DNA from: a virus
Strand: one strand, 5' to 3'
IMG/VR virus record: IMGVR_UViG_3300036398_002654
Span: 1-62,937 of that record
Length of the DNA: 62,937 nucleotides
Below the pieces are notes generated by a model that was not told the DNA's origin, made no database searches, and saw nothing but the letters and a program-made list of their open reading frames with translations. Both the position numbers and the translations under genes were made by a program. Below are positions 1-62,937 of this stretch, in pieces (within the stretch, counting starts at the first letter, position 1; each line of letters starts with the position of its first letter).

Positions 1-54
1 CTTAAAGTTTCCTGTCGTATCTCCAACGACATAAGGATTGCCGATAAGGGGCAT
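1..54 (-). CDS. 5' end of a gene leaving the window
   Basis: An ATG at 54-52 opens a frame that stays open to the window edge (18 codons, beginning MPLIGNPYVVGDTTGN). It lies downstream of the terminator at 93-113 in the same direction as the fibre genes, so it is probably another virion protein. Too little is visible to name it. Confidence 0.5.
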   Translation of the reverse strand, partial: MPLIGNPYVVGDTTGNFK

Positions 55-92
55 TGATTTATAGATGATCTGCGTTGCTATTATTTAGTTAT

Positions 93-113
93 AAAAAAAG
101 AGGGTTGCCCCTC
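93..113 (-). terminator. intrinsic terminator after the 122-544 gene
   Basis: Read on the minus strand this is a 5-bp GAGGG/CCCTC stem with a GCAA loop followed by seven T. It sits just past the stop codon at 122 and separates that gene from the one leaving the window. Confidence 0.75.
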
Positions 114-121
114 CTTGCGTA

Positions 122-544
122 TCATTCGGCAGGTGTTTCTTCTGCTGGTGGTTCGGGAGTAAAGAGTTCCCAAGCACCTGCTTCTTCGTCCCAGCGATAG
201 AATGAACGTGCTTCAATCTCTGCTTCGGTCAATGCAGGAGCAGGACCAACTGGCGATTCCCAGTCAGCGGTTTCTGTGTTGAGAACCCAAGACTCAAAGG
301 TCTTTGGTGCAATGAAAGCATCCAGTTCTGCATTGTAGGAGTAACCGATACCTGCATATCTCACACGGAAAGTATTGTTGTATGAAGTCTGCTTCCAGTT
401 GGTATCAGCACCCAGAAGTTTCTTACAGAATGCTACACCGATTTCTTCTACTTCGTTTCCGTTTACATCCGAAGTATCTTCATTGGCAACTACAATGACC
501 TGAGTTACCACGTTGTTTTCATCTAGTTGTGCAAAGTGTGCCAT
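122..544 (-). CDS. conserved cyanophage hypothetical, fibre-associated
   Basis: 140 residues, no signal peptide or membrane segment. The N-terminus (MAHFAQLDENNVVTQVIVV) and the central aromatic block around residues 50-90 resemble a small protein seen widely in marine cyanophages near tail-fibre genes; no enzymatic motif is visible. The C-terminus is acidic and proline-rich (PEPPAEETPAE). The next gene upstream (590-976) is a diverged paralogue with the same layout. An ATAAATA motif lies 35 nt upstream and an intrinsic terminator directly follows. Role unknown; a small structural or fibre-accessory protein is likely from context. Confidence 0.7.
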   Translation of the reverse strand: MAHFAQLDENNVVTQVIVVANEDTSDVNGNEVEEIGVAFCKKLLGADTNWKQTSYNNTFRVRYAGIGYSYNAELDAFIAPKTFESWVLNTETADWESPVGPAPALTEAEIEARSFYRWDEEAGAWELFTPEPPAEETPAE

Positions 545-578
545 TGTTTTCTTTATATTAATTGATGTTATTTTAAAA

Positions 579-585
579 TATTTAT
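579..585 (-). promoter_or_regulatory. T4-late-type motif ATAAATA
   Basis: ATAAATA on the minus strand 35 nt before the 544 start, inside a small AT palindrome (TATTTTAAAATA). It matches the T4 late promoter core TATAAATA at 7 of 8 positions. It also occurs before many virion genes here. Confidence 0.4.
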
Positions 586-589
586 TATA

Positions 590-976
590 TCATATTAAGG
601 TATATTTTTCCCATACTTGAAGTTCTTCATTCCAGTTTAAATTAGTTGAAACTTCTTTTTCTTCATCAGTTAAAATTGGTTCTGGTACAGGTGGAGTCCA
701 CTTCAAAGTGTTTTCATCCAATGTCCACGATGGATATGGTTTTTCAGAAATAAATCCATCTTTAAACTTATCAAAGGTATTACCTATGTATCCCCAATTT
801 TTTTTATTATCAATCATTACCCAATAATCTTTTTTTGAATCTGGATATTTTTCATACAAGTAAGTGTATGCCCAATGTTCATATAAATTGCCATCATCAT
901 CTGTTACAATATCATCAAATACAAAGACAACATCTACAACTTTGTTATTGGAATTAACTCTCGCAAAATTAAACAT
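590..976 (-). CDS. paralogue of the 122-544 protein
   Basis: 128 residues. Shares the architecture of the neighbour at 122-544: an N-terminal FARVNSNNKVVDVV strand-like segment, a central GYIGNTFD block, a PSWTLDENTLKWTPPVPEP segment matching PVGPAPALTEAE-type spacing, and a terminal NWNEELQVWE motif matching YRWDEEAGAWE. It is more AT-rich and more diverged, which suggests an old duplication or a second acquisition. Function unknown. An ATAAATA motif overlaps the stop codon of the gene upstream. Confidence 0.65.
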   Translation of the reverse strand: MFNFARVNSNNKVVDVVFVFDDIVTDDDGNLYEHWAYTYLYEKYPDSKKDYWVMIDNKKNWGYIGNTFDKFKDGFISEKPYPSWTLDENTLKWTPPVPEPILTDEEKEVSTNLNWNEELQVWEKYTLI

Positions 977-997
977 CGTTGCCCTTCTTGTTTTATC

Positions 998-1004
998 TAT
1001 TTAT
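998..1004 (-). promoter_or_regulatory. T4-late-type motif overlapping a stop codon
   Basis: ATAAATA read on the minus strand, 22 nt before the 976 start. It includes the TAA stop of the 1001-1576 gene, a compact arrangement repeated at 3177, 3838 and 7416. Confidence 0.4.
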
Positions 1005-1576
1005 TTTTTTAGATTGAAAGAAAAAAATTGAGACATTACAAGTCTACCATTATCTTTATTCCATCCAAAAGATTTTGCAATCGTATGTGGAAGTTTTGAA
1101 TTGTATATTACAAAACGATTATACTTATTCTCAATATTTACAATTTCACCAGAAGAAAGTTTTATTTTTGTTCCTCTCCCTTTTCTTACATTTTTATTTA
1201 AATAAACAACACCAGCATAATAATACTCACACTTATTATCATTTTCTCCAATAAAATCTTGATGCCATTGAGGTAACTGCTTGTTTATATTTTTAAAAGT
1301 AAGTGAAAAAGTATTCCACACTCTATTGTCTTCATGCGACCAATCTACGCAATTATTTGTAATAAAGTTTGTTATTGCCGCTTGTTTTTCAATAATCATT
1401 TTAGATAATTCAGTATCTTGAAGATTAATATAATTGGTTCTCAATCCAGGAAACTGCAATAGATGTTGAGGATCTGGATGATCTGTTGAATTATAAAATC
1501 TAAAATAATTTAAAGCTCTTTTTCTAACCTCATCTGGATCTTCAAAAAAATTATCCAGCACAAAAAATTCTCTCAT
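1001..1576 (-). CDS. 2OG-Fe(II) oxygenase-like protein (DUF6445 type)
   Basis: 191 residues. The core looks like a double-stranded beta-helix oxygenase: an HxD iron-ligand pair in PQWHQDF (about residue 104), a strand YYAGVVYLN, then the distal histidine in LPHTIAKSFG (about 164) and a downstream Arg (GRLVMSQFF) placed to bind 2-oxoglutarate. The N-terminus FFVLDNFFEDPDEVRKRAL matches the opening of proteins now grouped as DUF6445. It follows a glycine-rich adhesin gene (1603-2733). Substrate unknown; modification of a phage or host protein is an inference from position. One of six oxygenase-like genes within 10 kb. Confidence 0.7.
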   Translation of the reverse strand: MREFFVLDNFFEDPDEVRKRALNYFRFYNSTDHPDPQHLLQFPGLRTNYINLQDTELSKMIIEKQAAITNFITNNCVDWSHEDNRVWNTFSLTFKNINKQLPQWHQDFIGENDNKCEYYYAGVVYLNKNVRKGRGTKIKLSSGEIVNIENKYNRFVIYNSKLPHTIAKSFGWNKDNGRLVMSQFFSFNLKK

Positions 1577-1602
1577 GATATTTTAAAGCAAAAGTTTTAT
1601 AT

Positions 1603-2733
1603 TTAAGATCCAGTAGATCCTCCAGTATTTTTGTATCTGATTAATACAATTCCTGGACCACCATTTCCCTGATAAACTGCTCCACCTCCACCAGTATTTG
1701 GTTGTCCATTTTTTGATGGTTGAGGAGCTCCACCTCCACCACCTTTTCCTCCCGTGCCAGGAGCACCAGTTCCTCCTGGGTATTGACCTCCATGACCTCC
1801 ACCACCAAACCAAGCTTCTGTTGGATAATTACTATCACCAAATCCATTAGTTGCTCTTGGTCCAATTATAGGACTAAAATCAATTCCATCACCACCTTGC
1901 GCTCTAAAAGAAGCTGCGGGAGCAGGAACAGTGATACCAGGTCCTGGTATTGGTGAAGAGTAATATGTTGGTGGACTATATCTTGCTCCACCACCGCCAC
2001 CACCAGAGTAAGATGTATCAGAGGCAGTTGCGTTTCCAGGACTTCCTTGGAATCTAGTATCGCCAATGGGTGATGTTGGTCCACTTGCTCTTGGTTCTGG
2101 ACTATTTCCTGCTCCATTATTTCCTGCACCAAATTGAGCTGTTGGACCGGGATAATCTTTTCCTCCACCACAACCGCCGTTTCCACCACCACCTCCTCCA
2201 CCTGCTCCACCATATCCTCCACCATGAACTGTAATTGATGGAACACCATTACCGTTTGGGGCATTAAAAACTGTTGGTTGTCCCTGTGCGCCGTCCGCAG
2301 CAGCTGCAGCACCGCCACCAACACCAATTGGATATGACCCAACAGGTAATGATATTTGTGGAATAAATCTTACTCCACCAGCTCCACCACCACCTCCTCC
2401 ATATGAACCCGGTTGATCATCTCCACCAGTACCACCACCAGCGACTAGAATAATGTCAAAATTAGTTGACGGTATTATTGGTGTTGCATTTGCAGGAATA
2501 GTAAACGTGTATGGATTTGAACTATCAAGTGATCCACCAGGAAAAGAATGTATTGTGTAATCATTCCAAGTGGTAATTGTTCCTCCAGTAGCATTTATAC
2601 TTGGTAATGGAGGAACATAATTTGTCGATATTCCACTCGTTCTTTTTGTACTGAAATATTCAACAAGATGTTGATCTAACCTTTTATTATTACCAACACC
2701 TTTAGGTCCTTTGTCTGAACTTTTTGCACCCAT
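1603..2733 (-). CDS. glycine-rich tail adhesin, paralogue 1
   Basis: 376 residues. A short N-terminal segment is followed by a beta-rich part (GGTITTWNDYTIHSF ... NFDIILVAGGGTGG) and then about 250 residues with repeated polyglycine runs (GGGGGGAGG, GGGGGGGGNGG) separated by short proline/asparagine loops. It ends with GGPGIVLIRYKNTGG. Two other genes (5616-6638, 10309-11388) share the same start, glycine blocks and GIVIIRY end. Polyglycine runs like these form packed PGII helices in the S16 gp38 tail-tip adhesin, so receptor binding is likely. Overlapping open frames on either strand are codon shadows of the GGX repeats. Confidence 0.8.
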   Translation of the reverse strand: MGAKSSDKGPKGVGNNKRLDQHLVEYFSTKRTSGISTNYVPPLPSINATGGTITTWNDYTIHSFPGGSLDSSNPYTFTIPANATPIIPSTNFDIILVAGGGTGGDDQPGSYGGGGGGAGGVRFIPQISLPVGSYPIGVGGGAAAAADGAQGQPTVFNAPNGNGVPSITVHGGGYGGAGGGGGGGNGGCGGGKDYPGPTAQFGAGNNGAGNSPEPRASGPTSPIGDTRFQGSPGNATASDTSYSGGGGGGARYSPPTYYSSPIPGPGITVPAPAASFRAQGGDGIDFSPIIGPRATNGFGDSNYPTEAWFGGGGHGGQYPGGTGAPGTGGKGGGGGAPQPSKNGQPNTGGGGAVYQGNGGPGIVLIRYKNTGGSTGS

Positions 2734-2748
2734 TCTATTTACCTCTTA

Positions 2749-3156
2749 TCAGATATCAGTATCACCAAGAATTTGATAGTTCACGACACTACCAATACCT
2801 GCTCCTCCCGACCCTGGTGGTATAACTTCCACAACGATCTTTTCTTGATTTGTAAGAACCAAAGGATAATTCATTTCAAAGAAAAAAGTTTCATTCTGCG
2901 ATAAGTCTACTCTTGCTAAACGATAAGCAGTTTGTCCAACACCTGTCACAGGAGAAGCGACACTACTTGGATACACATAAAGAGATGAAGTGCAAGTTGC
3001 AAATCCAGTATTGTGCATTATCACACCACGAACATAAGTGGTTGATGCAATTCCAACTCCACCAGCAGTTTGAGTTGTTCCAACTGTCAAAATACCTACT
3101 GTTGCAATACCAGTGACTGATTGTATTCCCAGTAGTTTAGTTCTTTTGAGTGACAT
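2749..3156 (-). CDS. small virion-associated protein
   Basis: 135 residues, beta-rich, no enzymatic motif. Its pattern of short VTGIATVGILTVGTT strands and a late RVDLSQNETFFFEMNYPLVL segment resembles the small proteins at 13329-13655 and 17587-17928, which also sit between fibre genes. Probably a fibre-connector or decoration protein; exact role unknown. Confidence 0.6.
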   Translation of the reverse strand: MSLKRTKLLGIQSVTGIATVGILTVGTTQTAGGVGIASTTYVRGVIMHNTGFATCTSSLYVYPSSVASPVTGVGQTAYRLARVDLSQNETFFFEMNYPLVLTNQEKIVVEVIPPGSGGAGIGSVVNYQILGDTDI

Positions 3157-3176
3157 CGTATTGTTCTTTTTTAAGT

Positions 3177-3183
3177 TATTTAT
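3177..3183 (-). promoter_or_regulatory. T4-late-type motif overlapping a stop codon
   Basis: GATAAATA on the minus strand, 21 nt before the 3156 start and covering the TAA stop of the 3180-3815 gene. Confidence 0.4.
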
Positions 3184-3815
3184 CCAAAAAGCATACCATC
3201 AAGTTCATTGTAAGAACCTTCACCACCACCAGCAGCAATACCAGTTAGTTGTGAACCATTACCAACAAAATTTGTAGCATATAAAGTTCCAGTGACCGTA
3301 GCACCAGCACTAACGGTTTCAAACTTTTTACTATTATCATAATAAAGTTCAGAGGCACCATTGCCAGTGAACTTTGCCATCGTTTCACCAGTGCTGTGAT
3401 GCTGAATGATGACATCAGTTGAACCAGAAAGATATAAGTTTCCAGTTCCCGTATCTTCTACATAACTGTTTGTTCCATCGTGATAGATTCTGAGATCATC
3501 ACCATCACCAAAGTTTGCCTTAACATTATCACGAAGATTTATGTTTTGGGTGAAAGTGCTTATGCCAGATGTATAAAGATTATTTACAACAATACTTGGA
3601 GAACCAGTTAGTCCCGATGCAAGTGTTGAAGTGCCACTAAAAGTCCCACTGAAAGAAGTTGCAGTGATAATACCCGTTGAGTTTATATTACCTACATTAC
3701 TAATATTACCTACGCTACTAATCCCCGAACCACCTAAATCAAGATTATCTCCTGCTTGGAGTTCTTGAAGTTGATTCGCATTGGAGTTATAAATCAGCGG
3801 ATATCTATTCGCCAT
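3180..3815 (-). CDS. short tail-fibre protein with LRIYHDG repeat
   Basis: 211 residues. The N-terminus carries the cyanophage fibre opening (YPLIYNSNANQLQELQAGDNLD). It continues with SGTFSGTSTLASGL-type strands and one LRIYHDGTNSYVEDTGTG unit. The same unit recurs in the giant fibre at 13661-17578 (LRLYHDGVDSYIID, LRIFHNGFDSFIQD), so the two share modules. The C-terminus (AAGGGEGSYNELDGMLFG) is short and open. Predicted elongated trimeric beta-structure. Confidence 0.75.
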   Translation of the reverse strand: MANRYPLIYNSNANQLQELQAGDNLDLGGSGISSVGNISNVGNINSTGIITATSFSGTFSGTSTLASGLTGSPSIVVNNLYTSGISTFTQNINLRDNVKANFGDGDDLRIYHDGTNSYVEDTGTGNLYLSGSTDVIIQHHSTGETMAKFTGNGASELYYDNSKKFETVSAGATVTGTLYATNFVGNGSQLTGIAAGGGEGSYNELDGMLFG

Positions 3816-3837
3816 TATATCTGAATAGTCTTTTGAT

Positions 3838-3844
3838 TATTTAT
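3838..3844 (-). promoter_or_regulatory. T4-late-type motif overlapping a stop codon
   Basis: CATAAATA on the minus strand, 23 nt before the 3815 start; the TAA is the stop codon of 3841-4242. Confidence 0.4.
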
Positions 3845-4242
3845 GCCACATTAAATGCAATGAATCCTTTGGTTCCATCTCTTTGTAAAACTCCAAGTTG
3901 TTCGCCATTTAATGGTAGTGTTGCAGCAGTTGTTCTGGTTCCTATTGTCAGACTTGTTAGTGCAGCGGTGTTTAGAGTAGTTCCAAACACAATACAGTAA
4001 AATCTTCCTGTTGATGTAGGAGCAGCAGCAAAGGTGATTTGATTCTCACTAATGACATAAGAAACGACGGGTTCTTGAATGACACCATCAAGTGATAAAA
4101 GTAATGTATAAGGATTTGATGTAAAGTATGGTTGACCACCAAGTGTCAAATTAAAAGTGGTTTTAGTTCCGTCAAACTGATCTGAAATATCATCAAGTTT
4201 AATGTATGGACCAGTTTGTTGTGGTCTTCCGATGTATGCCAT
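3841..4242 (-). CDS. small virion protein
   Basis: 133 residues. It starts MAYIGRPQQTGPYIKLDDI and contains an FDGTKTTFNLTLGG module followed by LLLSLDGVIQEP. This layout is seen in phage tail-fibre assembly or connector domains. No catalytic motif. A perfect TATAAATA late motif lies 14 nt before the start codon, and an SD-like GGAGG precedes the ATG. Structural role inferred from sequence style and neighbours. Confidence 0.65.
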   Translation of the reverse strand: MAYIGRPQQTGPYIKLDDISDQFDGTKTTFNLTLGGQPYFTSNPYTLLLSLDGVIQEPVVSYVISENQITFAAAPTSTGRFYCIVFGTTLNTAALTSLTIGTRTTAATLPLNGEQLGVLQRDGTKGFIAFNVA

Positions 4243-4251
4243 TGGAGGTTT

Positions 4252-4779
4252 TTAGGTATTTATAAAATCAACTATAAAATGCACCCTATCAATATCACTG
4301 TTGTTATTTACAGAGTGTATTTTATTTGTATTATTAATTTCCCACATTTCACCAACTTTCATATTTTTAACTTCATCATCAACTACAAATAAAACTTTTT
4401 TATTTGATATTAACGGAATATGTATTCTTCGAATTCCTTCAAGTAAATGACCAGAATCTATATGTGGTGGTATTGATTTTTGCGAATACAGTTTTGTCAA
4501 AATAACACGAACAATTTTTCCTTGCCCATAGTGTCTCACACAGATATTTTCAATATCTTTTAGTTCTTTTTGAAATAAATCATACCATTTTGTTTTTGTA
4601 CTTTGAAAATTTTTATCAAAGATAACAGGAACAGTTTGAGTAAACTTATGAGCTTCAAATGTTTTTTGTCTAAAATCAAATTCTCCCCACTCTAACTTTG
4701 AAATTTTTTTAACCTTTCTGATTATTTTTATTCTCTGAAAGAAATTTAATTTTCCAACAAACTGATAGTTAAAGTTCAT
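4252..4779 (-). CDS. aspartyl/asparaginyl beta-hydroxylase-like protein
   Basis: 175 residues. Family hallmarks appear in order: IPPHIDSGHLLEGIRRIHIPL (HxD pair then RxHxPL, about residues 100-120), a KVGEMWEINNTNKIHSVNNNS segment with the second metal histidine (about 154), and a following Arg-x-His (DRVHFIVDF). These match the Asp_Arg_Hydrox family, 2OG/Fe(II) enzymes that hydroxylate Asp or Asn side chains. The start overlaps the stop of the sulfotransferase upstream by ATGA, so the two are translationally coupled. Substrate unknown; neighbouring tail proteins are candidates. Confidence 0.75.
   Translation of the reverse strand: MNFNYQFVGKLNFFQRIKIIRKVKKISKLEWGEFDFRQKTFEAHKFTQTVPVIFDKNFQSTKTKWYDLFQKELKDIENICVRHYGQGKIVRVILTKLYSQKSIPPHIDSGHLLEGIRRIHIPLISNKKVLFVVDDEVKNMKVGEMWEINNTNKIHSVNNNSDIDRVHFIVDFINT
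4257..4264 (-). promoter_or_regulatory. perfect T4 late promoter core TATAAATA
   Basis: TATAAATA on the minus strand, 14 nt before the 4242 start and just after the 4252 stop. One of three full 8/8 matches in the window (others at 50656 and 53368). Confidence 0.55.
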
Positions 4780-5579
4780 TTTAATGAAAGATACAATGAG
4801 TTATAATTTTTATACTTTTCAATGATTGATTTTGGAACATAATCTTGATAGTTATATTCGGTTTTTTTTATTTTACTTTTTACTCGGTGTAAATTACGTC
4901 CAAAAACAATATCATTATATTCAATTTCATTAGATTTAAAATTAGAAATATTTTCTAGTTGATGATGATATTTTTTTATTCCTAAAAACTTATAAATTTG
5001 ATTTATCTTATTTTCAGTATCAGAAACAAGATCTTCATACTTTACGAAAAGTGCGTGTCTTTTATTTTCGCTTTTATTTAAATTATATAAAGAGTGTAAA
5101 GATTTCATAATCTGTCCGTTGCTGTCCATTAAAACTTCACACTTTTTTTCAGTTGTATTGAATTCTTCTAAAAAATTACCTTTATTATTTTCAGACCAAT
5201 AAAGGAAAGATGCTAATATCTCGTTTAAATCTCTAATTAATACAACTACTTTTATTTCATTAGGACAATACTTTTTGAGTAGTTCTAAATTATCAGGAGT
5301 TCCCCAACAAGACCTATCGATAATATACTTAAACTTCCAGTCACGATAATAATTACAGAATATTTTTTTACTTATATTATCTATTGATTTTGTATCTGGA
5401 AAGTTTACAAATTTTGGATCAGTGTTTTTTAAATTTTCTATCTCATAAAAAACATCTGCAACTGGACTATTAGCAGTTACACATATGTTTTTATTTTGGT
5501 TGAGAATAGATCCAAGTAAAGTATTTCCAGATCTAGGTAATCCAGAAAGAAAATAATATTTTTTTCCACCAAAGATCAT
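4776..5579 (-). CDS. sulfotransferase
   Basis: 267 residues. The 5' phosphosulfate loop is clear near the N-terminus (FLSGLPRSGNTLLGSIL, residues 11-27). A central VVVLIRDLNEILASFLYW matches the 3'-phosphate-binding region with Arg and Ser, and a FVKYEDLVSD segment follows at about residue 196. PAPS-dependent sulfotransferases move sulfate to hydroxyls of tyrosine, sugars or small molecules. Linked by ATGA to the Asp/Asn hydroxylase downstream, between two adhesin genes. A sigma70-type promoter (TTGTCA-18-TATAAT) precedes it. Acceptor unknown: tail-fibre tyrosines or host surface glycans are both possible. Confidence 0.8.
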   Translation of the reverse strand: MIFGGKKYYFLSGLPRSGNTLLGSILNQNKNICVTANSPVADVFYEIENLKNTDPKFVNFPDTKSIDNISKKIFCNYYRDWKFKYIIDRSCWGTPDNLELLKKYCPNEIKVVVLIRDLNEILASFLYWSENNKGNFLEEFNTTEKKCEVLMDSNGQIMKSLHSLYNLNKSENKRHALFVKYEDLVSDTENKINQIYKFLGIKKYHHQLENISNFKSNEIEYNDIVFGRNLHRVKSKIKKTEYNYQDYVPKSIIEKYKNYNSLYLSLK

Positions 5580-5602
5580 AATAAAATACTTTACTTACAT
5601 TT

Positions 5603-5632
5603 ATTATACACCAATTTATTGATATCTGACAA
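5603..5632 (-). promoter_or_regulatory. sigma70-type promoter for the sulfotransferase pair
   Basis: TTGTCA (5632-5627), 18-bp spacer, TATAAT (5608-5603) on the minus strand, 24 nt before the 5579 start. The -35 overlaps the end of the upstream adhesin gene. Confidence 0.55.
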
Positions 5633-6638
5633 TCACAATACCGTGTCCACCATCTCCACCAGCACCAGGAGTTGGGTTGAGTGGATTAGTAGTACTAGTA
5701 ACATAATTTGCACCACCTCCTCCACCACCGGTGAAATTAACACCAGGATCTCCGTTATCATACTCACCAACTGGACCTCGATTTATACCACCACCACCTT
5801 CTCCGCCGCCACCAACACCACCTAAAGGTCGAACTGTAGTAGTATAATAATTTGCTCCGCCGCCGCCACCGCCAAAATATCCTGTTGGTCCTACAGTAGG
5901 AGACCATCGTGGTCTTATTGGTGCAGGTATCGCAGGAGCAAGTATGGTTGATGGGAATCCAGGGAATGGTTGTCCAGCACCACCGTGTCCTCCTCGTGTT
6001 GGTGCAGGAGCAGCAAGATTTCCTCCACCAGCTCCGCCGCCACCATCACCATATCCAGTGGTAGTAGTAGAAGCATTTCCATAAGCAGTAAATAATCCAG
6101 GAACTGGTTGAGGTGCCGCTGGTGTAGTTGTATTTGAATATTGACCACTTCCACCACCAGAACCACCAGGTAATGCAGCTACTGGACCTCCTGCTCCACC
6201 ACCTACTGCTGTGATTGTTCCTATTATAGGACCAGAAATTAAAGAATTACTTCCAGAACCACCTTGTGCGCCTGGTGCCTTATCTCCACCTTTACCAACA
6301 GAAATGGTGTGTGAAGCGGCAGAAAGTGGAACATTGGGTCCATAGACAACACCACCTGCTCCTCCACCACCTGCATAAAAATGTCCACCACCAGCACCAC
6401 CACCAGCAACAATTAAAACATCCGCAGTAATTGCAGTGTTTACTATAAGATTATCTGCATTTGGGTATAAAAATACGTGATAAGTATATCCATTTCCAGA
6501 TTCGGCACTTGGAATTATAGTACCTCCACTTGCTTTAACACCACCGACAGCAGCAAGAGGGACTTTTCTTTTTCCAAAACTAAATCCACCAGTTCCCCCT
6601 CCGCCAAGAGAAGAAAGTCTGCTTATAATAGGTGCCAT
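5616..6638 (-). CDS. glycine-rich tail adhesin, paralogue 2
   Basis: 340 residues. Same plan as 1603-2733: a basic N-terminal KRKVPLAAVGG region, SGGTIIPSAESGNGYTYHVF, VLIVAGGGAGGG, then many GGGGAGG and GGGGGGAN blocks with YYTTT loops, ending GIVIVRYQ. The N-terminal part is closest to the third copy (10309-11388, also GNGYRYHVFL). Probably a polyglycine-helix receptor-binding tip. It is followed downstream by the sulfotransferase and hydroxylase. Confidence 0.8.
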   Translation of the reverse strand: MAPIISRLSSLGGGGTGGFSFGKRKVPLAAVGGVKASGGTIIPSAESGNGYTYHVFLYPNADNLIVNTAITADVLIVAGGGAGGGHFYAGGGGAGGVVYGPNVPLSAASHTISVGKGGDKAPGAQGGSGSNSLISGPIIGTITAVGGGAGGPVAALPGGSGGGSGQYSNTTTPAAPQPVPGLFTAYGNASTTTTGYGDGGGGAGGGNLAAPAPTRGGHGGAGQPFPGFPSTILAPAIPAPIRPRWSPTVGPTGYFGGGGGGANYYTTTVRPLGGVGGGGEGGGGINRGPVGEYDNGDPGVNFTGGGGGGANYVTSTTNPLNPTPGAGGDGGHGIVIVRYQ

Positions 6639-6639
6639 A

Positions 6640-7395
6640 TCAATAGAATCCTCCGCTTGCTACACCAAATACTTCATAGTTATCAGTCGTGCTTGCAGAA
6701 CCAATGGTATTGATTCCAGTAAATCCGTAGATCGTATAACCAGCAGTTGTAGTCATTCCGGAAACAGCATTGGCAAGAGAACCACCTGCCCACTTAATTG
6801 TCTTAGAAACTCCATTCATATTAACAGCAGTACAAGTTCTTGCAATACCACTCGTTGAAGTTGCAATCACAGTAAAGGTTACAGCGTGATTATCAAAATC
6901 ACTGGATGTCGGAATACCAACAACATTTAACGTAATATTGCCAGTTGCATTTGTGCAGATTGCAACGTTAGCACTTGAAGAATTATATGTTAATGTTGCA
7001 GTATTTCCCGAAATCAATGCAGTCTTTTCCGCACCAGTAATAAATCTACTTTCATTTGGAGCGATTGGAATATTTGCTTCAAAAGATTTCTTAGTATCGT
7101 TATATGTAAAAGTCTTATTGGTTGTTCCATAAATCCGAATACCATCACCATCTGCTTGTGCATCTGTGGTATTTCCAGATCCAATACCAACAAGAGGATC
7201 TGTTATTTCTAAATTAGTTGTATTAATAATTGTCTGAGTACCATTAACTGTTAGATTACCAGTTACAGTCAGAGCACCACCAACCTGAACATCTTGTGAT
7301 GATGTTAATGTACCAAGAACTGTTGCTCCATTTGGAAATGTAGGAGCACCAGTTCCTGCCTCATTTTTAATATTATTAACTCTTATTTCAGACAT
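6640..7395 (-). CDS. tail-fibre protein with shared C-terminal domain
   Basis: 251 residues. It starts with the fibre opening MSEIRVNNIKNEAGTGAPTFPNG, then repeats (GALTVTGNLTVNGTQTIINTTNL) and an NTTDAQADGDGIRIYG module. The last 130 or so residues (EKTALISGNTATLTYN to the end) match the C-terminus of the 666-residue protein at 24751-26751 nearly block for block (SRTIRWSGGSLANAVSG versus SKTIKWAGGSLANAVSG). A common receptor-binding or trimerisation head is likely. Confidence 0.75.
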   Translation of the reverse strand: MSEIRVNNIKNEAGTGAPTFPNGATVLGTLTSSQDVQVGGALTVTGNLTVNGTQTIINTTNLEITDPLVGIGSGNTTDAQADGDGIRIYGTTNKTFTYNDTKKSFEANIPIAPNESRFITGAEKTALISGNTATLTYNSSSANVAICTNATGNITLNVVGIPTSSDFDNHAVTFTVIATSTSGIARTCTAVNMNGVSKTIKWAGGSLANAVSGMTTTAGYTIYGFTGINTIGSASTTDNYEVFGVASGGFY

Positions 7396-7415
7396 TTTGA
7401 GTTATACTTTTCAGT

Positions 7416-7422
7416 TATTTAT
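7416..7422 (-). promoter_or_regulatory. T4-late-type motif before a fibre gene
   Basis: CATAAATA on the minus strand, 21 nt before the 7395 start and a few bases after the 7428 stop codon. Confidence 0.4.
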
Positions 7423-7427
7423 GCTTA

Positions 7428-7682
7428 TCAAGTACCTGTTGGTCTTTCAAACTCAGTTCCTTCCTGAACAATTCCATCACCATCACCGTCTATCGCGTTT
7501 GGATTATATCCATCATTATTTACAACAAAACCACCAAACGCATAAAGTTCAGTGGTTGCTTCTTCCTGAGAAGCGTATAATTTACGATCATCAAAATTAG
7601 TTGACCAATTATAATTTCCCTGATAATAAATTGATTTAGTTTGTCTTTGAATAGTTTGTACTTTCTTAATAAAGTAAGACAT
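7428..7682 (-). CDS. small protein with EF-hand-like acidic loop
   Basis: 84 residues. The C-terminal half holds NNDGYNPNAIDGDGDGIVQE, where DGDGDGIV matches the start of an EF-hand calcium loop (D at 1, 3 and 5, G at 6, hydrophobic at 8); the usual Glu at position 12 is displaced to 13. The N-terminus is basic. It lies between a fibre gene and the oxygenase cluster. Function unknown; calcium-assisted folding or docking is an inference. Confidence 0.6.
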   Translation of the reverse strand: MSYFIKKVQTIQRQTKSIYYQGNYNWSTNFDDRKLYASQEEATTELYAFGGFVVNNDGYNPNAIDGDGDGIVQEGTEFERPTGT

Positions 7683-7685
7683 TTT

Positions 7686-7707
7686 AAATACTTTTTTAAG
7701 TATTTAT
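7686..7707 (-). promoter_or_regulatory. late-type motif at the edge of an inverted repeat
   Basis: ATAAATA (7707-7701 on the minus strand) overlaps an 8-bp inverted repeat AAATACTT/AAGTATTT with a 4-nt loop at 7686-7705. It lies just before the 7682 start and after the 7696 stop. The repeat may end the oxygenase transcript while the motif starts the next one. Confidence 0.4.
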
Positions 7708-8250
7708 TGCTTGATGATCTGGAAGTTTAGGAAGTAAATCAAAAGCAATAATTGTTCTCTGCTTTCTTGATTGATTAGGATGAACAAAGTGTAATGTATA
7801 AGAAGGAACGATGACTAATGTTCCCTCTTTGACATCTTGAGGATATGCCAGAGTTGTTGTATCAGTTCTTGGGTCTTGCCAGGGAGCAACAAAACAAGTA
7901 GGAGTATGATGCTTTGAATCAAACTCAACATAAAGAACACCAGAGAATCCCCAACTGCGATGGTTGTGAATCGTCTGGTGGTCTCCTTGTTTATATCTCA
8001 CAGACCAGGCATCAGTCATACTACAAGTGACTTGTGCTTCCTGACAGAATTCAAACAGTTGAGGTTTGATGAGGTCTTGGAAGTAATGAATATAATTTTT
8101 GCGATTTGTTTGACGATCAGTCTCAAAAGTTTGCAGTGTAGTTCTTACAAACTTTTGAGAGTTGATACGATTGAGAAGTCCCTTCTTTTTAAAATCCCAA
8201 TCATCAATCTGATACTGATAAGAAGGGTATTCAAAAAGTTGAGTTTTCAT
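7696..8250 (-). CDS. 2OG-Fe(II) oxygenase (2OG-FeII_Oxy_5 type)
   Basis: 184 residues. The second half shows the family pattern: QTIHNHRSWGFSGVLYVEF (metal HxH with the SGV strand, about residues 97-113), then GTLVIVPSYTLHFVHPNQS with the distal His and a downstream Arg in RKQRTIIAFDLLP. A paralogue of the neighbouring 8247-8912 protein and linked to it by ATGA. Last gene of a four-gene oxygenase run headed by a sigma70-type promoter at 10284-10312. Substrate unknown. Confidence 0.75.
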   Translation of the reverse strand: MKTQLFEYPSYQYQIDDWDFKKKGLLNRINSQKFVRTTLQTFETDRQTNRKNYIHYFQDLIKPQLFEFCQEAQVTCSMTDAWSVRYKQGDHQTIHNHRSWGFSGVLYVEFDSKHHTPTCFVAPWQDPRTDTTTLAYPQDVKEGTLVIVPSYTLHFVHPNQSRKQRTIIAFDLLPKLPDHQAINT

Positions 8251-8912
8251 AATCGTATAGCATTATTATATAGTGCATGGTTATATGGACAAATATCAAA
8301 TGCGATTGTTATTCTTGGTTTAAGTGAATAGTGTGGGGTTGTATAATGAAAAATATATGATGGAAACAAAGTCATATCTCCATTTTTATTTTTAATCTCA
8401 ATGATTTCTGGATCATTTATTTGATTGATTGGTGACATATAAACAGTTGAAGTATTTTCTACTTGAAGATTAAAGTGACCACTTAAATAGGAAACACTGC
8501 TGGTTGAATGCGAATGCGGTTTAATTTTTTGACCAAATCTCAATACATTATACCAACATTGAACCCATAACTCATTTGGAGTTTGATTTCCACACTCATT
8601 ATTATAAATTATTAAATTTTTAACAATTTGTTGTTTTAATTTTTTTATTTCAGGATGATTCCAAGTAAGAATATTATAATATTGAAATTTAGATGTTGTA
8701 CTATTTTTTCCTAATCCAGTGTATCCATCAACATTTTTACCAATATAACTGGTAGATATTGGTAGTTTTTTTACTTCTTTTTCTTTACTTAATAAGAACT
8801 GGGAAAGAGAGTTAGTATCAATATTTTCACATAAAGAAGTTCCAACTCTAAAATCCCAAGTTGGAGCATAGGGGGTTTGAGGTGAAGCACTTACAAACCT
8901 TTTAAAATTCAT
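8247..8912 (-). CDS. 2OG-Fe(II) oxygenase, paralogue of 7696-8250
   Basis: 221 residues. The core contains KPHSHSTSSVSYLSGHFNL (HxH plus SGH strand), NGDMTLFPSYIFHYTTPHYS (distal His) and PRITIAFDICPYN, the same order as its neighbour. Overlaps both flanking genes by ATGA, so the oxygenase genes form one translationally coupled unit. The N-terminal 90 residues differ from the paralogue and may set substrate choice. Confidence 0.72.
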   Translation of the reverse strand: MNFKRFVSASPQTPYAPTWDFRVGTSLCENIDTNSLSQFLLSKEKEVKKLPISTSYIGKNVDGYTGLGKNSTTSKFQYYNILTWNHPEIKKLKQQIVKNLIIYNNECGNQTPNELWVQCWYNVLRFGQKIKPHSHSTSSVSYLSGHFNLQVENTSTVYMSPINQINDPEIIEIKNKNGDMTLFPSYIFHYTTPHYSLKPRITIAFDICPYNHALYNNAIRL

Positions 8913-9631
8913 CGTGCCCTATCCCAAGCACAGTGAGCACGTTGTCCATCTTGTAGGACATAATGGAAGAAGATTTGATGATAATAAAGGTCAGCACTCT
9001 TACCAAACAGTTTCTTACTCTTCTTTGCACCAGGCATTGGGTCTCTCCAATGTGGGCGTTCACAACCTTTATAAACCATCCCATCACCTGCTTTGAGAAT
9101 TACAGAACGATTTTCACCAGGAACTAATACTTGTGTCCTCTTCTTATCTGCATAAGTATCAGGAGTTTTGATCCAGATGGGCCAATCAGCATCCTTTCCT
9201 TCCAGGTTGGTACTGATATGAACCGTCACAGAAATCTCACAAGCATCACGGTCTGCGTGACGGGTAAGTTCCTGCCCTGGGAAGTAGTATCTATCATAAT
9301 AATAAGTATTATAAAGTTTTCGACCCAGTGCTTCTTCAAGTTTCATACGAACACCACAGTGAATCTGACGGTATTGTGGATGCCAATAACGTGCAAGTGA
9401 ACCTTCAACCTGTTGCTCTACTGGTGTATAGGTAAACTGGTCCATCTTTTTACCCCACCAGTTCATCTGTCCACGCTCTTCTGGTACGGGGTGATAAAGT
9501 TCTTCTTGATCCCATAAATTTTTAATCACTAAATATCCATTCTTCTCAAAAGACTCATTACGAGTCCAAGCAGTTCCCGTATTTCTACGTTCCTGCATCA
9601 TTAGATCTAGTTCGCTCATTTGTTCTGCCAT
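8909..9631 (-). CDS. 2OG-Fe(II) oxygenase-like protein
   Basis: 240 residues. The jelly-roll signature is ELTRHADRDACEISVTVHI (HxD, about residues 117-135), GDGMVYKGCERPHWRDP (distal His) and YYHQIFFHYV. The N-terminus starts with a helical MSELDLMMQERR stretch and a KNGYLVIKNLW segment typical of phytanoyl- or prolyl-hydroxylase-like folds. This type is common in cyanophages, where the substrate is not established. Coupled by ATGA to 8247-8912. Confidence 0.72.
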   Translation of the reverse strand: MAEQMSELDLMMQERRNTGTAWTRNESFEKNGYLVIKNLWDQEELYHPVPEERGQMNWWGKKMDQFTYTPVEQQVEGSLARYWHPQYRQIHCGVRMKLEEALGRKLYNTYYYDRYYFPGQELTRHADRDACEISVTVHISTNLEGKDADWPIWIKTPDTYADKKRTQVLVPGENRSVILKAGDGMVYKGCERPHWRDPMPGAKKSKKLFGKSADLYYHQIFFHYVLQDGQRAHCAWDRAR

Positions 9632-9639
9632 AATTTACC

Positions 9640-10260
9640 TCACTTCCAGCGGGGTCCAACCGTCCATCCAACAAGGGATTTACGGGTTCCTTTTGTAACT
9701 TTTAGAACTCTATGTTGTGTGCGAGAATCAAATAGAATGACAGTGCCACGCTTACGAGGAGCAATATAACTATTACCTGACTCATCAAGCAGTTGCAAGT
9801 TTCCACCTTCATAATCATCGGGGTCTGACAGTTGAACCACAAATGAAAGTTTACGCACAAGTTCAATATTCTCATTCAAGAAATCTTGTGCCAGTCCATC
9901 TTGACGATTACCGACGCTTACTGGTTTGTATTGAGTTGCAAGTCCTGCGTCATTATGCCAACCATAGAATTGCCCTTCACTATACTTCGTAAACTGCATT
10001 GATTCACCATCAATACAACGAAGGTCATAGAGGAAGTTCTCGCGGTTTGCGCGTTCAATATAGTGCCATACAAATCCACCAACCCAATGTGTGGTTGGAA
10101 TCCAAGCGTTTTGTGAGTTTCGTTTATCTTTGTTTAGGGCATCTCCATGAAGTCGGGAGTCTGCCATTTGCTCTTCGAACTTTTCTGAAAGGTCTCGTTC
10201 GATGAGATCTACTACATCTTCTGGTAGATCAGAAAAATACCAAATTGATTGAAATGCCAT
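9640..10260 (-). CDS. PKHD-type prolyl 4-hydroxylase-like oxygenase
   Basis: 206 residues with a complete P4H-type site: YGWHNDAG (HxD, about residues 106-108), VRKLSFVVQLSDPDDYEGG, then GTVILFDSRTQHRVLKVTKG with the distal His and the GTRKSLVGWTVGP segment carrying the 2OG Arg/Lys. The EGGNLQLLD strand is typical of PKHD hydroxylases. First gene of the oxygenase run; a consensus sigma70-type promoter lies 24 nt upstream. Prolyl hydroxylation is the family activity; the target is not known. Confidence 0.8.
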   Translation of the reverse strand: MAFQSIWYFSDLPEDVVDLIERDLSEKFEEQMADSRLHGDALNKDKRNSQNAWIPTTHWVGGFVWHYIERANRENFLYDLRCIDGESMQFTKYSEGQFYGWHNDAGLATQYKPVSVGNRQDGLAQDFLNENIELVRKLSFVVQLSDPDDYEGGNLQLLDESGNSYIAPRKRGTVILFDSRTQHRVLKVTKGTRKSLVGWTVGPRWK

Positions 10261-10283
10261 ATTTGAATAATGTATTCATTTTC

Positions 10284-10312
10284 ATTATATATGAGATTAT
10301 GGAAAGTGTCAA
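10284..10312 (-). promoter_or_regulatory. consensus sigma70-type promoter for the oxygenase run
   Basis: TTGACA (10312-10307), 17-bp spacer, TATAAT (10289-10284) on the minus strand: 12 of 12 consensus bases. The -35 overlaps the last codon and stop of the adhesin at 10309. An early-type promoter separates the oxygenases from the late structural genes. Confidence 0.75.
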
Positions 10313-11388
10313 ATTTGATATCTAATAATAACTATACCATCTCCACCTGATGCTGCTGGCACATTTCCACAACCAGTATAAGATCCAGATCCTCCACCTC
10401 CTCCGGTATATTTAATTCCAGGTGTTCCACATCCATTTATATTTACAGGAGAAGGAGATCCATTTCCACCGCCTCCAGGTCCTCCAATACCTCCATTTGG
10501 GTCGGTCTCGTTTCTTCCTCCTCCACCACCACCACCGCCATACAGACCAGTTGGCCCAACAGCAGGAATCCAAAGTGGTTGCACAGGAACAGGAATTTCT
10601 GGAGAAATTAATGGAGCAGCAAATGCTGGAAATGGTTGTCCTGCTCCACCAGGTCCATTCCCAGATTGCCCAGCAGCTGGACTGCCAGCAGATCCAGCAC
10701 CACCGCCACCAGCACCTTTTGGATCAGATCCACCGGTACCACCAGGATTTCCGTATTGAGAAAAGAATGGACTTGGTGTAAATGGAACATTGAGCGTTGG
10801 TTGTGTTCCTGTTCCTCCTATAAATCCTGGGGTGTATGTTGGTTCTCCGGTATATGTTCTGCCTCCACCACCAGATCCACCAGAATGTTCCGGCATATTT
10901 GGCACGACACCATCATACGGACCACCACCACCTCCACCATCTGCAACCATTCCAAAAGCAGTAGAAGGTGATCCCTTTCTTCCTGTTGGACCACCAGCAG
11001 GAGTAGTTTGAGCAGCACCCTGTCCAGAATTTCCTACTCCAATAGGATATGTTCCTGCTGTCACTACATATGAACTATGCCTAACAATACCTCCTGCACC
11101 ACCACCAGCAGCAAGTGGATTAGCAGCACCACCACCACCAGCAACAATTAAAACATCAATATTTTTAGATCCTCCATCTACAACAAAATTTCCTGGTGAA
11201 AGAAAAACATGATATCTATAACCATTTCCCGGAGTTATCCCTGCTATAGTATTTGTTCCACCTGACGCAGAAAATACAGAAGGAGCAGAAATACCTACTG
11301 CAGCAGCAGCTCCACCAAACCCAAATCCACCAACACCTCTTGCAATACCAGTAAAGACTGGTTTTTCTTTCTTATGCCATTCAAACAT
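10309..11388 (-). CDS. glycine-rich tail adhesin, paralogue 3
   Basis: 359 residues. Starts MFEWHKKEKPVFTGIARGVG, then ASGGTNTIAGITPGNGYRYHVFLSP, NIDVLIVAGGGGAA and many GGGGG runs (GGGGGPYDG, GGGGGGGGRN), ending GGDGIVIIRYQI. The C-terminal third aligns with paralogue 2 (QPFPAFAAPLISPEIPVPVQP versus QPFPGFPSTILAPAIPAPIRP). As with the others, several overlapping frames are open on both strands only because of GGN/CCN codon repeats. Likely receptor-binding tip. Confidence 0.8.
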   Translation of the reverse strand: MFEWHKKEKPVFTGIARGVGGFGFGGAAAAVGISAPSVFSASGGTNTIAGITPGNGYRYHVFLSPGNFVVDGGSKNIDVLIVAGGGGAANPLAAGGGAGGIVRHSSYVVTAGTYPIGVGNSGQGAAQTTPAGGPTGRKGSPSTAFGMVADGGGGGGPYDGVVPNMPEHSGGSGGGGRTYTGEPTYTPGFIGGTGTQPTLNVPFTPSPFFSQYGNPGGTGGSDPKGAGGGGAGSAGSPAAGQSGNGPGGAGQPFPAFAAPLISPEIPVPVQPLWIPAVGPTGLYGGGGGGGGRNETDPNGGIGGPGGGGNGSPSPVNINGCGTPGIKYTGGGGGSGSYTGCGNVPAASGGDGIVIIRYQI

Positions 11389-11403
11389 GATCCAGTCCTC
11401 CTA

Positions 11404-12288
11404 TTATGGTCTTACACCACCGTATCTGAAGTTGCCATTGTCAGTAGCATATACAATATAGTTTCCAACAGTTCCTGTTGACCCACCATTATAATGAACT
11501 GCAAGACTGACAATATCAACATCATTTGCAGTTGATGAAATAGTTACAGTGCTTCCACTAGAAACTCTTGCCGAAGTTGAGAATCCAGCAACATTATAAG
11601 GTTTTAAGAAAATATTTGTTCCAATACCAGTGGATCCTGTCGTGTTTCCAGTTCCAGTTGCATTTTGAGTAAAGATAATAGTATAAGTCGTCAGAGAGTT
11701 CTTTGTAACTGCGAAGTCTCTGAGTGAAACAATACCAACCTGCCCATTTGCAAGACTATGAGTAAATACCGTTCCGTTATGAGCATCACACTCTAAGATA
11801 ACATTTGTTGATCCACTGATTGCATAAGTTGATGCCGTGCTTACAGTTTCAACAGCACCTCTAATGTCAACACCATTGCTGAAAGCAAATGCATCAGAGT
11901 TGCTATTCCAAGTTAAAGTCTTATCTCCATCAGAACCACCAAAGATTGTAATACCACCACCATCTGCTGTGGTATTTGATGGTGAAGTAGTAGTTCCAAT
12001 ACCAATATTCTTATCTTCTACAACCAGATTTACAGAACTAATAGTGGTAGTGGTCCCATCTACTGTCATATTGCCATTAACAGTAAGACCACCACAGGTC
12101 ATAATACCACTGGTATTAACAGTTCCACTTCCAGTTACATTCAGAGCACCAGTAACATTCAAAGATCCAGAAACATTAGTATTTCCAGAAATAGAAGCAA
12201 TACCAGTCACTGCAAGAGTATTAGATTCTGGAATCGTAACTGTACTTCCAGTTCTTGATTTAATATTGTCTACTCTTAATGTTGACAT
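11404..12288 (-). CDS. tail-fibre protein
   Basis: 294 residues. Opens MSTLRVDNIKSRTGSTVTIP, the same N-terminal adaptor as 6640-7395 (SEIRVNNIKNEAGTG). It then has NVSGSLNVTGALNVTGSG repeats and a DKNIGIGTTTSPSNTTADGGGITI module, also present in the large fibres. The C-terminal 150 residues form a different head (ISGSTNVILECDAHNGTVFTHSL ... NFRYGGVRP). A same-adaptor, different-head design suggests alternative fibres for different receptors. Confidence 0.75.
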   Translation of the reverse strand: MSTLRVDNIKSRTGSTVTIPESNTLAVTGIASISGNTNVSGSLNVTGALNVTGSGTVNTSGIMTCGGLTVNGNMTVDGTTTTISSVNLVVEDKNIGIGTTTSPSNTTADGGGITIFGGSDGDKTLTWNSNSDAFAFSNGVDIRGAVETVSTASTYAISGSTNVILECDAHNGTVFTHSLANGQVGIVSLRDFAVTKNSLTTYTIIFTQNATGTGNTTGSTGIGTNIFLKPYNVAGFSTSARVSSGSTVTISSTANDVDIVSLAVHYNGGSTGTVGNYIVYATDNGNFRYGGVRP

Positions 12289-12315
12289 CTTGAACTTACT
12301 TTTTAGTTATTTAGA

Positions 12316-12513
12316 TTAGTTTTCTGTTATGATTAAAATACAACCATCATTAATACTTAACTCAATACCAGGTTCAATGTCAACGGTATTATTTTCAGAG
12401 TCTGCCTGAATAAAACCAGTCTTATAAGGCAATTCTAATGTGATATTAGTTTCTACCACATTCTTTTGTACGGTTCTATAAGTATTATCAGTAAAATAAA
12501 TCGGAAGTGTCAT
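12316..12513 (-). CDS. small fibre-associated protein
   Basis: 65 residues with the start at 12513, which overlaps the stop of 12510-12851 by ATGA; a longer reading from 12537 would overlap more and is less likely. VVETNITLELPYKTGFI ... VDIEPGIELSINDGCILII is a clear copy of the C-terminus of the next gene (VVESNITVALPYKTATI ... VDIESGVQLSIDNGCVLNI). A tandem duplication of a small beta-rich domain. Confidence 0.65.
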   Translation of the reverse strand: MTLPIYFTDNTYRTVQKNVVETNITLELPYKTGFIQADSENNTVDIEPGIELSINDGCILIITEN

Positions 12514-12851
12514 ATGTCTATAATATTCAGAACACAACCATTATCAATACTTAACTGGACACCAGACTCAATATCAACAGTCACATCTGGATCAGTATAA
12601 ATCGTTGCTGTCTTATAAGGTAGCGCAACAGTAATATTAGATTCTACAACATTCTGATAAGCAAATACGGTGCTGTCATAAACCTGTGAAGCACCTCCCG
12701 TGATTCCAGTCAGTCCTGCACCAGAACCAACAAATGATGCAGCGGTAACAATACCACTAAAAGTCGCTTCGGTTCCTTGAATACCGCCTGCAAAGTTCAA
12801 CGGATCTTCAAGAGAGTTACCACCAACTTTTGTAATTCTTGAAAGTGCCAT
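12510..12851 (-). CDS. small fibre protein with adaptor and duplicated C-domain
   Basis: 113 residues. The N-terminus carries fibre repeats (ATFSGIVTAASFVGSGAGLTG). The last 55 residues are the domain copied in 12316-12513. Probably a short fibre or tip protein. Coupled translation with its downstream copy. Confidence 0.65.
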   Translation of the reverse strand: MALSRITKVGGNSLEDPLNFAGGIQGTEATFSGIVTAASFVGSGAGLTGITGGASQVYDSTVFAYQNVVESNITVALPYKTATIYTDPDVTVDIESGVQLSIDNGCVLNIIDI

Positions 12852-12859
12852 AGTTCTAC

Positions 12860-13327
12860 CTAAAAGAGTCCAAGAACATTAGTTTGTAAAGTAGTTCCCG
12901 ACGCGATTCTAAAAGTCGCACCAGAGGCAACAACAATATCACCCGCTCTGGTGAATGCAACATTACCTTCATCAGATCCAACTTCAATACTCACAGAAGT
13001 TCCTGCACCAATTCTAAGTTCTTTTGAAGTTTTAAAAACTTGAAAAAGTGGTGATGATTGAATTGGAGAAAGTGCTGTTGCAAATCCACTTACACCCGTA
13101 AGTTGAGATCCATCACCAACAAATGAGGATGCCGTTACAACGCCTGTTGCATTAATACTTGTAGCAGATACATTACCAACAAATGAGGATGCCGTTACAA
13201 CACCTGTCGCATTAATACTTGTGGCAGAAGCAATACCAATAGTACCAATTCCTGTCGCATTCAGACTTGTAGCAGCAAAATTTAATGTACTTGTAATTAT
13301 TCCAGATTGTACCCTGGTAAGTGGCAT
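12860..13327 (-). CDS. fibre protein containing a 60-bp tandem repeat
   Basis: 155 residues. Residues 30-72 consist of a 20-residue unit (SATSINATGVVTASSFVG) present twice, with a third partial copy before it, matching a DNA tandem repeat. The C-terminal part (LFQVFKTSKELRIGAGTSVS) is non-repetitive. Such units vary in number by slippage or recombination, changing fibre length. Confidence 0.7.
   Translation of the reverse strand: MPLTRVQSGIITSTLNFAATSLNATGIGTIGIASATSINATGVVTASSFVGNVSATSINATGVVTASSFVGDGSQLTGVSGFATALSPIQSSPLFQVFKTSKELRIGAGTSVSIEVGSDEGNVAFTRAGDIVVASGATFRIASGTTLQTNVLGLF
13115..13234 (-). repeat. two 60-bp tandem repeats within a fibre gene
   Basis: Two near-identical 60-bp units (13115-13174 and 13175-13234) differing at only a few positions, plus a decayed third copy downstream on the plus strand. 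In frame with the 12860-13327 protein, so copy-number change would not break it. Confidence 0.75.
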
Positions 13328-13328
13328 T

Positions 13329-13655
13329 TTATGTCATCTCCAAGATATTGACACTTACATCTAAACTACTATTTGTATCACTTTGTACTGTGAGCGTATC
13401 AGTTGCTTCTAATATAATCTTATTTCCTTGCATAAATTCCAAAGTTGATCCCTGAGGAACAGGTGCATTTTTCAAAAGTTTGATACTATCTGCACCAACT
13501 CTACTCACACCAACACCAACATTGATACCAGAACCAGAAATATTGGCAAGAGTGATACCAATCACAGTGGTTGTAGTTGCTGCGGGAACGGTATAGACAG
13601 CAACCGTTGCAACTCCTACATTTGCTTTTGTTTTAAGTTTAAAAGTATTAGCCAT
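13329..13655 (-). CDS. small virion protein
   Basis: 108 residues, beta-rich (MANTFKLKTKANVGVATVAVYTVP ... SSLDVSVNILEMT). Similar in size, layout and end to 17587-17928 (VKFIGSILETLN) and more loosely to 2749-3156. Each copy lies next to a large fibre gene, suggesting a connector or decoration role. No catalytic motif. Confidence 0.65.
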   Translation of the reverse strand: MANTFKLKTKANVGVATVAVYTVPAATTTTVIGITLANISGSGINVGVGVSRVGADSIKLLKNAPVPQGSTLEFMQGNKIILEATDTLTVQSDTNSSLDVSVNILEMT

Positions 13656-13660
13656 TTATA

Positions 13661-16600
13661 TCATCCGAATGCAATTGCCAGTCTGACTGCTTCTTCAAGT
13701 ACATCTACACCCTTAATCTTCACTGATGTTGAACTATTTATATCTCCATTTACATCCAGTTTGTATGATGGAATCGAAGATCCAGAAGTTCCAATACCAA
13801 CACTTCCAGTTTGAGTATCATAAACAAAACGATCCGTAAATGTAGAAATACCAATGATTGAAGTTGATGCTCCACCAACAAAAGAAACGTCCTGAATACG
13901 TGGACTTGTGACAGTGGAAATACTTAAAGCACCACCACTTGCAGCAGCAATATTACCAAAATCAATAACAACGGTGCTGCCATAACCAGTAACACTAATG
14001 CCAGTACCAACAATATTAATATCGGTGAATCCAATACCAATTCTTTGGTTAATAAGTCCAGAACCAGGATTTACAGAAGTAGATCCAATACCAATGCCAG
14101 AGGTAAATAACTGACCATTCTGATAAAAACTTCCGTTAAAGTATAAATCATTACCAACATAAAGATCACCACCAGTTGTTGTGATCCCACCAGCAGAAGC
14201 AAGTGTAGTGATTCCAACAACTGATAGATTACCACCAACTCTAACATCACTTCTAGCAGTAATGACTCCAATAGAATCAACATTAGTTACATCTTCATAA
14301 GTTAATGTTCCTGCAATACTTACATTTCCTAATGCAGTAAGATTCGTTACAGTAATGCTTGGATTTCCTGTCAGGTTTTGTGCAACTGTTGCAATACCAG
14401 CAGTAGTTGCATAACCTGCACTTTCACTATAAGTCGATATACCTGCCAGAGAAGCATAAGTGGCAATGCCAGCATTTCTAGCATATGCAACATTCAAACT
14501 ACTTTCAACAATACCATTCAATGTAAATGCAGTTGTTGCAAATGATGCTGTCGATGCAGTACCAATAAATTGTGGTGAAGTTACATTCCCAGTAAAACTA
14601 GCCTGAGTTCCAAATAACGAAGTAGAAGTCGTAACTCCTAATGTTGTAATACCAGTGACTACTAGACTATCAAAAGTTGGTGTATCAGAAACTCTAACGG
14701 TAGCAATACCATTAGGAGCAGGATCAGCAGAAGCAATGATGTTATTGCCTCTGAAATCAAGAGTCGTAATGCTTCCAGCAGTTCCTACTACACTACCTTC
14801 ATCATATACATTAAATCCATTCAGGATATTATTAACAGAGAAAATACCAGGAATAGATGCCCATTCCCAAGTGCCAGTACCAGTTGCTCTTAGAATATAT
14901 TGGGCACCACCAAAATCAATTCCATCAGGTGAAATTTGATTTACATCAAGTTTGTTAATTGTTGCAATTCCAGCATTTACATCACCAACAAACTGTCTTG
15001 CAGTGGCAACACCAGAAACTAAAACATCACCAACAACTTGTAATTTTGCTGTTGGATTTGTTGAACCAATACCAAGATTTCCTGACGTAGGAATAAATCC
15101 CATCTCAGTATCGGCAATACCAATTGAAGTAACGCCAATACTGTTAGCAAAGGTTGGATAAACAGGTGATGCACTCAGAATTTGATTGACAACATTAAAT
15201 GCATTAACACCAATCAGGTTCGAACCATCACCATAATACTTAACTGTGGTTACTCCTGGTTGAGAAGAAGTTACAATACCACTTGAAATTGTAACTCCAT
15301 CAATAGTACCAATACCAGTATAATTAAGGTTCGTACCACTAAGATTAGTAATATTGGCGTTGGTAATAGTTGCAACACCAGCACTAATATCACCAACAAA
15401 TTGACGAGCAGTGACTACACCATTAAAGATACCATTATCAATGAAGGTTACTGTTGGTTTAGTGTCAGAAGATAAGTTAATTGCCTGATATCCCTGACCA
15501 CTATTAATCTGACCAACACCAATAGTACCTTGGAATGCTACATTACCAGTTCCGTCATAAACATAGAATGCATTGGTTCCGTTTGCAGACTGATAATATC
15601 CTGTGCTTGGACGGAAGGAAGATCCAGTTACAATTCCAGTCGCATTCAGTTGAGTTGTATTAAGTGTCCCATAGACGGTTGCACCAATACCAGAAGTTTC
15701 AAATGTTTTTACATTATCATAATAAAGTGCTACTGAACCATTTGAAGTGAAAACTGCAAGATTTTCTGATGAACTAGAATTTTGGATAAAGTGTGTGCCA
15801 GCTCTATAATAAGTGTTAGATGCATCAATAAAGAGATTTCCAGTTCCAATATCTTGAATGAAACTATCAAAACCATTATGGAAAATTCTTAAATCATTTC
15901 CATCACCGAAATATAAATCTGCATTATCAACAAGTTTTACATCATTCTGGAATGTAGAAACACCAGAGACACTTAACTGATTTGTAAAGGTAGTTCCAGT
16001 TACAGTAGCGCCAACTCCAAGTGTTTCAAATTTCTTAGAATTGTCGTAGTAGAGTTCTACTGCTCCGTTTGTAATAAATCTTGCCTTAAATTCAGTTCCA
16101 GCAGTGTTCTTAATAGAAACATCATTATCACCATAAATGTTAAGGTTTCCAGTTCCCTGATCAATAATGTAACTATCAACTCCATCGTGATAAAGTCTTA
16201 AATCATTACCATTACCAATATAAAGATTAACACTATCAAGAAGATATACACTACTTTCAAATCTAGAAGTGCCAGTGACAGTTAATTGGTCATCAATGGT
16301 AACTGTTCCACCAGCAGAGTCAAGTGTTAAGTTTCCAGTAGAAGTATCAATTTCATTATCATCTGCAATACCGATTCTAATATTATCAATTGTTGCTCCA
16401 CCATTTGCATCTATAAGTCCAGCAAATGTAGAAACACCAGAAATATTAACATTATCAAGTTCAGTATGACCTGTTACATCTAAACCACCATTCGAATCAA
16501 TTAATCCAGTGAATGTGGAAACACCCGCAACACTTAGATTTCCAGAGAGGACCGCATTACGAGCATTAAACTCATCAAAGAAAATATCATCCTTTACATA

Positions 16601-17578
16601 AAGATCTCCACCAACATAGAGATCACCACCAGTTGTAGTAATACCACCATTTGAAGCGAGAGTGGTAATACCAGAAACATTTAGATTATTTGAAAGATTC
16701 AGATTAGGAGCACTGATTGCATTATCAGTAAACTGAATTTCCTTAACTGCAAAACGAACTCCATTTGGAATCAGAGTTGATCCGATACCAACTGCATAGT
16801 TAAACATCCAAGCATCAGTTGTTCCAAACCCATAAGAGTTTGCAGCAACCCACATCAACTGCTTATAAGTTGTTGGTAAACTACTAAATCCTGCAAGAGT
16901 TAAATCTACAAGTGGAGAACCTTCAGTGGAGGCAATCGCAATACCGCCATGGTTTGCAGTTACATCAGTTGAAACATCATTACCAAAAGCATCAGTTGTG
17001 ATACCAAGAGTGATTTCTTTATCAAAGATCTTTAAGTCTTGAGCACTAATAACTGTTGTAGTTCCACCAATACTCAGATTTCCATCAATACGAACATTGC
17101 TATGGAATACTGCCTGAGTATCATAAACATCAAAACCACTCTGAACGTTCAGGTTTTGAATTGTGGCAATACCAGTTACATTTAAATTGTCTAATGTAGT
17201 CCCATTGACAACATCAAGACCAGCATTTGCATCAATTGAACCATTGAATGTTGATATACCAGATGCTAAAAGATTTCTTGTAGTGATGTCTTCACCAATT
17301 GAAGCCCCACCAGTAATACTTACACCACCAACATAAAGTTGATTTTGAACATATAGACTATCTCTGAATGTTCCAACACCAACAAATGTAGATGCTCCAC
17401 CTACATTAATGTCACCAGCAATATTTGTTGACCCAACAACAAACAAAGAGTGGTTTTGTGCGTTTGTTGTTCCAATCCCAACCTTACCGATTGTCTGTAA
17501 GACTGTGCGATTCTCGGTAACTGAGGTAATACCAAGATTGAGATTCTGTTGTCTACCGCTCTTATATGGTTGGGACAT
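13661..17578 (-). CDS. giant repeat tail-fibre protein
   Basis: 1305 residues, the largest protein in the window. An N-terminal adaptor (KSGRQQNLNLGITSVTENRTVL) is followed by many GVSTFTGLIDSNGGLDV-type units, three LRIYHDG-like modules (residues about 485-640) and a TANHGGIAIASTEGSPLVDL module shared with 24751-26751. A Gly-Ile-Ala-Thr-Tyr-Ala repeat region follows, and a C-terminal SYKLDVNGDINSSTSVKIKG close resembles the stub before chaperone domains in other fibres. No peptidase motif is visible. Repeats imply a long trimeric beta-helix or shaft. Likely the main long fibre. Confidence 0.85.
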   Translation of the reverse strand: MSQPYKSGRQQNLNLGITSVTENRTVLQTIGKVGIGTTNAQNHSLFVVGSTNIAGDINVGGASTFVGVGTFRDSLYVQNQLYVGGVSITGGASIGEDITTRNLLASGISTFNGSIDANAGLDVVNGTTLDNLNVTGIATIQNLNVQSGFDVYDTQAVFHSNVRIDGNLSIGGTTTVISAQDLKIFDKEITLGITTDAFGNDVSTDVTANHGGIAIASTEGSPLVDLTLAGFSSLPTTYKQLMWVAANSYGFGTTDAWMFNYAVGIGSTLIPNGVRFAVKEIQFTDNAISAPNLNLSNNLNVSGITTLASNGGITTTGGDLYVGGDLYVKDDIFFDEFNARNAVLSGNLSVAGVSTFTGLIDSNGGLDVTGHTELDNVNISGVSTFAGLIDANGGATIDNIRIGIADDNEIDTSTGNLTLDSAGGTVTIDDQLTVTGTSRFESSVYLLDSVNLYIGNGNDLRLYHDGVDSYIIDQGTGNLNIYGDNDVSIKNTAGTEFKARFITNGAVELYYDNSKKFETLGVGATVTGTTFTNQLSVSGVSTFQNDVKLVDNADLYFGDGNDLRIFHNGFDSFIQDIGTGNLFIDASNTYYRAGTHFIQNSSSSENLAVFTSNGSVALYYDNVKTFETSGIGATVYGTLNTTQLNATGIVTGSSFRPSTGYYQSANGTNAFYVYDGTGNVAFQGTIGVGQINSGQGYQAINLSSDTKPTVTFIDNGIFNGVVTARQFVGDISAGVATITNANITNLSGTNLNYTGIGTIDGVTISSGIVTSSQPGVTTVKYYGDGSNLIGVNAFNVVNQILSASPVYPTFANSIGVTSIGIADTEMGFIPTSGNLGIGSTNPTAKLQVVGDVLVSGVATARQFVGDVNAGIATINKLDVNQISPDGIDFGGAQYILRATGTGTWEWASIPGIFSVNNILNGFNVYDEGSVVGTAGSITTLDFRGNNIIASADPAPNGIATVRVSDTPTFDSLVVTGITTLGVTTSTSLFGTQASFTGNVTSPQFIGTASTASFATTAFTLNGIVESSLNVAYARNAGIATYASLAGISTYSESAGYATTAGIATVAQNLTGNPSITVTNLTALGNVSIAGTLTYEDVTNVDSIGVITARSDVRVGGNLSVVGITTLASAGGITTTGGDLYVGNDLYFNGSFYQNGQLFTSGIGIGSTSVNPGSGLINQRIGIGFTDINIVGTGISVTGYGSTVVIDFGNIAAASGGALSISTVTSPRIQDVSFVGGASTSIIGISTFTDRFVYDTQTGSVGIGTSGSSIPSYKLDVNGDINSSTSVKIKGVDVLEEAVRLAIAFG

Positions 17579-17586
17579 TTCTGATA

Positions 17587-17928
17587 TTAGTTAAGTGTTT
17601 CTAGGATGCTTCCGATGAATTTTACATTGGTGGCACTATCAGAACTAATCTGAATAGAGTCACCTGTTTCAAGAATTAATTTACCAAACAAAAGATTTGT
17701 AGAATCATTTGCAGGTATAGGCAAATCTTTTACAATTTCAGTAGTCACTGCAATACCAGCAACTGTTCTCTTATGTGAGAATGAAACAGTATGAGTCTGA
17801 CTACCAATATTTGCAGCCTGTGCCAATAGAATAATTCCACTATATCCTACTGGTGCAGTATAAATTCCGACTGTATTGGTATCAACAACTCTTGTAACTG
17901 TTTGATATACGTTTAATGGTAATGGCAT
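17587..17928 (-). CDS. small virion protein
   Basis: 113 residues (LPLNVYQTVTRVVDTNTVGIYTAP ... FIGSILETLN), beta-rich, paralogous in style to 13329-13655. Placed between the 1305- and 623-residue proteins with 3-8 nt gaps, so co-transcribed. Probably a connector or decoration protein. Confidence 0.65.
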   Translation of the reverse strand: MPLPLNVYQTVTRVVDTNTVGIYTAPVGYSGIILLAQAANIGSQTHTVSFSHKRTVAGIAVTTEIVKDLPIPANDSTNLLFGKLILETGDSIQISSDSATNVKFIGSILETLN

Positions 17929-17931
17929 TTT

Positions 17932-19803
17932 TTAATCTCCTCCTAATGCTAGAATAAATGGTGTCATTGTGGCAAACAAACTCTTGGAATAAAATGTACC
18001 AGAAATAGTTCCTGTAACCTGATTAATTTGAACACCATCACCGATTCGGAAGTTACCTGCCTGATCTGTGCTTGTATAAACAACAAGTCCTCCATTTCTT
18101 GAATCTGTTTCATTCTCTTGAATAGGTACTCCACCTTGTGCTGGAAGAGCACCATTAATATTTGTTCCTGATCCAATATACTCAAATGAATGACCAGAGG
18201 CAAGAACACGACTTTGTTTAAAGAACGGAACTGTTGTGCCTACTCCAACGGCATAAGGAACGTTCTCATTAAGTGTAATCGTACAAATTCCCGATGATAT
18301 TGGTGTTGAACGAGTGATTGAATAATAAGTTGGAAGTAGTTCTGCTGCCCCTGTTGCTATATTTATCCCCACATCAGGAGAGGAGAATGTGACTGTTGGA
18401 GTTGATGTGTATCCTCTACCATTTGAGACCATTTCAATATTAGCAACAGATCCTCCTACCATTTCAGCAACTGCAGTAGCACCAACTCCCCAATCACTTA
18501 CAGTGCTTGGGTCATCAATCGTAATTGTTGGTGGAGTATTGTATCCACTTCCAGGATTAGTAATATTAATTTTATTAACTGTATAATATAAGTCTTCAAA
18601 ATAAACTACCTGACCATCAAAAGGTCTTATAATATTCAATGCAACTGTACCACCACTTTGATAACTATGCGATAAAGTTGATGGTCCAACATTTGTAGTA
18701 AAACTATTAGCGGCACCTACCGAACTGATTTCAAAAATATAACCATTATTACCACTTGGATAAGTTACAATACCTGGTCCAGATGGACAAGTAAATTCAA
18801 GTCCAGAAATAGTAACTCCCATTCCAACACTAAAATTGTGATTGGAAGAAGTTGTAACTGTTAAAATTCCAGTTACATTGTCATAAGATGCTGTCTGAAC
18901 ACCAACAGACGAAGAATTAAAAGATAAGACAAAAGTATCTGATCCAGCATCAGCAGTAGTAGAAACAATACCCGTGTATTTGTGAGGTCCTACACCATCA
19001 GCAACGAGTCCATAGTTACCAAACGATGAGTTAGAGTTTGTAAGATCGCAAGCACCGCCAGATCCACAAAAAACTGCAACATCATCACAAATCGTAAACA
19101 GAGAAACTAACTGAGCATAACCTTCATTAGTGATTGAAGCACCAACACCACTTTGATTGTATTGAGTATATGAATCAAGAACCATTGATTTTAATGGTCC
19201 GATTGCCTTCGATCCATCAATCTTCAATCCAATACTATTTGGAATGAAGTTTGTGCAGTTTTGAATGTATGGTGATTGTGAAAAATATCTAATCGTATCT
19301 GGATCAAACGCAAAGATTGCTTTGCCAGCATTCAATGATCCAGTATAAGACATTTCGGCAACATAGTTACCTGGTGCAACGTGGAATAAATCTTGATTTA
19401 TATTATTTGGAACAACTGAAACTTCTCTTAAACTGTCTCCAATCACACTGATCTGGGGTCCAAGTTTAATTGGATTATCTTCTACATAAGTTCCAGCAGA
19501 AACTTTAACAACTGATCCTGGTATTGTTGAAGCGATGGCAACTGCCGCTTTAATTGTTGCCTTTGCATCTCCAAGTTTCAGTCCAGTATTAGTATCCTTT
19601 CCGTCTTTTGTGACGTATAAAATATTTGTAACGCTTACACCCGAACCGACTCTGACGACATCTGTTCCAATGCCAGGACGTGATCTTAACGTAAAAAGAT
19701 CTGCATCAAACGTGTTAAGAGCTAATTCGCCTAGTTGAAGATCTGTTACGGCAGGAACCTTTCCTGGTACAGCAGATCGTTTAATTCTAAATGGAGTCGC
19801 CAT
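17932..19803 (-). CDS. tail protein with pectate-lyase-like beta-helix
   Basis: 623 residues. The N-terminus FRIKRSAVPGKVPAVTDLQL followed by GELALNTFDADLFTLR is a phage tail-fibre adaptor motif. Residues about 70-260 look like a right-handed beta-helix start (YVTKDGKDTNTGLKLGDAK, VSAGTYVEDNPIKLGP, ISVIGDS). The middle has Ig-like VTTSSNHNFSVGMGVTISG strands. The C-terminus (GNFRIGDGVQINQVTGTISG) is typical of cyanophage structural proteins. Could be a baseplate-proximal spike or a polysaccharide-binding/degrading fibre; no catalytic residues can be assigned. Confidence 0.75.
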   Translation of the reverse strand: MATPFRIKRSAVPGKVPAVTDLQLGELALNTFDADLFTLRSRPGIGTDVVRVGSGVSVTNILYVTKDGKDTNTGLKLGDAKATIKAAVAIASTIPGSVVKVSAGTYVEDNPIKLGPQISVIGDSLREVSVVPNNINQDLFHVAPGNYVAEMSYTGSLNAGKAIFAFDPDTIRYFSQSPYIQNCTNFIPNSIGLKIDGSKAIGPLKSMVLDSYTQYNQSGVGASITNEGYAQLVSLFTICDDVAVFCGSGGACDLTNSNSSFGNYGLVADGVGPHKYTGIVSTTADAGSDTFVLSFNSSSVGVQTASYDNVTGILTVTTSSNHNFSVGMGVTISGLEFTCPSGPGIVTYPSGNNGYIFEISSVGAANSFTTNVGPSTLSHSYQSGGTVALNIIRPFDGQVVYFEDLYYTVNKINITNPGSGYNTPPTITIDDPSTVSDWGVGATAVAEMVGGSVANIEMVSNGRGYTSTPTVTFSSPDVGINIATGAAELLPTYYSITRSTPISSGICTITLNENVPYAVGVGTTVPFFKQSRVLASGHSFEYIGSGTNINGALPAQGGVPIQENETDSRNGGLVVYTSTDQAGNFRIGDGVQINQVTGTISGTFYSKSLFATMTPFILALGGD

Positions 19804-19853
19804 CTATTCGCATTCGGTATTTACCAGAAGAAGCAGTATATACTGCTTTCTTT

Positions 19854-19860
19854 TATTTAT
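19854..19860 (-). promoter_or_regulatory. T4-late-type motif before the tail-protein run
   Basis: ATAAATA on the minus strand, 51 nt before the 19803 start, just past the HNH gene stop at 19861. Likely starts transcription of the 19803-12860 fibre run. Confidence 0.4.
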
Positions 19861-20232
19861 TCAAGATGCGTTATTCCTTCTAGGGCGATAAGCAAACAAG
19901 TTTGTTGGAGGATCTGGTTTCATCCACTCTTCTATTTTGTTGAATCTTTCTTCATCGTAAAAGTCTTGTTGCACATACCACAACTTCCAGTGCTCGTGCC
20001 CCTTTGACTGATTACAATCGTGGCAGCAGCAGACTACATTTTTTGTAAAGTCTGCTCCACCTTTAGATTGAGGAACAATGTGATCAATTGTGAGTTTCTC
20101 TTCTGACCCACAATAAGCACATTGATTTCCCCATTCTTCTTTTATGTTTTGCCTCCACATTCGTTTTGCCTCCCCAGAACTTGTTACGTGTAAGTTAAAC
20201 AAGTATTCTTTTGGAGAATGTAGAGGTCCCAT
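19861..20232 (-). CDS. HNH endonuclease
   Basis: 123 residues. Canonical HNH site: CAYCGSEEKLTIDHIVPQSKGG (first zinc CxxC, then DH) followed by CCCHDCNQSKGH with the second CxxC and the NxxK motif. A free-standing homing-type nuclease; the N-terminal 35 residues (MGPLHSPKEYLFNLHVTSSG) may contact DNA. An ATAAATA motif lies 21 nt upstream. One of three such nucleases here. Confidence 0.85.
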   Translation of the reverse strand: MGPLHSPKEYLFNLHVTSSGEAKRMWRQNIKEEWGNQCAYCGSEEKLTIDHIVPQSKGGADFTKNVVCCCHDCNQSKGHEHWKLWYVQQDFYDEERFNKIEEWMKPDPPTNLFAYRPRRNNAS

Positions 20233-20235
20233 AAG

Positions 20236-20436
20236 TTACTGCGACTTATCTGTATTTATCTTTTTGCAGGCAGCACGTGCCCAAGAGCGTGCAAGACTAT
20301 TGACATATGAGCACGCTTTTTGCTTTTTACCACAGTAAGGACATTCTGCATCTGGAGGATCTTTCAAATAACCCTCAGGGGTATACATCTTTTTCTTTTT
20401 AAGATTCTCTGTTTGTTTATGCTTTCGGTGATTCAT
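20236..20436 (-). CDS. small basic protein with one CxxC
   Basis: 66 residues, lysine-rich N-terminus, then PDAECPYCGKKQKACSYVNS and a basic end. Only one CxxC plus a lone Cys, so half of a zinc ribbon at best. The start overlaps the stop of the upstream gene by ATGA, which supports the longest start. Function unknown. Confidence 0.55.
   Translation of the reverse strand: MNHRKHKQTENLKKKKMYTPEGYLKDPPDAECPYCGKKQKACSYVNSLARSWARAACKKINTDKSQ
20253..20259 (-). promoter_or_regulatory. T4-late-type motif before the HNH gene
   Basis: GATAAATA on the minus strand inside the last codons of 20236-20436, 21 nt before the 20232 start. Confidence 0.35.
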
Positions 20437-20738
20437 ACGACCACAGGTTCTCCTTGACCTTGTGGAAGTTGAATTGGACCGACATCTTCTAGTTGTTCAC
20501 GACGGGGAGCACAACCATTTTCTTTTACGTTTGAAACAACAACATTTGAAGTTGGAAGTGCTTTTGGAATCTCAATGTCTACAACAGGACCCATTAGAAA
20601 CTTATTTCTTGTAATTGTTCTATTCTGAGGATCAAATGCAACCATTGCCAGTGCATCTTGTTCATCGCCACAATCAACAATCTTCCTTCCAGTCTTGGTC
20701 TCAATGACTGAAAAATATTCTTCGTTATACTTTTTCAT
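20433..20738 (-). CDS. conserved hypothetical
   Basis: 101 residues from MKKYNEEYFSVIETKTG at 20738; a longer frame exists to 20819 but its extra part reads as a shadow. Contains FDPQNRTITRNKFLMGPVVDIEIP and a C-terminal CAPRREQLEDVG segment. No recognised domain. Overlaps its downstream neighbour by ATGA. Confidence 0.5.
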   Translation of the reverse strand: MKKYNEEYFSVIETKTGRKIVDCGDEQDALAMVAFDPQNRTITRNKFLMGPVVDIEIPKALPTSNVVVSNVKENGCAPRREQLEDVGPIQLPQGQGEPVVV

Positions 20739-20847
20739 TTTCTGATTTCTTTTTTTCATTATAAGATGGTTCTGGTTTTCTGTAAAGACCTGGCCAAGTA
20801 TCACGAATGATCTCTGCAAATTTGTATGGGGTTTCAGAAGTAATCAT
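20725..20847 (-). CDS. possible small protein after psbD
   Basis: 40 residues from MITSETPYKFAEIIRDTWPG. The frame is open further upstream through a membrane-like stretch (FSIPTIWILYVLYVSIM) back to the psbD terminator, but no ATG lies there in frame, so either a non-ATG start is used or the N-terminus has been lost by a small frameshift (an out-of-frame ATGGCATTT follows the terminator). Function unknown. Confidence 0.35.
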   Translation of the reverse strand: MITSETPYKFAEIIRDTWPGLYRKPEPSYNEKKKSENEKV

Positions 20848-20915
20848 AATAGAGACATAAAGAACATAAAGAATCCAAATAGTTGGAATAGAAAAAGCAT
20901 TAAAAGAAATGCCAT

Positions 20916-20940
20916 AAAAAAAGGAGTTCTTTGGAACTCC
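20916..20940 (-). terminator. intrinsic terminator of psbD
   Basis: Minus-strand GGAGTTC/GAACTCC 7-bp stem with a CAAA loop and seven T, 11 nt after the psbD stop codon. Confidence 0.8.
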
Positions 20941-20950
20941 CTTATTTATT

Positions 20951-22012
20951 TTAGAGTGCGTTGCCTCTCGGAAGAACTTCCTCTGGAAATACAAACTGCT
21001 CATGAGGTTGATCTACTGGTGCCATCCAAGCACGAAGACCTTCATTCAGAAGAATGTTCTTTGTATAGAAGGTTTCAAACTCAGGATCCTCAGCGGCACG
21101 AATCTCCTGACTTACAAAGTCGTAAGCACGAAGATTAAGGGCAAGACCAATGATACCAATACTGGAAGTCCAAAGACCCATGACAGGAACAAATAGCATG
21201 AAGAAATGCAACCAACGCTTGTTACTAAAAGCAATACCAAATATCTGTGACCAGAATCTGTTTGCAGTAACCATTGAATACGTTTCTTCTTCCTGTGTAG
21301 GTTCAAATGCTTTGAAAGTGTTTGCTTGATCACTATCTTCAAATAGAGTGTTTTCTACTGTTGCTCCGTGAATCGCACAGAGTAGTGCTCCACCCAGTAT
21401 ACCAGCAACTCCCATCATGTGGAAGGGGTTGAGGGTCCAGTTGTGGAATCCTTGTAGGAACAGAAGGAAGCGGAAGATTGCTGCAACACCAAATGAAGGT
21501 GCAAAGAACCAACTGGATTGTCCCAAAGGATACATTAGAAAGACTGAAACGAATACAGCAATAGGACCAGAGAATGCGATTGCGTTGTAAGGACGGATAC
21601 CGACCAATCTAGCAATCTCAAACTGACGCAACATGAAACCTATAAGAGCGAAGGCTCCGTGAAGCGCCACAAAAGTCCAGAGTCCCCCAAGTTGGCACCA
21701 CCTGACGAAATCCCCCTGAGACTCAGGACCCCAAAGTAGAAGAAGAGAATGACCCATAGAATCTGCAGGCGTTGACACAGCTGCCGTAAGAAAATTAGCG
21801 CCTTCAAGGTAACTAGACGCCAACCCGTGGGTGTACCAGCTTGTAACAAACGTTGTGCCAGTAAGCCAGCCACCAAGGGCAAGATAAGCAGTGGGAAAAA
21901 GTAATAGTCCAGACCAACCCACAAATACAAAGCGATCTCGTTTAAGCCAGTCATCCAGGACATCGAACCACCCCCTTTGTTGAATAGGTCGTGAAAGTGT
22001 TGAAGAAGTCAT
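20951..22012 (-). CDS. psbD: photosystem II D2 protein
   Basis: 353 residues, full length for D2. Diagnostic stretches: [21 protein letters not shown] near the N-terminus, [20 protein letters not shown], the His-bearing [22 protein letters not shown] and the C-terminal [18 protein letters not shown]. Cyanophages express host-derived psbA/psbD during infection to keep photosystem II repaired. A TTGACC-17-TAAGAT promoter fused to ATAAATA lies just upstream, and an intrinsic terminator follows. Separated from psbA by an endonuclease VII-like gene. No intron interrupts it. Confidence 0.97.
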
Positions 22013-22033
22013 AGCCTCCCTAGTGATTTCTCA

Positions 22034-22067
22034 TATTTATCTTAACATAAGTTAACAAAGGGGTCAA
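22034..22067 (-). promoter_or_regulatory. composite sigma70/late promoter of psbD
   Basis: TTGACC (22067-22062), 17-bp spacer, TAAGAT (22044-22039), fused to ATAAATA (22040-22034), 22 nt before the psbD ATG. The same fused design precedes psbA and the porin, and would allow both host-type and phage-late recognition. Confidence 0.55.
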
Positions 22068-22073
22068 TGAGTA

Positions 22074-22511
22074 TTAGTGCTTATGCTCCTCCAAATACTT
22101 AATCATACTTTCAATCACACTCACATTATCTCCAAGAAGTCCCATTGCTGTGTTGCAATTATGGCAAAGAAGTTTTCTATTCTTACCAGTTGTATGGCAA
22201 TGATCTACAACAAAATAATCAGTATTGTGCCTTCCACCAGGTTCTGTGGTATTACAAATAGCACACTGGTTATTTTGTTCTGCAAGCATTAATTCATAAT
22301 CTTTTTGAGTAATGCCATACGTTCTTTTAAGGTGTTGTTCCCGATACTTAATGGGATCGTGATTTTCTTTAACTCTTTTTCTATCGCATTCTTTACAAGT
22401 TGAATGTCTAACCATACTGGTTTTATTTCTCAAATAAAAATCATCAATTGGTTTAGTAGTATCACAACTCTTACAATACTTAATTCCTTCTACCTGAATT
22501 GCTCTTGCCAT
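22074..22511 (-). CDS. endonuclease VII-like (His-Me) homing nuclease
   Basis: 145 residues. N-terminal zinc-type segment (KYCKSCDTTKPIDDFYLR, CKECDRKR), then the endonuclease VII core: YGITQKDYELMLAEQNNQCAI with CAIC, VVDHCHTTGKNRKLLCHNCN and NTAMGLLGDNV. It sits between psbA and psbD. In cyanophage S-PM2 a free-standing nuclease (F-CphI) occupies the same place and cuts intronless psbA; a similar homing role here is an inference. It has its own terminator/promoter element upstream at 22539-22572. Confidence 0.85.
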   Translation of the reverse strand: MARAIQVEGIKYCKSCDTTKPIDDFYLRNKTSMVRHSTCKECDRKRVKENHDPIKYREQHLKRTYGITQKDYELMLAEQNNQCAICNTTEPGGRHNTDYFVVDHCHTTGKNRKLLCHNCNTAMGLLGDNVSVIESMIKYLEEHKH

Positions 22512-22538
22512 TTTACTCGTGCTTTATTCTCATTCATT

Positions 22539-22567
22539 ATTATATAGTAAAAAAGGGACTTTTGCAA
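22539..22567 (-). promoter_or_regulatory. sigma70-type promoter overlapping the psbA terminator
   Basis: TTGCAA (22567-22562), 17-bp spacer, TATAAT (22544-22539). The -35 begins in the terminator loop and the spacer contains its 3' stem arm and T-run. Would drive the endonuclease VII-like gene (start 22511). Confidence 0.6.
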
Positions 22568-22572
22568 GTCCC
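22549..22572 (-). terminator. intrinsic terminator of psbA
   Basis: Minus-strand GGGACTT/AAGTCCC 7-bp stem, GCAA loop, six T; 29 nt past the psbA stop. Confidence 0.8.
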
Positions 22573-22600
22573 CTTTTGATATTATTCTGTTTTTATTTTA

Positions 22601-23683
22601 TCAACCAATGGCAGGAGCAGTGAGAGCAACAGGTGTGCTTTCGGCAGCAGCAAGATCCAATGGGAAATTGTGAGCATTACGTTCATGCATCACTTCCATG
22701 CCCAGTCCAGCACGGTTAAGAACATCAGCCCAGGTGTTCAATACACGACCCTGAGAGTCAATGATGGACTGATTGAAATTAAAACCGTTAAGGTTAAAAG
22801 CCATCGTGGAAACACCAAGAGCGGTGAACCAGATGCCAACCACGGGCCAGGCAGCAAGGAAGAAGTGCAGCGAACGGGAGTTATTGAAGGAAGCATATTG
22901 GAAAATAAGGCGTCCGAAATAACCGTGAGCAGCAACGATGTTATAAGTCTCTTCTTCTTGACCGAACTTGTAACCATAGTTCTGTGACTCGTTCTCAGTG
23001 GTTTCACGAACCAGAGAAGAAGTTACCAGCGAACCGTGCATTGCACTGAACAGAGAACCACCGAAGACACCAGCAACTCCAAGCATGTGGAAGGGGTGCA
23101 TCAGGATGTTGTGCTCTGCCTGGAACACAAGCATGTAGTTGAAAGTACCAGAGATACCCAGGGGCATCGCATCAGAGAAAGAACCTTGACCGAAGGGATA
23201 GACCAGAAACACTGCGCTAGCAGCAGCAACGGGTGCGCTGTAAGCAACACAGATCCAAGGACGCATACCCAGACGATAAGAAAGTTCCCACTCACGACCC
23301 ATATAGGCGTAGATACCAATCAGGAAGTGGAACACAACCAGTTGGAAAGGCCCACCGTTGTAAAGCCACTCATCTAGGGAAGCAGCTTCCCAGATGGGGT
23401 AAAAGTGCAGTCCAATAGCATTGGACGAAGGAATCACAGCACCAGAGATGATGTTGTTTCCGTACATGAGTGAACCAGCAACGGGTTCACGGATACCATC
23501 AATGTCCACAGGGGGAGCACCGATGAATGCGATGATGAAACAAGTCGTAGCAGCAAGCAGGCAAGGAATCATCAGAACTCCGAACCAACCGACATAAAGA
23601 CGATTATCGGTTGAAGTAACCCAGTTGCAGAACTGTTCCCAAGTATTCGATTGTTGTTGACGTGAAGCAATTGAAGCAGTCAT
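22601..23683 (-). CDS. psbA: photosystem II D1 protein
   Basis: 360 residues, full length and intronless. Diagnostic blocks: [42 protein letters not shown], the [20 protein letters not shown] quinone/iron region, and the C-terminal [13 protein letters not shown] processing region with an [16 protein letters not shown] extension. The residue after GR in YMGREWELS is Glu, equivalent to Glu130 of high-light D1 forms. Preceded by a 160-nt structured leader and a TTGACA-17-TATGAT promoter fused to ATAAATA. Supplies D1, the fastest-turning photosystem II subunit, during infection. Confidence 0.98.
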
Positions 23684-23845
23684 TTGTTTAAAAGAGTAGT
23701 AAGACCATCAGGGAAATGGTGGTGATACTATTCCCCAGTCACCCTCAGACTGGGTATGAGAGACGTAATTTATACACCCATAGGTCTCGGTTAGCGGGTG
23801 TGAGCAATGTTAAGAATTATGAGAATTCCGTAACATTTGTTTACC
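23684..23845 (-). promoter_or_regulatory. structured psbA 5' leader
   Basis: About 160 nt between the promoter and the psbA ATG. On the minus strand it can form ACACCC/GGGTGT, then CCCAGTC/GACTGGG (7 bp, loop TGAGGGT), then ACCAT/ATGGT shortly before the start codon. No open frame of note. A cis-acting RNA controlling translation or stability is plausible; no known class was recognised. Confidence 0.45.
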
Positions 23846-23879
23846 TATTTATCATAGCACCATCTGCTTCTGGTGTCAA
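23846..23879 (-). promoter_or_regulatory. composite sigma70/late promoter of psbA
   Basis: TTGACA (23879-23874), 17-bp spacer, TATGAT (23856-23851) fused to ATAAATA (23852-23846) on the minus strand. The TGA in the -35 box is the stop codon of the gene upstream (23876). Confidence 0.7.
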
Positions 23880-24751
23880 GGGGTATAAGCAAGCAAATAT
23901 ACGTCCCCAGTATGAATACACTGTGTCGCAACGCCAGGAGCAGACTGTAACTGGTTTCCGATTCTACGCAAGCGACTGTCTGTATGGAAGTCATCTCCCC
24001 AGTAACTCCAAAAAGTTTGTTCTGGGTTTTGACCTCTCCAAGCATCACCTTTTCCAGACTGTAAGTTCCCACTGAAAGCACATAATGCCTGAATGTCATT
24101 ATCAGAGTCTCTATTGATTCCCATTACACAGAAACGACCTGGAATGCCTTGATCGGCGCCAGCTCTTGAAAATGCTTTAAATGCTGTTCCACCACTTGCG
24201 GATAGTAAACCAGAATATCCATTTGTTCCAGCAGTATGGTTTAAAACACTTGCGTTTGGCCAGACACTATCATTTGCCTGAAACTGTGCTGCGTCTCTCT
24301 GGTAAATATCCAGTCTTTTTAAAATCGCATCAATAGATTCACTTCCTGTACTTTCTACCAAATCATAAACGAGATAGTTTGTATGAGAAGTTGGGTCTAG
24401 ACTACTTCCACTTCCATCAACCAAAGCAATTTTTGTGATACCAGTTTGAGTAAAGAAAGCATTATATAAACCTTGACCTTGACCCAGAGCAGTTCTTCCA
24501 TTCGCGCCTGTTGAAACAGCAGTCATCGTCATAAACGTTGACGTGCCAGGAGAACCCATACTAGTTCTTAAAGTATTAACAGATGGTGTACCAGTAGCAG
24601 TCCAAGTTGTACTTGCTATTTTCTTTCCAGTGTACATCATCAGAATGTTCCAACCAGTTTCTGAAAAAACTGGTGGCGTTACAGGAGTTCTTCTTTTAGT
24701 TTGTTGTGAACGTCCTTGACGACCAGTGCTAACTCTGGAAATAAAAGACAT
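23876..24751 (-). CDS. virion protein of unknown type
   Basis: 291 residues. Basic, flexible N-terminus (RQGRSQQTKRRTPVTPPV), then YTGKKIASTTWTATGTP and a Ser/Thr/Gly-rich middle; the second half has many Trp, Asp and Asn residues (ASVLNHTAGTNGYSGLLS, FWSYWGDDFHTDSRLRRIG). No known fold recognised. Overlaps the fibre gene 24751-26751 by one base (TAATG), so probably co-assembled with it as a fibre or whisker component. Confidence 0.6.
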   Translation of the reverse strand: MSFISRVSTGRQGRSQQTKRRTPVTPPVFSETGWNILMMYTGKKIASTTWTATGTPSVNTLRTSMGSPGTSTFMTMTAVSTGANGRTALGQGQGLYNAFFTQTGITKIALVDGSGSSLDPTSHTNYLVYDLVESTGSESIDAILKRLDIYQRDAAQFQANDSVWPNASVLNHTAGTNGYSGLLSASGGTAFKAFSRAGADQGIPGRFCVMGINRDSDNDIQALCAFSGNLQSGKGDAWRGQNPEQTFWSYWGDDFHTDSRLRRIGNQLQSAPGVATQCIHTGDVYLLAYTP

Positions 24752-26751
24752 TAATTAAATCCCCCATTCAAACTTCCCAAAACAACGTAATTTGCTGTAG
24801 TACTTGCAGAACCTACTGTATTAATTCCTGTGAATGTAAAAATATCAAATCCGTTATTTGTTGAGATTCCTGAAACTGCATTTGCAAGAGATCCCCCAGA
24901 CCAACGAATAGTTCTAGAAACTCCATTTAAGTTTACTGCAGTACAACTTCTGGCAGTTCCTGTTTGAGTTACAATTACAGAGAATGAAATGCTGTGATTA
25001 TCAAAAGAACTATCTGTTGGAATCTCAGTTACATTAAGAGTGATATCTGCCGATGGGTTAGTACAAATGGCAACGTTTCCACCACCAGTGCTAAAAGCAA
25101 GTCCAACAGTATTTCCACTGACAAGTGTAGTCTTTTCTGCAACAGATCTTGTTCTTAACTGTGTAGGAATAGAAATTGTAGAAGTAAAGATTCCAACATT
25201 AATATTGGGAGTTCCTGTCAGTCCTTGTGCAACAGTAGCAATACCAGCAGTAGACGCATAGGTACTTAAACCAGCAGTGGAAGCATAAGTTGAAGTTGTG
25301 GCACTTGTTGCATTTCCACTTAAAGATCCACTAAATGTTGTTGCAGTTACAGTATTATCAGTAAGTCTAATATTACCAACTGCCAGGCGAACTCCGTTAG
25401 GAACTTGTGTAGATCCAATACCAACAGCATAGTTAAACAACCAAGCATCGGTAATACCAGCACCAATTGTATCACCCTTAAACCACATCATTTTCTTATA
25501 TGTGGTTGGATTGGTTTCACCAGGAACAATATTTAGATCTACAAGTGGAGATCCTTCTGTTGATGCAATCGCAATACCACCGTGATTTGCAGTATTATCC
25601 GATGGACTAAAAGTTGTACCAATACCTAATACAATATCAGCATCAACAATATTAAGTTGTTCAGTATTCAGTTGAGTTACTGTGCCACCAAAAGAAATAT
25701 TATTGCTTACATATAAGTCACCAAGAACAGTTAATGCATTCGTTGTTGAGATTCTGTCCTTATTAATGATGCCAGTAAGAATATTGGCGGCATCAGAAAG
25801 ATTTGTTGCAGTCGTTGCTGTTCCTGCCGATGTTGCTATTCCTGCTGTTTGTGCATATGTGGAGATACCAGAAGTTAAAGCATAAGTAGCAATACCACTT
25901 AAAGATGCATAAGTGCTTATTCCTGCTGTTGAAGCATAAGTAGATACTCCAGAAATTGAAGAATATGTTGAAACCCCAGCAGTGGAAGCATAAGTTGCTA
26001 TACCAGCAATATTAGCATATTCTCCACTACCACCACTTCCAGAAGCTGCTTCAAAAACAAACTTACCAATAGTGTGGTCATATTTTAAAAACTTACCATC
26101 ATAAAGACTCGCATTTGTGGCAATACCTACAATATCATCAAGATATTTTAATCTAGTTTCTCCACCACCACCAATTGTTGAAAGTTGTTCTTGAACACGA
26201 TTAATGAATAATGTGTAGTGCTTATTTAAATCTTCGGTAGTTACAAAGTTTTGATTGAGTGGTGTAAGAGGATCTTCATTCTTTGTCTCAGGAGGTTCAT
26301 TCAATAAACCTTCTTGAAGTTGTTCATATATTTCTAAAACTTTGGAAATTTTATTTTTAATTTCAGGAAGATCTAATAAAGTTTGTTCTGATATTTCTTT
26401 GAATATCTGATCTCTAATTAAAATTAAATCTTTATTACTCTCTGAAATATAATTTTCAACTCTAGTTAAACTTGGAGTTTCATAATTATCTTCTAAAATT
26501 TCTTCTTCAATATTTTCTTCTAGAAGAGTCTCTCTCCAATTATATAACTTTTCTTCCTCCTTTACTACTTCAATTTCATCAATAATTTTAGGAATATTTT
26601 CCTCTTTCTTTTCTTCAACACAAAAAGTCTTAGCATCATTCTGCTCGGGAATGACACCTGTTTTCTTCAGACCTTCATCAAGACTTTTTATTTTACTATC
26701 TAGATCCTTAGAAGCCTTAGAATACTTTACAGTCTTCTTAAAAATGCCCAT
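24751..26751 (-). CDS. fibre protein with N-terminal coiled coil
   Basis: 666 residues. Residues 1-200 are charged and helical (EEKEENIPKIIDEIEVVKEEE, coiled-coil-like). A DDIVGIATNASLYDGKFLKYD module follows, then about twelve copies of a 10-residue (AG)ISTYAS(L/T) repeat (residues about 245-310) and the TANHGGIAIASTEGSPLVDL module shared with the giant fibre. A 130-residue C-terminal head matches 6640-7395. A composite TGGACA-18-TATAAT/ATAAATA promoter lies upstream. Looks like a phage whisker or fibre assembled from shared parts. Confidence 0.75.
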   Translation of the reverse strand: MGIFKKTVKYSKASKDLDSKIKSLDEGLKKTGVIPEQNDAKTFCVEEKKEENIPKIIDEIEVVKEEEKLYNWRETLLEENIEEEILEDNYETPSLTRVENYISESNKDLILIRDQIFKEISEQTLLDLPEIKNKISKVLEIYEQLQEGLLNEPPETKNEDPLTPLNQNFVTTEDLNKHYTLFINRVQEQLSTIGGGGETRLKYLDDIVGIATNASLYDGKFLKYDHTIGKFVFEAASGSGGSGEYANIAGIATYASTAGVSTYSSISGVSTYASTAGISTYASLSGIATYALTSGISTYAQTAGIATSAGTATTATNLSDAANILTGIINKDRISTTNALTVLGDLYVSNNISFGGTVTQLNTEQLNIVDADIVLGIGTTFSPSDNTANHGGIAIASTEGSPLVDLNIVPGETNPTTYKKMMWFKGDTIGAGITDAWLFNYAVGIGSTQVPNGVRLAVGNIRLTDNTVTATTFSGSLSGNATSATTSTYASTAGLSTYASTAGIATVAQGLTGTPNINVGIFTSTISIPTQLRTRSVAEKTTLVSGNTVGLAFSTGGGNVAICTNPSADITLNVTEIPTDSSFDNHSISFSVIVTQTGTARSCTAVNLNGVSRTIRWSGGSLANAVSGISTNNGFDIFTFTGINTVGSASTTANYVVLGSLNGGFN
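25850..26020 (-). repeat. 10-codon repeats of the ISTYAS unit
   Basis: A roughly 30-bp unit encoding (G)ISTYASTA is repeated in tandem with synonymous changes inside the 24751-26751 gene. Shorter runs of the same unit occur near 14400-14480 in the giant fibre gene, offering sites for recombination between fibre genes. Confidence 0.6.
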
Positions 26752-26778
26752 TAACTAATATCAATTTTGCTCTTATAA

Positions 26779-26813
26779 TATTTATTATACCCTATACTCA
26801 TCAATCTTGTCCA
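26779..26813 (-). promoter_or_regulatory. composite promoter before the coiled-coil fibre gene
   Basis: TGGACA (26813-26808), 18-bp spacer, TATAAT (26789-26784) fused to ATAAATA (26785-26779), 28 nt before the 26751 start. It overlaps the end of the 26785-26949 gene. Confidence 0.45.
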
Positions 26814-26949
26814 ATACTTTGTTCAAATAATGATGCGCTAACCACTTTGGATCATATCCAGATTTATTCATCCACTCATTATCTAAATCTTTTTTTAATT
26901 TAAGTACTTCACACTTAATAATATCTTTGGTCAAGTGTCCGCGTGGCAT
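26785..26949 (-). CDS. small conserved cyanophage protein
   Basis: 54 residues: starts MPRGHLTKDIIKCEVLKLKK, then NEWMNKSGYDPKWLAHHYLN and ends DKIDEYRV. Helical, charged, no membrane segment. It fills the gap between the peroxiredoxin terminator and the fibre genes. Similar short PRGHLTK-type proteins are familiar in cyanomyoviruses; function unknown. Confidence 0.65.
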   Translation of the reverse strand: MPRGHLTKDIIKCEVLKLKKDLDNEWMNKSGYDPKWLAHHYLNKVLDKIDEYRV

Positions 26950-26953
26950 ATAC

Positions 26954-26986
26954 AAAAAAACTCTGCTGCCTATTTAGCAACAGAGT
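26954..26986 (-). terminator. intrinsic terminator of the redox cassette
   Basis: Minus-strand ACTCTGTTGC/GCAGCAGAGT 10-bp stem (one G-U), loop TAAATAG, then seven T; 15-20 nt past the peroxiredoxin stop. Confidence 0.85.
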
Positions 26987-27007
26987 TGAGTAGTATTAAG
27001 TGTTATA

Positions 27008-27535
27008 TCAAACAGTAGCACCCACTTTTACATTTGCCGAAACATATTCTAGAACATTTTCTGGAGTAGTCTGCTCATAAGGGTCGGTGTCAGCGTTGTC
27101 CCGTTGCCCCACTTCAACGAATAGTTTCTCGATGATTCCGTTATCCACGACAGCAGCATAACGCCAAGAGCGATCACCGAAACCAAGGTTAGACTTATTG
27201 ACGAGCATACCCATAGAACGTGTGAAGTAAGCATTGCCGTCAGGGATAAGAGTGACGTTCTTGATATTCTGGTCTTGTGCCCAGGCATTCATCACAAACC
27301 CATCATTAACAGAGATGCAGTAAATATCGTCGATGCCAAGACCAATAAAGTCGTCATATTTCTCTTCGAATCCAGGAAGCTGATAGGCACTGCAAGTAGG
27401 AGTGAAAGCACCAGGCAGACTAAAAATGACCACACGCTTTCCATTGAAGAGTTCCGAAGATGTACGAGTTACAAATTCTCCATTTTCACGAAATTGAAAT
27501 TGGACTTCGGGAATAGTATAACCTTCACTACGCAT
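27008..27535 (-). CDS. type II peroxiredoxin (Prx5-like)
   Basis: 175 residues from MRSEGYTIPEVQFQFREN at 27535; a longer frame would run through the hli gene and is unlikely. The catalytic loop SLPGAFTPTCSAYQLPGFEE carries the PxxxTxxC peroxidatic Cys (about residue 50). Further Prx5 features are YCISVNDGFVMNAW and RYAAVVDNGIIEKLFVE. Reduces hydrogen peroxide and organic peroxides using thiols. Last gene of an operon with Hli and ferredoxin genes, so it probably protects the infected, illuminated cell from oxidative damage. Confidence 0.88.
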   Translation of the reverse strand: MRSEGYTIPEVQFQFRENGEFVTRTSSELFNGKRVVIFSLPGAFTPTCSAYQLPGFEEKYDDFIGLGIDDIYCISVNDGFVMNAWAQDQNIKNVTLIPDGNAYFTRSMGMLVNKSNLGFGDRSWRYAAVVDNGIIEKLFVEVGQRDNADTDPYEQTTPENVLEYVSANVKVGATV

Positions 27536-27548
27536 TTTAACCTCCATT

Positions 27549-27652
27549 TCACCAAATACCAGGAATAATTTGGCCCGTAAATGCATACGAACCCATTGCA
27601 GCAACGACACCAATCATCGCTGCCCAACCATTAATACGTTCTGCTCTTTCGT

Positions 27653-27656
<4 letters not shown>
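27549..27656 (-). CDS. hli: high-light-inducible protein (short)
   Basis: 35 residues: MNERAERINGWAAMIGVVAA then MGSYAFTGQIIPGIW. The single helix carries the ExxNGWAAMxG chlorophyll-binding motif of Hli/SCP proteins. Such proteins bind pigment and dissipate excess light energy around photosystem II. The start overlaps the upstream stop by ATGA. Among the shortest Hli forms; common in cyanophages. Confidence 0.88.
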
Positions 27657-28218
<562 letters not shown>

Positions 28219-28305
28219 TTAGTAAGTTTCTGAAAGTTGATTTATTGAATGTGCCAACAAAACAAAGAAGGCAACGGATGTTATTGTAAACAAAAGTGAA
28301 GTCAT
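28219..28305 (-). CDS. 28-residue single-span membrane peptide
   Basis: MTSLLFTITSVAFFVLLAHS then INQLSETY: one hydrophobic helix. Lies between Hli and ferredoxin genes with short gaps. Size and topology recall small photosynthetic subunits, but no match to psbN, petN or similar was recognised. Its place in the operon suggests a thylakoid role (inference). Confidence 0.5.
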   Translation of the reverse strand: MTSLLFTITSVAFFVLLAHSINQLSETY

Positions 28306-28314
28306 TGTCAAGTC

Positions 28315-28524
28315 TCAGATTACACCAAAAAACAGATGGCCTGTCAGGGCATAAGAGATAAAACCAGCCACGATCCCAAGCATAGCCCAGCGACCATTAG
28401 CAGATTCGGCTCGTTCAGCATAACTCTTCATTCCATACTTCTTTGCATCTTCATCAGAAATATAAACAGGTGGTTCAATTGCCCACATATTCATTTGTCC
28501 TCGATCATTAGTCGTTACAGTCAT
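28315..28524 (-). CDS. hli: high-light-inducible protein (long)
   Basis: 69 residues from MTVTTNDRGQMNMWAIEPP at 28524. The C-terminal helix YAERAESANGRWAMLGIVAG carries the ExANGRWAMxG pigment-binding motif of Hli/CAB proteins. The N-terminal extension with VYISDEDAKKYG is typical of phage Hli proteins. First gene of the light/redox cassette, preceded by a TTGACC-17-TATAAT promoter whose -35 sits in a terminator hairpin. Confidence 0.9.
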   Translation of the reverse strand: MTVTTNDRGQMNMWAIEPPVYISDEDAKKYGMKSYAERAESANGRWAMLGIVAGFISYALTGHLFFGVI

Positions 28525-28551
28525 TGTAGTATTGTAAAGAACTGTTACAAG

Positions 28552-28580
28552 ATTATATAGCAAAAATAAAGAGGGGTCAA
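28552..28580 (-). promoter_or_regulatory. sigma70-type promoter of the light/redox cassette
   Basis: TTGACC (28580-28575), 17-bp spacer, TATAAT (28557-28552), 28 nt before the hli start. The -35 lies in the loop and 3' stem arm of the glycan-cluster terminator. Confidence 0.65.
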
Positions 28581-28590
28581 GCCCCTCTTT
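28568..28590 (-). terminator. terminator of the 20-kb glycan cluster
   Basis: A 9-bp palindromic stem (AAAGAGGGG/CCCCTCTTT) with a 5-nt loop, then ATTTTTG on the minus strand. It follows the last cluster gene (stop at 28627). Confidence 0.75.
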
Positions 28591-28626
28591 GTTCGGATGT
28601 CCTAACAAAATAAGTATAAATGCTTA

Positions 28627-29424
28627 CTATTTTCCTTCCCAACCAGGAGGAAGTCTACCAAGATATGGATCATAGTCAAAGAACGGATTCCAATCAGACA
28701 CATCAGCAGATTGATTTCTCCAAAACTGCCACAATCCATCGTGACTACTACGATGGAAAACATCAATATGAATATCGTGAATGTCAGATCCTAGATCAAT
28801 CTTATACAAGAACAAAGGAATAGAAAAAGTATTACCAGAGTTATAAATCAAGTCATCAGCAACTGCTCTTGGTTTAACACCCTGATCAAGTTTATACTTA
28901 TCACCACGACAATGAAGATTGATAAGTTTCTGTGCGTGATGGCGAGTGATCATATAACAAGCAGTTGAAAAGTCATTTACAAAACGACGATGCAACTGGA
29001 CGTGAACCTGTGCAGGATTAATAATAGCAAGTTGTATCACATCATAATCATAAGGAATTTTTGCATAGAAATCTTTCCAAGAAAATCCCCAATGAGTGAC
29101 AGTGCTTATGTCACAATCATCCTCCATCATTAAAGCACAAGGGGAATCAGAAGTTTCCAACCAATGCTTCATTGCTTTGAGATGTGAAGTTACACATCCA
29201 ACTTCACCAGAAGACATCATATCAGGATAACGACCTTTAAGAATATCTCCAAGATCTCTATCTCCCCGACCATCATAGGCAGAGATACGAGTATAATTTT
29301 CAACTTCCCAGTATTTAAACTGATCTTCCATAAACTGTGCTCTCTCTGGTTTTTCACCCAGATTGATGTAGTAAATGGGGGGAAGACCTTTGAGTTTATG
29401 TACCGATTTATTTTTATCCATCAT
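28627..29424 (-). CDS. GT25-family-like glycosyltransferase
   Basis: 265 residues. PIYYINLGEKPERAQFMEDQ at the N-terminus and GEVGCVTSHLKAMKHWLETS followed by CALMMEDDCDIS match glycosyltransferase family 25 (LPS/procollagen galactosyltransferases), with EDD as the likely metal-sugar site. Last gene of the glycan cluster, overlapping the upstream gene by ATGA. The C-terminal HIDVFHRSSHDGLWQ region is phage-specific. Donor likely a UDP-sugar. Confidence 0.78.
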   Translation of the reverse strand: MMDKNKSVHKLKGLPPIYYINLGEKPERAQFMEDQFKYWEVENYTRISAYDGRGDRDLGDILKGRYPDMMSSGEVGCVTSHLKAMKHWLETSDSPCALMMEDDCDISTVTHWGFSWKDFYAKIPYDYDVIQLAIINPAQVHVQLHRRFVNDFSTACYMITRHHAQKLINLHCRGDKYKLDQGVKPRAVADDLIYNSGNTFSIPLFLYKIDLGSDIHDIHIDVFHRSSHDGLWQFWRNQSADVSDWNPFFDYDPYLGRLPPGWEGK

Positions 29425-30173
29425 TCGGAAAGAATACTTTCAATAATTTGATTGAAGACTTTTGTTTTATTGGTAAGAGGATCTTCAGACCCTCTCCAAT
29501 TAGAATGCCAATTAGTAGCAGCACGATAATGAAGAAACTTACCATCCAAATGTAACTCAAAATTATATCCCTTGGTTACCTCTTCGTTTTGCAAATCAAT
29601 TTCATTATAATTGGTTGGATATTGAACATCGGTTTCTTTCATCCAAAAATTATTCTTTTTGAAATAATAATAAGTGTTTCCACCAACATCAGTAAGTTCT
29701 CCATTTACCACACCATCGGAAAAATCAATATCAAGATCTTCCATCTTTGGCATATTAAAGAACATAATACCATTCCACATATAAGTGATAGATCCTCTAT
29801 ATTGTGGCAAACCTGAAATTATGGCATCTTCCATATATTCAGTTATGCTAAAATTATCAATTAAGAATAAATCAGAATCACAAAAGAACACGATGTCATT
29901 TTGGTGATTGGCTTTAATAATAGTATCATAGGTCCATTGAACAGTATCGGCACAAGCTTGTGCAGGATTTAATGATACTGTTCTTTCTGGTTTTTTATAA
30001 TAAGAAAACCCATTCTCAGAACAAATTGATTTAAATTGTTCTGTTATGGTTGATTCAATAGAATCATCAACAATATGAAATTTATAGTCATCCTTTAAAA
30101 ACTTTTTAAAAAGTTGATTTTGCAAAGTTACAAAATCAGGACGATTAACAACCGAAGTGAAAATGTGAATCAT
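29421..30173 (-). CDS. GT-A-fold glycosyltransferase-like protein
   Basis: 250 residues from MIHIFTSVVNRPDFV at 30173, where ATGA overlap with the epimerase supports this start over the longer one at 30191. FHIVDDSIES, DIVFFCDSDLFLIDN (DxD-type site about residue 95) and MWNGIMFFNMP fit a GT-A nucleotide-sugar fold. No CAZy family could be assigned. Ends with a YRAATNWHSNWRG motif. Confidence 0.65.
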   Translation of the reverse strand: MIHIFTSVVNRPDFVTLQNQLFKKFLKDDYKFHIVDDSIESTITEQFKSICSENGFSYYKKPERTVSLNPAQACADTVQWTYDTIIKANHQNDIVFFCDSDLFLIDNFSITEYMEDAIISGLPQYRGSITYMWNGIMFFNMPKMEDLDIDFSDGVVNGELTDVGGNTYYYFKKNNFWMKETDVQYPTNYNEIDLQNEEVTKGYNFELHLDGKFLHYRAATNWHSNWRGSEDPLTNKTKVFNQIIESILSE

Positions 30174-31069
30174 AGTTGTGCGGAAAGCCAATCTTCAAGT
30201 TTCATTGTGGGTTCCCAACCAAAAGTCTTACGGAGTTTTTGATTATTAGCAAGACTTATACGTGCCTCACCTGGACGAGGAGCAATATTTACAGTCTCAT
30301 GATCAAACATTCTAGCAATCTGGTTGATAGAATAATTATTTCCAGTTCCAACATTATAAACCTGCCCAAATGCTTCTGGATCTGGATTAGAAATTGCCGC
30401 CATAATATTTGCTTTTACAACATCCCCAACATATGTAAAATCACGGCGTTGATTTCCATCACCAACAATTGTTAAGGGTTCTCCCGCAGAACGTTGACGA
30501 AGGAAAATTCCAATTACGGGAGCATACTGTCCACGAAGAGGTTGACGTTCTCCATATACATTGAAATATCGGAAGCAAACAGTTTGAAGTCCATAGAGAT
30601 TTGTGTACATCTTACACAGTTTTTCTCCATTAACTTTTGAAACTGAGTAAGGATTTAAACAATCATCAGGTTGAGTTTCCACATTAGGAGTCTGATTCAT
30701 TCCATATCCAGAAGAAGTAGAAGAATACATTACTCGTTTTACACCAGCCTCACGAGCACATTGAAGAACAGTAACTGTTCCAACAGAATTAATACTTACT
30801 GCTTCAATAGGATTTTCGATAGCTGGTTGAATACGTGCTTCTGCTGCAATATGAAACACATAGTCTACCCCATCATAAAGTGGGCGTGTGTTTACATAGT
30901 CACGAATATCATACTTATAATTTTGTGCTTTATCGTTCCAATAGAAATGATCATGAGCATCAGAATACTCATTATCAATCACCACAACTTCATGACCCAT
31001 TTCAAGAAGGCGGTCTACAAGATTAGAACCAATAAATCCAGCACCACCAGTAACTAGTGATTTAGTCAT
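30170..31069 (-). CDS. NAD-dependent sugar-nucleotide epimerase
   Basis: 299 residues, extended SDR. VTGGAGFIGSNLVDRLLEMG binds NAD, the active site is Ser-Ser-Thr (YSSTSSGYG) with YSVSK (Tyr-x3-Lys, about residue 142-146), and RYFNVYGERQPLRGQYAPVI follows. Closest in style to UDP-glucose/UDP-GlcNAc 4-epimerases. It would supply UDP-Gal or UDP-GalNAc, the donors used by the GT6 gene two steps upstream. ATGA-linked on both sides. Confidence 0.85.
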   Translation of the reverse strand: MTKSLVTGGAGFIGSNLVDRLLEMGHEVVVIDNEYSDAHDHFYWNDKAQNYKYDIRDYVNTRPLYDGVDYVFHIAAEARIQPAIENPIEAVSINSVGTVTVLQCAREAGVKRVMYSSTSSGYGMNQTPNVETQPDDCLNPYSVSKVNGEKLCKMYTNLYGLQTVCFRYFNVYGERQPLRGQYAPVIGIFLRQRSAGEPLTIVGDGNQRRDFTYVGDVVKANIMAAISNPDPEAFGQVYNVGTGNNYSINQIARMFDHETVNIAPRPGEARISLANNQKLRKTFGWEPTMKLEDWLSAQL

Positions 31070-31710
31070 ACAACTCTCTCAGGTAAAAAATAGTTTTTAT
31101 TAAAGTTAAAACATTCTTCGGTGGGATAACTTGTCAATGGATTGACAGTTCCATGATATCCACTTGTTTGGAAGAAAAATGGATCATCAAAAGTATAAAC
31201 ATTAAACCAACGCTGAATCTCAGCAAATCCAATGTCTTGATAACCTTCAATTACATATCCAGCATGATATGCAACTCTCTTACACATTCTAACATATTCA
31301 TCAGTTAGATACAAGATAGAATGTCCACCTAACATATTATAAGTCCTGTATAAATCATCCTTTACATGATTATACTGAACATAAGGTCCAGAATGCCCAT
31401 TCATTCTTCCCCAAGAAGAAATTCCAAGATAAACTGCGTCAGCATCATCAGGAATTTCAATCTCTGGACGGAAGTTCTTAATCATACAATCATCTTCAAA
31501 CAAAATAAAAGGTGGATCGATTTCACACAAACCCTTATAATGAGCAGAAGAACATCCTGCAACAGGACAATCTGGACGAGGAACTCCTTCTATACGGATG
31601 ATTGTTTTGAATCCACATTCTTTGAGAATTTTTTGCATATTTTCATTCTTTTCAGTGTGCTGTTCAAGATTCATATAAACAGCAGGAATTTCTCTAAGAT
31701 CTAAGTTCAT
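31066..31710 (-). CDS. GT25-like glycosyltransferase
   Basis: 214 residues. IPAVYMNLEQHTEKNENMQK and CSSAHYKGLCEIDPPFILFE-DD (acidic pair about residue 74) match the GT25 layout in shortened form. DAVYLGISSWGRMNG and a GYQDIGFAEIQRWFNVYTF segment follow. Shorter than 28627-29424, with which it shares the N-terminal motif. Specificity unknown. Confidence 0.65.
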   Translation of the reverse strand: MNLDLREIPAVYMNLEQHTEKNENMQKILKECGFKTIIRIEGVPRPDCPVAGCSSAHYKGLCEIDPPFILFEDDCMIKNFRPEIEIPDDADAVYLGISSWGRMNGHSGPYVQYNHVKDDLYRTYNMLGGHSILYLTDEYVRMCKRVAYHAGYVIEGYQDIGFAEIQRWFNVYTFDDPFFFQTSGYHGTVNPLTSYPTEECFNFNKNYFLPERVV

Positions 31711-32389
31711 TGTGATTCTTCTTCAATGCGATAATTTTAGGTTCATAAGGATAATCCGAATTGCCCATTTGTTCTTCGGCAAAACAATATGATGGAGACA
31801 GACTCAAAGTTGGTGAATTATCAATCAGGTAACGATTCATCTGAGATTCATCGTGCCATAAAGCAATCACACCATTTTCAAGATCCTTGGTTACACGATC
31901 AGCAAGAACTTCTGCCATTTCAAGAAACCTCTTTGTAGATCCACCATTAAATCCACCAGCATAATAGTGCTCACCTTCCTCACCCACAGGCACGTATGCC
32001 AGCGATTGTGGGTTTCTATCATACGACCTCTGTTCCTTAGGATAGAAGGACTGGTAGGGGTGCTGGGTAGCAACTAGATCGCTTAGAACCTCATCACCAA
32101 CCTTATTCACCAGACCCATATCTACATCAAAGTAGAAACAATAATCAAACTGAGAGATAAACTCCTTTTCTTTTACAAAGTAGTTGTATCTTTTCAGAGT
32201 AGGCATTGGCCAAGGTTCGTGGTCAATCTGGCAAACTCTTACATTATCAGACGCTTCTACTTCATGATCGGTAAAAAGTAAGCACTCAATATCATGCCCA
32301 TTTAGAAAGTTCTCCTCAATATTATCAAGAAGTCTTTCAACAAACTGAATATACTTGTTTGTTGCGATAGTTAAAATACAGATTTTCAT
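31694..32389 (-). CDS. GT6-family glycosyltransferase (ABO-type)
   Basis: 231 residues from MKICILTIATNKY at 32389 (ATGA overlap supports this start). Family hallmarks: FDYCFYFDVDMGLVN with a DVD metal motif (about residue 93), VATQHPYQSFYPKEQRSYDR, HYYAGGFNGGSTKRFLEMAE, then the IALWHDESQMNRYLIDNSPT and LSPSYCFAEEQ segments as in histo-blood-group A/B transferases. Bacterial GT6 proteins usually have NxN in place of DxD; the cyanophage P-SSM2 homologue keeps DxD. Such enzymes add Gal or GalNAc alpha-1,3, mostly to fucosylated galactose. A GT11 fucosyltransferase is encoded in the same cluster. Confidence 0.88.
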   Translation of the reverse strand: MKICILTIATNKYIQFVERLLDNIEENFLNGHDIECLLFTDHEVEASDNVRVCQIDHEPWPMPTLKRYNYFVKEKEFISQFDYCFYFDVDMGLVNKVGDEVLSDLVATQHPYQSFYPKEQRSYDRNPQSLAYVPVGEEGEHYYAGGFNGGSTKRFLEMAEVLADRVTKDLENGVIALWHDESQMNRYLIDNSPTLSLSPSYCFAEEQMGNSDYPYEPKIIALKKNHNELRS

Positions 32390-33594
32390 TTTTGAACATA
32401 CCAAACGTGAACTGGACTTAACACACCTGTTATTTCTTTATCTTCAAAAAATTCTTCTACTGCTTTTTGCACACCAGGATATGAAGGGTGTTCCCAATCA
32501 TGACCCATAATATATCCACCAGGTTTTACTTTTGGTTCCCATGCAGTCAAATCTTCTAAGCAATTTTCATAAGTGTGAATTGCATCAACAAACACAAAAT
32601 CTAATGATTCATCTTCAAAATTATCTACTGCATCCAGAGATGTCTTACGAATAATCTCAGATCTATCACCATATGGTTCTAACATTCCGACAATTTGATC
32701 ATAAAGATTATCAAATCCACCATAGTCAGAATCTACATTCACACAATCCATATTTGAAATAGTCCACATCTCAGAAGTTAATGGATCAACTCCATAAACT
32801 TTTTCCAAGTTTGTTTTTTCCAAAAGACGTTTGATGTGTTGCCCACCAGCAATTCCGATTTCAGCACCAACTTTTAGTTCTGGGTGCTCATTGAAAAACT
32901 TATGGGTAAACTCATAAGTTGCATTCCAATAGAGTTGCTTACCATTTTTGGACGTATCTACAAGATCCGCCCTTTTAGACTTTTTTACGTAAAGAGCATC
33001 CCCCCACTTATACCAAGTTTCTGGCCAATGAGTTTCAACTCTTTCAAATCCATACTCACCTAAGAACTCATCAATATCTTCAATTAGAGGATTTCCTTCA
33101 TACATTTCCCCACGATTGACTTCACAATAAACATAATCAATGTTTTTTAGAGTTTCAACTGCACCTTTAAAAACTTCAAGTTCATAACCCTGAACATCAA
33201 CATTCATAAAGTTAGCAGAACGAAGATCAAAATTGTCGAGAAGATCAACTTCTACTTCTTCATCACCATCAAATGTAACATCAGGGTGATGTTCTAGATG
33301 ATCTTTTGGTTTTAGAATTGAACTACTTTGTGCTTCATTGCTACTCAAATACATCTTAGCAGTTCCTTTCTCGCTGCCAAGAGCGGTTTGATATCCTTGA
33401 ATATCCGCATTTACATTTTGAAGTCTTTTAGCAAGAACATCAAAATTTTTAGACAATGGTTCAAAAACAGTAATGTTTTGAATTCCATTATCAACATATT
33501 CTTGAATTTCCTCACCATAGTGAGCTCCAATATGAACAATACCTTTGATGTTCATATTGTATTTTTTATACAAGTTTGTAAAATTAATCAGCAT
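32386..33594 (-). CDS. fused FkbM and class I methyltransferase
   Basis: 402 residues from MLINFTNLYKKYNM at 33594. Domain 1 (about 1-205) is FkbM-type: GIVHIGAHYGEEIQEYVDNG, TVFEPLSKNF and ANFMNVDVQGYELEVFKGA. Domain 2 (about 215-402) is a second SAM fold: VGAEIGIAGGQHIKRLLE, KVYGVDPLTSEMW, LDFVFVDAIHTYENCLEDL and KPGGYIMGHDWEHPSYPG. Two full methyltransferases in one chain suggest coupled O-methylation of a glycan. Overlaps the upstream gene by 7 nt. Confidence 0.82.
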   Translation of the reverse strand: MLINFTNLYKKYNMNIKGIVHIGAHYGEEIQEYVDNGIQNITVFEPLSKNFDVLAKRLQNVNADIQGYQTALGSEKGTAKMYLSSNEAQSSSILKPKDHLEHHPDVTFDGDEEVEVDLLDNFDLRSANFMNVDVQGYELEVFKGAVETLKNIDYVYCEVNRGEMYEGNPLIEDIDEFLGEYGFERVETHWPETWYKWGDALYVKKSKRADLVDTSKNGKQLYWNATYEFTHKFFNEHPELKVGAEIGIAGGQHIKRLLEKTNLEKVYGVDPLTSEMWTISNMDCVNVDSDYGGFDNLYDQIVGMLEPYGDRSEIIRKTSLDAVDNFEDESLDFVFVDAIHTYENCLEDLTAWEPKVKPGGYIMGHDWEHPSYPGVQKAVEEFFEDKEITGVLSPVHVWYVQK

Positions 33595-34463
33595 ACTATT
33601 TTTGCAATTGTGTTTAGGCAACCATCCCAGGTTAAATGTTTTTCATACATTTCTTGTCCATAATTAATCATATTTTGATATTCTCCACTTTCCAATAGAG
33701 CATCTACTCGTTCAGGAATCGTTTCAATTTCATCATTGTTAATCAATAGACACATTTTATCCCATTCAATATATTCCGTAAAGGGCAACCAAAACTCATC
33801 ACTAATGTAAATGGGTACGCATTGCATTTGAATTGCTTCATACATTCTAAATGAAGCAGGTCCAAATCCTCTTGGGGAGAGTGCAAATACTGAATTATAT
33901 AGAATGTCACGAAAGACCTCAGTTCTATTATGATCAAGATTAACAGCAAACTTATAACCAGGTAAATGTGACAAAACTTGATTCATTTTAACTCTAAGTG
34001 GATGAGTATCTCTACCAGCATATCCAACTTTATATTGCCTTACTTCTTTGGGAATTCCACCATGAGGATCACATAAAAGTGGAATTGGTTCATAAGAAGA
34101 ATTTTTTCCAAGAGGTGAACTAAAATCACCAGAAGAAGCAAAGATTTTACAATTATCAATTGGGACTAATGTTCCACCATCATATTGAACAACTGTAAAA
34201 AACTTTTCATTAGGATGCTTTTCAGTTAGTTGATTGCAAAAATCAATAAGTGGTTGAGTATTTTGTCCATACTCACCACCAGGATTAATGTGCCACGAAG
34301 TCCATTGAATAGGAATGTAAATATAATCCGATTCTAGTTCCTGCTTTGATTTAAAGAATGAATATGCTCGCTCCTCAATCATGGGACTATATCCTTGATG
34401 AGGAGGATATTGAACGGGCATTTCTGGAAGAAATTCCTGAGGCACATCGGCAATACGAATCAT
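33588..34463 (-). CDS. exostosin-type glycosyltransferase (GT47-like)
   Basis: 291 residues. The C-terminal nucleotide-sugar block VFALSPRGFGPASFRMYEAI then CVPIYISDEFWLPF is the exostosin signature, and KVGYAGRDTHPLR precedes it. The N-terminus is a GT-B-like domain (DYIYIPIQWTSWHINPGG). Likely adds a uronic acid, galactose or similar sugar. Linked by ATGA to a GT2 gene. Confidence 0.8.
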   Translation of the reverse strand: MIRIADVPQEFLPEMPVQYPPHQGYSPMIEERAYSFFKSKQELESDYIYIPIQWTSWHINPGGEYGQNTQPLIDFCNQLTEKHPNEKFFTVVQYDGGTLVPIDNCKIFASSGDFSSPLGKNSSYEPIPLLCDPHGGIPKEVRQYKVGYAGRDTHPLRVKMNQVLSHLPGYKFAVNLDHNRTEVFRDILYNSVFALSPRGFGPASFRMYEAIQMQCVPIYISDEFWLPFTEYIEWDKMCLLINNDEIETIPERVDALLESGEYQNMINYGQEMYEKHLTWDGCLNTIAKIVC

Positions 34464-35173
34464 AATTCTCTAATTAAATTTTTATGATAGTTTAAGGAGT
34501 CTGAATTTTTATTTCCAACAGAATGCGAATAACTATTACTCCGTAGTCTATGATTATACCATAGATCATCTACAACTTCAATAATATTTCCTTTCTTTAA
34601 CCAATTGTAAGTAAACACTATTGCGTCTGCTTCAAAATAAGGATATGTTTGATCATCAATTATGGACTGCATTGACGATACATAGTCATCACGATTTATA
34701 AAAAAGTTTCCAGTATTGATCAACCATTCAAACTCACCACTACCAGATTTTAATATATCTCTCGCCCTAGATCCGTCAACTTGACCAAAATCATATTTTA
34801 CAATTTTACCATTAAGACTTTGATCCAATCCATCGTCAACTAAATGAAGTTGTGATGGAGAATAATACCTACCTCTTTGAGGTTTAATATTTTTTACAAC
34901 TTCCAAAGAATTTTCAAAAAAATAATTATCACTATCAAGAAGATACACCCAATCATTAGATGCTTTTGAAACCGCCAGATACTTATTTTTAAATGCACCT
35001 AGATTTGTTTGATTTCTATAAATCTTAATTTTTGGATGTGTTGATTCTATTTCATTTTCAGAACAATCATCGTGAATGATAATCTCAGATACAAAATCAG
35101 AACTCAGTGGCAATTCCAATGCCTGTTCTAAATATTTTTCACTATTATAGTAAGGTATTGCTACGGTAATCAT
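34460..35173 (-). CDS. GT2 family glycosyltransferase, copy A
   Basis: 237 residues. MITVAIPYYNSEKYLEQALE, IIIHDDCSENE and WVYLLDSDNYFFENSLEVV give the GT2 nucleotide-binding and DxD sites. A close paralogue of the adjacent 35170-35913 gene, sharing FLNTGNFVFNRE-type and YNHRLRSNSYSH motifs. Coupled by ATGA on both sides. Tandem copies suggest successive sugar additions. Confidence 0.85.
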   Translation of the reverse strand: MITVAIPYYNSEKYLEQALELPLSSDFVSEIIIHDDCSENEIESTHPKIKIYRNQTNLGAFKNKYLAVSKASNDWVYLLDSDNYFFENSLEVVKNIKPQRGRYYSPSQLHLVDDGLDQSLNGKIVKYDFGQVDGSRARDILKSGSGEFEWLINTGNFFINRDDYVSSMQSIIDDQTYPYFEADAIVFTYNWLKKGNIIEVVDDLWYNHRLRSNSYSHSVGNKNSDSLNYHKNLIREL

Positions 35174-35913
35174 ACTAAGTCAATAATACGTTGATGATAA
35201 TATTTTGCAGATAGATCAGAATTTCCACCACAAGCATTCCAATAACTATCATTACGAAGTCTATGGTAATACTCCATTTCTGGTGTCACCTTATAATATC
35301 CACCTTTACTCATCCAGTGATAAGAAAAAGCAATACTACAAGCATAAACTGGTTCCTCTAAATCTTCATAACCAGATCTTAATCTTTCAAGATATTTTTC
35401 ACGATTGAATACAAAGTTTCCAGTATTCAGAAACCAATCAAACCATTTTGTTTTTTTCAAAAGTGCATCTTGCGCTTCATCAATGCCAATTTTCTCATAT
35501 TTAAAATCATAAAAGACTTCATTACGATAACCATCATCTTTATAAAGAAGCAATTTCTGTGGAATATAACAGATGTCTGGATCTGGATCTTTTATGTTTT
35601 TGATAATATCTAAGGTTGTTTCTGCTGGATGATTATCACTATCTAACAGATAAACCCACTCACACGTTGAGTTTTGAACAGAATTATATTTGTTTCGGAA
35701 TCCACCAAGATTTACTTCATTTCTGAATACTTTTATTTTATTACTATTCAAAGTACCTACAATTGAATTTAAATTATCCCATTCTTCTTCATAGGATCCA
35801 TCATCATTAACGACAATTTCTTTTACAAAATCATTATTTAATGCAAACTCTACTGCCTCTTTAAAATACTGAGATGTATTATAAAATGGTATTGCTAATG
35901 TCATTTCATTCAT
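35170..35913 (-). CDS. GT2 family glycosyltransferase, copy B
   Basis: 247 residues. MTLAIPFYNTSQYFKEAVEF, EIVVNDDGSYEEE and WVYLLDSDNHPAETTLDII match copy A in order and spacing; the C-terminal YYHRLRNDSYWNACGG also corresponds. The divergence means separate specificity rather than recent duplication. Start at MNEMTLAIPFY, 8-nt overlap upstream. Confidence 0.85.
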   Translation of the reverse strand: MNEMTLAIPFYNTSQYFKEAVEFALNNDFVKEIVVNDDGSYEEEWDNLNSIVGTLNSNKIKVFRNEVNLGGFRNKYNSVQNSTCEWVYLLDSDNHPAETTLDIIKNIKDPDPDICYIPQKLLLYKDDGYRNEVFYDFKYEKIGIDEAQDALLKKTKWFDWFLNTGNFVFNREKYLERLRSGYEDLEEPVYACSIAFSYHWMSKGGYYKVTPEMEYYHRLRNDSYWNACGGNSDLSAKYYHQRIIDLV

Positions 35914-36754
35914 AGTTTTTTAAATTTTCCTCTATTGTATCAGTATACATTAAATGTTTGTATTTTTCAATCGTATCAATATATTGAACTGTATTTGTTT
36001 CAAAATCATAAGTCATATTTGGAACTTTATACTCAAGGCATTCTCCTCTCCCAACTAAAGAGTATAATGGATTCCAGTCCAAACTACTACAACACCAATG
36101 AAATGTATCAACAAAAAAACCAATTTCATTCCTTGATATATGATTTCTTAATCTAAGCAAAGAATCGTGCCAATGCCAAACTTGATTGTCTAAAAATAAA
36201 TTAAAATGCTTATGAGGACAATAAGTAATATTATGACATACGTGAGGAACATCCAGTTTAGAACCAAGTGCATCTAAAAATGATATTGATCCACCACTAT
36301 CAATCATTTTATAACCTGCATCTAAGTGTGCATATAAAACTCTATTATCATCAACTTTAAATATTTCTGCGAAATACTTTTTAATGTAGCAATCTGGGCG
36401 AATCATCATTACAAATCTATAATCATCAAGACCAAATTCTTTTAGAGATCTTGTTGTATCATAGACCAAACCAAGTTCATTTTCAAATCTTTTTGGATGT
36501 ATAGCAACATTTACAACTCTTTCACCATACCATTCCAATAATTTTTGATCATATTCATCGTTACAAGTATAAATGTTTAAATAAATTTCACATTTAACTC
36601 CTAACTTTTTTTCAATAGATTCAAAAAAATTATTATGAGAATCGGTTGCCAACTTTTGTCTGTTGATGGATTCTTCTCCACCCTTACCAACGGATCCTTG
36701 ACCACCCAAACGAAAGGTGTCACCATTAATAACAAATAAACATTTATCTTTCAT
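35906..36754 (-). CDS. uncharacterised glycan-cluster protein, family X copy 1
   Basis: 282 residues. CLFVINGDTFRLGGQGSVGK, LDDYRFVMMIRPDCYIKKYF and DTFHWCCSSLDWNPLYSLVG recur in altered form in 40137-40934 (FLFVPMGETFRYLF, YKSILFVRADFFLKPYF, DTYHSSNTEYVWNPIFHQVG). A strand-then-acidic pattern (RPDC / RADF) could be a nucleotide-sugar site. A glycosyltransferase-like role is inferred from motif layout and position only. Confidence 0.55.
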   Translation of the reverse strand: MKDKCLFVINGDTFRLGGQGSVGKGGEESINRQKLATDSHNNFFESIEKKLGVKCEIYLNIYTCNDEYDQKLLEWYGERVVNVAIHPKRFENELGLVYDTTRSLKEFGLDDYRFVMMIRPDCYIKKYFAEIFKVDDNRVLYAHLDAGYKMIDSGGSISFLDALGSKLDVPHVCHNITYCPHKHFNLFLDNQVWHWHDSLLRLRNHISRNEIGFFVDTFHWCCSSLDWNPLYSLVGRGECLEYKVPNMTYDFETNTVQYIDTIEKYKHLMYTDTIEENLKNYE

Positions 36755-36780
36755 AATTACCTTTTAATATACATTATAGT

Positions 36781-37236
36781 TCAAGAAACGTAATCACTAC
36801 AAACACCATAACAATTCAATGATTTAAAATTTTTATATTCTAAGTCATCAATCAATTCTGGCATAACAATAATTGATTTCATTGTATATGGCTTTCCAGG
36901 ATAAGTCCAGATGTAATTTTTACTAGTTAATGTAAAATCATCCTCTTGATGCCAAAAATAGTTAAAATCTTCAGAACTATTGGAAAAAATTTCAAGAGAT
37001 TTTAAATCTTTACAGTGTATCCAAAGATTGTCCTTTCTTTCCTCCAACCAGGATATAGAAACTAGATATTGAGGGTTGTCGTGTCCAAGATAAAAATCGC
37101 CATCTACATTTCTTACATCAATCTCAACATCAAATCCATTTGATATTGCAATATCAATATACTCTGGATTATTTTCCAACTCGTGATTGGGACCATTGAT
37201 ATTACCGCGATGTGCAATAAGTTTCATTATTTTCAA
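36781..37236 (-). CDS. short GDPD-like protein, copy 1
   Basis: 151 residues (an alternative start at 37227 gives 148). Retains the N-terminal half of glycerophosphodiester phosphodiesterases: LIAHRGNINGPNHELENNPE (HRG...EN), GFDVEIDVRNVDGDFYLGHD (ExD and GHD). Usual GDPDs are 240 residues or more, so the C-terminal half of the barrel is missing or replaced. A second copy lies at 39387-39827. Could act on glycerol-phosphate diesters in a glycan, or have lost catalysis. Overlaps the HAD gene by about 30 nt. Confidence 0.65.
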   Translation of the reverse strand: MKIMKLIAHRGNINGPNHELENNPEYIDIAISNGFDVEIDVRNVDGDFYLGHDNPQYLVSISWLEERKDNLWIHCKDLKSLEIFSNSSEDFNYFWHQEDDFTLTSKNYIWTYPGKPYTMKSIIVMPELIDDLEYKNFKSLNCYGVCSDYVS

Positions 37237-37864
37237 ATATAAAAGGTGTTAATTGATCAAATCTTGAAATTTCATAAACATTAGCTTTACTTGCATAAGC
37301 AGATTGTTTCCCAACCTCACTATCTTCAAATATTAAAGTATGATCTGGAGATATATCAAAGTAATTCATAGCATTTATATAAATTGCAGGATCTGGTTTT
37401 GGTATTACAGATTGAGCACTAAGAATCAAATCAACATATTCTCCAATATCTAACTTGTCTACAACTTTATTTAAAAAACTATATCTAGCATTTGATGCTA
37501 ATGATATTTTAATTTTATTAGATTTTAGTATTTTAAATAGAGGTTTAATTTGAGTATTGATTACAATATTATTTTCAAACAATTCACATGCATAATTATC
37601 TTTAAGATCCCAAATACAATCAACAGAATCTTTTTCAATCTTACCATGTTCTGCTAGAAGATTTAATTTTTGCCTAGTAGGTATAGTGCCAAAATTTTCA
37701 TCTTCTTCTCGGGAATAAAAATATCCATAATCCTTTAAGGCAAGCATGGTTGCAGGATAATGAAGAGATCTACTATCAACTAAAACTCCATCTACATCAA
37801 ATATGCAAAGTTTAATTTGATTAAGATTTATTTTAATGAAAAATTGATTAGATTTTTCCTTCAT
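37202..37864 (-). CDS. HAD-superfamily phosphatase (phosphoglucomutase-like)
   Basis: 220 residues. Motif I CIFDVDGVLVDSRSLHY, a Cap domain with YGYFYSREEDENFG, motif II ISLASNARY, and IPKPDPAIYINAMNYF with LIFEDSEVGKQSAYASKA for motifs III/IV. Resembles beta-phosphoglucomutase or sugar-phosphatase subfamilies. Lies between a nucleotidyltransferase and a GDPD-like gene, so it may make or trim a phosphorylated sugar or polyol precursor. Confidence 0.8.
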   Translation of the reverse strand: MKEKSNQFFIKINLNQIKLCIFDVDGVLVDSRSLHYPATMLALKDYGYFYSREEDENFGTIPTRQKLNLLAEHGKIEKDSVDCIWDLKDNYACELFENNIVINTQIKPLFKILKSNKIKISLASNARYSFLNKVVDKLDIGEYVDLILSAQSVIPKPDPAIYINAMNYFDISPDHTLIFEDSEVGKQSAYASKANVYEISRFDQLTPFIFENNETYCTSR

Positions 37865-38573
37865 AGTTCTCTAAGAAATATCCGAGATCTTCTGGTGTTC
37901 CTAAACCCCACATATCATCAACACCAATTTCTTTGATACAGATTTTTTTACCATCTCCAATTGCTTCATTATATACAGGACAAACATAAAATTCATTATT
38001 TACACGAATATCCTTAGCAATCATTTGTTCGGCATACTTTACATAATCAGAACCATTCTTCCAATAGTAAATTCCAGCAGTTGCATGTTCCGAAATAGGA
38101 TTTTTTTCAGCAACTTCACAAACATAACCATCATCACCAAGTTTAGCAAAAGACCATTTGGGATGAGTTGCGGAGAAAGTAACTATACCACCATCAACAT
38201 TATCCCTATTAAAGGCATAAAGAGTCTCTTCACTATTCCATAAAATCAATTGATCTGAATTGGTGATAATTAAAGGTTCTTGATTATCAATAAACTCTCG
38301 TGCCAATAGAGTTGTACAAGCAGCACCTTCGGTAATACCATCAACTTGAACGATATTACAATTAGGGGTAATTGAATTTAAAAGATATTGAAGATTGTAC
38401 TTTTCATAATGTTCTTTCTGGACAACATAAGTATATTTGGCATCTACATTTAGTCCCTCAATGACTACTTGAATCATTGGTTTACCACGAACTTCAATTA
38501 ATGGTTTCGGAAGAGTATATCCTACCTTAGCAAATCGACTGCCAGATCCAGCCATAGGCACAAGAACGTTCAT
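37848..38573 (-). CDS. sugar-1-phosphate nucleotidyltransferase
   Basis: 241 residues. MNVLVPMAGSGSRFAKVGYT (nucleotide loop GSGSRF), LPKPLIEVRGKPMIQ (KP), LIITNSDQLILW and the FYVCPVYNEAIGDGKKI C-terminus are typical of NTP_transferase proteins activating sugars or polyols. Related to both halves of 44234-45787. 17-nt overlap with the HAD gene downstream. Confidence 0.83.
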   Translation of the reverse strand: MNVLVPMAGSGSRFAKVGYTLPKPLIEVRGKPMIQVVIEGLNVDAKYTYVVQKEHYEKYNLQYLLNSITPNCNIVQVDGITEGAACTTLLAREFIDNQEPLIITNSDQLILWNSEETLYAFNRDNVDGGIVTFSATHPKWSFAKLGDDGYVCEVAEKNPISEHATAGIYYWKNGSDYVKYAEQMIAKDIRVNNEFYVCPVYNEAIGDGKKICIKEIGVDDMWGLGTPEDLGYFLENYEGKI

Positions 38574-38607
38574 CTTTTTAAGACCTCACAAAAATTTTTT
38601 AAAGATT

Positions 38608-39390
38608 TTAATTCCAGAAAATTTCCCAATTTTCAAGTTTAGGTAAAAGTAACATATTTAAAAATTGATTGTTACATTCAGGACTATCACACCTACGATG
38701 TGATTCTTTTCTTGCATAGGCATGTAAATGAACTTTAAAATCGCTCAATAAAAATGCTGATTGCATATGATAAACAAATAAAGATACTGTGTTCTCGATA
38801 AGATGAATATCATCAGAATTTTCTAGTATCTTTAACACATCCACCAAATTTGGTGAAATATTATGAAGATTGACAACCTTAGAATGTTTTAAATACTTTC
38901 TATCTATAAGGTTTTCACCATAGTCACATACGACTGAATATGGTTCAGTTAAGTCTAAACTGTCGAAAAGTTTTTCTTCAAGATCTACTTTTCTAGAAAA
39001 AAAGAAATGTTTATTTTTAACTTCTGGATTTATGCCAAGTTTAATATAGAAATTATCAGAATTTGATGTTGGTCCAATATGGTTATAATCTTCTAAGGGA
39101 TTCTGATTACTCCAATAATTACCACTACCAATTCTAGGATAATACTCATTAACCCTAGTATCAATTACATCCTCATTAGTACATACTCTCTCAAACTCAC
39201 GATCCATTATTGTGGATATTTTTGGTTCATCCCCATACAATAACTCTACAAAGTTTTTACGAGTTTCATTATGTTCTAAAACAAGATAGACTTGTTTATA
39301 ATGATATTGTTGAATTAAATATCGCACAAGACCATTGATACTTACCCAATCACCAAAGGCATCATAATGCCTTACAAATATTGTTTTCAT
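38608..39390 (-). CDS. GT-B-like (heptosyltransferase-style) protein, copy 1
   Basis: 260 residues. IFVRHYDAFGDWVSINGLVR and LVRYLIQQYHYKQVYLVLEH resemble the opening of GT9-like GT-B enzymes. The C-terminal LKILENSDDIHLIENTVSLF and FKVHLHAYARK correspond to IKIIENAKEVHFYDSLYGIL and FYLHKYARM in 43378-44253. The family is not named here; a glycosyltransferase role is an inference. Confidence 0.55.
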   Translation of the reverse strand: MKTIFVRHYDAFGDWVSINGLVRYLIQQYHYKQVYLVLEHNETRKNFVELLYGDEPKISTIMDREFERVCTNEDVIDTRVNEYYPRIGSGNYWSNQNPLEDYNHIGPTSNSDNFYIKLGINPEVKNKHFFFSRKVDLEEKLFDSLDLTEPYSVVCDYGENLIDRKYLKHSKVVNLHNISPNLVDVLKILENSDDIHLIENTVSLFVYHMQSAFLLSDFKVHLHAYARKESHRRCDSPECNNQFLNMLLLPKLENWEIFWN

Positions 39391-39827
39391 ACAAAGGCAG
39401 GATAATCAGTGCATATACCAAAAGGTTTTTCACCGATAGGTATAAAGCACTCAACATCATCACAATCAATGAGAGGAATAATTACATTTCCATCAATCTT
39501 CATTGAAAGATCATGTAACCAAATCTTTCCAGTTGAAGTGTAAGTAAATGGATCTCCTGTATGGCAAAAAGAATGATATACCCAACACTCTTTTGCCGCT
39601 TCAAGATTTTTGCAATGCAACCACAGATAATGCCTACGCTTATCTAACCAGTTATGGTCAATTTTATATTGTGGTTCATCATGACCCAACCACAACTCAC
39701 CATCAATTGAACGAACATCAATTTCTACATGATATCCATTTCCAATCGCACAGTCAATGTAACTTGGACGATTTTCTTTATCAGGAACTGGTCCCCGAAT
39801 ATTGCCGCGATGAGAAATAATAATCAC
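39387..39827 (-). CDS. short GDPD-like protein, copy 2
   Basis: 146 residues. IIISHRGNIRGPVPDKENRP, YHVEIDVRSIDGELWLGHDE and YLWLHCKNLEAAKE match copy 1 (36781-37236) position for position. Again only the N-terminal half of a GDPD is present. Overlaps both neighbours by ATGA and lies next to another HAD phosphatase, repeating the HAD/GDPD pairing. Confidence 0.65.
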   Translation of the reverse strand: MIIISHRGNIRGPVPDKENRPSYIDCAIGNGYHVEIDVRSIDGELWLGHDEPQYKIDHNWLDKRRHYLWLHCKNLEAAKECWVYHSFCHTGDPFTYTSTGKIWLHDLSMKIDGNVIIPLIDCDDVECFIPIGEKPFGICTDYPAFV

Positions 39828-40135
39828 AGTTCTTCAATCCTTAGCGATTTATCTTCAATAAACAAATCATAAAATGGTTTGTCTGTTTTCAATTCGTGAT
39901 ACTTGGCACCCCATTCGGAAAGTTGCTTTGCAGTAAGGTCAAACCAATCTATTTGCTTTCTACTACCACGAGCAGTCCAATAAACTATTGTATGACCTTC
40001 ATCATAAAGTTTATTAATTTTTTCTATGTTTTCTGGTATTGGTTTTGCCTTCGAATAATCATGAGTGGTTCCAAAATCAACAGAGGTCTCTCTATGACAA
40101 ATTGTTTCATCAATGTCAACATATATTACTTTCAT
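39824..40135 (-). CDS. small HAD phosphatase (capsule-type)
   Basis: 103 residues from MKVIYVDIDETICHRET at 40135 (a longer start at 40153 would overlap the neighbour by 17 nt). DxD motif DIDETI, motif II VYWTARGSRK and a terminal DLFIEDKSLR place it with the short capsule-biosynthesis HAD phosphatases. No cap domain. Coupled to the GDPD-like gene by ATGA. Confidence 0.75.
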   Translation of the reverse strand: MKVIYVDIDETICHRETSVDFGTTHDYSKAKPIPENIEKINKLYDEGHTIVYWTARGSRKQIDWFDLTAKQLSEWGAKYHELKTDKPFYDLFIEDKSLRIEEL

Positions 40136-40136
40136 T

Positions 40137-40934
40137 TTAATTATAGAAGTCATTGTTTTTTAAGTTGGAATAGATATTATCATTTTCAATAAAATATGGT
40201 TGCCTTGTTTCTGGATTAACTCTATATCCTCTATCAATCCATTCTTTATTTTCAGGTCTACCTACTTGATGAAAAATAGGATTCCAAACATATTCAGTGT
40301 TTGATGAGTGATAAGTATCTAAAATAAACCAAATATCGTCATGAGATAAACCATTACGCAAACAATGTGCATAAGAACTATGATAGTTCATTATTTGACC
40401 ATTCAATAGTTTATCAAAAAATCTATTTGGAACATGAAAGATCATATAATTAACAAATGGATTAACACCATCTGGGTCAAGATGATATCCTCTACAAATT
40501 TCATTCACATGAGTAAATAAAATTCTCTGATCATTATGATCATATACATTTTTAAAATAAGGTTTGAGGAAGAAATCTGCTCTAACAAAAAGTATGCTCT
40601 TATACTCAGATAAATCCTTACTTCTTAATAAGTCATATGTCTTATTATAGAAATTAACCTCACCAATCAATCCATCCGTAAAAGCGCCATCTACATTATA
40701 ATTTTTTGAGGAGTATAAATTTACTAAATCTTCATCATACTGCGAATTCATACCATAAAAATGGTAAAATATATCAGTTTCACAGTCGTTATTAATTTGA
40801 TTTAATAATTTAAGATGGGAATTAGATACCTCCATCTGTAAATTATAAGATTCAATTCCACCTCTTCCTCTAGGATCTCCATCAAATAGATACCTAAAAG
40901 TTTCTCCCATAGGAACAAACAAAAATTTATTCAT
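40137..40934 (-). CDS. uncharacterised glycan-cluster protein, family X copy 2
   Basis: 265 residues, paralogue of 35906-36754 (shared GETFRYLFDGDPRGRGGIES / GDTFRLGGQGSVGKGGEES, FVRADFFLKPYFKNVYD and WNPIFHQVGRPE). Both copies lie near a GDPD-like gene. Domain unknown; probably a glycosyltransferase. Confidence 0.55.
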   Translation of the reverse strand: MNKFLFVPMGETFRYLFDGDPRGRGGIESYNLQMEVSNSHLKLLNQINNDCETDIFYHFYGMNSQYDEDLVNLYSSKNYNVDGAFTDGLIGEVNFYNKTYDLLRSKDLSEYKSILFVRADFFLKPYFKNVYDHNDQRILFTHVNEICRGYHLDPDGVNPFVNYMIFHVPNRFFDKLLNGQIMNYHSSYAHCLRNGLSHDDIWFILDTYHSSNTEYVWNPIFHQVGRPENKEWIDRGYRVNPETRQPYFIENDNIYSNLKNNDFYN

Positions 40935-41596
40935 TGATACATATTTCTCCTATAATTTTCATTTGGGCAAGTATCAACATCGGCAACTTCTTGTTTTGTT
41001 AAGAACTTAACTCCACCCAAAAGTTTTGCTCCAATAAAAATATCGGCAGACTTTTCACACATTAAAGTGGAAGCTGCACAATCTTTCTTAGATGTCGATG
41101 CTGAGATTATACCATGATTTTGTAGAAGAATCAACTTAGGAAAATAACCTTCATCATCCACAAACTTTGACACATGCTTATCAACTAACTTTAAAATTGA
41201 TTCGCCAGGAGGAGCATAAGGAACAACACAGGACTTAATTCCATTCCTCACAATTTGATCTGGAAACCATCTGTGGTCTGCAAAATCATAAATTGCTTCT
41301 GAACAAAGAATCTTAGTTGTATGTGGAGGGTGAGTATGTGCAATAAAATTAATATCAGGAAATGTCTTCATAATCCAAGCATGAAATGAAGTTTCAATAC
41401 TTGGTTTCTTATGGAGAAGTTCTATCTGAGCACCATTTGTATTGCATAATGTCAAGTCTTCTTCTGATAGTGTATGAAGACTTGTTCCACTTGCTTTAAT
41501 GAGGAATGTATTTTCATCTACTCTTACTGATACATTACCTTCACCACAAATAGTGTAGTCACTAATTTCTCTTGCTAGTTCTAGTATTTCAGACAT
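40931..41596 (-). CDS. class II aldolase/adducin-family protein
   Basis: 221 residues. GEGNVSVRVDENTFLIKASG, the metal site FIAHTHPPHTTKIL (HTH-P, about residue 86), HRWFPDQIVRNGIKSCVVPY and KLILLQNHGIISASTSKKDC with the third His. L-fuculose-phosphate-aldolase type fold. In a biosynthetic cluster it may form or cleave a phosphorylated sugar or polyol precursor. Linked by ATGA to 40137-40934. Confidence 0.82.
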   Translation of the reverse strand: MSEILELAREISDYTICGEGNVSVRVDENTFLIKASGTSLHTLSEEDLTLCNTNGAQIELLHKKPSIETSFHAWIMKTFPDINFIAHTHPPHTTKILCSEAIYDFADHRWFPDQIVRNGIKSCVVPYAPPGESILKLVDKHVSKFVDDEGYFPKLILLQNHGIISASTSKKDCAASTLMCEKSADIFIGAKLLGGVKFLTKQEVADVDTCPNENYRRNMYQ

Positions 41597-42671
41597 CTTT
41601 AAGGAATAATGCTAGTTTATTTAGATTTACCTTCCAAGGAGAGTTTAGACCACCAGAGATAGAAAGAGCACCATCACTTTCCACACTTTCCTCTACTTTC
41701 TCCACAAACTCAGTATCATTAAAATGATGTAATTCTGTATGAGACATTGAATACTCAAAGCGAGTATTGACATCAAAAAACAAAGGACTATTGATAGAAA
41801 TAACTTTTGTTTCTGGTGGTGAGAAGATTACATTACACATACCACCACCAATTGGTCCAGCAACATACTTAGCAGAGTTGAATAAACCAATCTTCTCTTT
41901 CATCGTCATATTTTCACAGAAGACTTCTTCATATCCATGAGACTTGAAAAGTTCTGCTACTTCATCCTCATTCACACAACGACGGCGCTCAGTATAGTTG
42001 GTTCCAATATTATCGAAGTTATTATGCAACCAAGTGCGCCGTGAGATATAAATCTTCTCTGGACCCTGATATTCACCTTTCATACGGTTGATAATATCAA
42101 ATACACCAGAATGTGGTGGAGTATTTGAAAGACCGTTATGGGTCAATGACGACCCCACTACAACAGTATTATAAAGAGTGTCTGGGTTTAGAAATACAAC
42201 ATCTTTTCTTCTAATACCAAGAAGTTCTAGCGATTCCCAAACAAAAGGATAAAGATCATCTTTACCTTCTGGCGGACTCACAAGAAGTTTAAGATCTGGA
42301 TGAATCTCTTTCTCATTGAAGTAAGAGTAGAGATAAGGCAACGTATCGTAGATAAAATGATAGTAGTTCGCCATATTATACACAAAGTAAAATACAGGAA
42401 CTGAGCAGAAATTCTTAAAATGAAAAGGAAGTTCTACTTGATACTCCATCGTTTCTTCATAGACAGTTCCTCTACCCAAAGACATAAACATTTCTTTGGT
42501 TGGAAGAGTCAGTCTCTGAGTTTGATGCGAATAGATTAGTGGTTGAGGATAATGCTTAGAAAGACCAGTAAATTGACAAGTGAAGAAATATGAAACTTCA
42601 ATGTCCCTACCATTCTCATCTTTTTCTTTAATAACTCTAGTTTTTCTAGAATTCCAATGTTCAATATTCAT
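41589..42671 (-). CDS. GT61-family glycosyltransferase (DUF563)
   Basis: 360 residues. YYHFIYDTLPYLYSYFNEKE, KIYISRRTWLHNNFDNIG, VNEDEVAELFKSHGYEEVF and YVAGPIGGGMCNVIFSPPET are the DUF563/GT61 signatures. These enzymes commonly transfer xylose, arabinose or GlcNAc. 8-nt overlap with the aldolase gene. Confidence 0.83.
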   Translation of the reverse strand: MNIEHWNSRKTRVIKEKDENGRDIEVSYFFTCQFTGLSKHYPQPLIYSHQTQRLTLPTKEMFMSLGRGTVYEETMEYQVELPFHFKNFCSVPVFYFVYNMANYYHFIYDTLPYLYSYFNEKEIHPDLKLLVSPPEGKDDLYPFVWESLELLGIRRKDVVFLNPDTLYNTVVVGSSLTHNGLSNTPPHSGVFDIINRMKGEYQGPEKIYISRRTWLHNNFDNIGTNYTERRRCVNEDEVAELFKSHGYEEVFCENMTMKEKIGLFNSAKYVAGPIGGGMCNVIFSPPETKVISINSPLFFDVNTRFEYSMSHTELHHFNDTEFVEKVEESVESDGALSISGGLNSPWKVNLNKLALFLKDV

Positions 42672-42696
42672 ACTCTACTAATATTATTTTTTAAAA

Positions 42697-43338
42697 TTAC
42701 CAAGGTTCAGAATTAAAATAATTTTTATTATATGCGACAATATTACACCATCTCCACAGATCTTCCCTATCAGAAATTGGAGTTAATCCACCATGGTCTT
42801 CAAAAAACATATAACTAAATCCAGTGAATCCATATGGTTCTAGGTAAGAAAGCATAATATCTAGATTATCACCAACTTCTTTTTGCCCGGGTCCATATTC
42901 AAATTGAATAATTTTTACGTTGTTCAAATAGTCTCCAAATCCACGAAAAACTTTGGTTTCCATGCATTCAACGTCAATTTTTAAAAAGTCAATCTCCTTA
43001 ATATTATTAGATCTGCAATATTCATCTGCTCTACGTAATTCGCATTTTATTGGATCACCAGTAGAATTTGGTCGTTCAATAAAAGAATATGTACTTACCC
43101 AAAAATCAAAAGATGTATTTTCATCACTCAAACCAAAAGCATTAAAAAATGATTTTTCATTATTATTCGACAACTGCTTTAGTTGTTCTAGATATTTCGG
43201 AAAAGGTTCAAAATAATGAACTTCACCTCCCGTTTGGACATATGGAGAATCATTATATGCCCCAACATCAAAAATTACTTCCACCTTATCAGTAATTTTG
43301 TTAAAAAAATTAACTTCCGATATTAGAATAGGATCCAT
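42697..43338 (-). CDS. FkbM-family methyltransferase
   Basis: 213 residues. VEVIFDVGAYNDSPYVQTGG (SAM loop), VHYFEPFPKYLEQLKQ, EIDFLKIDVECMETKVFRGF and KIIQFEYGPGQKEVG are FkbM motifs, like the first half of 32386-33594. Likely O-methylates a sugar. A weak internal promoter (TTGTTA-17-TATAAT) lies upstream. Confidence 0.82.
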   Translation of the reverse strand: MDPILISEVNFFNKITDKVEVIFDVGAYNDSPYVQTGGEVHYFEPFPKYLEQLKQLSNNNEKSFFNAFGLSDENTSFDFWVSTYSFIERPNSTGDPIKCELRRADEYCRSNNIKEIDFLKIDVECMETKVFRGFGDYLNNVKIIQFEYGPGQKEVGDNLDIMLSYLEPYGFTGFSYMFFEDHGGLTPISDREDLWRWCNIVAYNKNYFNSEPW

Positions 43339-43362
43339 ACATTAAAAATATTATATACTACG

Positions 43363-43391
43363 ATTATACCACATAAATTATGCAATAACAA
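43363..43391 (-). promoter_or_regulatory. possible internal promoter of the glycan cluster
   Basis: TTGTTA (43391-43386), 17-bp spacer, TATAAT (43368-43363), 25 nt before the 43338 start, in one of the few gaps of the cluster. Confidence 0.35.
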
Positions 43392-44253
43392 TCCAATCAC
43401 CACTCTCCTCCATTTTTTTATAATCAAAAAATTTGGGTATTTTCATTCTGGCATACTTGTGTAGGTAGAACTTTGGACCCCTCAACTGATTTGAAAAATA
43501 TAAAAAATAACAAAGTATTCCATAAAGACTGTCATAAAAATGAACTTCTTTTGCATTTTCAATAATCTTTATCGTATCAATAATTTTAGTTGAATTATTA
43601 TTTAAATAAACCAAATTATACTCAATATTAGAAAGATCCATACCATCAACATGATGAACAACAGAATATTCATTAAATTTAACTAACTCAGAATATTTTC
43701 TTTGTTCATCATCCTCATTCCTTATAATTTTAAAATAATCAAATGCAATAGAATAATCAAGATTTGAAAGCGTATAGAATCCTATTCTTTGGTCAAATGT
43801 TGGATCACTTGCATCTCTTTCATTAATTTGTAATTTTTCTTGCAAGTTAAATTTTTTTAATATTTGACAATTTTTATATTGAATATTAGTTTTAGGAATT
43901 TCATTTTGAATATTCATTCTCAGGCAAGCTTGTTCAAAATTCCAACAATTTTGATGCCCATGTTCTCCAGGTTTTCCTTCATTCAAAAATAGATAATCCT
44001 CATCAAAAAGTTTTTTAGCCAACTTATCAATATCATTACTCGCTGTTCCATCTGGACAAGAAACGAAAATTAAATTAAAGTCTGGATACAATGCTTCCAA
44101 AAATTCTTTTTGATGGGGAAGACATATTAAACTTACAGATTTATATTGAGTTTGATAATACCTAACCATACCAACAAGTTGAATAAGATCAGTCCAACCC
44201 CAATACAACATTAAAACTGCATTTATATCTTTTTTAGATGGTAAAGTAGTCAT
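43378..44253 (-). CDS. GT-B-like (heptosyltransferase-style) protein, copy 2
   Basis: 291 residues from MTTLPSKKDINAVLML at 44253 (a longer start at 44280 is possible). DLIQLVGMVRYYQTQYKSVS, KEFLEALYPDFNLIF and the C-terminal IENAKEVHFYDSLYGILCYF ... FYLHKYARMKIP match copy 1 at 38608. A nucleotide-sugar transferase role is inferred. Confidence 0.5.
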   Translation of the reverse strand: MTTLPSKKDINAVLMLYWGWTDLIQLVGMVRYYQTQYKSVSLICLPHQKEFLEALYPDFNLIFVSCPDGTASNDIDKLAKKLFDEDYLFLNEGKPGEHGHQNCWNFEQACLRMNIQNEIPKTNIQYKNCQILKKFNLQEKLQINERDASDPTFDQRIGFYTLSNLDYSIAFDYFKIIRNEDDEQRKYSELVKFNEYSVVHHVDGMDLSNIEYNLVYLNNNSTKIIDTIKIIENAKEVHFYDSLYGILCYFLYFSNQLRGPKFYLHKYARMKIPKFFDYKKMEESGDWIVIA

Positions 44254-45787
44254 TTTCGTATTCGTAAGAGTGCCAATCAACTTTATTAAAAAATCTTTGC
44301 CAGTATTGGTAAGTCTTTAAATCATTTGGAGTTCCCCAACAAATATAATTATCAATCTCAAAGTTTTTAACTTTATATCCCAATTCTATTGCTTCATTAA
44401 GCATACTATCAACATAGAATTCGCCATTAGTTCTATTATCATTATCATATAAAGATTTTAAAGAACGGAAAAAGATTTCCCTTGAACGGAAAAACATAGT
44501 TCCAGTAATGGCAAACTCTTTTACAGGATCAGTTCCAGTAAATTTTTTAACATCGACACGACTTACATTCCCATCCTCATCACATTTAACCCAAGAATAT
44601 GCCTCTGGTTGCAAATGACTCGTATAGTTATTTCTATAAGTCCAAACTATTATATCATTTTCTTCATCATTTACCAAATCTAAAAACTTATCGGCATCAT
44701 AGAATACACCATTATCACAAGCTGAAATTAAAATAGAAGAATCTGGATCAATCACATTGACAATTCTTTCTGTTGTGCAAGCCTGACCTTCAAGAACTTC
44801 ATCAATCCAGACTGTATTTTGACCAGGTGATTGATGACCTTTCAGACAGGCATAAATGACATCATCAGTTTTTGGTAAGCAGCGAACTGCCTGATCTACC
44901 ATATCTTTACCATTGACTTGAATGAATGGTTTTGGTTCGGTATATCCTTCTTTTGAGAAGCGACTCCCAGCACCTGCCATTGGAAGAGCAAGAATACAGT
45001 TTTCAAGTCTAACTTCTTTCTGACCTTCTAGTGCTTTACGATAATAATTTGACCAACTATTATAAACATCAAGATCAAATGGAGTTCCCCATTGAAGCAT
45101 ATAAGGAACTTCATAAACAAGACTTATAAGTTCATCACGAACAAGTAGGTTATAAATCAGGCTTACATAATACTCACCGTTGATGTTAATATCTTCATCC
45201 ATCAACTGTTTAAAGTATTTCTTTACATAACTACCTTTCCTGAAATAGTAGTTTCCAGCAGAAGCAAATTCAGACATTTTATCTTCTGTGAATGGTTGCT
45301 TCTCACGAACTTCTAAAATCTTATTGTCCTCATCAGTGCGGCAGAATGCATAATTATCACTACCCAGCATATGGGGATGAAATCCAGTATAACAAATTAC
45401 ACATCCATCACACTCCGTTGCATCAACAAAACCTTTGAAATGACGATAATCCCAATATATTGAGAAATCACAATAATTGACAATTACTTCTTCTTCATCA
45501 TCAATCAGATTCTCAAACTCAAATACAGAAAATACTGGGCCATTTTTATGTCTAGGAATACTAACTATTTCTTTTTTCTCTACAAGTTTATCCAATACCT
45601 CAACTATATTAGTTTCTTCTTTATGCTTATCGTTGATAATAAAAACAAATTTACTATCTTCTGGATAAAGATCGACGATATGTTCTATAACCTTTCTTCC
45701 ATCAACTTCAATAAGATATTTTGGAATGTCATATCCAGCAGCAGCAAATCTACTACTCATACCAGACATTGGAATAATAACTTTCAT
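44234..45787 (-). CDS. tandem two-domain nucleotidyltransferase
   Basis: 517 residues, two complete NTP_transferase domains. Domain 1 (1-250): MKVIIPMSGMSSRFAAAGYD, IPKYLIEVDGRKVIEHIV, INGEYYVSLIYNLLVRDELI. Domain 2 (260-517): ILALPMAGAGSRFSKEGYTE, PKPFIQVNGKDMVDQAVR, TNGEFYVDSMLNEAIELG. Domain 1 has the changed loop MSGMSSRF; both keep the lysine of KP/KY. A fusion may activate two substrates or form a pseudo-dimer. ATAAATA lies 19 nt before the start. Confidence 0.82.
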   Translation of the reverse strand: MKVIIPMSGMSSRFAAAGYDIPKYLIEVDGRKVIEHIVDLYPEDSKFVFIINDKHKEETNIVEVLDKLVEKKEIVSIPRHKNGPVFSVFEFENLIDDEEEVIVNYCDFSIYWDYRHFKGFVDATECDGCVICYTGFHPHMLGSDNYAFCRTDEDNKILEVREKQPFTEDKMSEFASAGNYYFRKGSYVKKYFKQLMDEDININGEYYVSLIYNLLVRDELISLVYEVPYMLQWGTPFDLDVYNSWSNYYRKALEGQKEVRLENCILALPMAGAGSRFSKEGYTEPKPFIQVNGKDMVDQAVRCLPKTDDVIYACLKGHQSPGQNTVWIDEVLEGQACTTERIVNVIDPDSSILISACDNGVFYDADKFLDLVNDEENDIIVWTYRNNYTSHLQPEAYSWVKCDEDGNVSRVDVKKFTGTDPVKEFAITGTMFFRSREIFFRSLKSLYDNDNRTNGEFYVDSMLNEAIELGYKVKNFEIDNYICWGTPNDLKTYQYWQRFFNKVDWHSYEYENDYFTI

Positions 45788-45805
45788 AAGAAAAATATTT
45801 TTAAA

Positions 45806-45812
45806 TATTTAT
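45806..45812 (-). promoter_or_regulatory. late-type motif inside the glycan cluster
   Basis: ATAAATA on the minus strand, 19 nt before the 45787 start, overlapping the end of 45809-46543. Confidence 0.3.
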
Positions 45813-46543
45813 TGGTGCCTGGAAGGATCAATAGTATATGGTGCAGAAAAATATTTAACTTCTAAACCCTTATCATAAGCGTTCTGAGTCACAGATGGCT
45901 CAAAGGCAATTGGATATAAACCCTTCCACAATTCATTCATTTCAATACAATAATTATATGTCTGCATATATGCTTCCATTGAATTTCTGTTTCCATATAC
46001 TATTGCATCAGAAACCCATGGAGCATTTACTGTATCTGGAAGTCTCCAATCTCCAGGAGAATTGTATATGGTTGGATTTTGTCTGTCTATTATGGGTGAA
46101 TAGTGATTACACCAAGGAATTACCGAAAAAATTTGATATTCATCAGATTTTTCAATATCTGGTAATTTGTTAGTAACAATATCAGAACGATATTTCATAT
46201 ATGCATCATATTCGAAGTTATTATCATCAGCATATTGAGTTGCTAATTTAAAAGCATTCATATCATTGAAAAACATCGATAATTGATTATATGGCAATGG
46301 TTCATTAGTTCCCGTTCCCATATTAATAAAAATATCTTTATAATGCTGGGGAATAACATAAGGACAAATATATTCACCCTTCAACCATTTTGAGAGATTA
46401 TTCAATGCTTGATTGTGATAATCATCTCTCTCAGCATTAATTGAAATAAACAAATCAACATCATAGTCACACGACTCCAATAAAGGAATCAGACAACTTT
46501 CATAACACTTCAATCTTCCAGATATTAAAACTGCAACTCTCAT
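45809..46543 (-). CDS. uncharacterised glycan-cluster protein
   Basis: 244 residues from MRVAVLISGRLKCYESCLIP at 46543 (ATGA overlap with the fucosyltransferase). DYDVDLFISINAE, FNDMNAFKLATQYADDNN and DAYMKYRSDIVTNKLPDIE recall viral glycosyltransferase-like proteins and, loosely, family X above (strand ending in RSDI/RADF). Function inferred from context. Confidence 0.5.
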   Translation of the reverse strand: MRVAVLISGRLKCYESCLIPLLESCDYDVDLFISINAERDDYHNQALNNLSKWLKGEYICPYVIPQHYKDIFINMGTGTNEPLPYNQLSMFFNDMNAFKLATQYADDNNFEYDAYMKYRSDIVTNKLPDIEKSDEYQIFSVIPWCNHYSPIIDRQNPTIYNSPGDWRLPDTVNAPWVSDAIVYGNRNSMEAYMQTYNYCIEMNELWKGLYPIAFEPSVTQNAYDKGLEVKYFSAPYTIDPSRHQ

Positions 46544-47340
46544 ATGATAATCCATCCTTGTAAATATAAATCGCTGAGATCTTTAGAAGCATCTGGTCCA
46601 GCAAACCAAGTACTTGGGGCAACTGTTTTTTTACTTTTTGCCAACCAAGCACCCCACCAAGAGAATGAAGAATTGGCAATGATGTGATATGTGCAAAGGG
46701 ATTGGAGACAAAGATCTACGCCAGTGCTGTTTCCTTCTGCAAAAATAAAACGATCTCCCTGAAAAACTTCTTGCTCCTTACACCACTCAATTCCATCAGA
46801 AAAAATCATAACTGGAATGTCTTCTGGCATATGAGACAATCCCTGAGCATAATACTCTAACGTTTGTACTGGGTGATGTGGATATTGTAGATAATCTCCC
46901 CTACGAAGATGAATTGCAATTACTTCTTCATTACCAAAATTTGATTTAAATGCTTCTTCTGTTGGTTCACGAATTTCATCGGCAAAAGTAAATGCCTCAC
47001 GAATTTGCTTTTCAATATGCTTGAAATATTTTTCTGTTTGGAAATATCCATAAAGACTAATATTATCTGGACAGTTGTTCCAAAGATTTTGATCTAATCC
47101 AAAATTTGATTCCATTACCTTTGGAAAATTAGTCACATGCTTTGGTGCTTCAGGAATCTTAAAGCACTCAAACATTGTAATATCTGAGTTTACACAATTA
47201 ATATCTCTTGTTGCAACAACTGCTCTTGGTGGTAAGCAATACTCATATCCGTGTCTTTGGGCAAGACCACGAAGAGCAGTATATTGAAACATCTGGTTAC
47301 CAAGTCTTCCCAGATTTCCTAGATCATCATTTGCAAGCAT
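46540..47340 (-). CDS. GT11 alpha-1,2-fucosyltransferase
   Basis: 266 residues from [20 protein letters not shown] at 47340. Key motifs: GRLGNQMFQYTALRGLA, VIAIHLRRGDYLQYPHH (HxRRxDY), IPVMIFSDGIEWCKEQ and IIANSSFSWWGAWLA, all GT11 signatures. Transfers L-fucose from GDP-Fuc to a galactose 2-OH, forming an H-antigen-like end. GDP-L-fucose is made by the next two genes (fcl, gmd). 14-nt overlap with fcl. Confidence 0.92.
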   Translation of the reverse strand: MLANDDLGNLGRLGNQMFQYTALRGLAQRHGYEYCLPPRAVVATRDINCVNSDITMFECFKIPEAPKHVTNFPKVMESNFGLDQNLWNNCPDNISLYGYFQTEKYFKHIEKQIREAFTFADEIREPTEEAFKSNFGNEEVIAIHLRRGDYLQYPHHPVQTLEYYAQGLSHMPEDIPVMIFSDGIEWCKEQEVFQGDRFIFAEGNSTGVDLCLQSLCTYHIIANSSFSWWGAWLAKSKKTVAPSTWFAGPDASKDLSDLYLQGWIII

Positions 47341-48262
47341 TTTCTTTATACCATTGATAAGTTGACCCAATACCTTCACGGAGACCAATCTTTGGTTCCC
47401 AACCAAGCGATTTAATCTTATCTACATTCAAGACTTTACGTGGAGTACCATTTGGTTTTGTAGTATCCCAATTAATATCACGATCATACCCAACAACATC
47501 AGCAACAGTTTCCGCAAGTTCCTTAATCGTCACATCTTCACCTGTACCAACATTGATATGTTCTGCTTCATTATAGACCTGCATACAGGTATAACACGCT
47601 TCTGCAAGATCATCAACGTGCAGAAACTCTCTCATCGCAGAACCATCACCCCAAAGTTTGACTTCCCAATACTTACTATGGTCAAGAGCAGCATGAAACT
47701 TAGCAATCATTGCTGGAAGAACGTGAGACGTTTCCAGGTCAAAGTTATCGTTAGGACCATAAAGGTTCGTAGGCATCAAGGAGATGGCATTAAACCCATG
47801 CTGTTGGCGATATGCCTGACACATCATAATACCAGCAATCTTTGCAATCGCATAGGCATCATTGGTTGGTTCCAGAGCACCAGTCATCAACTGATCTTCG
47901 GTGATTGGTTGAGTTGCAAACTTGGGATAGATGCAGGATGAACCAAGAAACAAAAGTTTCTTTACACCCCAACGATATGCAGAATCAATAATATTCGTCT
48001 GAATACGGATATTCTCAGTCAAGAAATCTGCCTTATATGTATTGTTTGCCATAATACCACCAACCTTGGCAGCGGCAACAAAAACATAATCAGGTTTTTT
48101 AAGTCTAAAAAATGTATCAGTCGCTTCTTGATCTGTAAAATCTACAGTCTGACGAGTTCCCCTAATAATATCACTATAATCTTTACTTTCAAGATTTCTA
48201 ACAATTGCAGATCCAACCATCCCATTGGCACCAGCAACTAATACTCTGGAATCACTGTCCAT
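47327..48262 (-). CDS. fcl: GDP-L-fucose synthase
   Basis: 311 residues from [17 protein letters not shown] at 48262. [20 protein letters not shown] (NADP), [36 protein letters not shown], the active-site YAIAKIAG (Tyr-x3-Lys) and [12 protein letters not shown] are GDP-4-keto-6-deoxymannose epimerase/reductase features. Acts after gmd to give GDP-L-fucose. Also known as wcaG. Confidence 0.94.
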
Positions 48263-49253
48263 AAATGCACATATCCTCAACTAATTGTTTGAAAGAAATC
48301 TTAGGTTCCCAACCTAATTTTTCTTTTGCCTTAGAGGCATCACCTAATAAAGTCTCTACTTCAGCAGGTCGAAAATATTTAGGATTGACTCTAATGACCG
48401 TTCTGCCAGTAAGTTTATCAATACCAACCTCATCAAGACCCTCACCTTCCCATTCAATCTTCATTCCAAAGTAAGGTGCCGATTCTTCCACAAACTCCTT
48501 TACAGAGTACTGAACACCAGTTGCAATCACATAATCTTCTGGTTCATCTTGTTGAAGCATCAACCACATTGCTTCTACAAAGTCCTTAGCGTGTCCCCAG
48601 TCACGTTTAGCATTTAGATTACCAAGTTCAAGAACATCTTGAAGTCCGCAAGAAATCTTTGAAAGACCACGAGTAATCTTACGTGTTACAAACGTTTCTC
48701 CACGTCTTGGTGATTCGTGATTAAACAGAATTCCAGTACAAGCATACATCCCATATGCTTCACGATAGTTTTTGGTTATCCAATATCCATAGAGTTTTGC
48801 TACCCCATAAGGAGAACGGGGATAAAAAGGAGTAGTTTCACTTTGAGGAGTTTCTTGAACCAATCCGTAAAGTTCGCTGGTAGATGCCTGATAGATGCGT
48901 ACACGGTCTTCCATACCCAAAAGACGCACTGCTTCAAGAACCCGAAGAGTTCCCACACCATCCACATCAGCAGTGTATTCAGGCATCTCAAAGGATACTT
49001 TGACATGACTTTGAGCACCAAGATTATAAATTTCATCAGGTTGGACTTTCTGTATGACTCTTACTATATTAGTAGAGTCTGTTAAGTCTCCGTAATGTAA
49101 CTTAACATTTTGATACAAATGATCTATACGATGCGTATTAATCAAAGATGCACGTCTTACAATACCATGAACTTCATATCCTTTCTCCAAAAGAAGTTCG
49201 GCAAGATAAGAACCGTCTTGACCTGTGATTCCAGTGATTAATGCAACCTTCAT
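48252..49253 (-). CDS. gmd: GDP-mannose 4,6-dehydratase
   Basis: 333 residues from [20 protein letters not shown] at 49253 (49259 also possible). [65 protein letters not shown] (Tyr-x3-Lys), [17 protein letters not shown] are diagnostic. First step from GDP-mannose to GDP-L-fucose. First gene of the 20-kb glycan cluster, with a candidate promoter/terminator element upstream at 49274-49306. Confidence 0.96.
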
Positions 49254-49273
49254 AAACAAGAATACTTTTTACC

Positions 49274-49302
49274 ATTATACTAAAAAAGATGGGTTTATGC
49301 AA
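49274..49302 (-). promoter_or_regulatory. promoter of the glycan cluster, fused to a terminator
   Basis: TTGCAT (49302-49297), 17-bp spacer, TATAAT (49279-49274), about 20 nt before the gmd start. The -35 lies at the loop of the terminator at 49282-49306. The -10 is perfect and the -35 matches 3/6. Confidence 0.5.
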
Positions 49303-49306
49303 CCCA
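49282..49306 (-). terminator. intrinsic terminator just before gmd
   Basis: Minus-strand TGGGTT/AACCCA 6-bp stem, loop GCATA, then TCTTTTTT. It ends the upstream small-gene operon or attenuates read-through into gmd. Confidence 0.65.
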
Positions 49307-49444
49307 CCTCTGTAACTCAGGCTCGCCACCAATTCTTTAACTGGAAATTGGAAACCAGGCGGGAGAGAGTCCCATCCGCACCACTTGCTCTTGAGAAAAG
49401 CAAGAAAACAATAGGGTCATATTTGACTCCACCACTTAGTTTTA
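49307..49444 (-). ncRNA. structured leader upstream of gmd (candidate)
   Basis: On the minus strand, hairpins occur one after another: CTTAGTTT/AAACTAAG (8 bp, overlapping the 49445 stop), CTTGCT/AGCAAG, GGG/CCC around ACTCTCT, and CCAATT/AATTGG, ending at the intrinsic terminator. No good open frame. A riboswitch- or attenuator-like leader of the GDP-fucose genes is possible; wcaG-type RNAs are known in cyanophages but the class could not be confirmed by eye. Confidence 0.35.
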
Positions 49445-49669
49445 CTAAACTAAGAAAAGTTGGGTTAACTTTGATATCTCGGTAATACCAAAGAATGCAC
49501 ATAAGAATAGTACATCCCAAAGTTTAAGTTTAATAGCAAAAGGCACTGTGAGTAAACCTCCAATAACCTTTATTAATAAACCATATTTAAATTCTCCCCA
49601 TAACATAGTTTGATAACCAATTATAAGAAGAATATTTCCAATCCACCGAAGTAAATCAGATTTTGACAT
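49445..49669 (-). CDS. small membrane protein
   Basis: 74 residues with two to three hydrophobic helices (LLRWIGNILLIIGYQTMLWG, LLIKVIGGLLTVPFAIKL, VLFLCAFFGITEISKL). Last gene of the operon starting at 50165. Function unknown. A 47-nt gap with a CGGATGGACT motif precedes it. Confidence 0.65.
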   Translation of the reverse strand: MSKSDLLRWIGNILLIIGYQTMLWGEFKYGLLIKVIGGLLTVPFAIKLKLWDVLFLCAFFGITEISKLTQLFLV

Positions 49670-49716
49670 TAGGGGTTTGCTCCCGACCAGTGCTGTTAAA
49701 GTCCATCCGTGACTAT

Positions 49717-49953
49717 TTAATCATCATCTCTTACATAACAAGGAACTCTATCTGGATCTAACCAACGCGCATAGTCAATGTCTTCCATAGCAGTAGTACA
49801 TTGTAGACCATTATCAAAAAGATAAATGTCATTCCAGCGTTTGGTGTATTCGTTTTGTTTTTGTAAACGGTAATCAGGTTTACCGTTAATTTCAAGGATA
49901 CCTGCCTCTACGAAACGATATCCTTCACGCTCCAGAAGAACTTTGGTTTTCAT
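49717..49953 (-). CDS. hypothetical protein
   Basis: 78 residues: KVLLEREGYRFVEAGILEIN, DYRLQKQNEYTKRWNDIYLF and a C-terminal ARWLDPDRVPCYVRDDD. No recognised domain. ATGA overlap with 49950-50165. Second gene of an early-type operon. Confidence 0.6.
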   Translation of the reverse strand: MKTKVLLEREGYRFVEAGILEINGKPDYRLQKQNEYTKRWNDIYLFDNGLQCTTAMEDIDYARWLDPDRVPCYVRDDD

Positions 49954-50165
49954 GCAACCTCAACAGATTCAAGATCCTGATCAATATACTCCATAAGAAT
50001 TTCGTAATCATCAAGAGGATCACCGGAAAATACCACCCCTTCATTTTCATAGAAGCGGCGAACCTTTTTATAAAGTTTCGGATTCTTTACATCAAGGTAG
50101 ATTTCCCCGTTAGCAGCAGAACGTAGAGTGCTAACATCCTTTTTGAATTTTTGAATCAGAGACAT
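49950..50165 (-). CDS. conserved hypothetical
   Basis: 71 residues: MSLIQKFKKDVSTLRSAANG, IYLDVKNPKLYKKVRRFYEN and an acidic end. Likely a small helical protein. First gene after a perfect consensus sigma70-type promoter, consistent with early expression. Confidence 0.65.
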   Translation of the reverse strand: MSLIQKFKKDVSTLRSAANGEIYLDVKNPKLYKKVRRFYENEGVVFSGDPLDDYEILMEYIDQDLESVEVA

Positions 50166-50188
50166 TGTTTTGTTTTGTTTACCCTAGT

Positions 50189-50217
50189 ATTATAAGGTGT
50201 TTGAGTTTTTGTGTCAA
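50189..50217 (-). promoter_or_regulatory. perfect consensus sigma70-type promoter
   Basis: TTGACA (50217-50212), 17-bp spacer, TATAAT (50194-50189) on the minus strand, 24 nt before the 50165 start. Preceded by a GCCAGT/ACTGGC hairpin after tRNA-Pro. Confidence 0.78.
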
Positions 50218-50241
50218 GTGTGCCAGTGAAGTAACTGGCGA

Positions 50242-50312
50242 TCGGGGCGGCAAGAATCGAACTTGCACCTCCGCTTCCCAAAAGCGGCATTCTACCACTA
50301 TACTACGCCCCG
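50242..50312 (-). tRNA. trnP: tRNA-Pro (UGG)
   Basis: 71 nt. Acceptor CGGGGCG/CGCCCCG with the C1-G72 pair usual for tRNA-Pro, anticodon arm CCGCT-TTTGGGA-AGCGG (anticodon TGG), T-arm GCAAG-TTCGATT-CTTGC. No encoded CCA. Its first 10 nt overlap the 3' end of the HNH gene upstream. Confidence 0.92.
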
Positions 50313-50629
50313 TAGTAATGAAGTTTTCTGTGACAGTTAGAACAAAGACAGATACATTTTTCCATCTCTTCTAAAATTGATTCTTTACTTCTATTACAAA
50401 GTAAAAAAGCAATATCGTGTTCTTTTTCTTTTGGATTGAGATGATGCCAGTCTAAACAGGCATTATCATTTTCTCCACATCTCTCACAGGACTTTTCATC
50501 CATAATATTATTATACCACATTCTCTTCCTTTGTCTAGCCTCTTTTGATCTTTGAGCGGTAATAGACTTGTTTTTCTCATACCACTGCTTCTGTGCGGCT
50601 TTTTGTTGTTCTGGATTTGAATACGGCAT
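50303..50629 (-). CDS. HNH endonuclease overlapping tRNA-Pro
   Basis: 108 residues. A basic helical N-terminus (QQKAAQKQWYEKNKSITAQR) precedes the core CERCGENDNACLDWHHLNPK and CICLCSNCHRKLHYYGA (two CxxC and HH). Its stop codon lies inside the tRNA-Pro gene. A perfect late motif in an inverted repeat lies upstream. A homing-type nuclease placed at a tRNA. Confidence 0.85.
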   Translation of the reverse strand: MPYSNPEQQKAAQKQWYEKNKSITAQRSKEARQRKRMWYNNIMDEKSCERCGENDNACLDWHHLNPKEKEHDIAFLLCNRSKESILEEMEKCICLCSNCHRKLHYYGA

Positions 50630-50646
50630 AAAAACTTATCAAGTAA

Positions 50647-50673
50647 GTTCAAAACTATTTATATGTTTTGAAC
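50647..50673 (-). promoter_or_regulatory. late promoter core in the loop of a 9-bp inverted repeat
   Basis: GTTCAAAAC, then ATATAAATA, then GTTTTGAAC on the minus strand: a perfect 9-bp inverted repeat whose 9-nt loop contains TATAAATA (50663-50656). It lies between the 50676 stop and the 50629 HNH start. Confidence 0.6.
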
Positions 50674-50675
50674 CT

Positions 50676-50828
50676 TTACTTCTTGTGCCCTTTGTCAAAT
50701 GGTGCCCAGTGCTGCCATTCGTATTTATGAATCGCCCATATACCCATAATAGGAAGAACAATCAAAATATATCCAAGAAATCCAAGTGTATATGGGTTTT
50801 CCAATACCCATCGTGCAAAGTGTCCCAT
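50676..50828 (-). CDS. 50-residue membrane protein
   Basis: MGHFARWVLENPYTLGFLGY, ILIVLPIMGIWAIHKYEWQH, WAPFDKGHKK: one hydrophobic span with a charged C-terminal tail. Overlaps the upstream stop by one base (TGATG). Function unknown. Confidence 0.6.
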   Translation of the reverse strand: MGHFARWVLENPYTLGFLGYILIVLPIMGIWAIHKYEWQHWAPFDKGHKK

Positions 50829-51049
50829 CAGTATCCTCTCCAAGTTTTAAATTCATAATAGAAATATTGATCCAATACTCTATCATCCAATGGTGCGTTT
50901 TCAGTTCTATGCGCCCATACCTCACAGAATTCTACGATACGACGATCGTGTAATGAACTATGCCCCCACATTCTTACAAATGCTGATGTTGCAAAGTGAT
51001 ACCGCTGCCTAATGTGCGGTTCCGTTTCCTTTATACTTTTCGGTATCAT
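50828..51049 (-). CDS. hypothetical protein
   Basis: 73 residues: IPKSIKETEPHIRQRYHFAT, WGHSSLHDRRIVEFCEVWAH, QYFYYEFKTWRGY. The start is backed by an AGGAGG ribosome site 7 nt upstream even though it overlaps 51009-51128 by 41 nt. No known domain. Confidence 0.6.
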   Translation of the reverse strand: MIPKSIKETEPHIRQRYHFATSAFVRMWGHSSLHDRRIVEFCEVWAHRTENAPLDDRVLDQYFYYEFKTWRGY

Positions 51050-51128
51050 AATACCCTCCTTTTGTTCCGAAATAAAGAGTTGTTAATACGAAAGGAACTG
51101 AAACAAATAAAAGTACTTTACCTAACAT
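51009..51128 (-). CDS. 39-residue membrane peptide
   Basis: MLGKVLLFVSVPFVLTTLYF then GTKGGYYDTEKYKGNGTAH: one helix and a polar tail. Overlaps the end of gnd by 11 nt. A typical cyanophage mini-gene; function unknown. Confidence 0.55.
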   Translation of the reverse strand: MLGKVLLFVSVPFVLTTLYFGTKGGYYDTEKYKGNGTAH

Positions 51129-52161
51129 GATGTCCACCGAACATATAACGCATTCCGTTTAGGATCTTTGCTCCGAACGATCCGAGATTGCGTGAGTTAA
51201 ATCTTTCAAATAGTGCAGTAGTAATGACAGGAGCGGGAACCCCCAAATCCACAGCGGCAGAAACAGTCCAACGACCCTCACCACTGTCGGATACGCCTCC
51301 AGAGAACTGTTTAAGCTCACCATCCCTGCGTAACACATCAGCAGTAAGATCAAGTAACCAAGACCCAACCACGCTACCACGACGCCACAACTCAGCAACC
51401 TCAGCAACATCAATATCATAACAATAGGATTCTGGATCCGCCATTGGGGCAACCTCTGCATCTCCTTCTCTGACATACTGAGCACCTGCATTAGCGTTCT
51501 TGAGAATATTGAATCCTTCGGCATATGCCTGCATAATGCCGTATTCGATTCCATTGTGAACCATCTTCACAAAATGTCCTGCCCCTGGTCCGCCACAATG
51601 TAACCAACCAAACTCAGCAGAGGTTACGTCTGAGTTAAATTGAGTCCTGGGGGCAGCGTCAATTCCTGGTGAGAGGGCATCAAAAATGCGCGAACAAGTG
51701 GCGACTGCAGTATTTCCACCTCCAACCATAAGACAGTATCCACGATCCAGACCATAAACACCACCGCTAGTGCCACAATCAATATATTGGATACCCAACT
51801 TTGCCAAACGTTCTGCTCTTTTCCTACTGTCTTTAAAATTGCTATTGCCATGATCAATAATAATATCTCCTTCGTCACAATATCGTAGTAACTCATTGAT
51901 TGTCTCCTCTACTGTTTCTGCTGGTACAACCATCATAAAGATGCCTGGTCCATATTTGTCTGATACTCCACTCTGAGTATGTTTTACTACCTGAGCAAGG
52001 CTTTGTATAGAAGTTGTAACACCGTTAACATATCCGTTTTCATATGCTTCTTGTGCTTTCTCATAATTCCTCCTATAACCCCAAACCTCAATACCTGCTT
52101 TCATCATTCGACGGGACATTCCTTCTCCCATCCGTCCTAGTCCGATTAATCCTACTTTCAT
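51118..52161 (-). CDS. gnd: 6-phosphogluconate dehydrogenase, decarboxylating
   Basis: 347 residues from MKVGLIGLGRMGEGMSRRMM at 52161 (ATGA overlap with the upstream mini-gene). GLIGLGRMG binds NAD(P), IDHGNSNFKDS and YIDCGTSGGVYGLDRGYCLM form the substrate site, and CGGPGAGHFVKMVHNGIEYG holds the catalytic Lys. Short form, as in GndA/YqeC-type enzymes (about 300-350 rather than 470 residues). Makes NADPH and ribulose-5-phosphate, supporting nucleotide synthesis during infection. Confidence 0.95.
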   Translation of the reverse strand: MKVGLIGLGRMGEGMSRRMMKAGIEVWGYRRNYEKAQEAYENGYVNGVTTSIQSLAQVVKHTQSGVSDKYGPGIFMMVVPAETVEETINELLRYCDEGDIIIDHGNSNFKDSRKRAERLAKLGIQYIDCGTSGGVYGLDRGYCLMVGGGNTAVATCSRIFDALSPGIDAAPRTQFNSDVTSAEFGWLHCGGPGAGHFVKMVHNGIEYGIMQAYAEGFNILKNANAGAQYVREGDAEVAPMADPESYCYDIDVAEVAELWRRGSVVGSWLLDLTADVLRRDGELKQFSGGVSDSGEGRWTVSAAVDLGVPAPVITTALFERFNSRNLGSFGAKILNGMRYMFGGHHVR

Positions 52162-52253
52162 ACAACTCCTGGATATGCGTGTGTAAGTCCCCAATAAATG
52201 AACGATGCAATAGAACTAAAAAGTAAAAGTGAAGATATAAAAGTTTTAATCAT
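52158..52253 (-). CDS. 31-residue membrane peptide
   Basis: MIKTFISSLLLFSSIASFIY then WGLTHAYPGVV. One hydrophobic helix. ATGA-linked to gnd. Unknown role. Confidence 0.5.
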   Translation of the reverse strand: MIKTFISSLLLFSSIASFIYWGLTHAYPGVV

Positions 52254-52359
52254 CTTTCTCATCCTCATAAGTAGATGGTTCTTCAAATAACTCTTCCATT
52301 TTTTGCCGCATGACTCTTTCTTGCAACTCTTGCAAATCTTCTTCGGTTAAAGTTATCAT
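52246..52359 (-). CDS. 37-residue acidic peptide
   Basis: MITLTEEDLQELQERVMRQK then MEELFEEPSTYEDEKDD, helical and strongly acidic. Overlaps both neighbours (ATGA upstream). Unknown. Confidence 0.5.
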   Translation of the reverse strand: MITLTEEDLQELQERVMRQKMEELFEEPSTYEDEKDD

Positions 52360-52535
52360 TTGTCCTTTAAAAGTTCTTCTATTCGTTTACGCATACTTGA
52401 ACTTTCTTGTTTCATATAATCTCTGAGTGAATATCCTCTTTGACCTCTCATAATACAAGTTCCTTGATAGAACATAGTGGCAGCAAACACCAGAAGGAAA
52501 AAGATTCCTATTATTTCAGGGTAATGTTTAACCAT
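52356..52535 (-). CDS. 59-residue membrane protein
   Basis: MVKHYPEIIGIFFLLVFAAT, MFYQGTCIMRGQRGYSLRDY, then a basic helical tail (MRKRIEELLKDK). One N-terminal membrane span. Linked by ATGA to the acidic peptide downstream; the two tails could interact (inference). Confidence 0.55.
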   Translation of the reverse strand: MVKHYPEIIGIFFLLVFAATMFYQGTCIMRGQRGYSLRDYMKQESSSMRKRIEELLKDK

Positions 52536-52717
52536 GGCAAAACTGGTGGAATGACGCCTATCAACCTTAAAAGTCCCTCAGCAAATAAAGCAAGAACCAC
52601 CCAACCGACGCACATACTAATGATAGAAGCATTACGGTTGTGTCGTCGTATTGCTGCATCGATCATCTCCTGCACTTCTGTGCGAGTTACATAATCATCA
52701 TCAAATGGTTCCATCAT
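52511..52717 (-). CDS. 68-residue membrane protein
   Basis: Cytosolic-type N-terminus (PFDDDYVTRTEVQEMIDAAI), then ASIISMCVGWVVLALFAEGL and a second hydrophobic stretch. ATGA overlap at 52714-52717 supports the start. Unknown function. Confidence 0.6.
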   Translation of the reverse strand: MMEPFDDDYVTRTEVQEMIDAAIRRHNRNASIISMCVGWVVLALFAEGLLRLIGVIPPVLPWLNITLK

Positions 52718-52863
52718 TTCTCATCTCCAAGAAACTTTGCAAGAGGATCTCTGCGGGTTTTGACTATTTCGACTGCTCTCTTATAGAACATATTATCCAT
52801 GTTCCCAGAGGCTTCAAAAGTCTCCTTGATCTTCACCCAATTATCGTAGGTGCGCTGATCCAT
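52714..52863 (-). CDS. 49-residue hypothetical
   Basis: MDQRTYDNWVKIKETFEASG, NMDNMFYKRAVEIVKTRRDP, LAKFLGDEK. Helical and charged. First gene of the mini-gene/gnd operon; a TTGACA-type promoter lies upstream. Confidence 0.55.
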   Translation of the reverse strand: MDQRTYDNWVKIKETFEASGNMDNMFYKRAVEIVKTRRDPLAKFLGDEK

Positions 52864-52889
52864 AGGGTTTAGGTTGAATACTACTAGTT

Positions 52890-52917
52890 ATGCTAGTGGG
52901 TATTTGTACTATGTCAA
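52890..52917 (-). promoter_or_regulatory. sigma70-type promoter of the gnd operon
   Basis: TTGACA (52917-52912), 16-bp spacer, TAGCAT (52895-52890) on the minus strand. The -10 overlaps an ACTAG/CTAGT inverted repeat that could be an operator. 27 nt before the 52863 start. Confidence 0.4.
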
Positions 52918-52975
52918 GTTTGTGTTGATACAAAAATATAGATTAAGAAAATCTAAAATTTTGTAATATTTGTAA

Positions 52976-53062
52976 CGGAAGCGACTGGATTCGAACCAGT
53001 GGAGGTCTTACCCTCATTTGTTTTCAAGACAAACGCAATAAACCGGACTCTGCCACGCTTCC
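52976..53062 (-). tRNA. trnS: tRNA-Ser (UGA)
   Basis: 87 nt class II tRNA. Acceptor GGAAGCG/CGCTTCC, anticodon arm TTTGT-CTTGAAA-ACAAA (TGA), long variable arm, T-arm ending GGTTCGAATCC. No encoded CCA. Confidence 0.93.
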
Positions 53063-53073
53063 AATAAAAGTCC

Positions 53074-53331
53074 TCAACGGACTTCAAAATCTAAACGTCT
53101 TACTTTACGTTGTCTTCTTGCCTCTTGGAAGGCAAGATCTTCGTTAGTAAGAACACCAGGTTTTGATTTATGACCATAAGAGTTTAACATAATAACAGCA
53201 GATAAGTCAACTGCTGAAATCTTATCACCACGAATGGATGCCATATTAGAGCAACCACAAGACACAGTTTTCGTAGGATGCCCCTCTAACTCCTTTCCAC
53301 AGGAGCGGCATCTGATTCTTAAATTTTCCAT
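53074..53331 (-). CDS. zinc-ribbon hypothetical
   Basis: 85 residues. IRCRSCGKELEGHP and TVSCGCSNMASIRG carry a CxxC...CxC metal knuckle; the second half (DLSAVIMLNSYGHKSKPGVL, ARRQRKVRRLDFEVR) is basic. Widely seen in cyanomyoviruses, role unknown; nucleic-acid binding is plausible. A perfect TATAAATA lies 37 nt upstream. Confidence 0.7.
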   Translation of the reverse strand: MENLRIRCRSCGKELEGHPTKTVSCGCSNMASIRGDKISAVDLSAVIMLNSYGHKSKPGVLTNEDLAFQEARRQRKVRRLDFEVR

Positions 53332-53367
53332 TTGTATAATCAGTTATACTTCTTCAATTTTTTTAAA

Positions 53368-53375
53368 TATTTATA
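53368..53375 (-). promoter_or_regulatory. perfect late promoter core TATAAATA
   Basis: TATAAATA on the minus strand, directly after the 3' end of tRNA-Val and 37 nt before the 53331 start. Confidence 0.5.
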
Positions 53376-53376
53376 A

Positions 53377-53448
53377 TGGGCAATATCGGATTCGAACCAA
53401 TGACCGTCTGCGTGTAAAGCAGCTGCGCTACCGCTGCGCCAATCGCCC
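53377..53448 (-). tRNA. trnV: tRNA-Val (UAC)
   Basis: 72 nt. Acceptor GGGCGAT/ATTGCCC, anticodon loop TTTACAC (TAC), T-arm with GGTTCGAATCC. The bottom anticodon-stem pair is G-A mismatched. No encoded CCA. Confidence 0.9.
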
Positions 53449-53456
53449 ATAAAAAG

Positions 53457-53621
53457 TCAAGATTGACTCATAAGATATTCAACTGTATTTGCTACATCAT
53501 TCATAGCGTCACGGAGATTTTCCCTTTGCCCAGATTCTTGTTTGATAATTGGACGATGGTCATCTGTCAGAGTCCAACGCCATTGATTCATTTCAATGCA
53601 GAACCAGAGATTAATTTTCAT
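53457..53621 (-). CDS. 54-residue hypothetical
   Basis: MKINLWFCIEMNQWRWTLTD, DHRPIIKQESGQRENLRDAM, NDVANTVEYLMSQS. Small mixed alpha/beta protein, 11-nt overlap with its upstream neighbour. Unknown. Confidence 0.6.
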   Translation of the reverse strand: MKINLWFCIEMNQWRWTLTDDHRPIIKQESGQRENLRDAMNDVANTVEYLMSQS

Positions 53622-53769
53622 TCTTAAAGTACTCCAGTTCTATCCAACGAAGAAGTGTATTATATGCATAAATTGATGCTTCTGTACAATTATCTTCTTT
53701 TAGTTTATGAATATAGTATTCAAGCGCCTCAATGACCATTTGACGGTCTGTTTGGGAAATAAGAGACAT
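53611..53769 (-). CDS. 52-residue hypothetical
   Basis: MSLISQTDRQMVIEALEYYI, HKLKEDNCTEASIYAYNTLL, RWIELEYFKNEN. Helical. A strong AGGAGG ribosome site lies 5 nt before the ATG and a sigma70-type promoter starts in the pstS terminator. Confidence 0.65.
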   Translation of the reverse strand: MSLISQTDRQMVIEALEYYIHKLKEDNCTEASIYAYNTLLRWIELEYFKNEN

Positions 53770-53790
53770 AAACCTCCTAACTCGTTATCT

Positions 53791-53819
53791 ATAATACATT
53801 AAAAAGGGGGTTTTGTCAA
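53791..53819 (-). promoter_or_regulatory. promoter fused to the pstS terminator
   Basis: TTGACA (53819-53814) in the terminator loop, 17-bp spacer, TATTAT (53796-53791), 22 nt before the 53769 start. Confidence 0.65.
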
Positions 53820-53825
53820 CCCCCC
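53801..53825 (-). terminator. intrinsic terminator of pstS
   Basis: Minus-strand stem GGGGGTT/AACCCCC with loop GACA and five T, 10 nt past the pstS stop. Confidence 0.8.
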
Positions 53826-53833
53826 TATGTATG

Positions 53834-54796
53834 TCAGTTACCGATGCGACCAACAGCAAGACGTGCTTTGTTCAGAACGCTACCAGAAAGAGGAACATAT
53901 CCAAGATCATCAGCAATAGATTGTGCCTTTGTGCTTAGAGCATAGTTAATAGCGGCACGAATATCATCTGCCTTTGCACCATTACCTTTCTTATAAGCAA
54001 GAATCCAAGTCAAAGTAGAAATGGGATATGCATTTACACCAGCAGGATTGGGGTTCTCGCCAGCAAGGTTTGCATCCAGAGTAATACCATTCAGAGCAGC
54101 AGAACCAGTTGCAGCAGAAGGTCCAACAAACTTACCTGCCTTGTTTTGAAGAACTGCTGCTTGGAGTTTGTTAGCACGAACAAATCCAGTATTCACATAG
54201 CCAATCGCACCAGCAGTGTTCTTGATGGTTCCAGCAACACCTTCGTTACCTTTTGAACCAACACCAGTAGGCCACTTGACTGCCTTACCAACACCAGGAG
54301 CCCAACCACCGAATGCATCCAGAGAGTTGGTGAATGCAAAGGTAGTTCCAGATCCATCAGAACGATACACCACTTGAATAGGACCAGCGGAGCAACCAAG
54401 TGCTTTCCAATCCTTAATGCGTCCAGAGAATACATCAACGGTTTGCTTCTGGGTCAGTTTTAGTTTGCATCCAGGTTTGTTATAAGCGACAGCAATCGTT
54501 CCACCCACCATAGGGATTTGAACGACACCACGCTTCACCTTTGCTGCTTCCGATGCTTTGATCGGTTCATCAGACGCACCAAAATCGACGGTCCCAGCGA
54601 TGAACTGACGAACACCAGCACCAGAACCAACAGATTGGTAATTAACACGATTTCCAGTAGACGAAGCAAAATCCTGGAACCATCGTTGATAAATTGGGGC
54701 GGGAAACGTAGCTCCAGCACCATTCAGAGCAGGTCCAGCAAGAGCAGCAGCAGGAGCAGCAACCAGACCAATAGCAATAAGATTTTTGAGTTTCAT
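53834..54796 (-). CDS. pstS: phosphate ABC transporter substrate-binding protein
   Basis: 320 residues from MKLKNLIAIGLVAAPAAALA at 54796, a clear Sec signal peptide. GAGATFPAPIYQRWFQDF, YQSVGSGAGVRQFIAGTVDF, VVYRSDGSGTTFAFTNSL and PISTLTWILAYKKGNG are PstS hallmarks with the phosphate-binding Ser/Asp/Arg residues. Phage PstS is thought to raise phosphate uptake in starved hosts. A PHO-box-like repeat and a -10 lie upstream, and a terminator follows. Confidence 0.95.
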   Translation of the reverse strand: MKLKNLIAIGLVAAPAAALAGPALNGAGATFPAPIYQRWFQDFASSTGNRVNYQSVGSGAGVRQFIAGTVDFGASDEPIKASEAAKVKRGVVQIPMVGGTIAVAYNKPGCKLKLTQKQTVDVFSGRIKDWKALGCSAGPIQVVYRSDGSGTTFAFTNSLDAFGGWAPGVGKAVKWPTGVGSKGNEGVAGTIKNTAGAIGYVNTGFVRANKLQAAVLQNKAGKFVGPSAATGSAALNGITLDANLAGENPNPAGVNAYPISTLTWILAYKKGNGAKADDIRAAINYALSTKAQSIADDLGYVPLSGSVLNKARLAVGRIGN

Positions 54797-54832
54797 AAAA
54801 AGTTTTTTGGAAGTGAATTGACTTCGTAAGTA

Positions 54833-54877
54833 ATAATACTGGAAGAGAACCTTAAAGTCCACTAAGATTTGGTTAAG
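54833..54877 (-). promoter_or_regulatory. candidate PHO box and -10 of pstS
   Basis: On the minus strand, three 8-mers spaced by 3 nt: CTTAACCA (54877-54870), CTTAGTGG (54866-54859) and TTAAGGTT (54855-54848); then TATTAT (54838-54833), 9 nt further. Cyanobacterial PHO boxes are CTTAACCT-like 8-mers with 3-nt gaps. Only the first unit is close to consensus. Confidence 0.5.
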
Positions 54878-54890
54878 GTTCTGGTTTCAT

Positions 54891-54918
54891 AAAAAAGCAC
54901 CCCTTTCTGGGGTGCTTT
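54891..54918 (-). terminator. intrinsic terminator of the porin gene
   Basis: Minus-strand AGCACCCC/GGGGTGCT 8-bp stem, loop AGAAA, then six T; about 22 nt after the porin stop. Confidence 0.88.
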
Positions 54919-54940
54919 CACTCAACTTATGAGTGGTTTA

Positions 54941-56434
54941 TCAGAAACGGAAGGTAGTTTGAATTACACCACCATAGTTGGAAGAGGTATCCGAAAGTGC
55001 CTGATTGTTCGAAACATAGAACACTGCAGGAGTAACAGTGATGTTGTCGCTCACACGATACTTATAGAACAGTTCCCACATAGTTGCTTCCTTAGTAAGT
55101 CCTTCTGCATTACCAGGCTGACCGATAGCAAAACCAGCAGAATTACCCTTAGCAAGTACATCAGACCACTGGAGACCAGCGTACCAAGTTTGCGAATCGG
55201 TAGCGCCATTAGGAGTTGCTTCACCTTCGGCATTCAGACTTACAGTATTCCAACCATAACCACCACTCACAGAAGGAATGATGCCAGACTTGGAAGGTTG
55301 CCAGTAAGCACTCAGAGCATAACCATTAGAGGTTTGACCAGGAGCAAGAGCACCAGAAGAACCCAGAACACCATTGAAGGTGCGAACACGAGTGCCTTCA
55401 GTACCATAACGATAACCGAATGCAACACCATAATTAGGAGCACGGTAACCAATCTGAGCAAGAGTGTTCAGAGCACCTTTTTCGTTAAACTCACCTTTGG
55501 TGGAATCAGAACCACCTTGTGCAACATAGTTCAGACCAGCAACAAAACCTTTCTTACCTTGCACCCATTGAGCACCAAAACCAGAACCAGTTGCCTTGTT
55601 GTAGACACCAGGAGCACCAGCAAGTTGGAAGAAGTCCAGAACATCCGACTTATAAGCAGAAGGAATCCAGGTCATCTCAGTGTTACGAACCAGAGCACCA
55701 GCAGTCAGAGTTACACCCTTAGCAAGAGCAGGGAAACTATAATACAGACGATCCAGTTTAACTACATCAGCAGTGCTCTCTGCCTTATCCAGTTTGAACA
55801 GTGAAGAACTGGAACCAAAGGGTTGAGAAGAGAAATTACCAGAACGCAGACGAGTGCGAAGAAGATCCTTTCCAGTGAAAGAAGTATCAAGATTGATACG
55901 AAGATCGTAATTGAAAGCAGTATTGCCTACATTGGTACTGGCATCCTTACCAGGAACCCAAGCATTATCAACACCACCAAGAACGAAAGATGCTTCACCT
56001 TTCAGTTTGGTAGTGGTGGAGAATTGAGTTGCTTCCAGAGCACCCACTTTTGCTTCCAGTTTATCTACACGACCACGAATTACTGCAAGTTCATCAGCAA
56101 ACTCCTTTGCAAGACGTTGAAGTTCATCAGTAACTTCGGTTACACGGTCAAGGCAAGCATTCAGAAGTGCTGCTGCCTCAAATCGGGTCATTGCCTTACC
56201 ACCACCATAGGTGCCGTTAGGATAACCAGCAACGCAACCATAACGCTCTACAAGGTTGCTGAGTGCCTGATATGCCCAATCCGAAGGTTGAACATCAGAC
56301 AGTTGTGAGACACTTGTAACCTGCTCAGAAGAGTATTGGTTGACTGCTGCCATATTCAGATCTGCGGCATTCGCAGCAACAGGAGCAACCATTCCCAGAG
56401 CAACAGGTGCAAGCATCAGTTGTTTGAGTTTCAT
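54941..56434 (-). CDS. SLH-domain outer-membrane porin (OprB-like)
   Basis: 497 residues from MKLKQLMLAPVALGMVAPVA at 56434, with a signal peptide cut near AANA-AD. Residues about 35-95 form an S-layer-homology domain (LSDVQPSDWAYQALSNLVER, YPNGTYGGGKAMTRFEAAAL). A coiled-coil helix follows (LAVIRGRVDKLEAKVGALEA), then a beta-barrel ending in VIQTTFRF with the terminal Phe of outer-membrane proteins. This is the cyanobacterial Som/OprB porin layout. Phage origin would place a new porin in the infected cell. TTGACT-17-TAAGAT/ATAAATA promoter upstream. Confidence 0.9.
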   Translation of the reverse strand: MKLKQLMLAPVALGMVAPVAANAADLNMAAVNQYSSEQVTSVSQLSDVQPSDWAYQALSNLVERYGCVAGYPNGTYGGGKAMTRFEAAALLNACLDRVTEVTDELQRLAKEFADELAVIRGRVDKLEAKVGALEATQFSTTTKLKGEASFVLGGVDNAWVPGKDASTNVGNTAFNYDLRINLDTSFTGKDLLRTRLRSGNFSSQPFGSSSSLFKLDKAESTADVVKLDRLYYSFPALAKGVTLTAGALVRNTEMTWIPSAYKSDVLDFFQLAGAPGVYNKATGSGFGAQWVQGKKGFVAGLNYVAQGGSDSTKGEFNEKGALNTLAQIGYRAPNYGVAFGYRYGTEGTRVRTFNGVLGSSGALAPGQTSNGYALSAYWQPSKSGIIPSVSGGYGWNTVSLNAEGEATPNGATDSQTWYAGLQWSDVLAKGNSAGFAIGQPGNAEGLTKEATMWELFYKYRVSDNITVTPAVFYVSNNQALSDTSSNYGGVIQTTFRF

Positions 56435-56505
56435 AAAAAATTTGTTTTTAGTACTAAACGACATAGTGAAAATCGTGCAAGTAGTTGCGGCACGATTGAT
56501 CACGG

Positions 56506-56539
56506 TATTTATCTTAACATTTTCTTTGGGATCAGTCAA
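56506..56539 (-). promoter_or_regulatory. composite sigma70/late promoter of the porin gene
   Basis: TTGACT (56539-56534), 17-bp spacer, TAAGAT (56516-56511) fused to ATAAATA (56512-56506), 72 nt before the start. The same -10/late fusion precedes psbA and psbD. Confidence 0.55.
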
Positions 56540-56555
56540 GCTTTTTGGTTTTATA

Positions 56556-56627
56556 AGCGGAGTATCGGATTCGAACCGACGACATCTAACTTGGAAGGAT
56601 AGCGTTCTACCACTGAACTAACTCCGC
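56556..56627 (-). tRNA. trnG: tRNA-Gly (UCC)
   Basis: 72 nt. Acceptor GCGGAGT/ACTCCGC, anticodon loop CTTCCAA (TCC), T-arm GTCGGTTCGAATCC. The anticodon stem has one T-T mismatch. No encoded CCA. Confidence 0.9.
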
Positions 56628-56631
56628 AATG

Positions 56632-56702
56632 TGAGAGTGGAAGGTTTCGCATCCTTCTACTGTATCCCTTGTCGGGGTGCCTTACTTTTGGCTTCACTCT
56701 CA
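56632..56702 (-). ncRNA. tRNA-like element 1
   Basis: 71 nt. An 8-bp closing stem (TGAGAGTG/CACTCTCA), a D-like GCC/GGC arm, a short CCC/GGG arm and a T-like GAAGG/CCTTC arm directly before the 3' acceptor strand give a cloverleaf outline. The anticodon arm has too few pairs and the T-loop (ATGCGAAA) lacks TTC, so it is not a normal tRNA. Candidate stable RNA or decayed tRNA. Confidence 0.5.
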
Positions 56703-56728
56703 GCACTTCACTTCACACGGACTTGTAA

Positions 56729-56757
56729 AGTATAAGACATAATGAATATTATGTCAA
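56729..56757 (-). promoter_or_regulatory. promoter inside the tRNA array with palindromic spacer
   Basis: TTGACA (56757-56752), 17-bp spacer, TATACT (56734-56729). A perfect 8-bp inverted repeat with a 4-nt loop (56736-56755, GACATAAT/ATTATGTC) fills the spacer. Would drive element 1 and tRNA-Gly; the -35 touches the 3' end of tRNA-Thr. Confidence 0.55.
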
Positions 56758-56828
56758 GCCCCCGACAAGATTTGAACTTGCGACATCGGCTTTACAAAAG
56801 CCGCGCTCTACCACTGAGCTACAAGGGC
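56757..56828 (-). tRNA. trnT: tRNA-Thr (UGU)
   Basis: 72 nt. Acceptor GCCCTTG/CGGGGGC (two G-U), D-arm GCTCAGTGGTAGAGC, anticodon arm CGGCT-TTTGTAA-AGCCG (TGT), T-arm with GTTCAAATC. No encoded CCA. Confidence 0.92.
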
Positions 56829-56901
56829 AACTAGCGGGGGTGATCAAATCCCCGACCTAAGTAAACTTAGGATTTAGAGGAAGTCCCAGACATTTCTAGT
56901 T
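56829..56901 (-). ncRNA. tRNA-like element 2
   Basis: 73 nt between tRNA-Asn and tRNA-Thr. Closing stem AACTAG/CTAGTT (extendable through AGGG/CCCT into flanks), a variable-arm-like hairpin CCTAAG-TTTA-CTTAGG, and a T-arm-like CGGGG/CCCCG hairpin with TTTGATC in its loop. The first half (D and anticodon regions) does not fold as tRNA. May be a decayed class II tRNA or a stable RNA. Confidence 0.45.
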
Positions 56902-56908
56902 CTCCCTA

Positions 56909-56980
56909 CTCCACAACCTGGATTCGAACCAGGGACCAAATGATTAACAGTCATCTGCGCTACCGCTGCGCCATTGTGGA
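56909..56980 (-). tRNA. trnN: tRNA-Asn (GUU)
   Basis: 72 nt. Acceptor TCCACAA/TTGTGGA, anticodon arm GATGA-CTGTTAA-TCATT (GTT), T-arm CTGGTTCGAATCCAG. No encoded CCA. Confidence 0.93.
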
Positions 56981-57007
56981 TTATAAATTTGGAGAATAAA
57001 TCTCCAA

Positions 57008-57081
57008 CGGACCAGGTAGGATTCGAACCTACGGCTAACCGCTTAGAAGGCGGATACTCTTGTCCACTGAGTTACTGGTCC
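57008..57081 (-). tRNA. trnR: tRNA-Arg (UCU)
   Basis: 74 nt. Acceptor GGACCAG/CTGGTCC, anticodon arm TCCGC-CTTCTAA-GCGGT (TCT), T-arm GTAGGTTCGAATCCTAC. First tRNA after the array promoter at 57099-57127. No encoded CCA. Confidence 0.93.
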
Positions 57082-57098
57082 AATTGAATCACTTGTTT

Positions 57099-57127
57099 AT
57101 TATAGATGGGAGGAGGGCATCTGTCAA
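57099..57127 (-). promoter_or_regulatory. consensus promoter of the tRNA array in a hairpin loop
   Basis: TTGACA (57127-57122), 17-bp spacer, TATAAT (57104-57099). The -35 forms most of the loop of a 9-bp hairpin (57110-57136, GAGGGGGGC/GCCCTCCTC with one G-U) just after the lysozyme gene. 18 nt before tRNA-Arg. Confidence 0.72.
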
Positions 57128-57150
57128 GCCCCCCTCACCTATTCAGTTTG

Positions 57151-57783
57151 TCAAACTTCTACCGTGATCAGTCGGTTAGCATATTCATGAGCATAAGATG
57201 TACGAGCACCATGAATGCCCCAACCAATCCAACTGTACGCATAGTTCATGTAGCGATCGATAGACTTACCAGGAGTTTTCATTCGGTCTTCGATTCGTTT
57301 CCATTGAACTTCATTCGTCAGATAACGAAGTTGCGTTGGAAGTGTTGATGGAGAACCACCAAACTTCTTAGCAAAATCACCCAATCCATAATAACGATCG
57401 GCAGATGTCCATTGGATCAGTCCATAACCACGACCGCAGTGATGGTACTGAGTCCTGCTACCACCTTCACAAATATTAGGCACGAACATAGATTCCTGCT
57501 TAATATTGCCCATGATAGTAGCAAGGGCGTTTCTGTCTTTAATTCCTTGATCTTGGAAATAATCCAAGGCAAGTTGTTCATGTTCTGAACACCCTTTACA
57601 AATTAGCCTTTTCTCTTTTGGCTTTTCGGGAGCAACCTCTCGGATCGCTGTCGTAGTTTCAAACTCCTTAACAACAGAAAATGGCGCTGGTGGTGCCGTC
57701 AAAGGAGGAAATACAGGCAGTGTTGCCATATTGGTTGTAACCGATGCCAGAAGGGGCAGGGCTACAGTAAAGATGTTTTGCAT
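57151..57783 (-). CDS. phage lysozyme-like peptidoglycan hydrolase
   Basis: 210 residues from MQNIFTVALPLLASVTTNMA at 57783, a hydrophobic signal-like N-terminus, then a Pro-rich linker. The catalytic-type domain (about 85-210) has NALATIMGNIKQESMFVPN with the likely Glu (KQES), GRGYGLIQWTSADRYYGLGD and NYAYSWIGWGIHGARTSYAH, as in phage tail-lysozyme/Phage_lysozyme2 proteins. It may be an exported endolysin or a tail lysin. TTGACA-17-TAATAT promoter and a hairpin leader lie upstream. Confidence 0.75.
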   Translation of the reverse strand: MQNIFTVALPLLASVTTNMATLPVFPPLTAPPAPFSVVKEFETTTAIREVAPEKPKEKRLICKGCSEHEQLALDYFQDQGIKDRNALATIMGNIKQESMFVPNICEGGSRTQYHHCGRGYGLIQWTSADRYYGLGDFAKKFGGSPSTLPTQLRYLTNEVQWKRIEDRMKTPGKSIDRYMNYAYSWIGWGIHGARTSYAHEYANRLITVEV

Positions 57784-57906
57784 TAAAATTAATTGAACTC
57801 TACATCCGTATAGAAGGGGGGTACACCACCTCTCTCGAAGGGCACCTTCCACGGCTCTAATGTCACATCACAGACTCATAATAAAATCCCTGATATGGGA
57901 TTTTCC

Positions 57907-57935
57907 ATATTAAGTTTTTATTTAGGATTTGTCAA
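57907..57935 (-). promoter_or_regulatory. sigma70-type promoter of the lysozyme gene
   Basis: TTGACA (57935-57930), 17-bp spacer, TAATAT (57912-57907). The leader of about 120 nt contains a perfect AAAATCCC/GGGATTTT hairpin. The 57784-57994 gap is the divergent control region between this gene and the plus-strand operon. Confidence 0.6.
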
Positions 57936-57961
57936 GTAGACCACTTCTAAAAATGGTTGTG

Positions 57962-57968
57962 CTAAATA
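57962..57968 (+). promoter_or_regulatory. late-like motif before the plus-strand operon
   Basis: CTAAATA on the plus strand, 26 nt before the 57995 start; one base from ATAAATA. No good sigma70-type pair was found on this strand. Confidence 0.25.
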
Positions 57969-57994
57969 CTTGTAGTGTTTATTACTCAAGAAAA

Positions 57995-58459
57995 ATGAAG
58001 AAAGTTCTTTTAGTCCTTTCTACATTATTCTTAGTTAATCCTGCTGGTGCTGCTGAAATTACATCAAAAATTACTGATTCCGTTCAACTTGGTGTTCAGG
58101 GTGCAGCGATTCAAACCGAAAGAGTAGGTGCTTCCTATTCTGTTTCAGGTACAAATATTGACGTTACTACTCTTGGTGGAGTTGGTGGCGCAGGTTCATA
58201 TGGCATTGATACAAACGGTCAAGCATTTACTTTCTCAGAAACTCAACGCGCTGCTGATACAGCAGTCACCACTCAGTCGGTCTCTGGTGGAGTTATTGCT
58301 TCTCCCAACCTTTATGGGAATTCTACTACTCAGTTAGCAGGAGATAAAGGTTCTCTTGCAGGTTCTCTAAGTGGAACTGGCGTTCCTAGCGTAACTGCTG
58401 GTGGTCCTGGTACAACTGCAACAGCACAAAGAACAATCGAATTAAGTGTATTCAAATGA
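57995..58459 (+). CDS. exported protein A of the plus-strand operon
   Basis: 154 residues from MKKVLLVLSTLFLVNPAGAA, a Sec signal peptide. The mature part is Gly/Ser/Thr-rich and beta-like (GASYSVSGTNIDVTTLGGVG, QAFTFSETQRAADTAVTTQS). The block GxSYxVxGTNI...FxFSET is shared with protein B (58456-58821), so the two are related. Four-gene operon on the opposite strand to everything else. Probably placed in the periplasm or outer membrane of the infected host; function unknown. Confidence 0.7.
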   Translation: MKKVLLVLSTLFLVNPAGAAEITSKITDSVQLGVQGAAIQTERVGASYSVSGTNIDVTTLGGVGGAGSYGIDTNGQAFTFSETQRAADTAVTTQSVSGGVIASPNLYGNSTTQLAGDKGSLAGSLSGTGVPSVTAGGPGTTATAQRTIELSVFK

Positions 58460-58821
58460 GATACATAACTCCCGTTCTGCTTTTAGCAGCGGGAGTCATT
58501 TGTACTCCTGCATATGCTGAAAGTGTTGTACCTAATTTTACCAGAGGAACAATCACAGCAGAAACTAAGACACGCACAGAAATCGTTGAGACGATTAAAC
58601 AAATAGAATATACCACTGGGACATCTTATACAGTCACAGGCACGAATATCAATATTCCTGGTACTCCTACGCCTGGTGCTAATTATAGCGTTATGACTCA
58701 AGGTGCTCCGTTCCAGTTCAGTGAAACAACACTTGGGCCTGGGGTGGCTAAGGAAACATGGATAGAAAGAACCACTACACAAGATTCAACAACAAACTCA
58801 GTATCAGTCTTTACGCAATAG
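58456..58821 (+). CDS. exported protein B, paralogue of A
   Basis: 121 residues with signal peptide MRYITPVLLLAAGVICTPAY-A. Mature part: GTITAETKTRTEIVETIKQI, TGTSYTVTGTNINIPGTPTP and GAPFQFSETTLGPG, matching protein A. ATGA overlap with A; 64-nt overlap with C. Unknown function. Confidence 0.7.
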   Translation: MRYITPVLLLAAGVICTPAYAESVVPNFTRGTITAETKTRTEIVETIKQIEYTTGTSYTVTGTNINIPGTPTPGANYSVMTQGAPFQFSETTLGPGVAKETWIERTTTQDSTTNSVSVFTQ

Positions 58822-59372
58822 CAACTATACTATTATTAACACTTGCAGGTTCGAGTAGAAGTAAAGCACAACAAGCTCCATCCAATACAAATATAGCAGG
58901 ACCTTCGGCATCTGCCACTGGTAATGTTACAAACCAGGCAGTTCAGGTGTTACAAGGTCCTTACGCCATGAATACTTTCGGTAGTGGAGTTAGTTGTCAA
59001 GGTCCAACAATGAGTCTCTCTCCTTTCATTTTAGGAAGTCTAAATGGGGGAGCAGATCCATCACAATATCAATCTCATAGTGGAAATGCTGGATTTTCAA
59101 TGGGATTTAACTTCCCACTTGATGGAAGTCTTACTGAGATCTGTAAATCAAGAGCTAAAGTAGAAATTGCAAGACAACAAGCAGAAGCAGATAAAGCAAG
59201 ACTTGATTTTGAACTTGTAAGATTATTAAAATGTGGTGAAGCGATTAAAAATGGAATTAGTTTCCATCCAGAAAGTCCATATTTTAAAATTTGTGCTGAT
59301 GTTGTTGTGAAGTATCCACGAGTACAGGATGTCGTCAATGGAAATACAACCAATCAAATCAGTAAAAATTGA
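58758..59372 (+). CDS. exported or membrane-anchored protein C
   Basis: 204 residues. N-terminal anchor or uncleaved signal (SISLYAIATILLLTLAGSSR), then an Asn/Gln/Ser-rich region (NIAGPSASATGNVTNQAVQV), GSGVSCQGPTMSLSPF, and a helical ICKSRAKVEIARQQAEADKA segment near residue 135. Cys residues could form disulfides in the periplasm. No other in-frame start, so the long overlap with B is real. Confidence 0.65.
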   Translation: MDRKNHYTRFNNKLSISLYAIATILLLTLAGSSRSKAQQAPSNTNIAGPSASATGNVTNQAVQVLQGPYAMNTFGSGVSCQGPTMSLSPFILGSLNGGADPSQYQSHSGNAGFSMGFNFPLDGSLTEICKSRAKVEIARQQAEADKARLDFELVRLLKCGEAIKNGISFHPESPYFKICADVVVKYPRVQDVVNGNTTNQISKN

Positions 59373-60159
59373 TTCTCCACGAATCATACCTACAATAGAA
59401 CCTCCTGTTACTCAAACTACACAACAACCACTTATTCGTGGATTGGAAGTACCAGTTATTAATATTACAAATCCATCAATCAATTATCCAGTCATCAATG
59501 TTCCAACACAAGAAGAATTTGATGCTGCCGTAAAAGCAGAAAAACAAAAACAAGAACAAGAACAACAAGAAAAAAGTAGAGGTTTTCCAGATCCTACTCC
59601 CCCTCCTGAACTTCCACAGATTGCTCAAACCCCTCCTACTCAAACACCCATTGCTGAAATACCAGCAGACAAACCAACAACAACACCAACAACTTTTAGT
59701 GTTTATGGAGTCGATATTAATTTACCTGACCCTTCTCTTGTTGCTACGGCTGGTGCTGTCGCAGTAGTAACGACTGCTGCTACAATAGCATCAACAACTG
59801 TTCTGAATGCTTTGAAGAATGCAGCAGAACCAATCATCAAAGAAGCAACAAAGAATAAGTTTAAGATTAAAATCAAACAAGTAAAGCCAGTACTACATTA
59901 TGTCCTAGCAGAAGGTGGACATGTAGATGTTTTTGAATACTCTGCCGAAGGAACTCGTTTAATAGAACAAGTAACTAATGTAGAGCAATATATTCGTGAC
60001 CAAGTTGAAATCAATGCTCTCTATGAGATTGATAATAAAATCATTATTGACGATGTAATCAAAGATAAGTTCACAAAAGAAGGCAAAGAAAGATTTAAAC
60101 CTCTCTTTGCCCCTGCTAAAAAAATTGCTAAAAAATTATCTGCCAGATTATCTTTCTGA
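59338..60159 (+). CDS. protein D with proline-rich linker and hydrophobic segment
   Basis: 273 residues from MEIQPIKSVKIDSPRIIPTI at 59338. A Pro/Thr-rich N-terminus and a helical charged stretch (AAVKAEKQKQEQEQQEKSRG), then PTPPPELPQIAQTPPTQTP, a small hydrophobic span (LVATAGAVAVVTTAATIAST) and a basic C-terminal domain (LHYVLAEGGHVDVFEYSAEG). TonB-like layout (Pro-rich linker) but no TonB motif was recognised. Could link A-C to the inner membrane. Confidence 0.6.
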   Translation: MEIQPIKSVKIDSPRIIPTIEPPVTQTTQQPLIRGLEVPVINITNPSINYPVINVPTQEEFDAAVKAEKQKQEQEQQEKSRGFPDPTPPPELPQIAQTPPTQTPIAEIPADKPTTTPTTFSVYGVDINLPDPSLVATAGAVAVVTTAATIASTTVLNALKNAAEPIIKEATKNKFKIKIKQVKPVLHYVLAEGGHVDVFEYSAEGTRLIEQVTNVEQYIRDQVEINALYEIDNKIIIDDVIKDKFTKEGKERFKPLFAPAKKIAKKLSARLSF

Positions 60160-60285
60160 TGTAAATTGTGTGATAATCCATCCAATCACTAGAACTGGTA
60201 ACTGAACTAAAACGTTATAAAGAATTTCTAGAAAAATATTATTCTTCTCTTTTTTACGTTTATCCTTTGCTGGTGCCGTGGTCAT
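60148..60285 (-). CDS. 45-residue membrane protein
   Basis: MTTAPAKDKRKKEKNNIFLE, ILYNVLVQLPVLVIGWIITQ, FTSER: basic N-terminus and one span. Converges with protein D (12-nt overlap) and ends the minus-strand run from 62.9 kb. Confidence 0.55.
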   Translation of the reverse strand: MTTAPAKDKRKKEKNNIFLEILYNVLVQLPVLVIGWIITQFTSER

Positions 60286-60493
60286 TTTGTAACACCTTAA
60301 ACAAATCTTTACTATTTAACAAACTAGTATCAAATTGTAAAGATTTTTTGCGCCCTCTTCGTGCTGGTCTCCTAACAAAACGAATAACTTCTGGCGGTTG
60401 TTTTTTAGGAATAGGTCTTCTATTTTCAAGTATTATTCCATCGTGAGTTAGGAGTCTTGCTAAAATTAAAAAATGTAAAGATATTCTTTTCAT
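60260..60493 (-). CDS. 77-residue basic hypothetical
   Basis: Hydrophobic start (MKRISLHFLILARLLTHDGI), then a strongly basic middle (RRPIPKKQPPEVIRFVRRPA, RRGRKKSLQF). ATGA overlap upstream, 26-nt overlap downstream. Unknown. Confidence 0.5.
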   Translation of the reverse strand: MKRISLHFLILARLLTHDGIILENRRPIPKKQPPEVIRFVRRPARRGRKKSLQFDTSLLNSKDLFKVLQNDHGTSKG

Positions 60494-60687
60494 TTTTTCT
60501 TCAACTTAAAGGCAGCATCACCAAGAAAAGAACCAACAGCAAGAACAAGTACTTTTGCATATGCATCTCTACTTGTACTTTCAAGTTCTACTTGACCTTC
60601 TGTACGAATCGCAACAGATTCCACAGCAGAAATCATTAGGGCACTCCAAATAATTAAGAATAGTCTTACAATATTAAAGTAAATCAC
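60490..60687 (-). CDS. 65-residue membrane protein
   Basis: Two hydrophobic stretches (NIVRLFLIIWSALMISAVES, VLVLAVGSFLGDAAF) around a charged loop. ATGA-linked to the nuclease gene upstream. Unknown; a holin-like role cannot be excluded given the nearby lysozyme gene. Confidence 0.55.
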   Translation of the reverse strand: MIYFNIVRLFLIIWSALMISAVESVAIRTEGQVELESTSRDAYAKVLVLAVGSFLGDAAFKLKKK

Positions 60688-61097
60688 TTCTTACGCTTTG
60701 CATCAAGTTCGGCAAAGTTCTTCTTCTTTGTACCACCATCATAATTCCAAGCATATCCTTCGGAAATCATCTGATCATTGAGTGAAGTTGGTTCATCATT
60801 GATAAACAGATGACCAATGATTCTTCCATACTTTTCTGTGGAGTCAGGAAGTTCCGTCTTGATTAGAATGTTTTTGGCACCTTCGCAACGATGCTTCAAC
60901 CATTCTTTTGATTCGAGTCCGTATTTTTTTTCGTTCGCATCTGCTGTGCGACTTTCTGGGGTATCGACACCAGCAAGACGAATTCTCTTAGTAAGGGAGA
61001 TATCAAAACCCAAATCAATATCAGCGTCAATAGTGTCACCATCTACAACCTTATGAATTTGACGTATTCTGTAGATATAGGGATCTTTATTGTCCAT
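60684..61097 (-). CDS. thermonuclease (SNase) family protein
   Basis: 137 residues. IHKVVDGDTIDADIDLGFDI, KRIRLAGVDTPESRTADANE (Asp and Arg of the active site), then LPDSTEKYGRIIGHLFIND with the second Arg. Staphylococcal-nuclease fold. No signal peptide, so probably acts in the cytoplasm on host DNA or RNA. Ends and starts within small membrane-protein genes. Confidence 0.85.
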   Translation of the reverse strand: MDNKDPYIYRIRQIHKVVDGDTIDADIDLGFDISLTKRIRLAGVDTPESRTADANEKKYGLESKEWLKHRCEGAKNILIKTELPDSTEKYGRIIGHLFINDEPTSLNDQMISEGYAWNYDGGTKKKNFAELDAKRKK

Positions 61098-61309
61098 TAG
61101 AAAGGAAACTTAATACTCCCAGTATTTAGTTTGGGGATAGGTAGTTTCTCAAATGCTTTGGTGACTTGCTTCTCTACAACAGCACCAACAAATGCTTCTG
61201 GATTATCTAGAATTTTTTGTGCTTTCTGGTAAGTGATATAAGCACCCACGCCAATAGCAGCACTAATGCCTAGACTTGTGATTGATAGAATTAGACTCAG
61301 ATGTTTCAT
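61097..61309 (-). CDS. 70-residue membrane protein
   Basis: N-terminal span (LSLILSITSLGISAAIGVGA), then a helical KAQKILDNPEAFVGAVVEKQ region and a short tail (LNTGSIKFPF). One-base overlap with the nuclease gene. Unknown. Confidence 0.6.
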   Translation of the reverse strand: MKHLSLILSITSLGISAAIGVGAYITYQKAQKILDNPEAFVGAVVEKQVTKAFEKLPIPKLNTGSIKFPF

Positions 61310-61415
61310 CTTTCATCTCCTCAGATGCTAACTTTAATATGTAGTAAATGATGTATGCAGTAAAAGTAAGTCCACAAGATAATATTATAAAAACACCCCA
61401 AGGAAATTCGTCCAT
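61263..61415 (-). CDS. 50-residue membrane protein
   Basis: MDEFPWGVFIILSCGLTFTA, YIIYYILKLASEEMKDETSE, SNSINHKSRH: one long span plus a polar tail. 47-nt overlap with the downstream gene. Unknown. Confidence 0.5.
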   Translation of the reverse strand: MDEFPWGVFIILSCGLTFTAYIIYYILKLASEEMKDETSESNSINHKSRH

Positions 61416-61416
61416 A

Positions 61417-61608
61417 TTACCATCCTTCCTCTTTATGTATCCAAACTTTCAGATCTTTTACATATTTTCTTAATATTTCTGCTTGTGATAAGTGCCAGTC
61501 ATCTCCTGTTTTAATATATGCCTTGACGTGTTCATCAACAGCATCAAGGCATTTTTTAATTACAGGATTCCAAGGTTGCCGAATTGGAGTATTCCATTCA
61601 CGTGGCAT
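61417..61608 (-). CDS. conserved small hypothetical
   Basis: 63 residues: PREWNTPIRQPWNPVIKKCL, DAVDEHVKAYIKTGDDWHLS, QAEILRKYVKDLKVWIHKEE. Helical, soluble. Similar small proteins are common in cyanophages; role unknown. Confidence 0.6.
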   Translation of the reverse strand: MPREWNTPIRQPWNPVIKKCLDAVDEHVKAYIKTGDDWHLSQAEILRKYVKDLKVWIHKEEGW

Positions 61609-61617
61609 AAAACCTCA

Positions 61618-61731
61618 TTACTTTTTCTTACCACCGTTCTTCGCTTTCTTAGCAGTAGCATTTCCCTGGTTCTGCTTGGATTGTTTTCCACCAGCAGAAC
61701 CTTTCTTACCTTTGTTTGGTGACTTAGACAT
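61618..61731 (-). CDS. 37-residue lysine-rich peptide
   Basis: MSKSPNKGKKGSAGGKQSKQ then NQGNATAKKAKNGGKKK: histone-tail-like, about one third Lys. One-base TAATG overlap with the gene upstream. Could bind nucleic acid; unproven. Confidence 0.55.
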   Translation of the reverse strand: MSKSPNKGKKGSAGGKQSKQNQGNATAKKAKNGGKKK

Positions 61732-62069
61732 TATGCTCCTGGAGTACGTGGTTGAACTTGACCCTCTTCAAGAGCTTCAACTCTTTCTTCAAGAGATGGA
61801 GCTGCTGCTTCGGGAGCAGGTGGTTCTGGTGGAGTTTCTACAAACTCTTCCCTTTTAGGTTCTGCTTTTTTTTCATCTTCTTCATCTCCACCTTTCTTCA
61901 TAGTATTAATTCCAAAGGTTGCGGCAGAGGCAGTAAAAACAGTCGCAATAAAAGTGGGGTCCATCTTGGATAGAGCCCCAGCATAACTAGCGGTAAGAAG
62001 AGCAGCAGACCATCCAAGGATGGCAATACGAATCACTTGCCCCAAAGCATTCTCCTTTTTCTTGTCCAT
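61731..62069 (-). CDS. two-span membrane protein with acidic tail
   Basis: 112 residues from MDKKKENALGQVIRIAILGW at 62069; an upstream in-frame extension exists but overlaps the barrel gene. Hydrophobic spans GWSAALLTASYAGALS and FIATVFTASAATFGINTM are followed by a charged Pro/Glu-rich tail (EEFVETPPEPPAPEAAAPSL). A holin-like topology but no proof. Confidence 0.6.
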   Translation of the reverse strand: MDKKKENALGQVIRIAILGWSAALLTASYAGALSKMDPTFIATVFTASAATFGINTMKKGGDEEDEKKAEPKREEFVETPPEPPAPEAAAPSLEERVEALEEGQVQPRTPGA

Positions 62070-62106
62070 CAGTGTCCGTGTGATGAAGTCTGTAATATTT
62101 AGGATT

Positions 62107-62937
62107 TTAGAACTTAAATTTAACCTTTGCAGATACTGCTGTGTTAGAAACCCCATCATTAATTTGATGAATTCCTTCAATAATTATCATTTCCTTATAA
62201 TCAACAGAAGCATTTGCCTCGATCATTCCGCTGGTTTCATAAGAACCACCGACAGTTATGCCGAATAAATCCTTCTTCTTACCACCAAAACGATGCGAAA
62301 TATTTAGACCAACCTCACCAGAATGTGAAGTTTTGTTTATAGTATCTACGGTTCTTCTTGATTGAATAGAACCAGTTTCAGTAAAACCATCTCTCTGGTA
62401 ATTACCAACGGTATATCCAACAAATGAAGTTATGTTCTTATTGAGATGCCAGAATAATCTGTTATTTACAAACCATTCTTTTCCTTGTGTTGAACTTTCA
62501 TTATTAAAGATACCCTGAACATTTCTTGATACATTATATTTGTTCTGAGAGAAACCAGCATTAGTTAAGAGTGAGAATGTATTTCCACGGAACATATTAA
62601 AGAAACCATAATGACCCTTAACAAGACTAGAAGTACTATCAACACCACCTAAATCAATATTCACATTATTATACTGACCACCAATAGTCCAAGTTGGTTT
62701 GATATCAATTTCTAATCCACCACCAATAATCAACGACTTACCAGTGTATCCATAGTCACCATAAGACCAAGCATAATAATTGTTGCTGAATACTCTTACT
62801 TTATCTGTGGTTGGTTGAGATGGTTCGTGAATGAAAAGATTTTGTAATCCACCACCAATCTTATCTAAAACTTCGTGCTGATCAATACGTCCAGAAAGAA
62901 CATCGTGAGTATTGTTTGTATCAACAGAAAGAAGTAA
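62107..62937 (-). CDS. outer-membrane beta-barrel domain, cut by the window edge
   Basis: 276 residues visible, open to the window end (5' part missing). Alternating strands rich in Gly/aromatics (YYAWSYGDYGYTGKSLIIGG, KPTWTIGGQYNNVNIDLGG, SFVGYTVGNYQRDGF) end in AVSAKVKFKF, with the terminal Phe needed for outer-membrane insertion. Resembles an autotransporter C-terminal barrel. Whether a passenger or signal peptide precedes it lies outside the window. Not a typical tail protein. Confidence 0.65.
   Translation of the reverse strand, partial: LLLSVDTNNTHDVLSGRIDQHEVLDKIGGGLQNLFIHEPSQPTTDKVRVFSNNYYAWSYGDYGYTGKSLIIGGGLEIDIKPTWTIGGQYNNVNIDLGGVDSTSSLVKGHYGFFNMFRGNTFSLLTNAGFSQNKYNVSRNVQGIFNNESSTQGKEWFVNNRLFWHLNKNITSFVGYTVGNYQRDGFTETGSIQSRRTVDTINKTSHSGEVGLNISHRFGGKKKDLFGITVGGSYETSGMIEANASVDYKEMIIIEGIHQINDGVSNTAVSAKVKFKF

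Follow-up and report, generated by a model that had tools for sequence, protein, structure and literature searches.

The sequence examined here raises the question of whether a bacteriophage gene can be closed and the next one opened by the same few dozen bases. The window, i.e. the whole analysed stretch of 62,937 bases of a virus record, resembles Synechococcus and Prochlorococcus phages in its psbA/psbD region. Given this likeness and the presence of psbA, psbD, pstS, ferredoxin and hli-like genes, we take it to be a fragment of a T4-like cyanophage.

Hairpins and promoter boxes in the window

Five minus-strand sites were folded and scanned for hairpins, T-runs and promoter boxes (Table 1). 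According to the original prediction they share one design, namely a terminator-like hairpin whose loop contains TTGnnn, followed at exactly 17 bp by TATAAT or TATTAT. This is true of the sites at 22539, 28552, 49274 and 53791, each of which has a perfect stem of 9-12 bp (dG -13.2 to -15.0 kcal/mol), a T-run, and TATAAT or TATTAT exactly 17 bp past TTGnnn. The hairpin at 57099 (-17 kcal/mol, centred on TTGACA) is followed by CCATC in place of the T-run and is therefore not terminator-like. The GC-rich stem and T-run of an intrinsic terminator are thus found at four of the five sites, and sigma-70 -35 and -10 boxes with a 17-bp spacer (16-18 bp being allowed) at all five, so that the predicted distance is exact throughout. 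Placement of the -35 within the loop applies to 28552; at 22539, 49274 and 53791 the uppermost stem pairs include the first two T of TTG, and the box consequently straddles stem and loop. The -35 boxes of 22539 (TTGCAA) and 49274 (TTGCAT) match only 4/6 consensus positions, which counts against reading them as promoters.

Table 1. Predicted boundary elements of the window and the genes and RNA beside them (dG in kcal/mol)
Feature	Position	Strand	Setting	Remarks
Terminator hairpin AAAAGGGGACTT-GCAA-AAGTCCCTTTTT	22550..22577	-	after psbA	dG -15.0, T-run
Promoter TTGCAA-17-TATAAT	22539..22567	-	before endonuclease VII-like gene
Terminator hairpin AAAGAGGGG-CTTGA-CCCCTCTTT	28568..28590	-	after glycosyltransferase gene	dG -13.2, T-run
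Promoter TTGACC-17-TATAAT	28552..28580	-	before hli-like gene
Terminator hairpin AGAGGTGGGTT-GCATA-AACCCATCTTT	49285..49311	-	after wcaG RNA	dG -14.0, T-run
Promoter TTGCAT-17-TATAAT	49274..49302	-	before GDP-mannose dehydratase-like gene
Terminator hairpin AGGGGGGTT-GACAA-AACCCCCTT	53804..53826	-	after pstS	dG -14.3, T-run
Promoter TTGACA-17-TATTAT	53791..53819	-	before small MSLIS... gene
GC-rich hairpin around TTGACA, no T-run	57110..57136	-		not a terminator by the criteria used
Promoter TTGACA-17-TATAAT	57099..57127	-	facing tRNA-Arg and tRNA cluster
psbA	22601-23683		upstream of 22539 element	phrog_182
Endonuclease VII-like gene	22074-22511		downstream of 22539 element	PF02945
Glycosyltransferase gene	28627-29424		upstream of 28552 element	phrog_2835
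hli-like gene	ATG 28524, end 28315		downstream of 28552 element	HLI motif by sequence
GDP-mannose dehydratase-like gene	ATG 49253		downstream of 49274 element	phrog_540 nucleotide-sugar epimerase
pstS-like gene	53834-54862		upstream of 53791 element	phrog_5385
Small gene MSLIS...	ATG 53769		downstream of 53791 element	GGAGG site
tRNA-Arg, then tRNA cluster	57082-57007		downstream of 57099 promoter
wcaG RNA (RF01761), candidate riboswitch	49315..49412	-		102 bits vs gathering score 42

The hli-like gene matches PF00504 weakly, with a score under the family cut-off. Two further features were noted around the photosystem genes of the window: a PhotoRC-II RNA (RF01717) upstream of psbA (23720-23812, minus strand), and a late-promoter-like sequence, AAATAAATA (20953-20920, minus strand), lying directly before the hairpin that follows psbD and is itself followed by a T-run and an ATG.

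Frequency of the composite and its spread

The comparison with shuffled controls proposed in the original prediction gave a divided answer. The bare pattern TTG-N20-TAnnnT is not enriched in the window (79 occurrences vs 73 expected from shuffles), but the complete terminator-promoter composite was observed four times, compared with an average of 0.03 per shuffle over 200 dinucleotide shuffles, and at stricter settings it was absent from all 200. The proposed survey of cyanophage terminator loops had a clear outcome. About 3.4 Mb of related cyanophage contigs, fetched via four proteins without use of the motif, contained 1004 terminators, 608 of them non-redundant. Among these 608, -35 starts cluster at loop offsets -3 to +1 (63 matches, 56 of them with spacer 17), and none occurs at the neighbouring offsets outside this range. 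Terminators with a TTGA loop are followed by a -10 at exactly spacer 17 in 53/72 cases, compared with 49/536 for all others.

A same-strand ORF of at least 25 aa starts within 130 nt of 63 of the 72 loop elements. Crude ORF calls did not discriminate between same-strand and convergent junctions (loop class at 54/293 and 6/36, respectively), and in three of the six convergent loop-class cases a missed small gene was found. The isolates differ in the number of loop-class matches, with five in S-SRM01, one convincing match in S-PM2 and none in Syn9.

When the hairpin was fixed and the gap to the -10 left free over 26 spacings (GGGGCTTGACCCC-N{5,30}-TATAAT), spacer 17 accounted for 107 of 111 viral matches and for 10 of 54 in bacterial and archaeal genomes (257 Gb). 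Two of these ten, in the Clostridia contigs L463 and L446, satisfy the terminator criteria, with hairpins of -21.6 and -15.4 kcal/mol, respectively, a T-run and spacer 17. The view that the element is exclusive to phages was consequently rejected; the design is only far commoner in them.

The wcaG RNA and the element at 49274

The wcaG RNA of the window sits a few nt upstream of the hairpin at 49285-49311. An aptamer directly before a terminator is seen here and in 64 of 67 non-redundant wcaG-like relatives from the fetched loci: the loop element follows directly in 59, and a terminator only in five more. The promoter is missing after the wcaG terminator in, for example, L254, L592 and L307. 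Alignment of 56 elements revealed 59 stem cells changed on both sides, compared with 17 in shuffles, and 99.6% of the stem cells are paired (41-67% in slid controls). TTGCA is invariant, as are the T-run and the -10 for the most part. Conservation thus concerns structure in the stem and sequence in the promoter.

A promoter directly upstream of the wcaG RNAs was found in only 1/64 cases (background 5%), and the RNAs lie mostly 0-40 nt past an upstream stop codon. The lack of a promoter of their own, together with this position, points to the terminator as the expression platform of the transcript bearing wcaG, or as its 3' end. The orphan wcaG RNA thereby gains a concrete expression-platform candidate. 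It is a real possibility, although one that we lean slightly against, that the 49274 hairpin is foremost the expression platform of a wcaG riboswitch, and the promoter a bypass by which the gene stays on despite termination at the switch. Besides the position of the terminators and the scarcity of upstream promoters, this explanation is favoured by the gathering score being reached at all 12 loci tested, and by the literature, in which wcaG is a probable riboswitch of exopolysaccharide genes (PMC2864571). It is weakened by the search for an antiterminator, which gave no clear alternative pairing (5'-arm pairing inside wcaG of 0.60 vs 0.52 for shuffled arms), and by two wcaG RNAs within tRNA clusters (L129 and L383), where a tRNA and not a protein gene comes next; moreover, it accounts for only one of the five sites.

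Joining the two functions, we propose quite tentatively, as a rather unlikely reading, that the candidate riboswitch acts via a conserved terminator that doubles as promoter of the very gene it controls. If this were true, one 40-bp element would stop operon read-through under ligand control and restart the gene independently. A conserved hairpin and TGGTGGAGTCAAnATGACCC were also observed just 5' of RF01761 (about 49413-49450 of the window, minus strand, and 5' of other wcaG RNAs), which suggests that the actual RNA is longer than the Rfam model.

Junctions at pstS, glycosyltransferase and hli genes

At junctions chosen by gene homology alone, without the motif, the loop element is present at 31/46 non-redundant pstS ends and 22/50 non-redundant glycosyltransferase ends. 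Most glycosyltransferase ends without the element retain the hli promoter and are missing the hairpin. Hairpin strength is bimodal at 58 non-redundant hli promoters: 30 reach -8 kcal/mol or stronger, and nearly all the remaining ones are near zero. About half of the orthologous hli promoters thus have no hairpin, and it is not essential there. In the hli arms, 52% of own arm pairs are stable, compared with 19% of swapped pairs.

The 17-bp spacer is kept equally well in the orthologous hli promoters that have no hairpin. Its constancy is therefore not in itself a sign of selection, contrary to what the original prediction had read from it. A spacer of exactly 17 bp is simply the usual optimum for sigma-70, and it is the overlap of hairpin and promoter that is selected. 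On this comparative evidence, the selected feature is a compensating hairpin superposed on a fixed putative promoter. Two functions under selection are here separable by evolution: hli loci hold on to the promoter, with a labile hairpin, and wcaG loci have an almost invariant terminator, with the promoter lost in a few cases.

psbA ends were considered as the general home of the element and rejected, as only 2/69 non-redundant ones belong to the loop class; the 22539 site is thus unusual. We also observed that the stretch from the -10 to the ATG of hli genes (28551-28525 of the window, minus strand, and other hli leaders) contains a well-conserved inverted repeat of the TTGTAA...TTACAA type, which is possibly a regulator site.

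Upstream of the hli promoter region there are genes of at least seven unrelated families, in a set fetched partly with and partly without the motif. Where the element precedes hli, the upstream neighbours are glycosyltransferase, pstS, outer-membrane-like and other unrelated genes; travel of the element with gene cassettes was seen for hli only. This variety of neighbours, and three nearly identical copies of the element in S-SRM01 (at 52021, 56773 and 61559), would fit a composite kept mainly for the short shared ends that it offers to recombination partners, as proposed for coliphage PeSLs (see below). We consider this explanation possible but doubtful: the elements of the window are not copies of each other (they share no repeat of at least 28 nt and local alignment scores are low), and compensating stem changes erase shared sequence yet keep the structure.

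Proposed mode of action

The predicted composite is real, widespread in cyanophages and evolutionarily maintained, as judged from the sequence comparisons described above. These loci probably represent boundary elements of T4-like cyanophages that combine terminator and promoter, an intrinsic terminator being folded onto a sigma-70 promoter. The terminator of the upstream gene would share bases with a host-type promoter of the downstream gene, the -35 being the hairpin loop, or the stem top plus loop, and the 17-bp spacer being taken up by the 3' arm and the T-run, with the -10 next. Upstream transcripts would end inside the spacer. Starting 6-9 nt past the -10 and so beyond the hairpin, the downstream transcript would not carry the terminator. 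At 49274, the terminator would occupy the expected position of the expression platform of the candidate riboswitch.

Stop and start would overlap within about 45 bp, and the earlier claim of a compact boundary element under selection rather than a product of chance is supported. In cyanophage Syn9, middle genes have promoters of the host type. We infer that the hairpin works as a terminator, that the promoter is used by host RNA polymerase, and that the advantage lies in insulating short, mobile gene units within a small space. In tightly packed phage genes, stop and start may thus be fitted into the same DNA, and the arrangement provides a simple rule for locating transcription-unit borders in cyanophage genomes and metagenomes.

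An alternative is that the polymerase, having released its RNA at the T-run, stays on the DNA over the promoter and restarts there, so that upstream transcription feeds the downstream gene. Intrinsic termination in vitro mostly leaves the E. coli RNA polymerase on the DNA, and in 37-55% of terminations the enzyme restarts at a promoter nearby; restart is expected by the authors to depend on the terminator-promoter distance (PMC6978380), which in our elements is about zero. We nevertheless regard such coupling as unlikely, since this evidence is in vitro only and the hairpin is dispensable for orthologous hli promoters. It is very improbable that the inverted repeats are regulator binding sites at the -35 instead of terminators: their centre, the -35, is a common place for an operator, but the 38 distinct arm pairs, unlike an operator, differ widely while remaining complementary, and the T-run is on one strand only; this reading was rejected. 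Coincidence, with AT-rich DNA past terminators mimicking a -10 and loops happening to contain TTG, has a practically negligible probability and was likewise rejected on the shuffle, TTGA-loop and free-gap counts, although shuffled sequence has as many promoter-like matches when these are counted alone.

Comparison with known systems

The nearest known relatives are the PeSLs (promoter early stem-loops), which were reportedly first described by Arbiol 2010 and Comeau 2014. As summarised in PMC4503421 and PMC3950731, they are elements of T4-type phages in which, as in ours, a host-type sigma-70 promoter and a stem-loop are fused in one short intergenic element, linked to the shuffling of gene cassettes. 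The cyanophage elements likewise have a sigma-70-like promoter overlapping an intergenic stem-loop. The many similar copies per genome typical of PeSLs are not seen in the window; S-SRM01 has three. When PeSLs were sought in S-PM2, only a promoter and separate stem-loops, at low density, were noted (PMC4503421).

The register also differs. In RB49, T4 and KVP40, as scanned here, most hairpins lie within the spacer or surround the -10, and a T-run is usually missing, whereas the hairpins of the cyanophage elements surround the -35 and are followed by a T-run that takes up the spacer; the RB49-type position (spacer or -10 in the loop) is not the one that they occupy. A sequence whose spacer contains a hairpin, as is the case in RB49, was noted elsewhere in the window (TTGACATAATATTCATTATGTCTTATACT, 56757-56729, minus strand), beginning at the final base of tRNA-Thr, and a near-identical copy is present in S-SRM01 at 184631.

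A second cyanophage arrangement is found at psbA/psbD ends, where the promoter is placed flush before the hairpin (L082-L161; S-PM2 136594 and 138858; Syn9 168293; S-SRM01 209760). Between the -10 and the stem there are only 0-3 nt, and an extended -10 (TGATATAAT) may include the TGA stop codon. A transcript from such a promoter would start inside the stem and be unable to form the hairpin.

Other systems are similar in part. An intrinsic terminator with a separate promoter also stops one unit and starts the next, but the two signals stand side by side, whereas those of the cyanophages share the same bases. Transcription-terminating riboswitches, comparable with 49274 only, likewise have a structured leader RNA directly before an intrinsic terminator; at 49274, however, an antiterminator was not found and the terminator carries a promoter. 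The PeSL-like motifs of the haloarchaeal virus HGTV-1 also combine a promoter box with an inverted repeat before many genes, and are set apart by their description as an archaeal TATA-box type (PMC3950731). Composite promoter-terminators are therefore a kind already known from PeSLs, whereas the cyanophage register, with the -35 in the loop and the T-run in the spacer, is new, and with it the PeSL idea widens to include cyanophages, in a different form.
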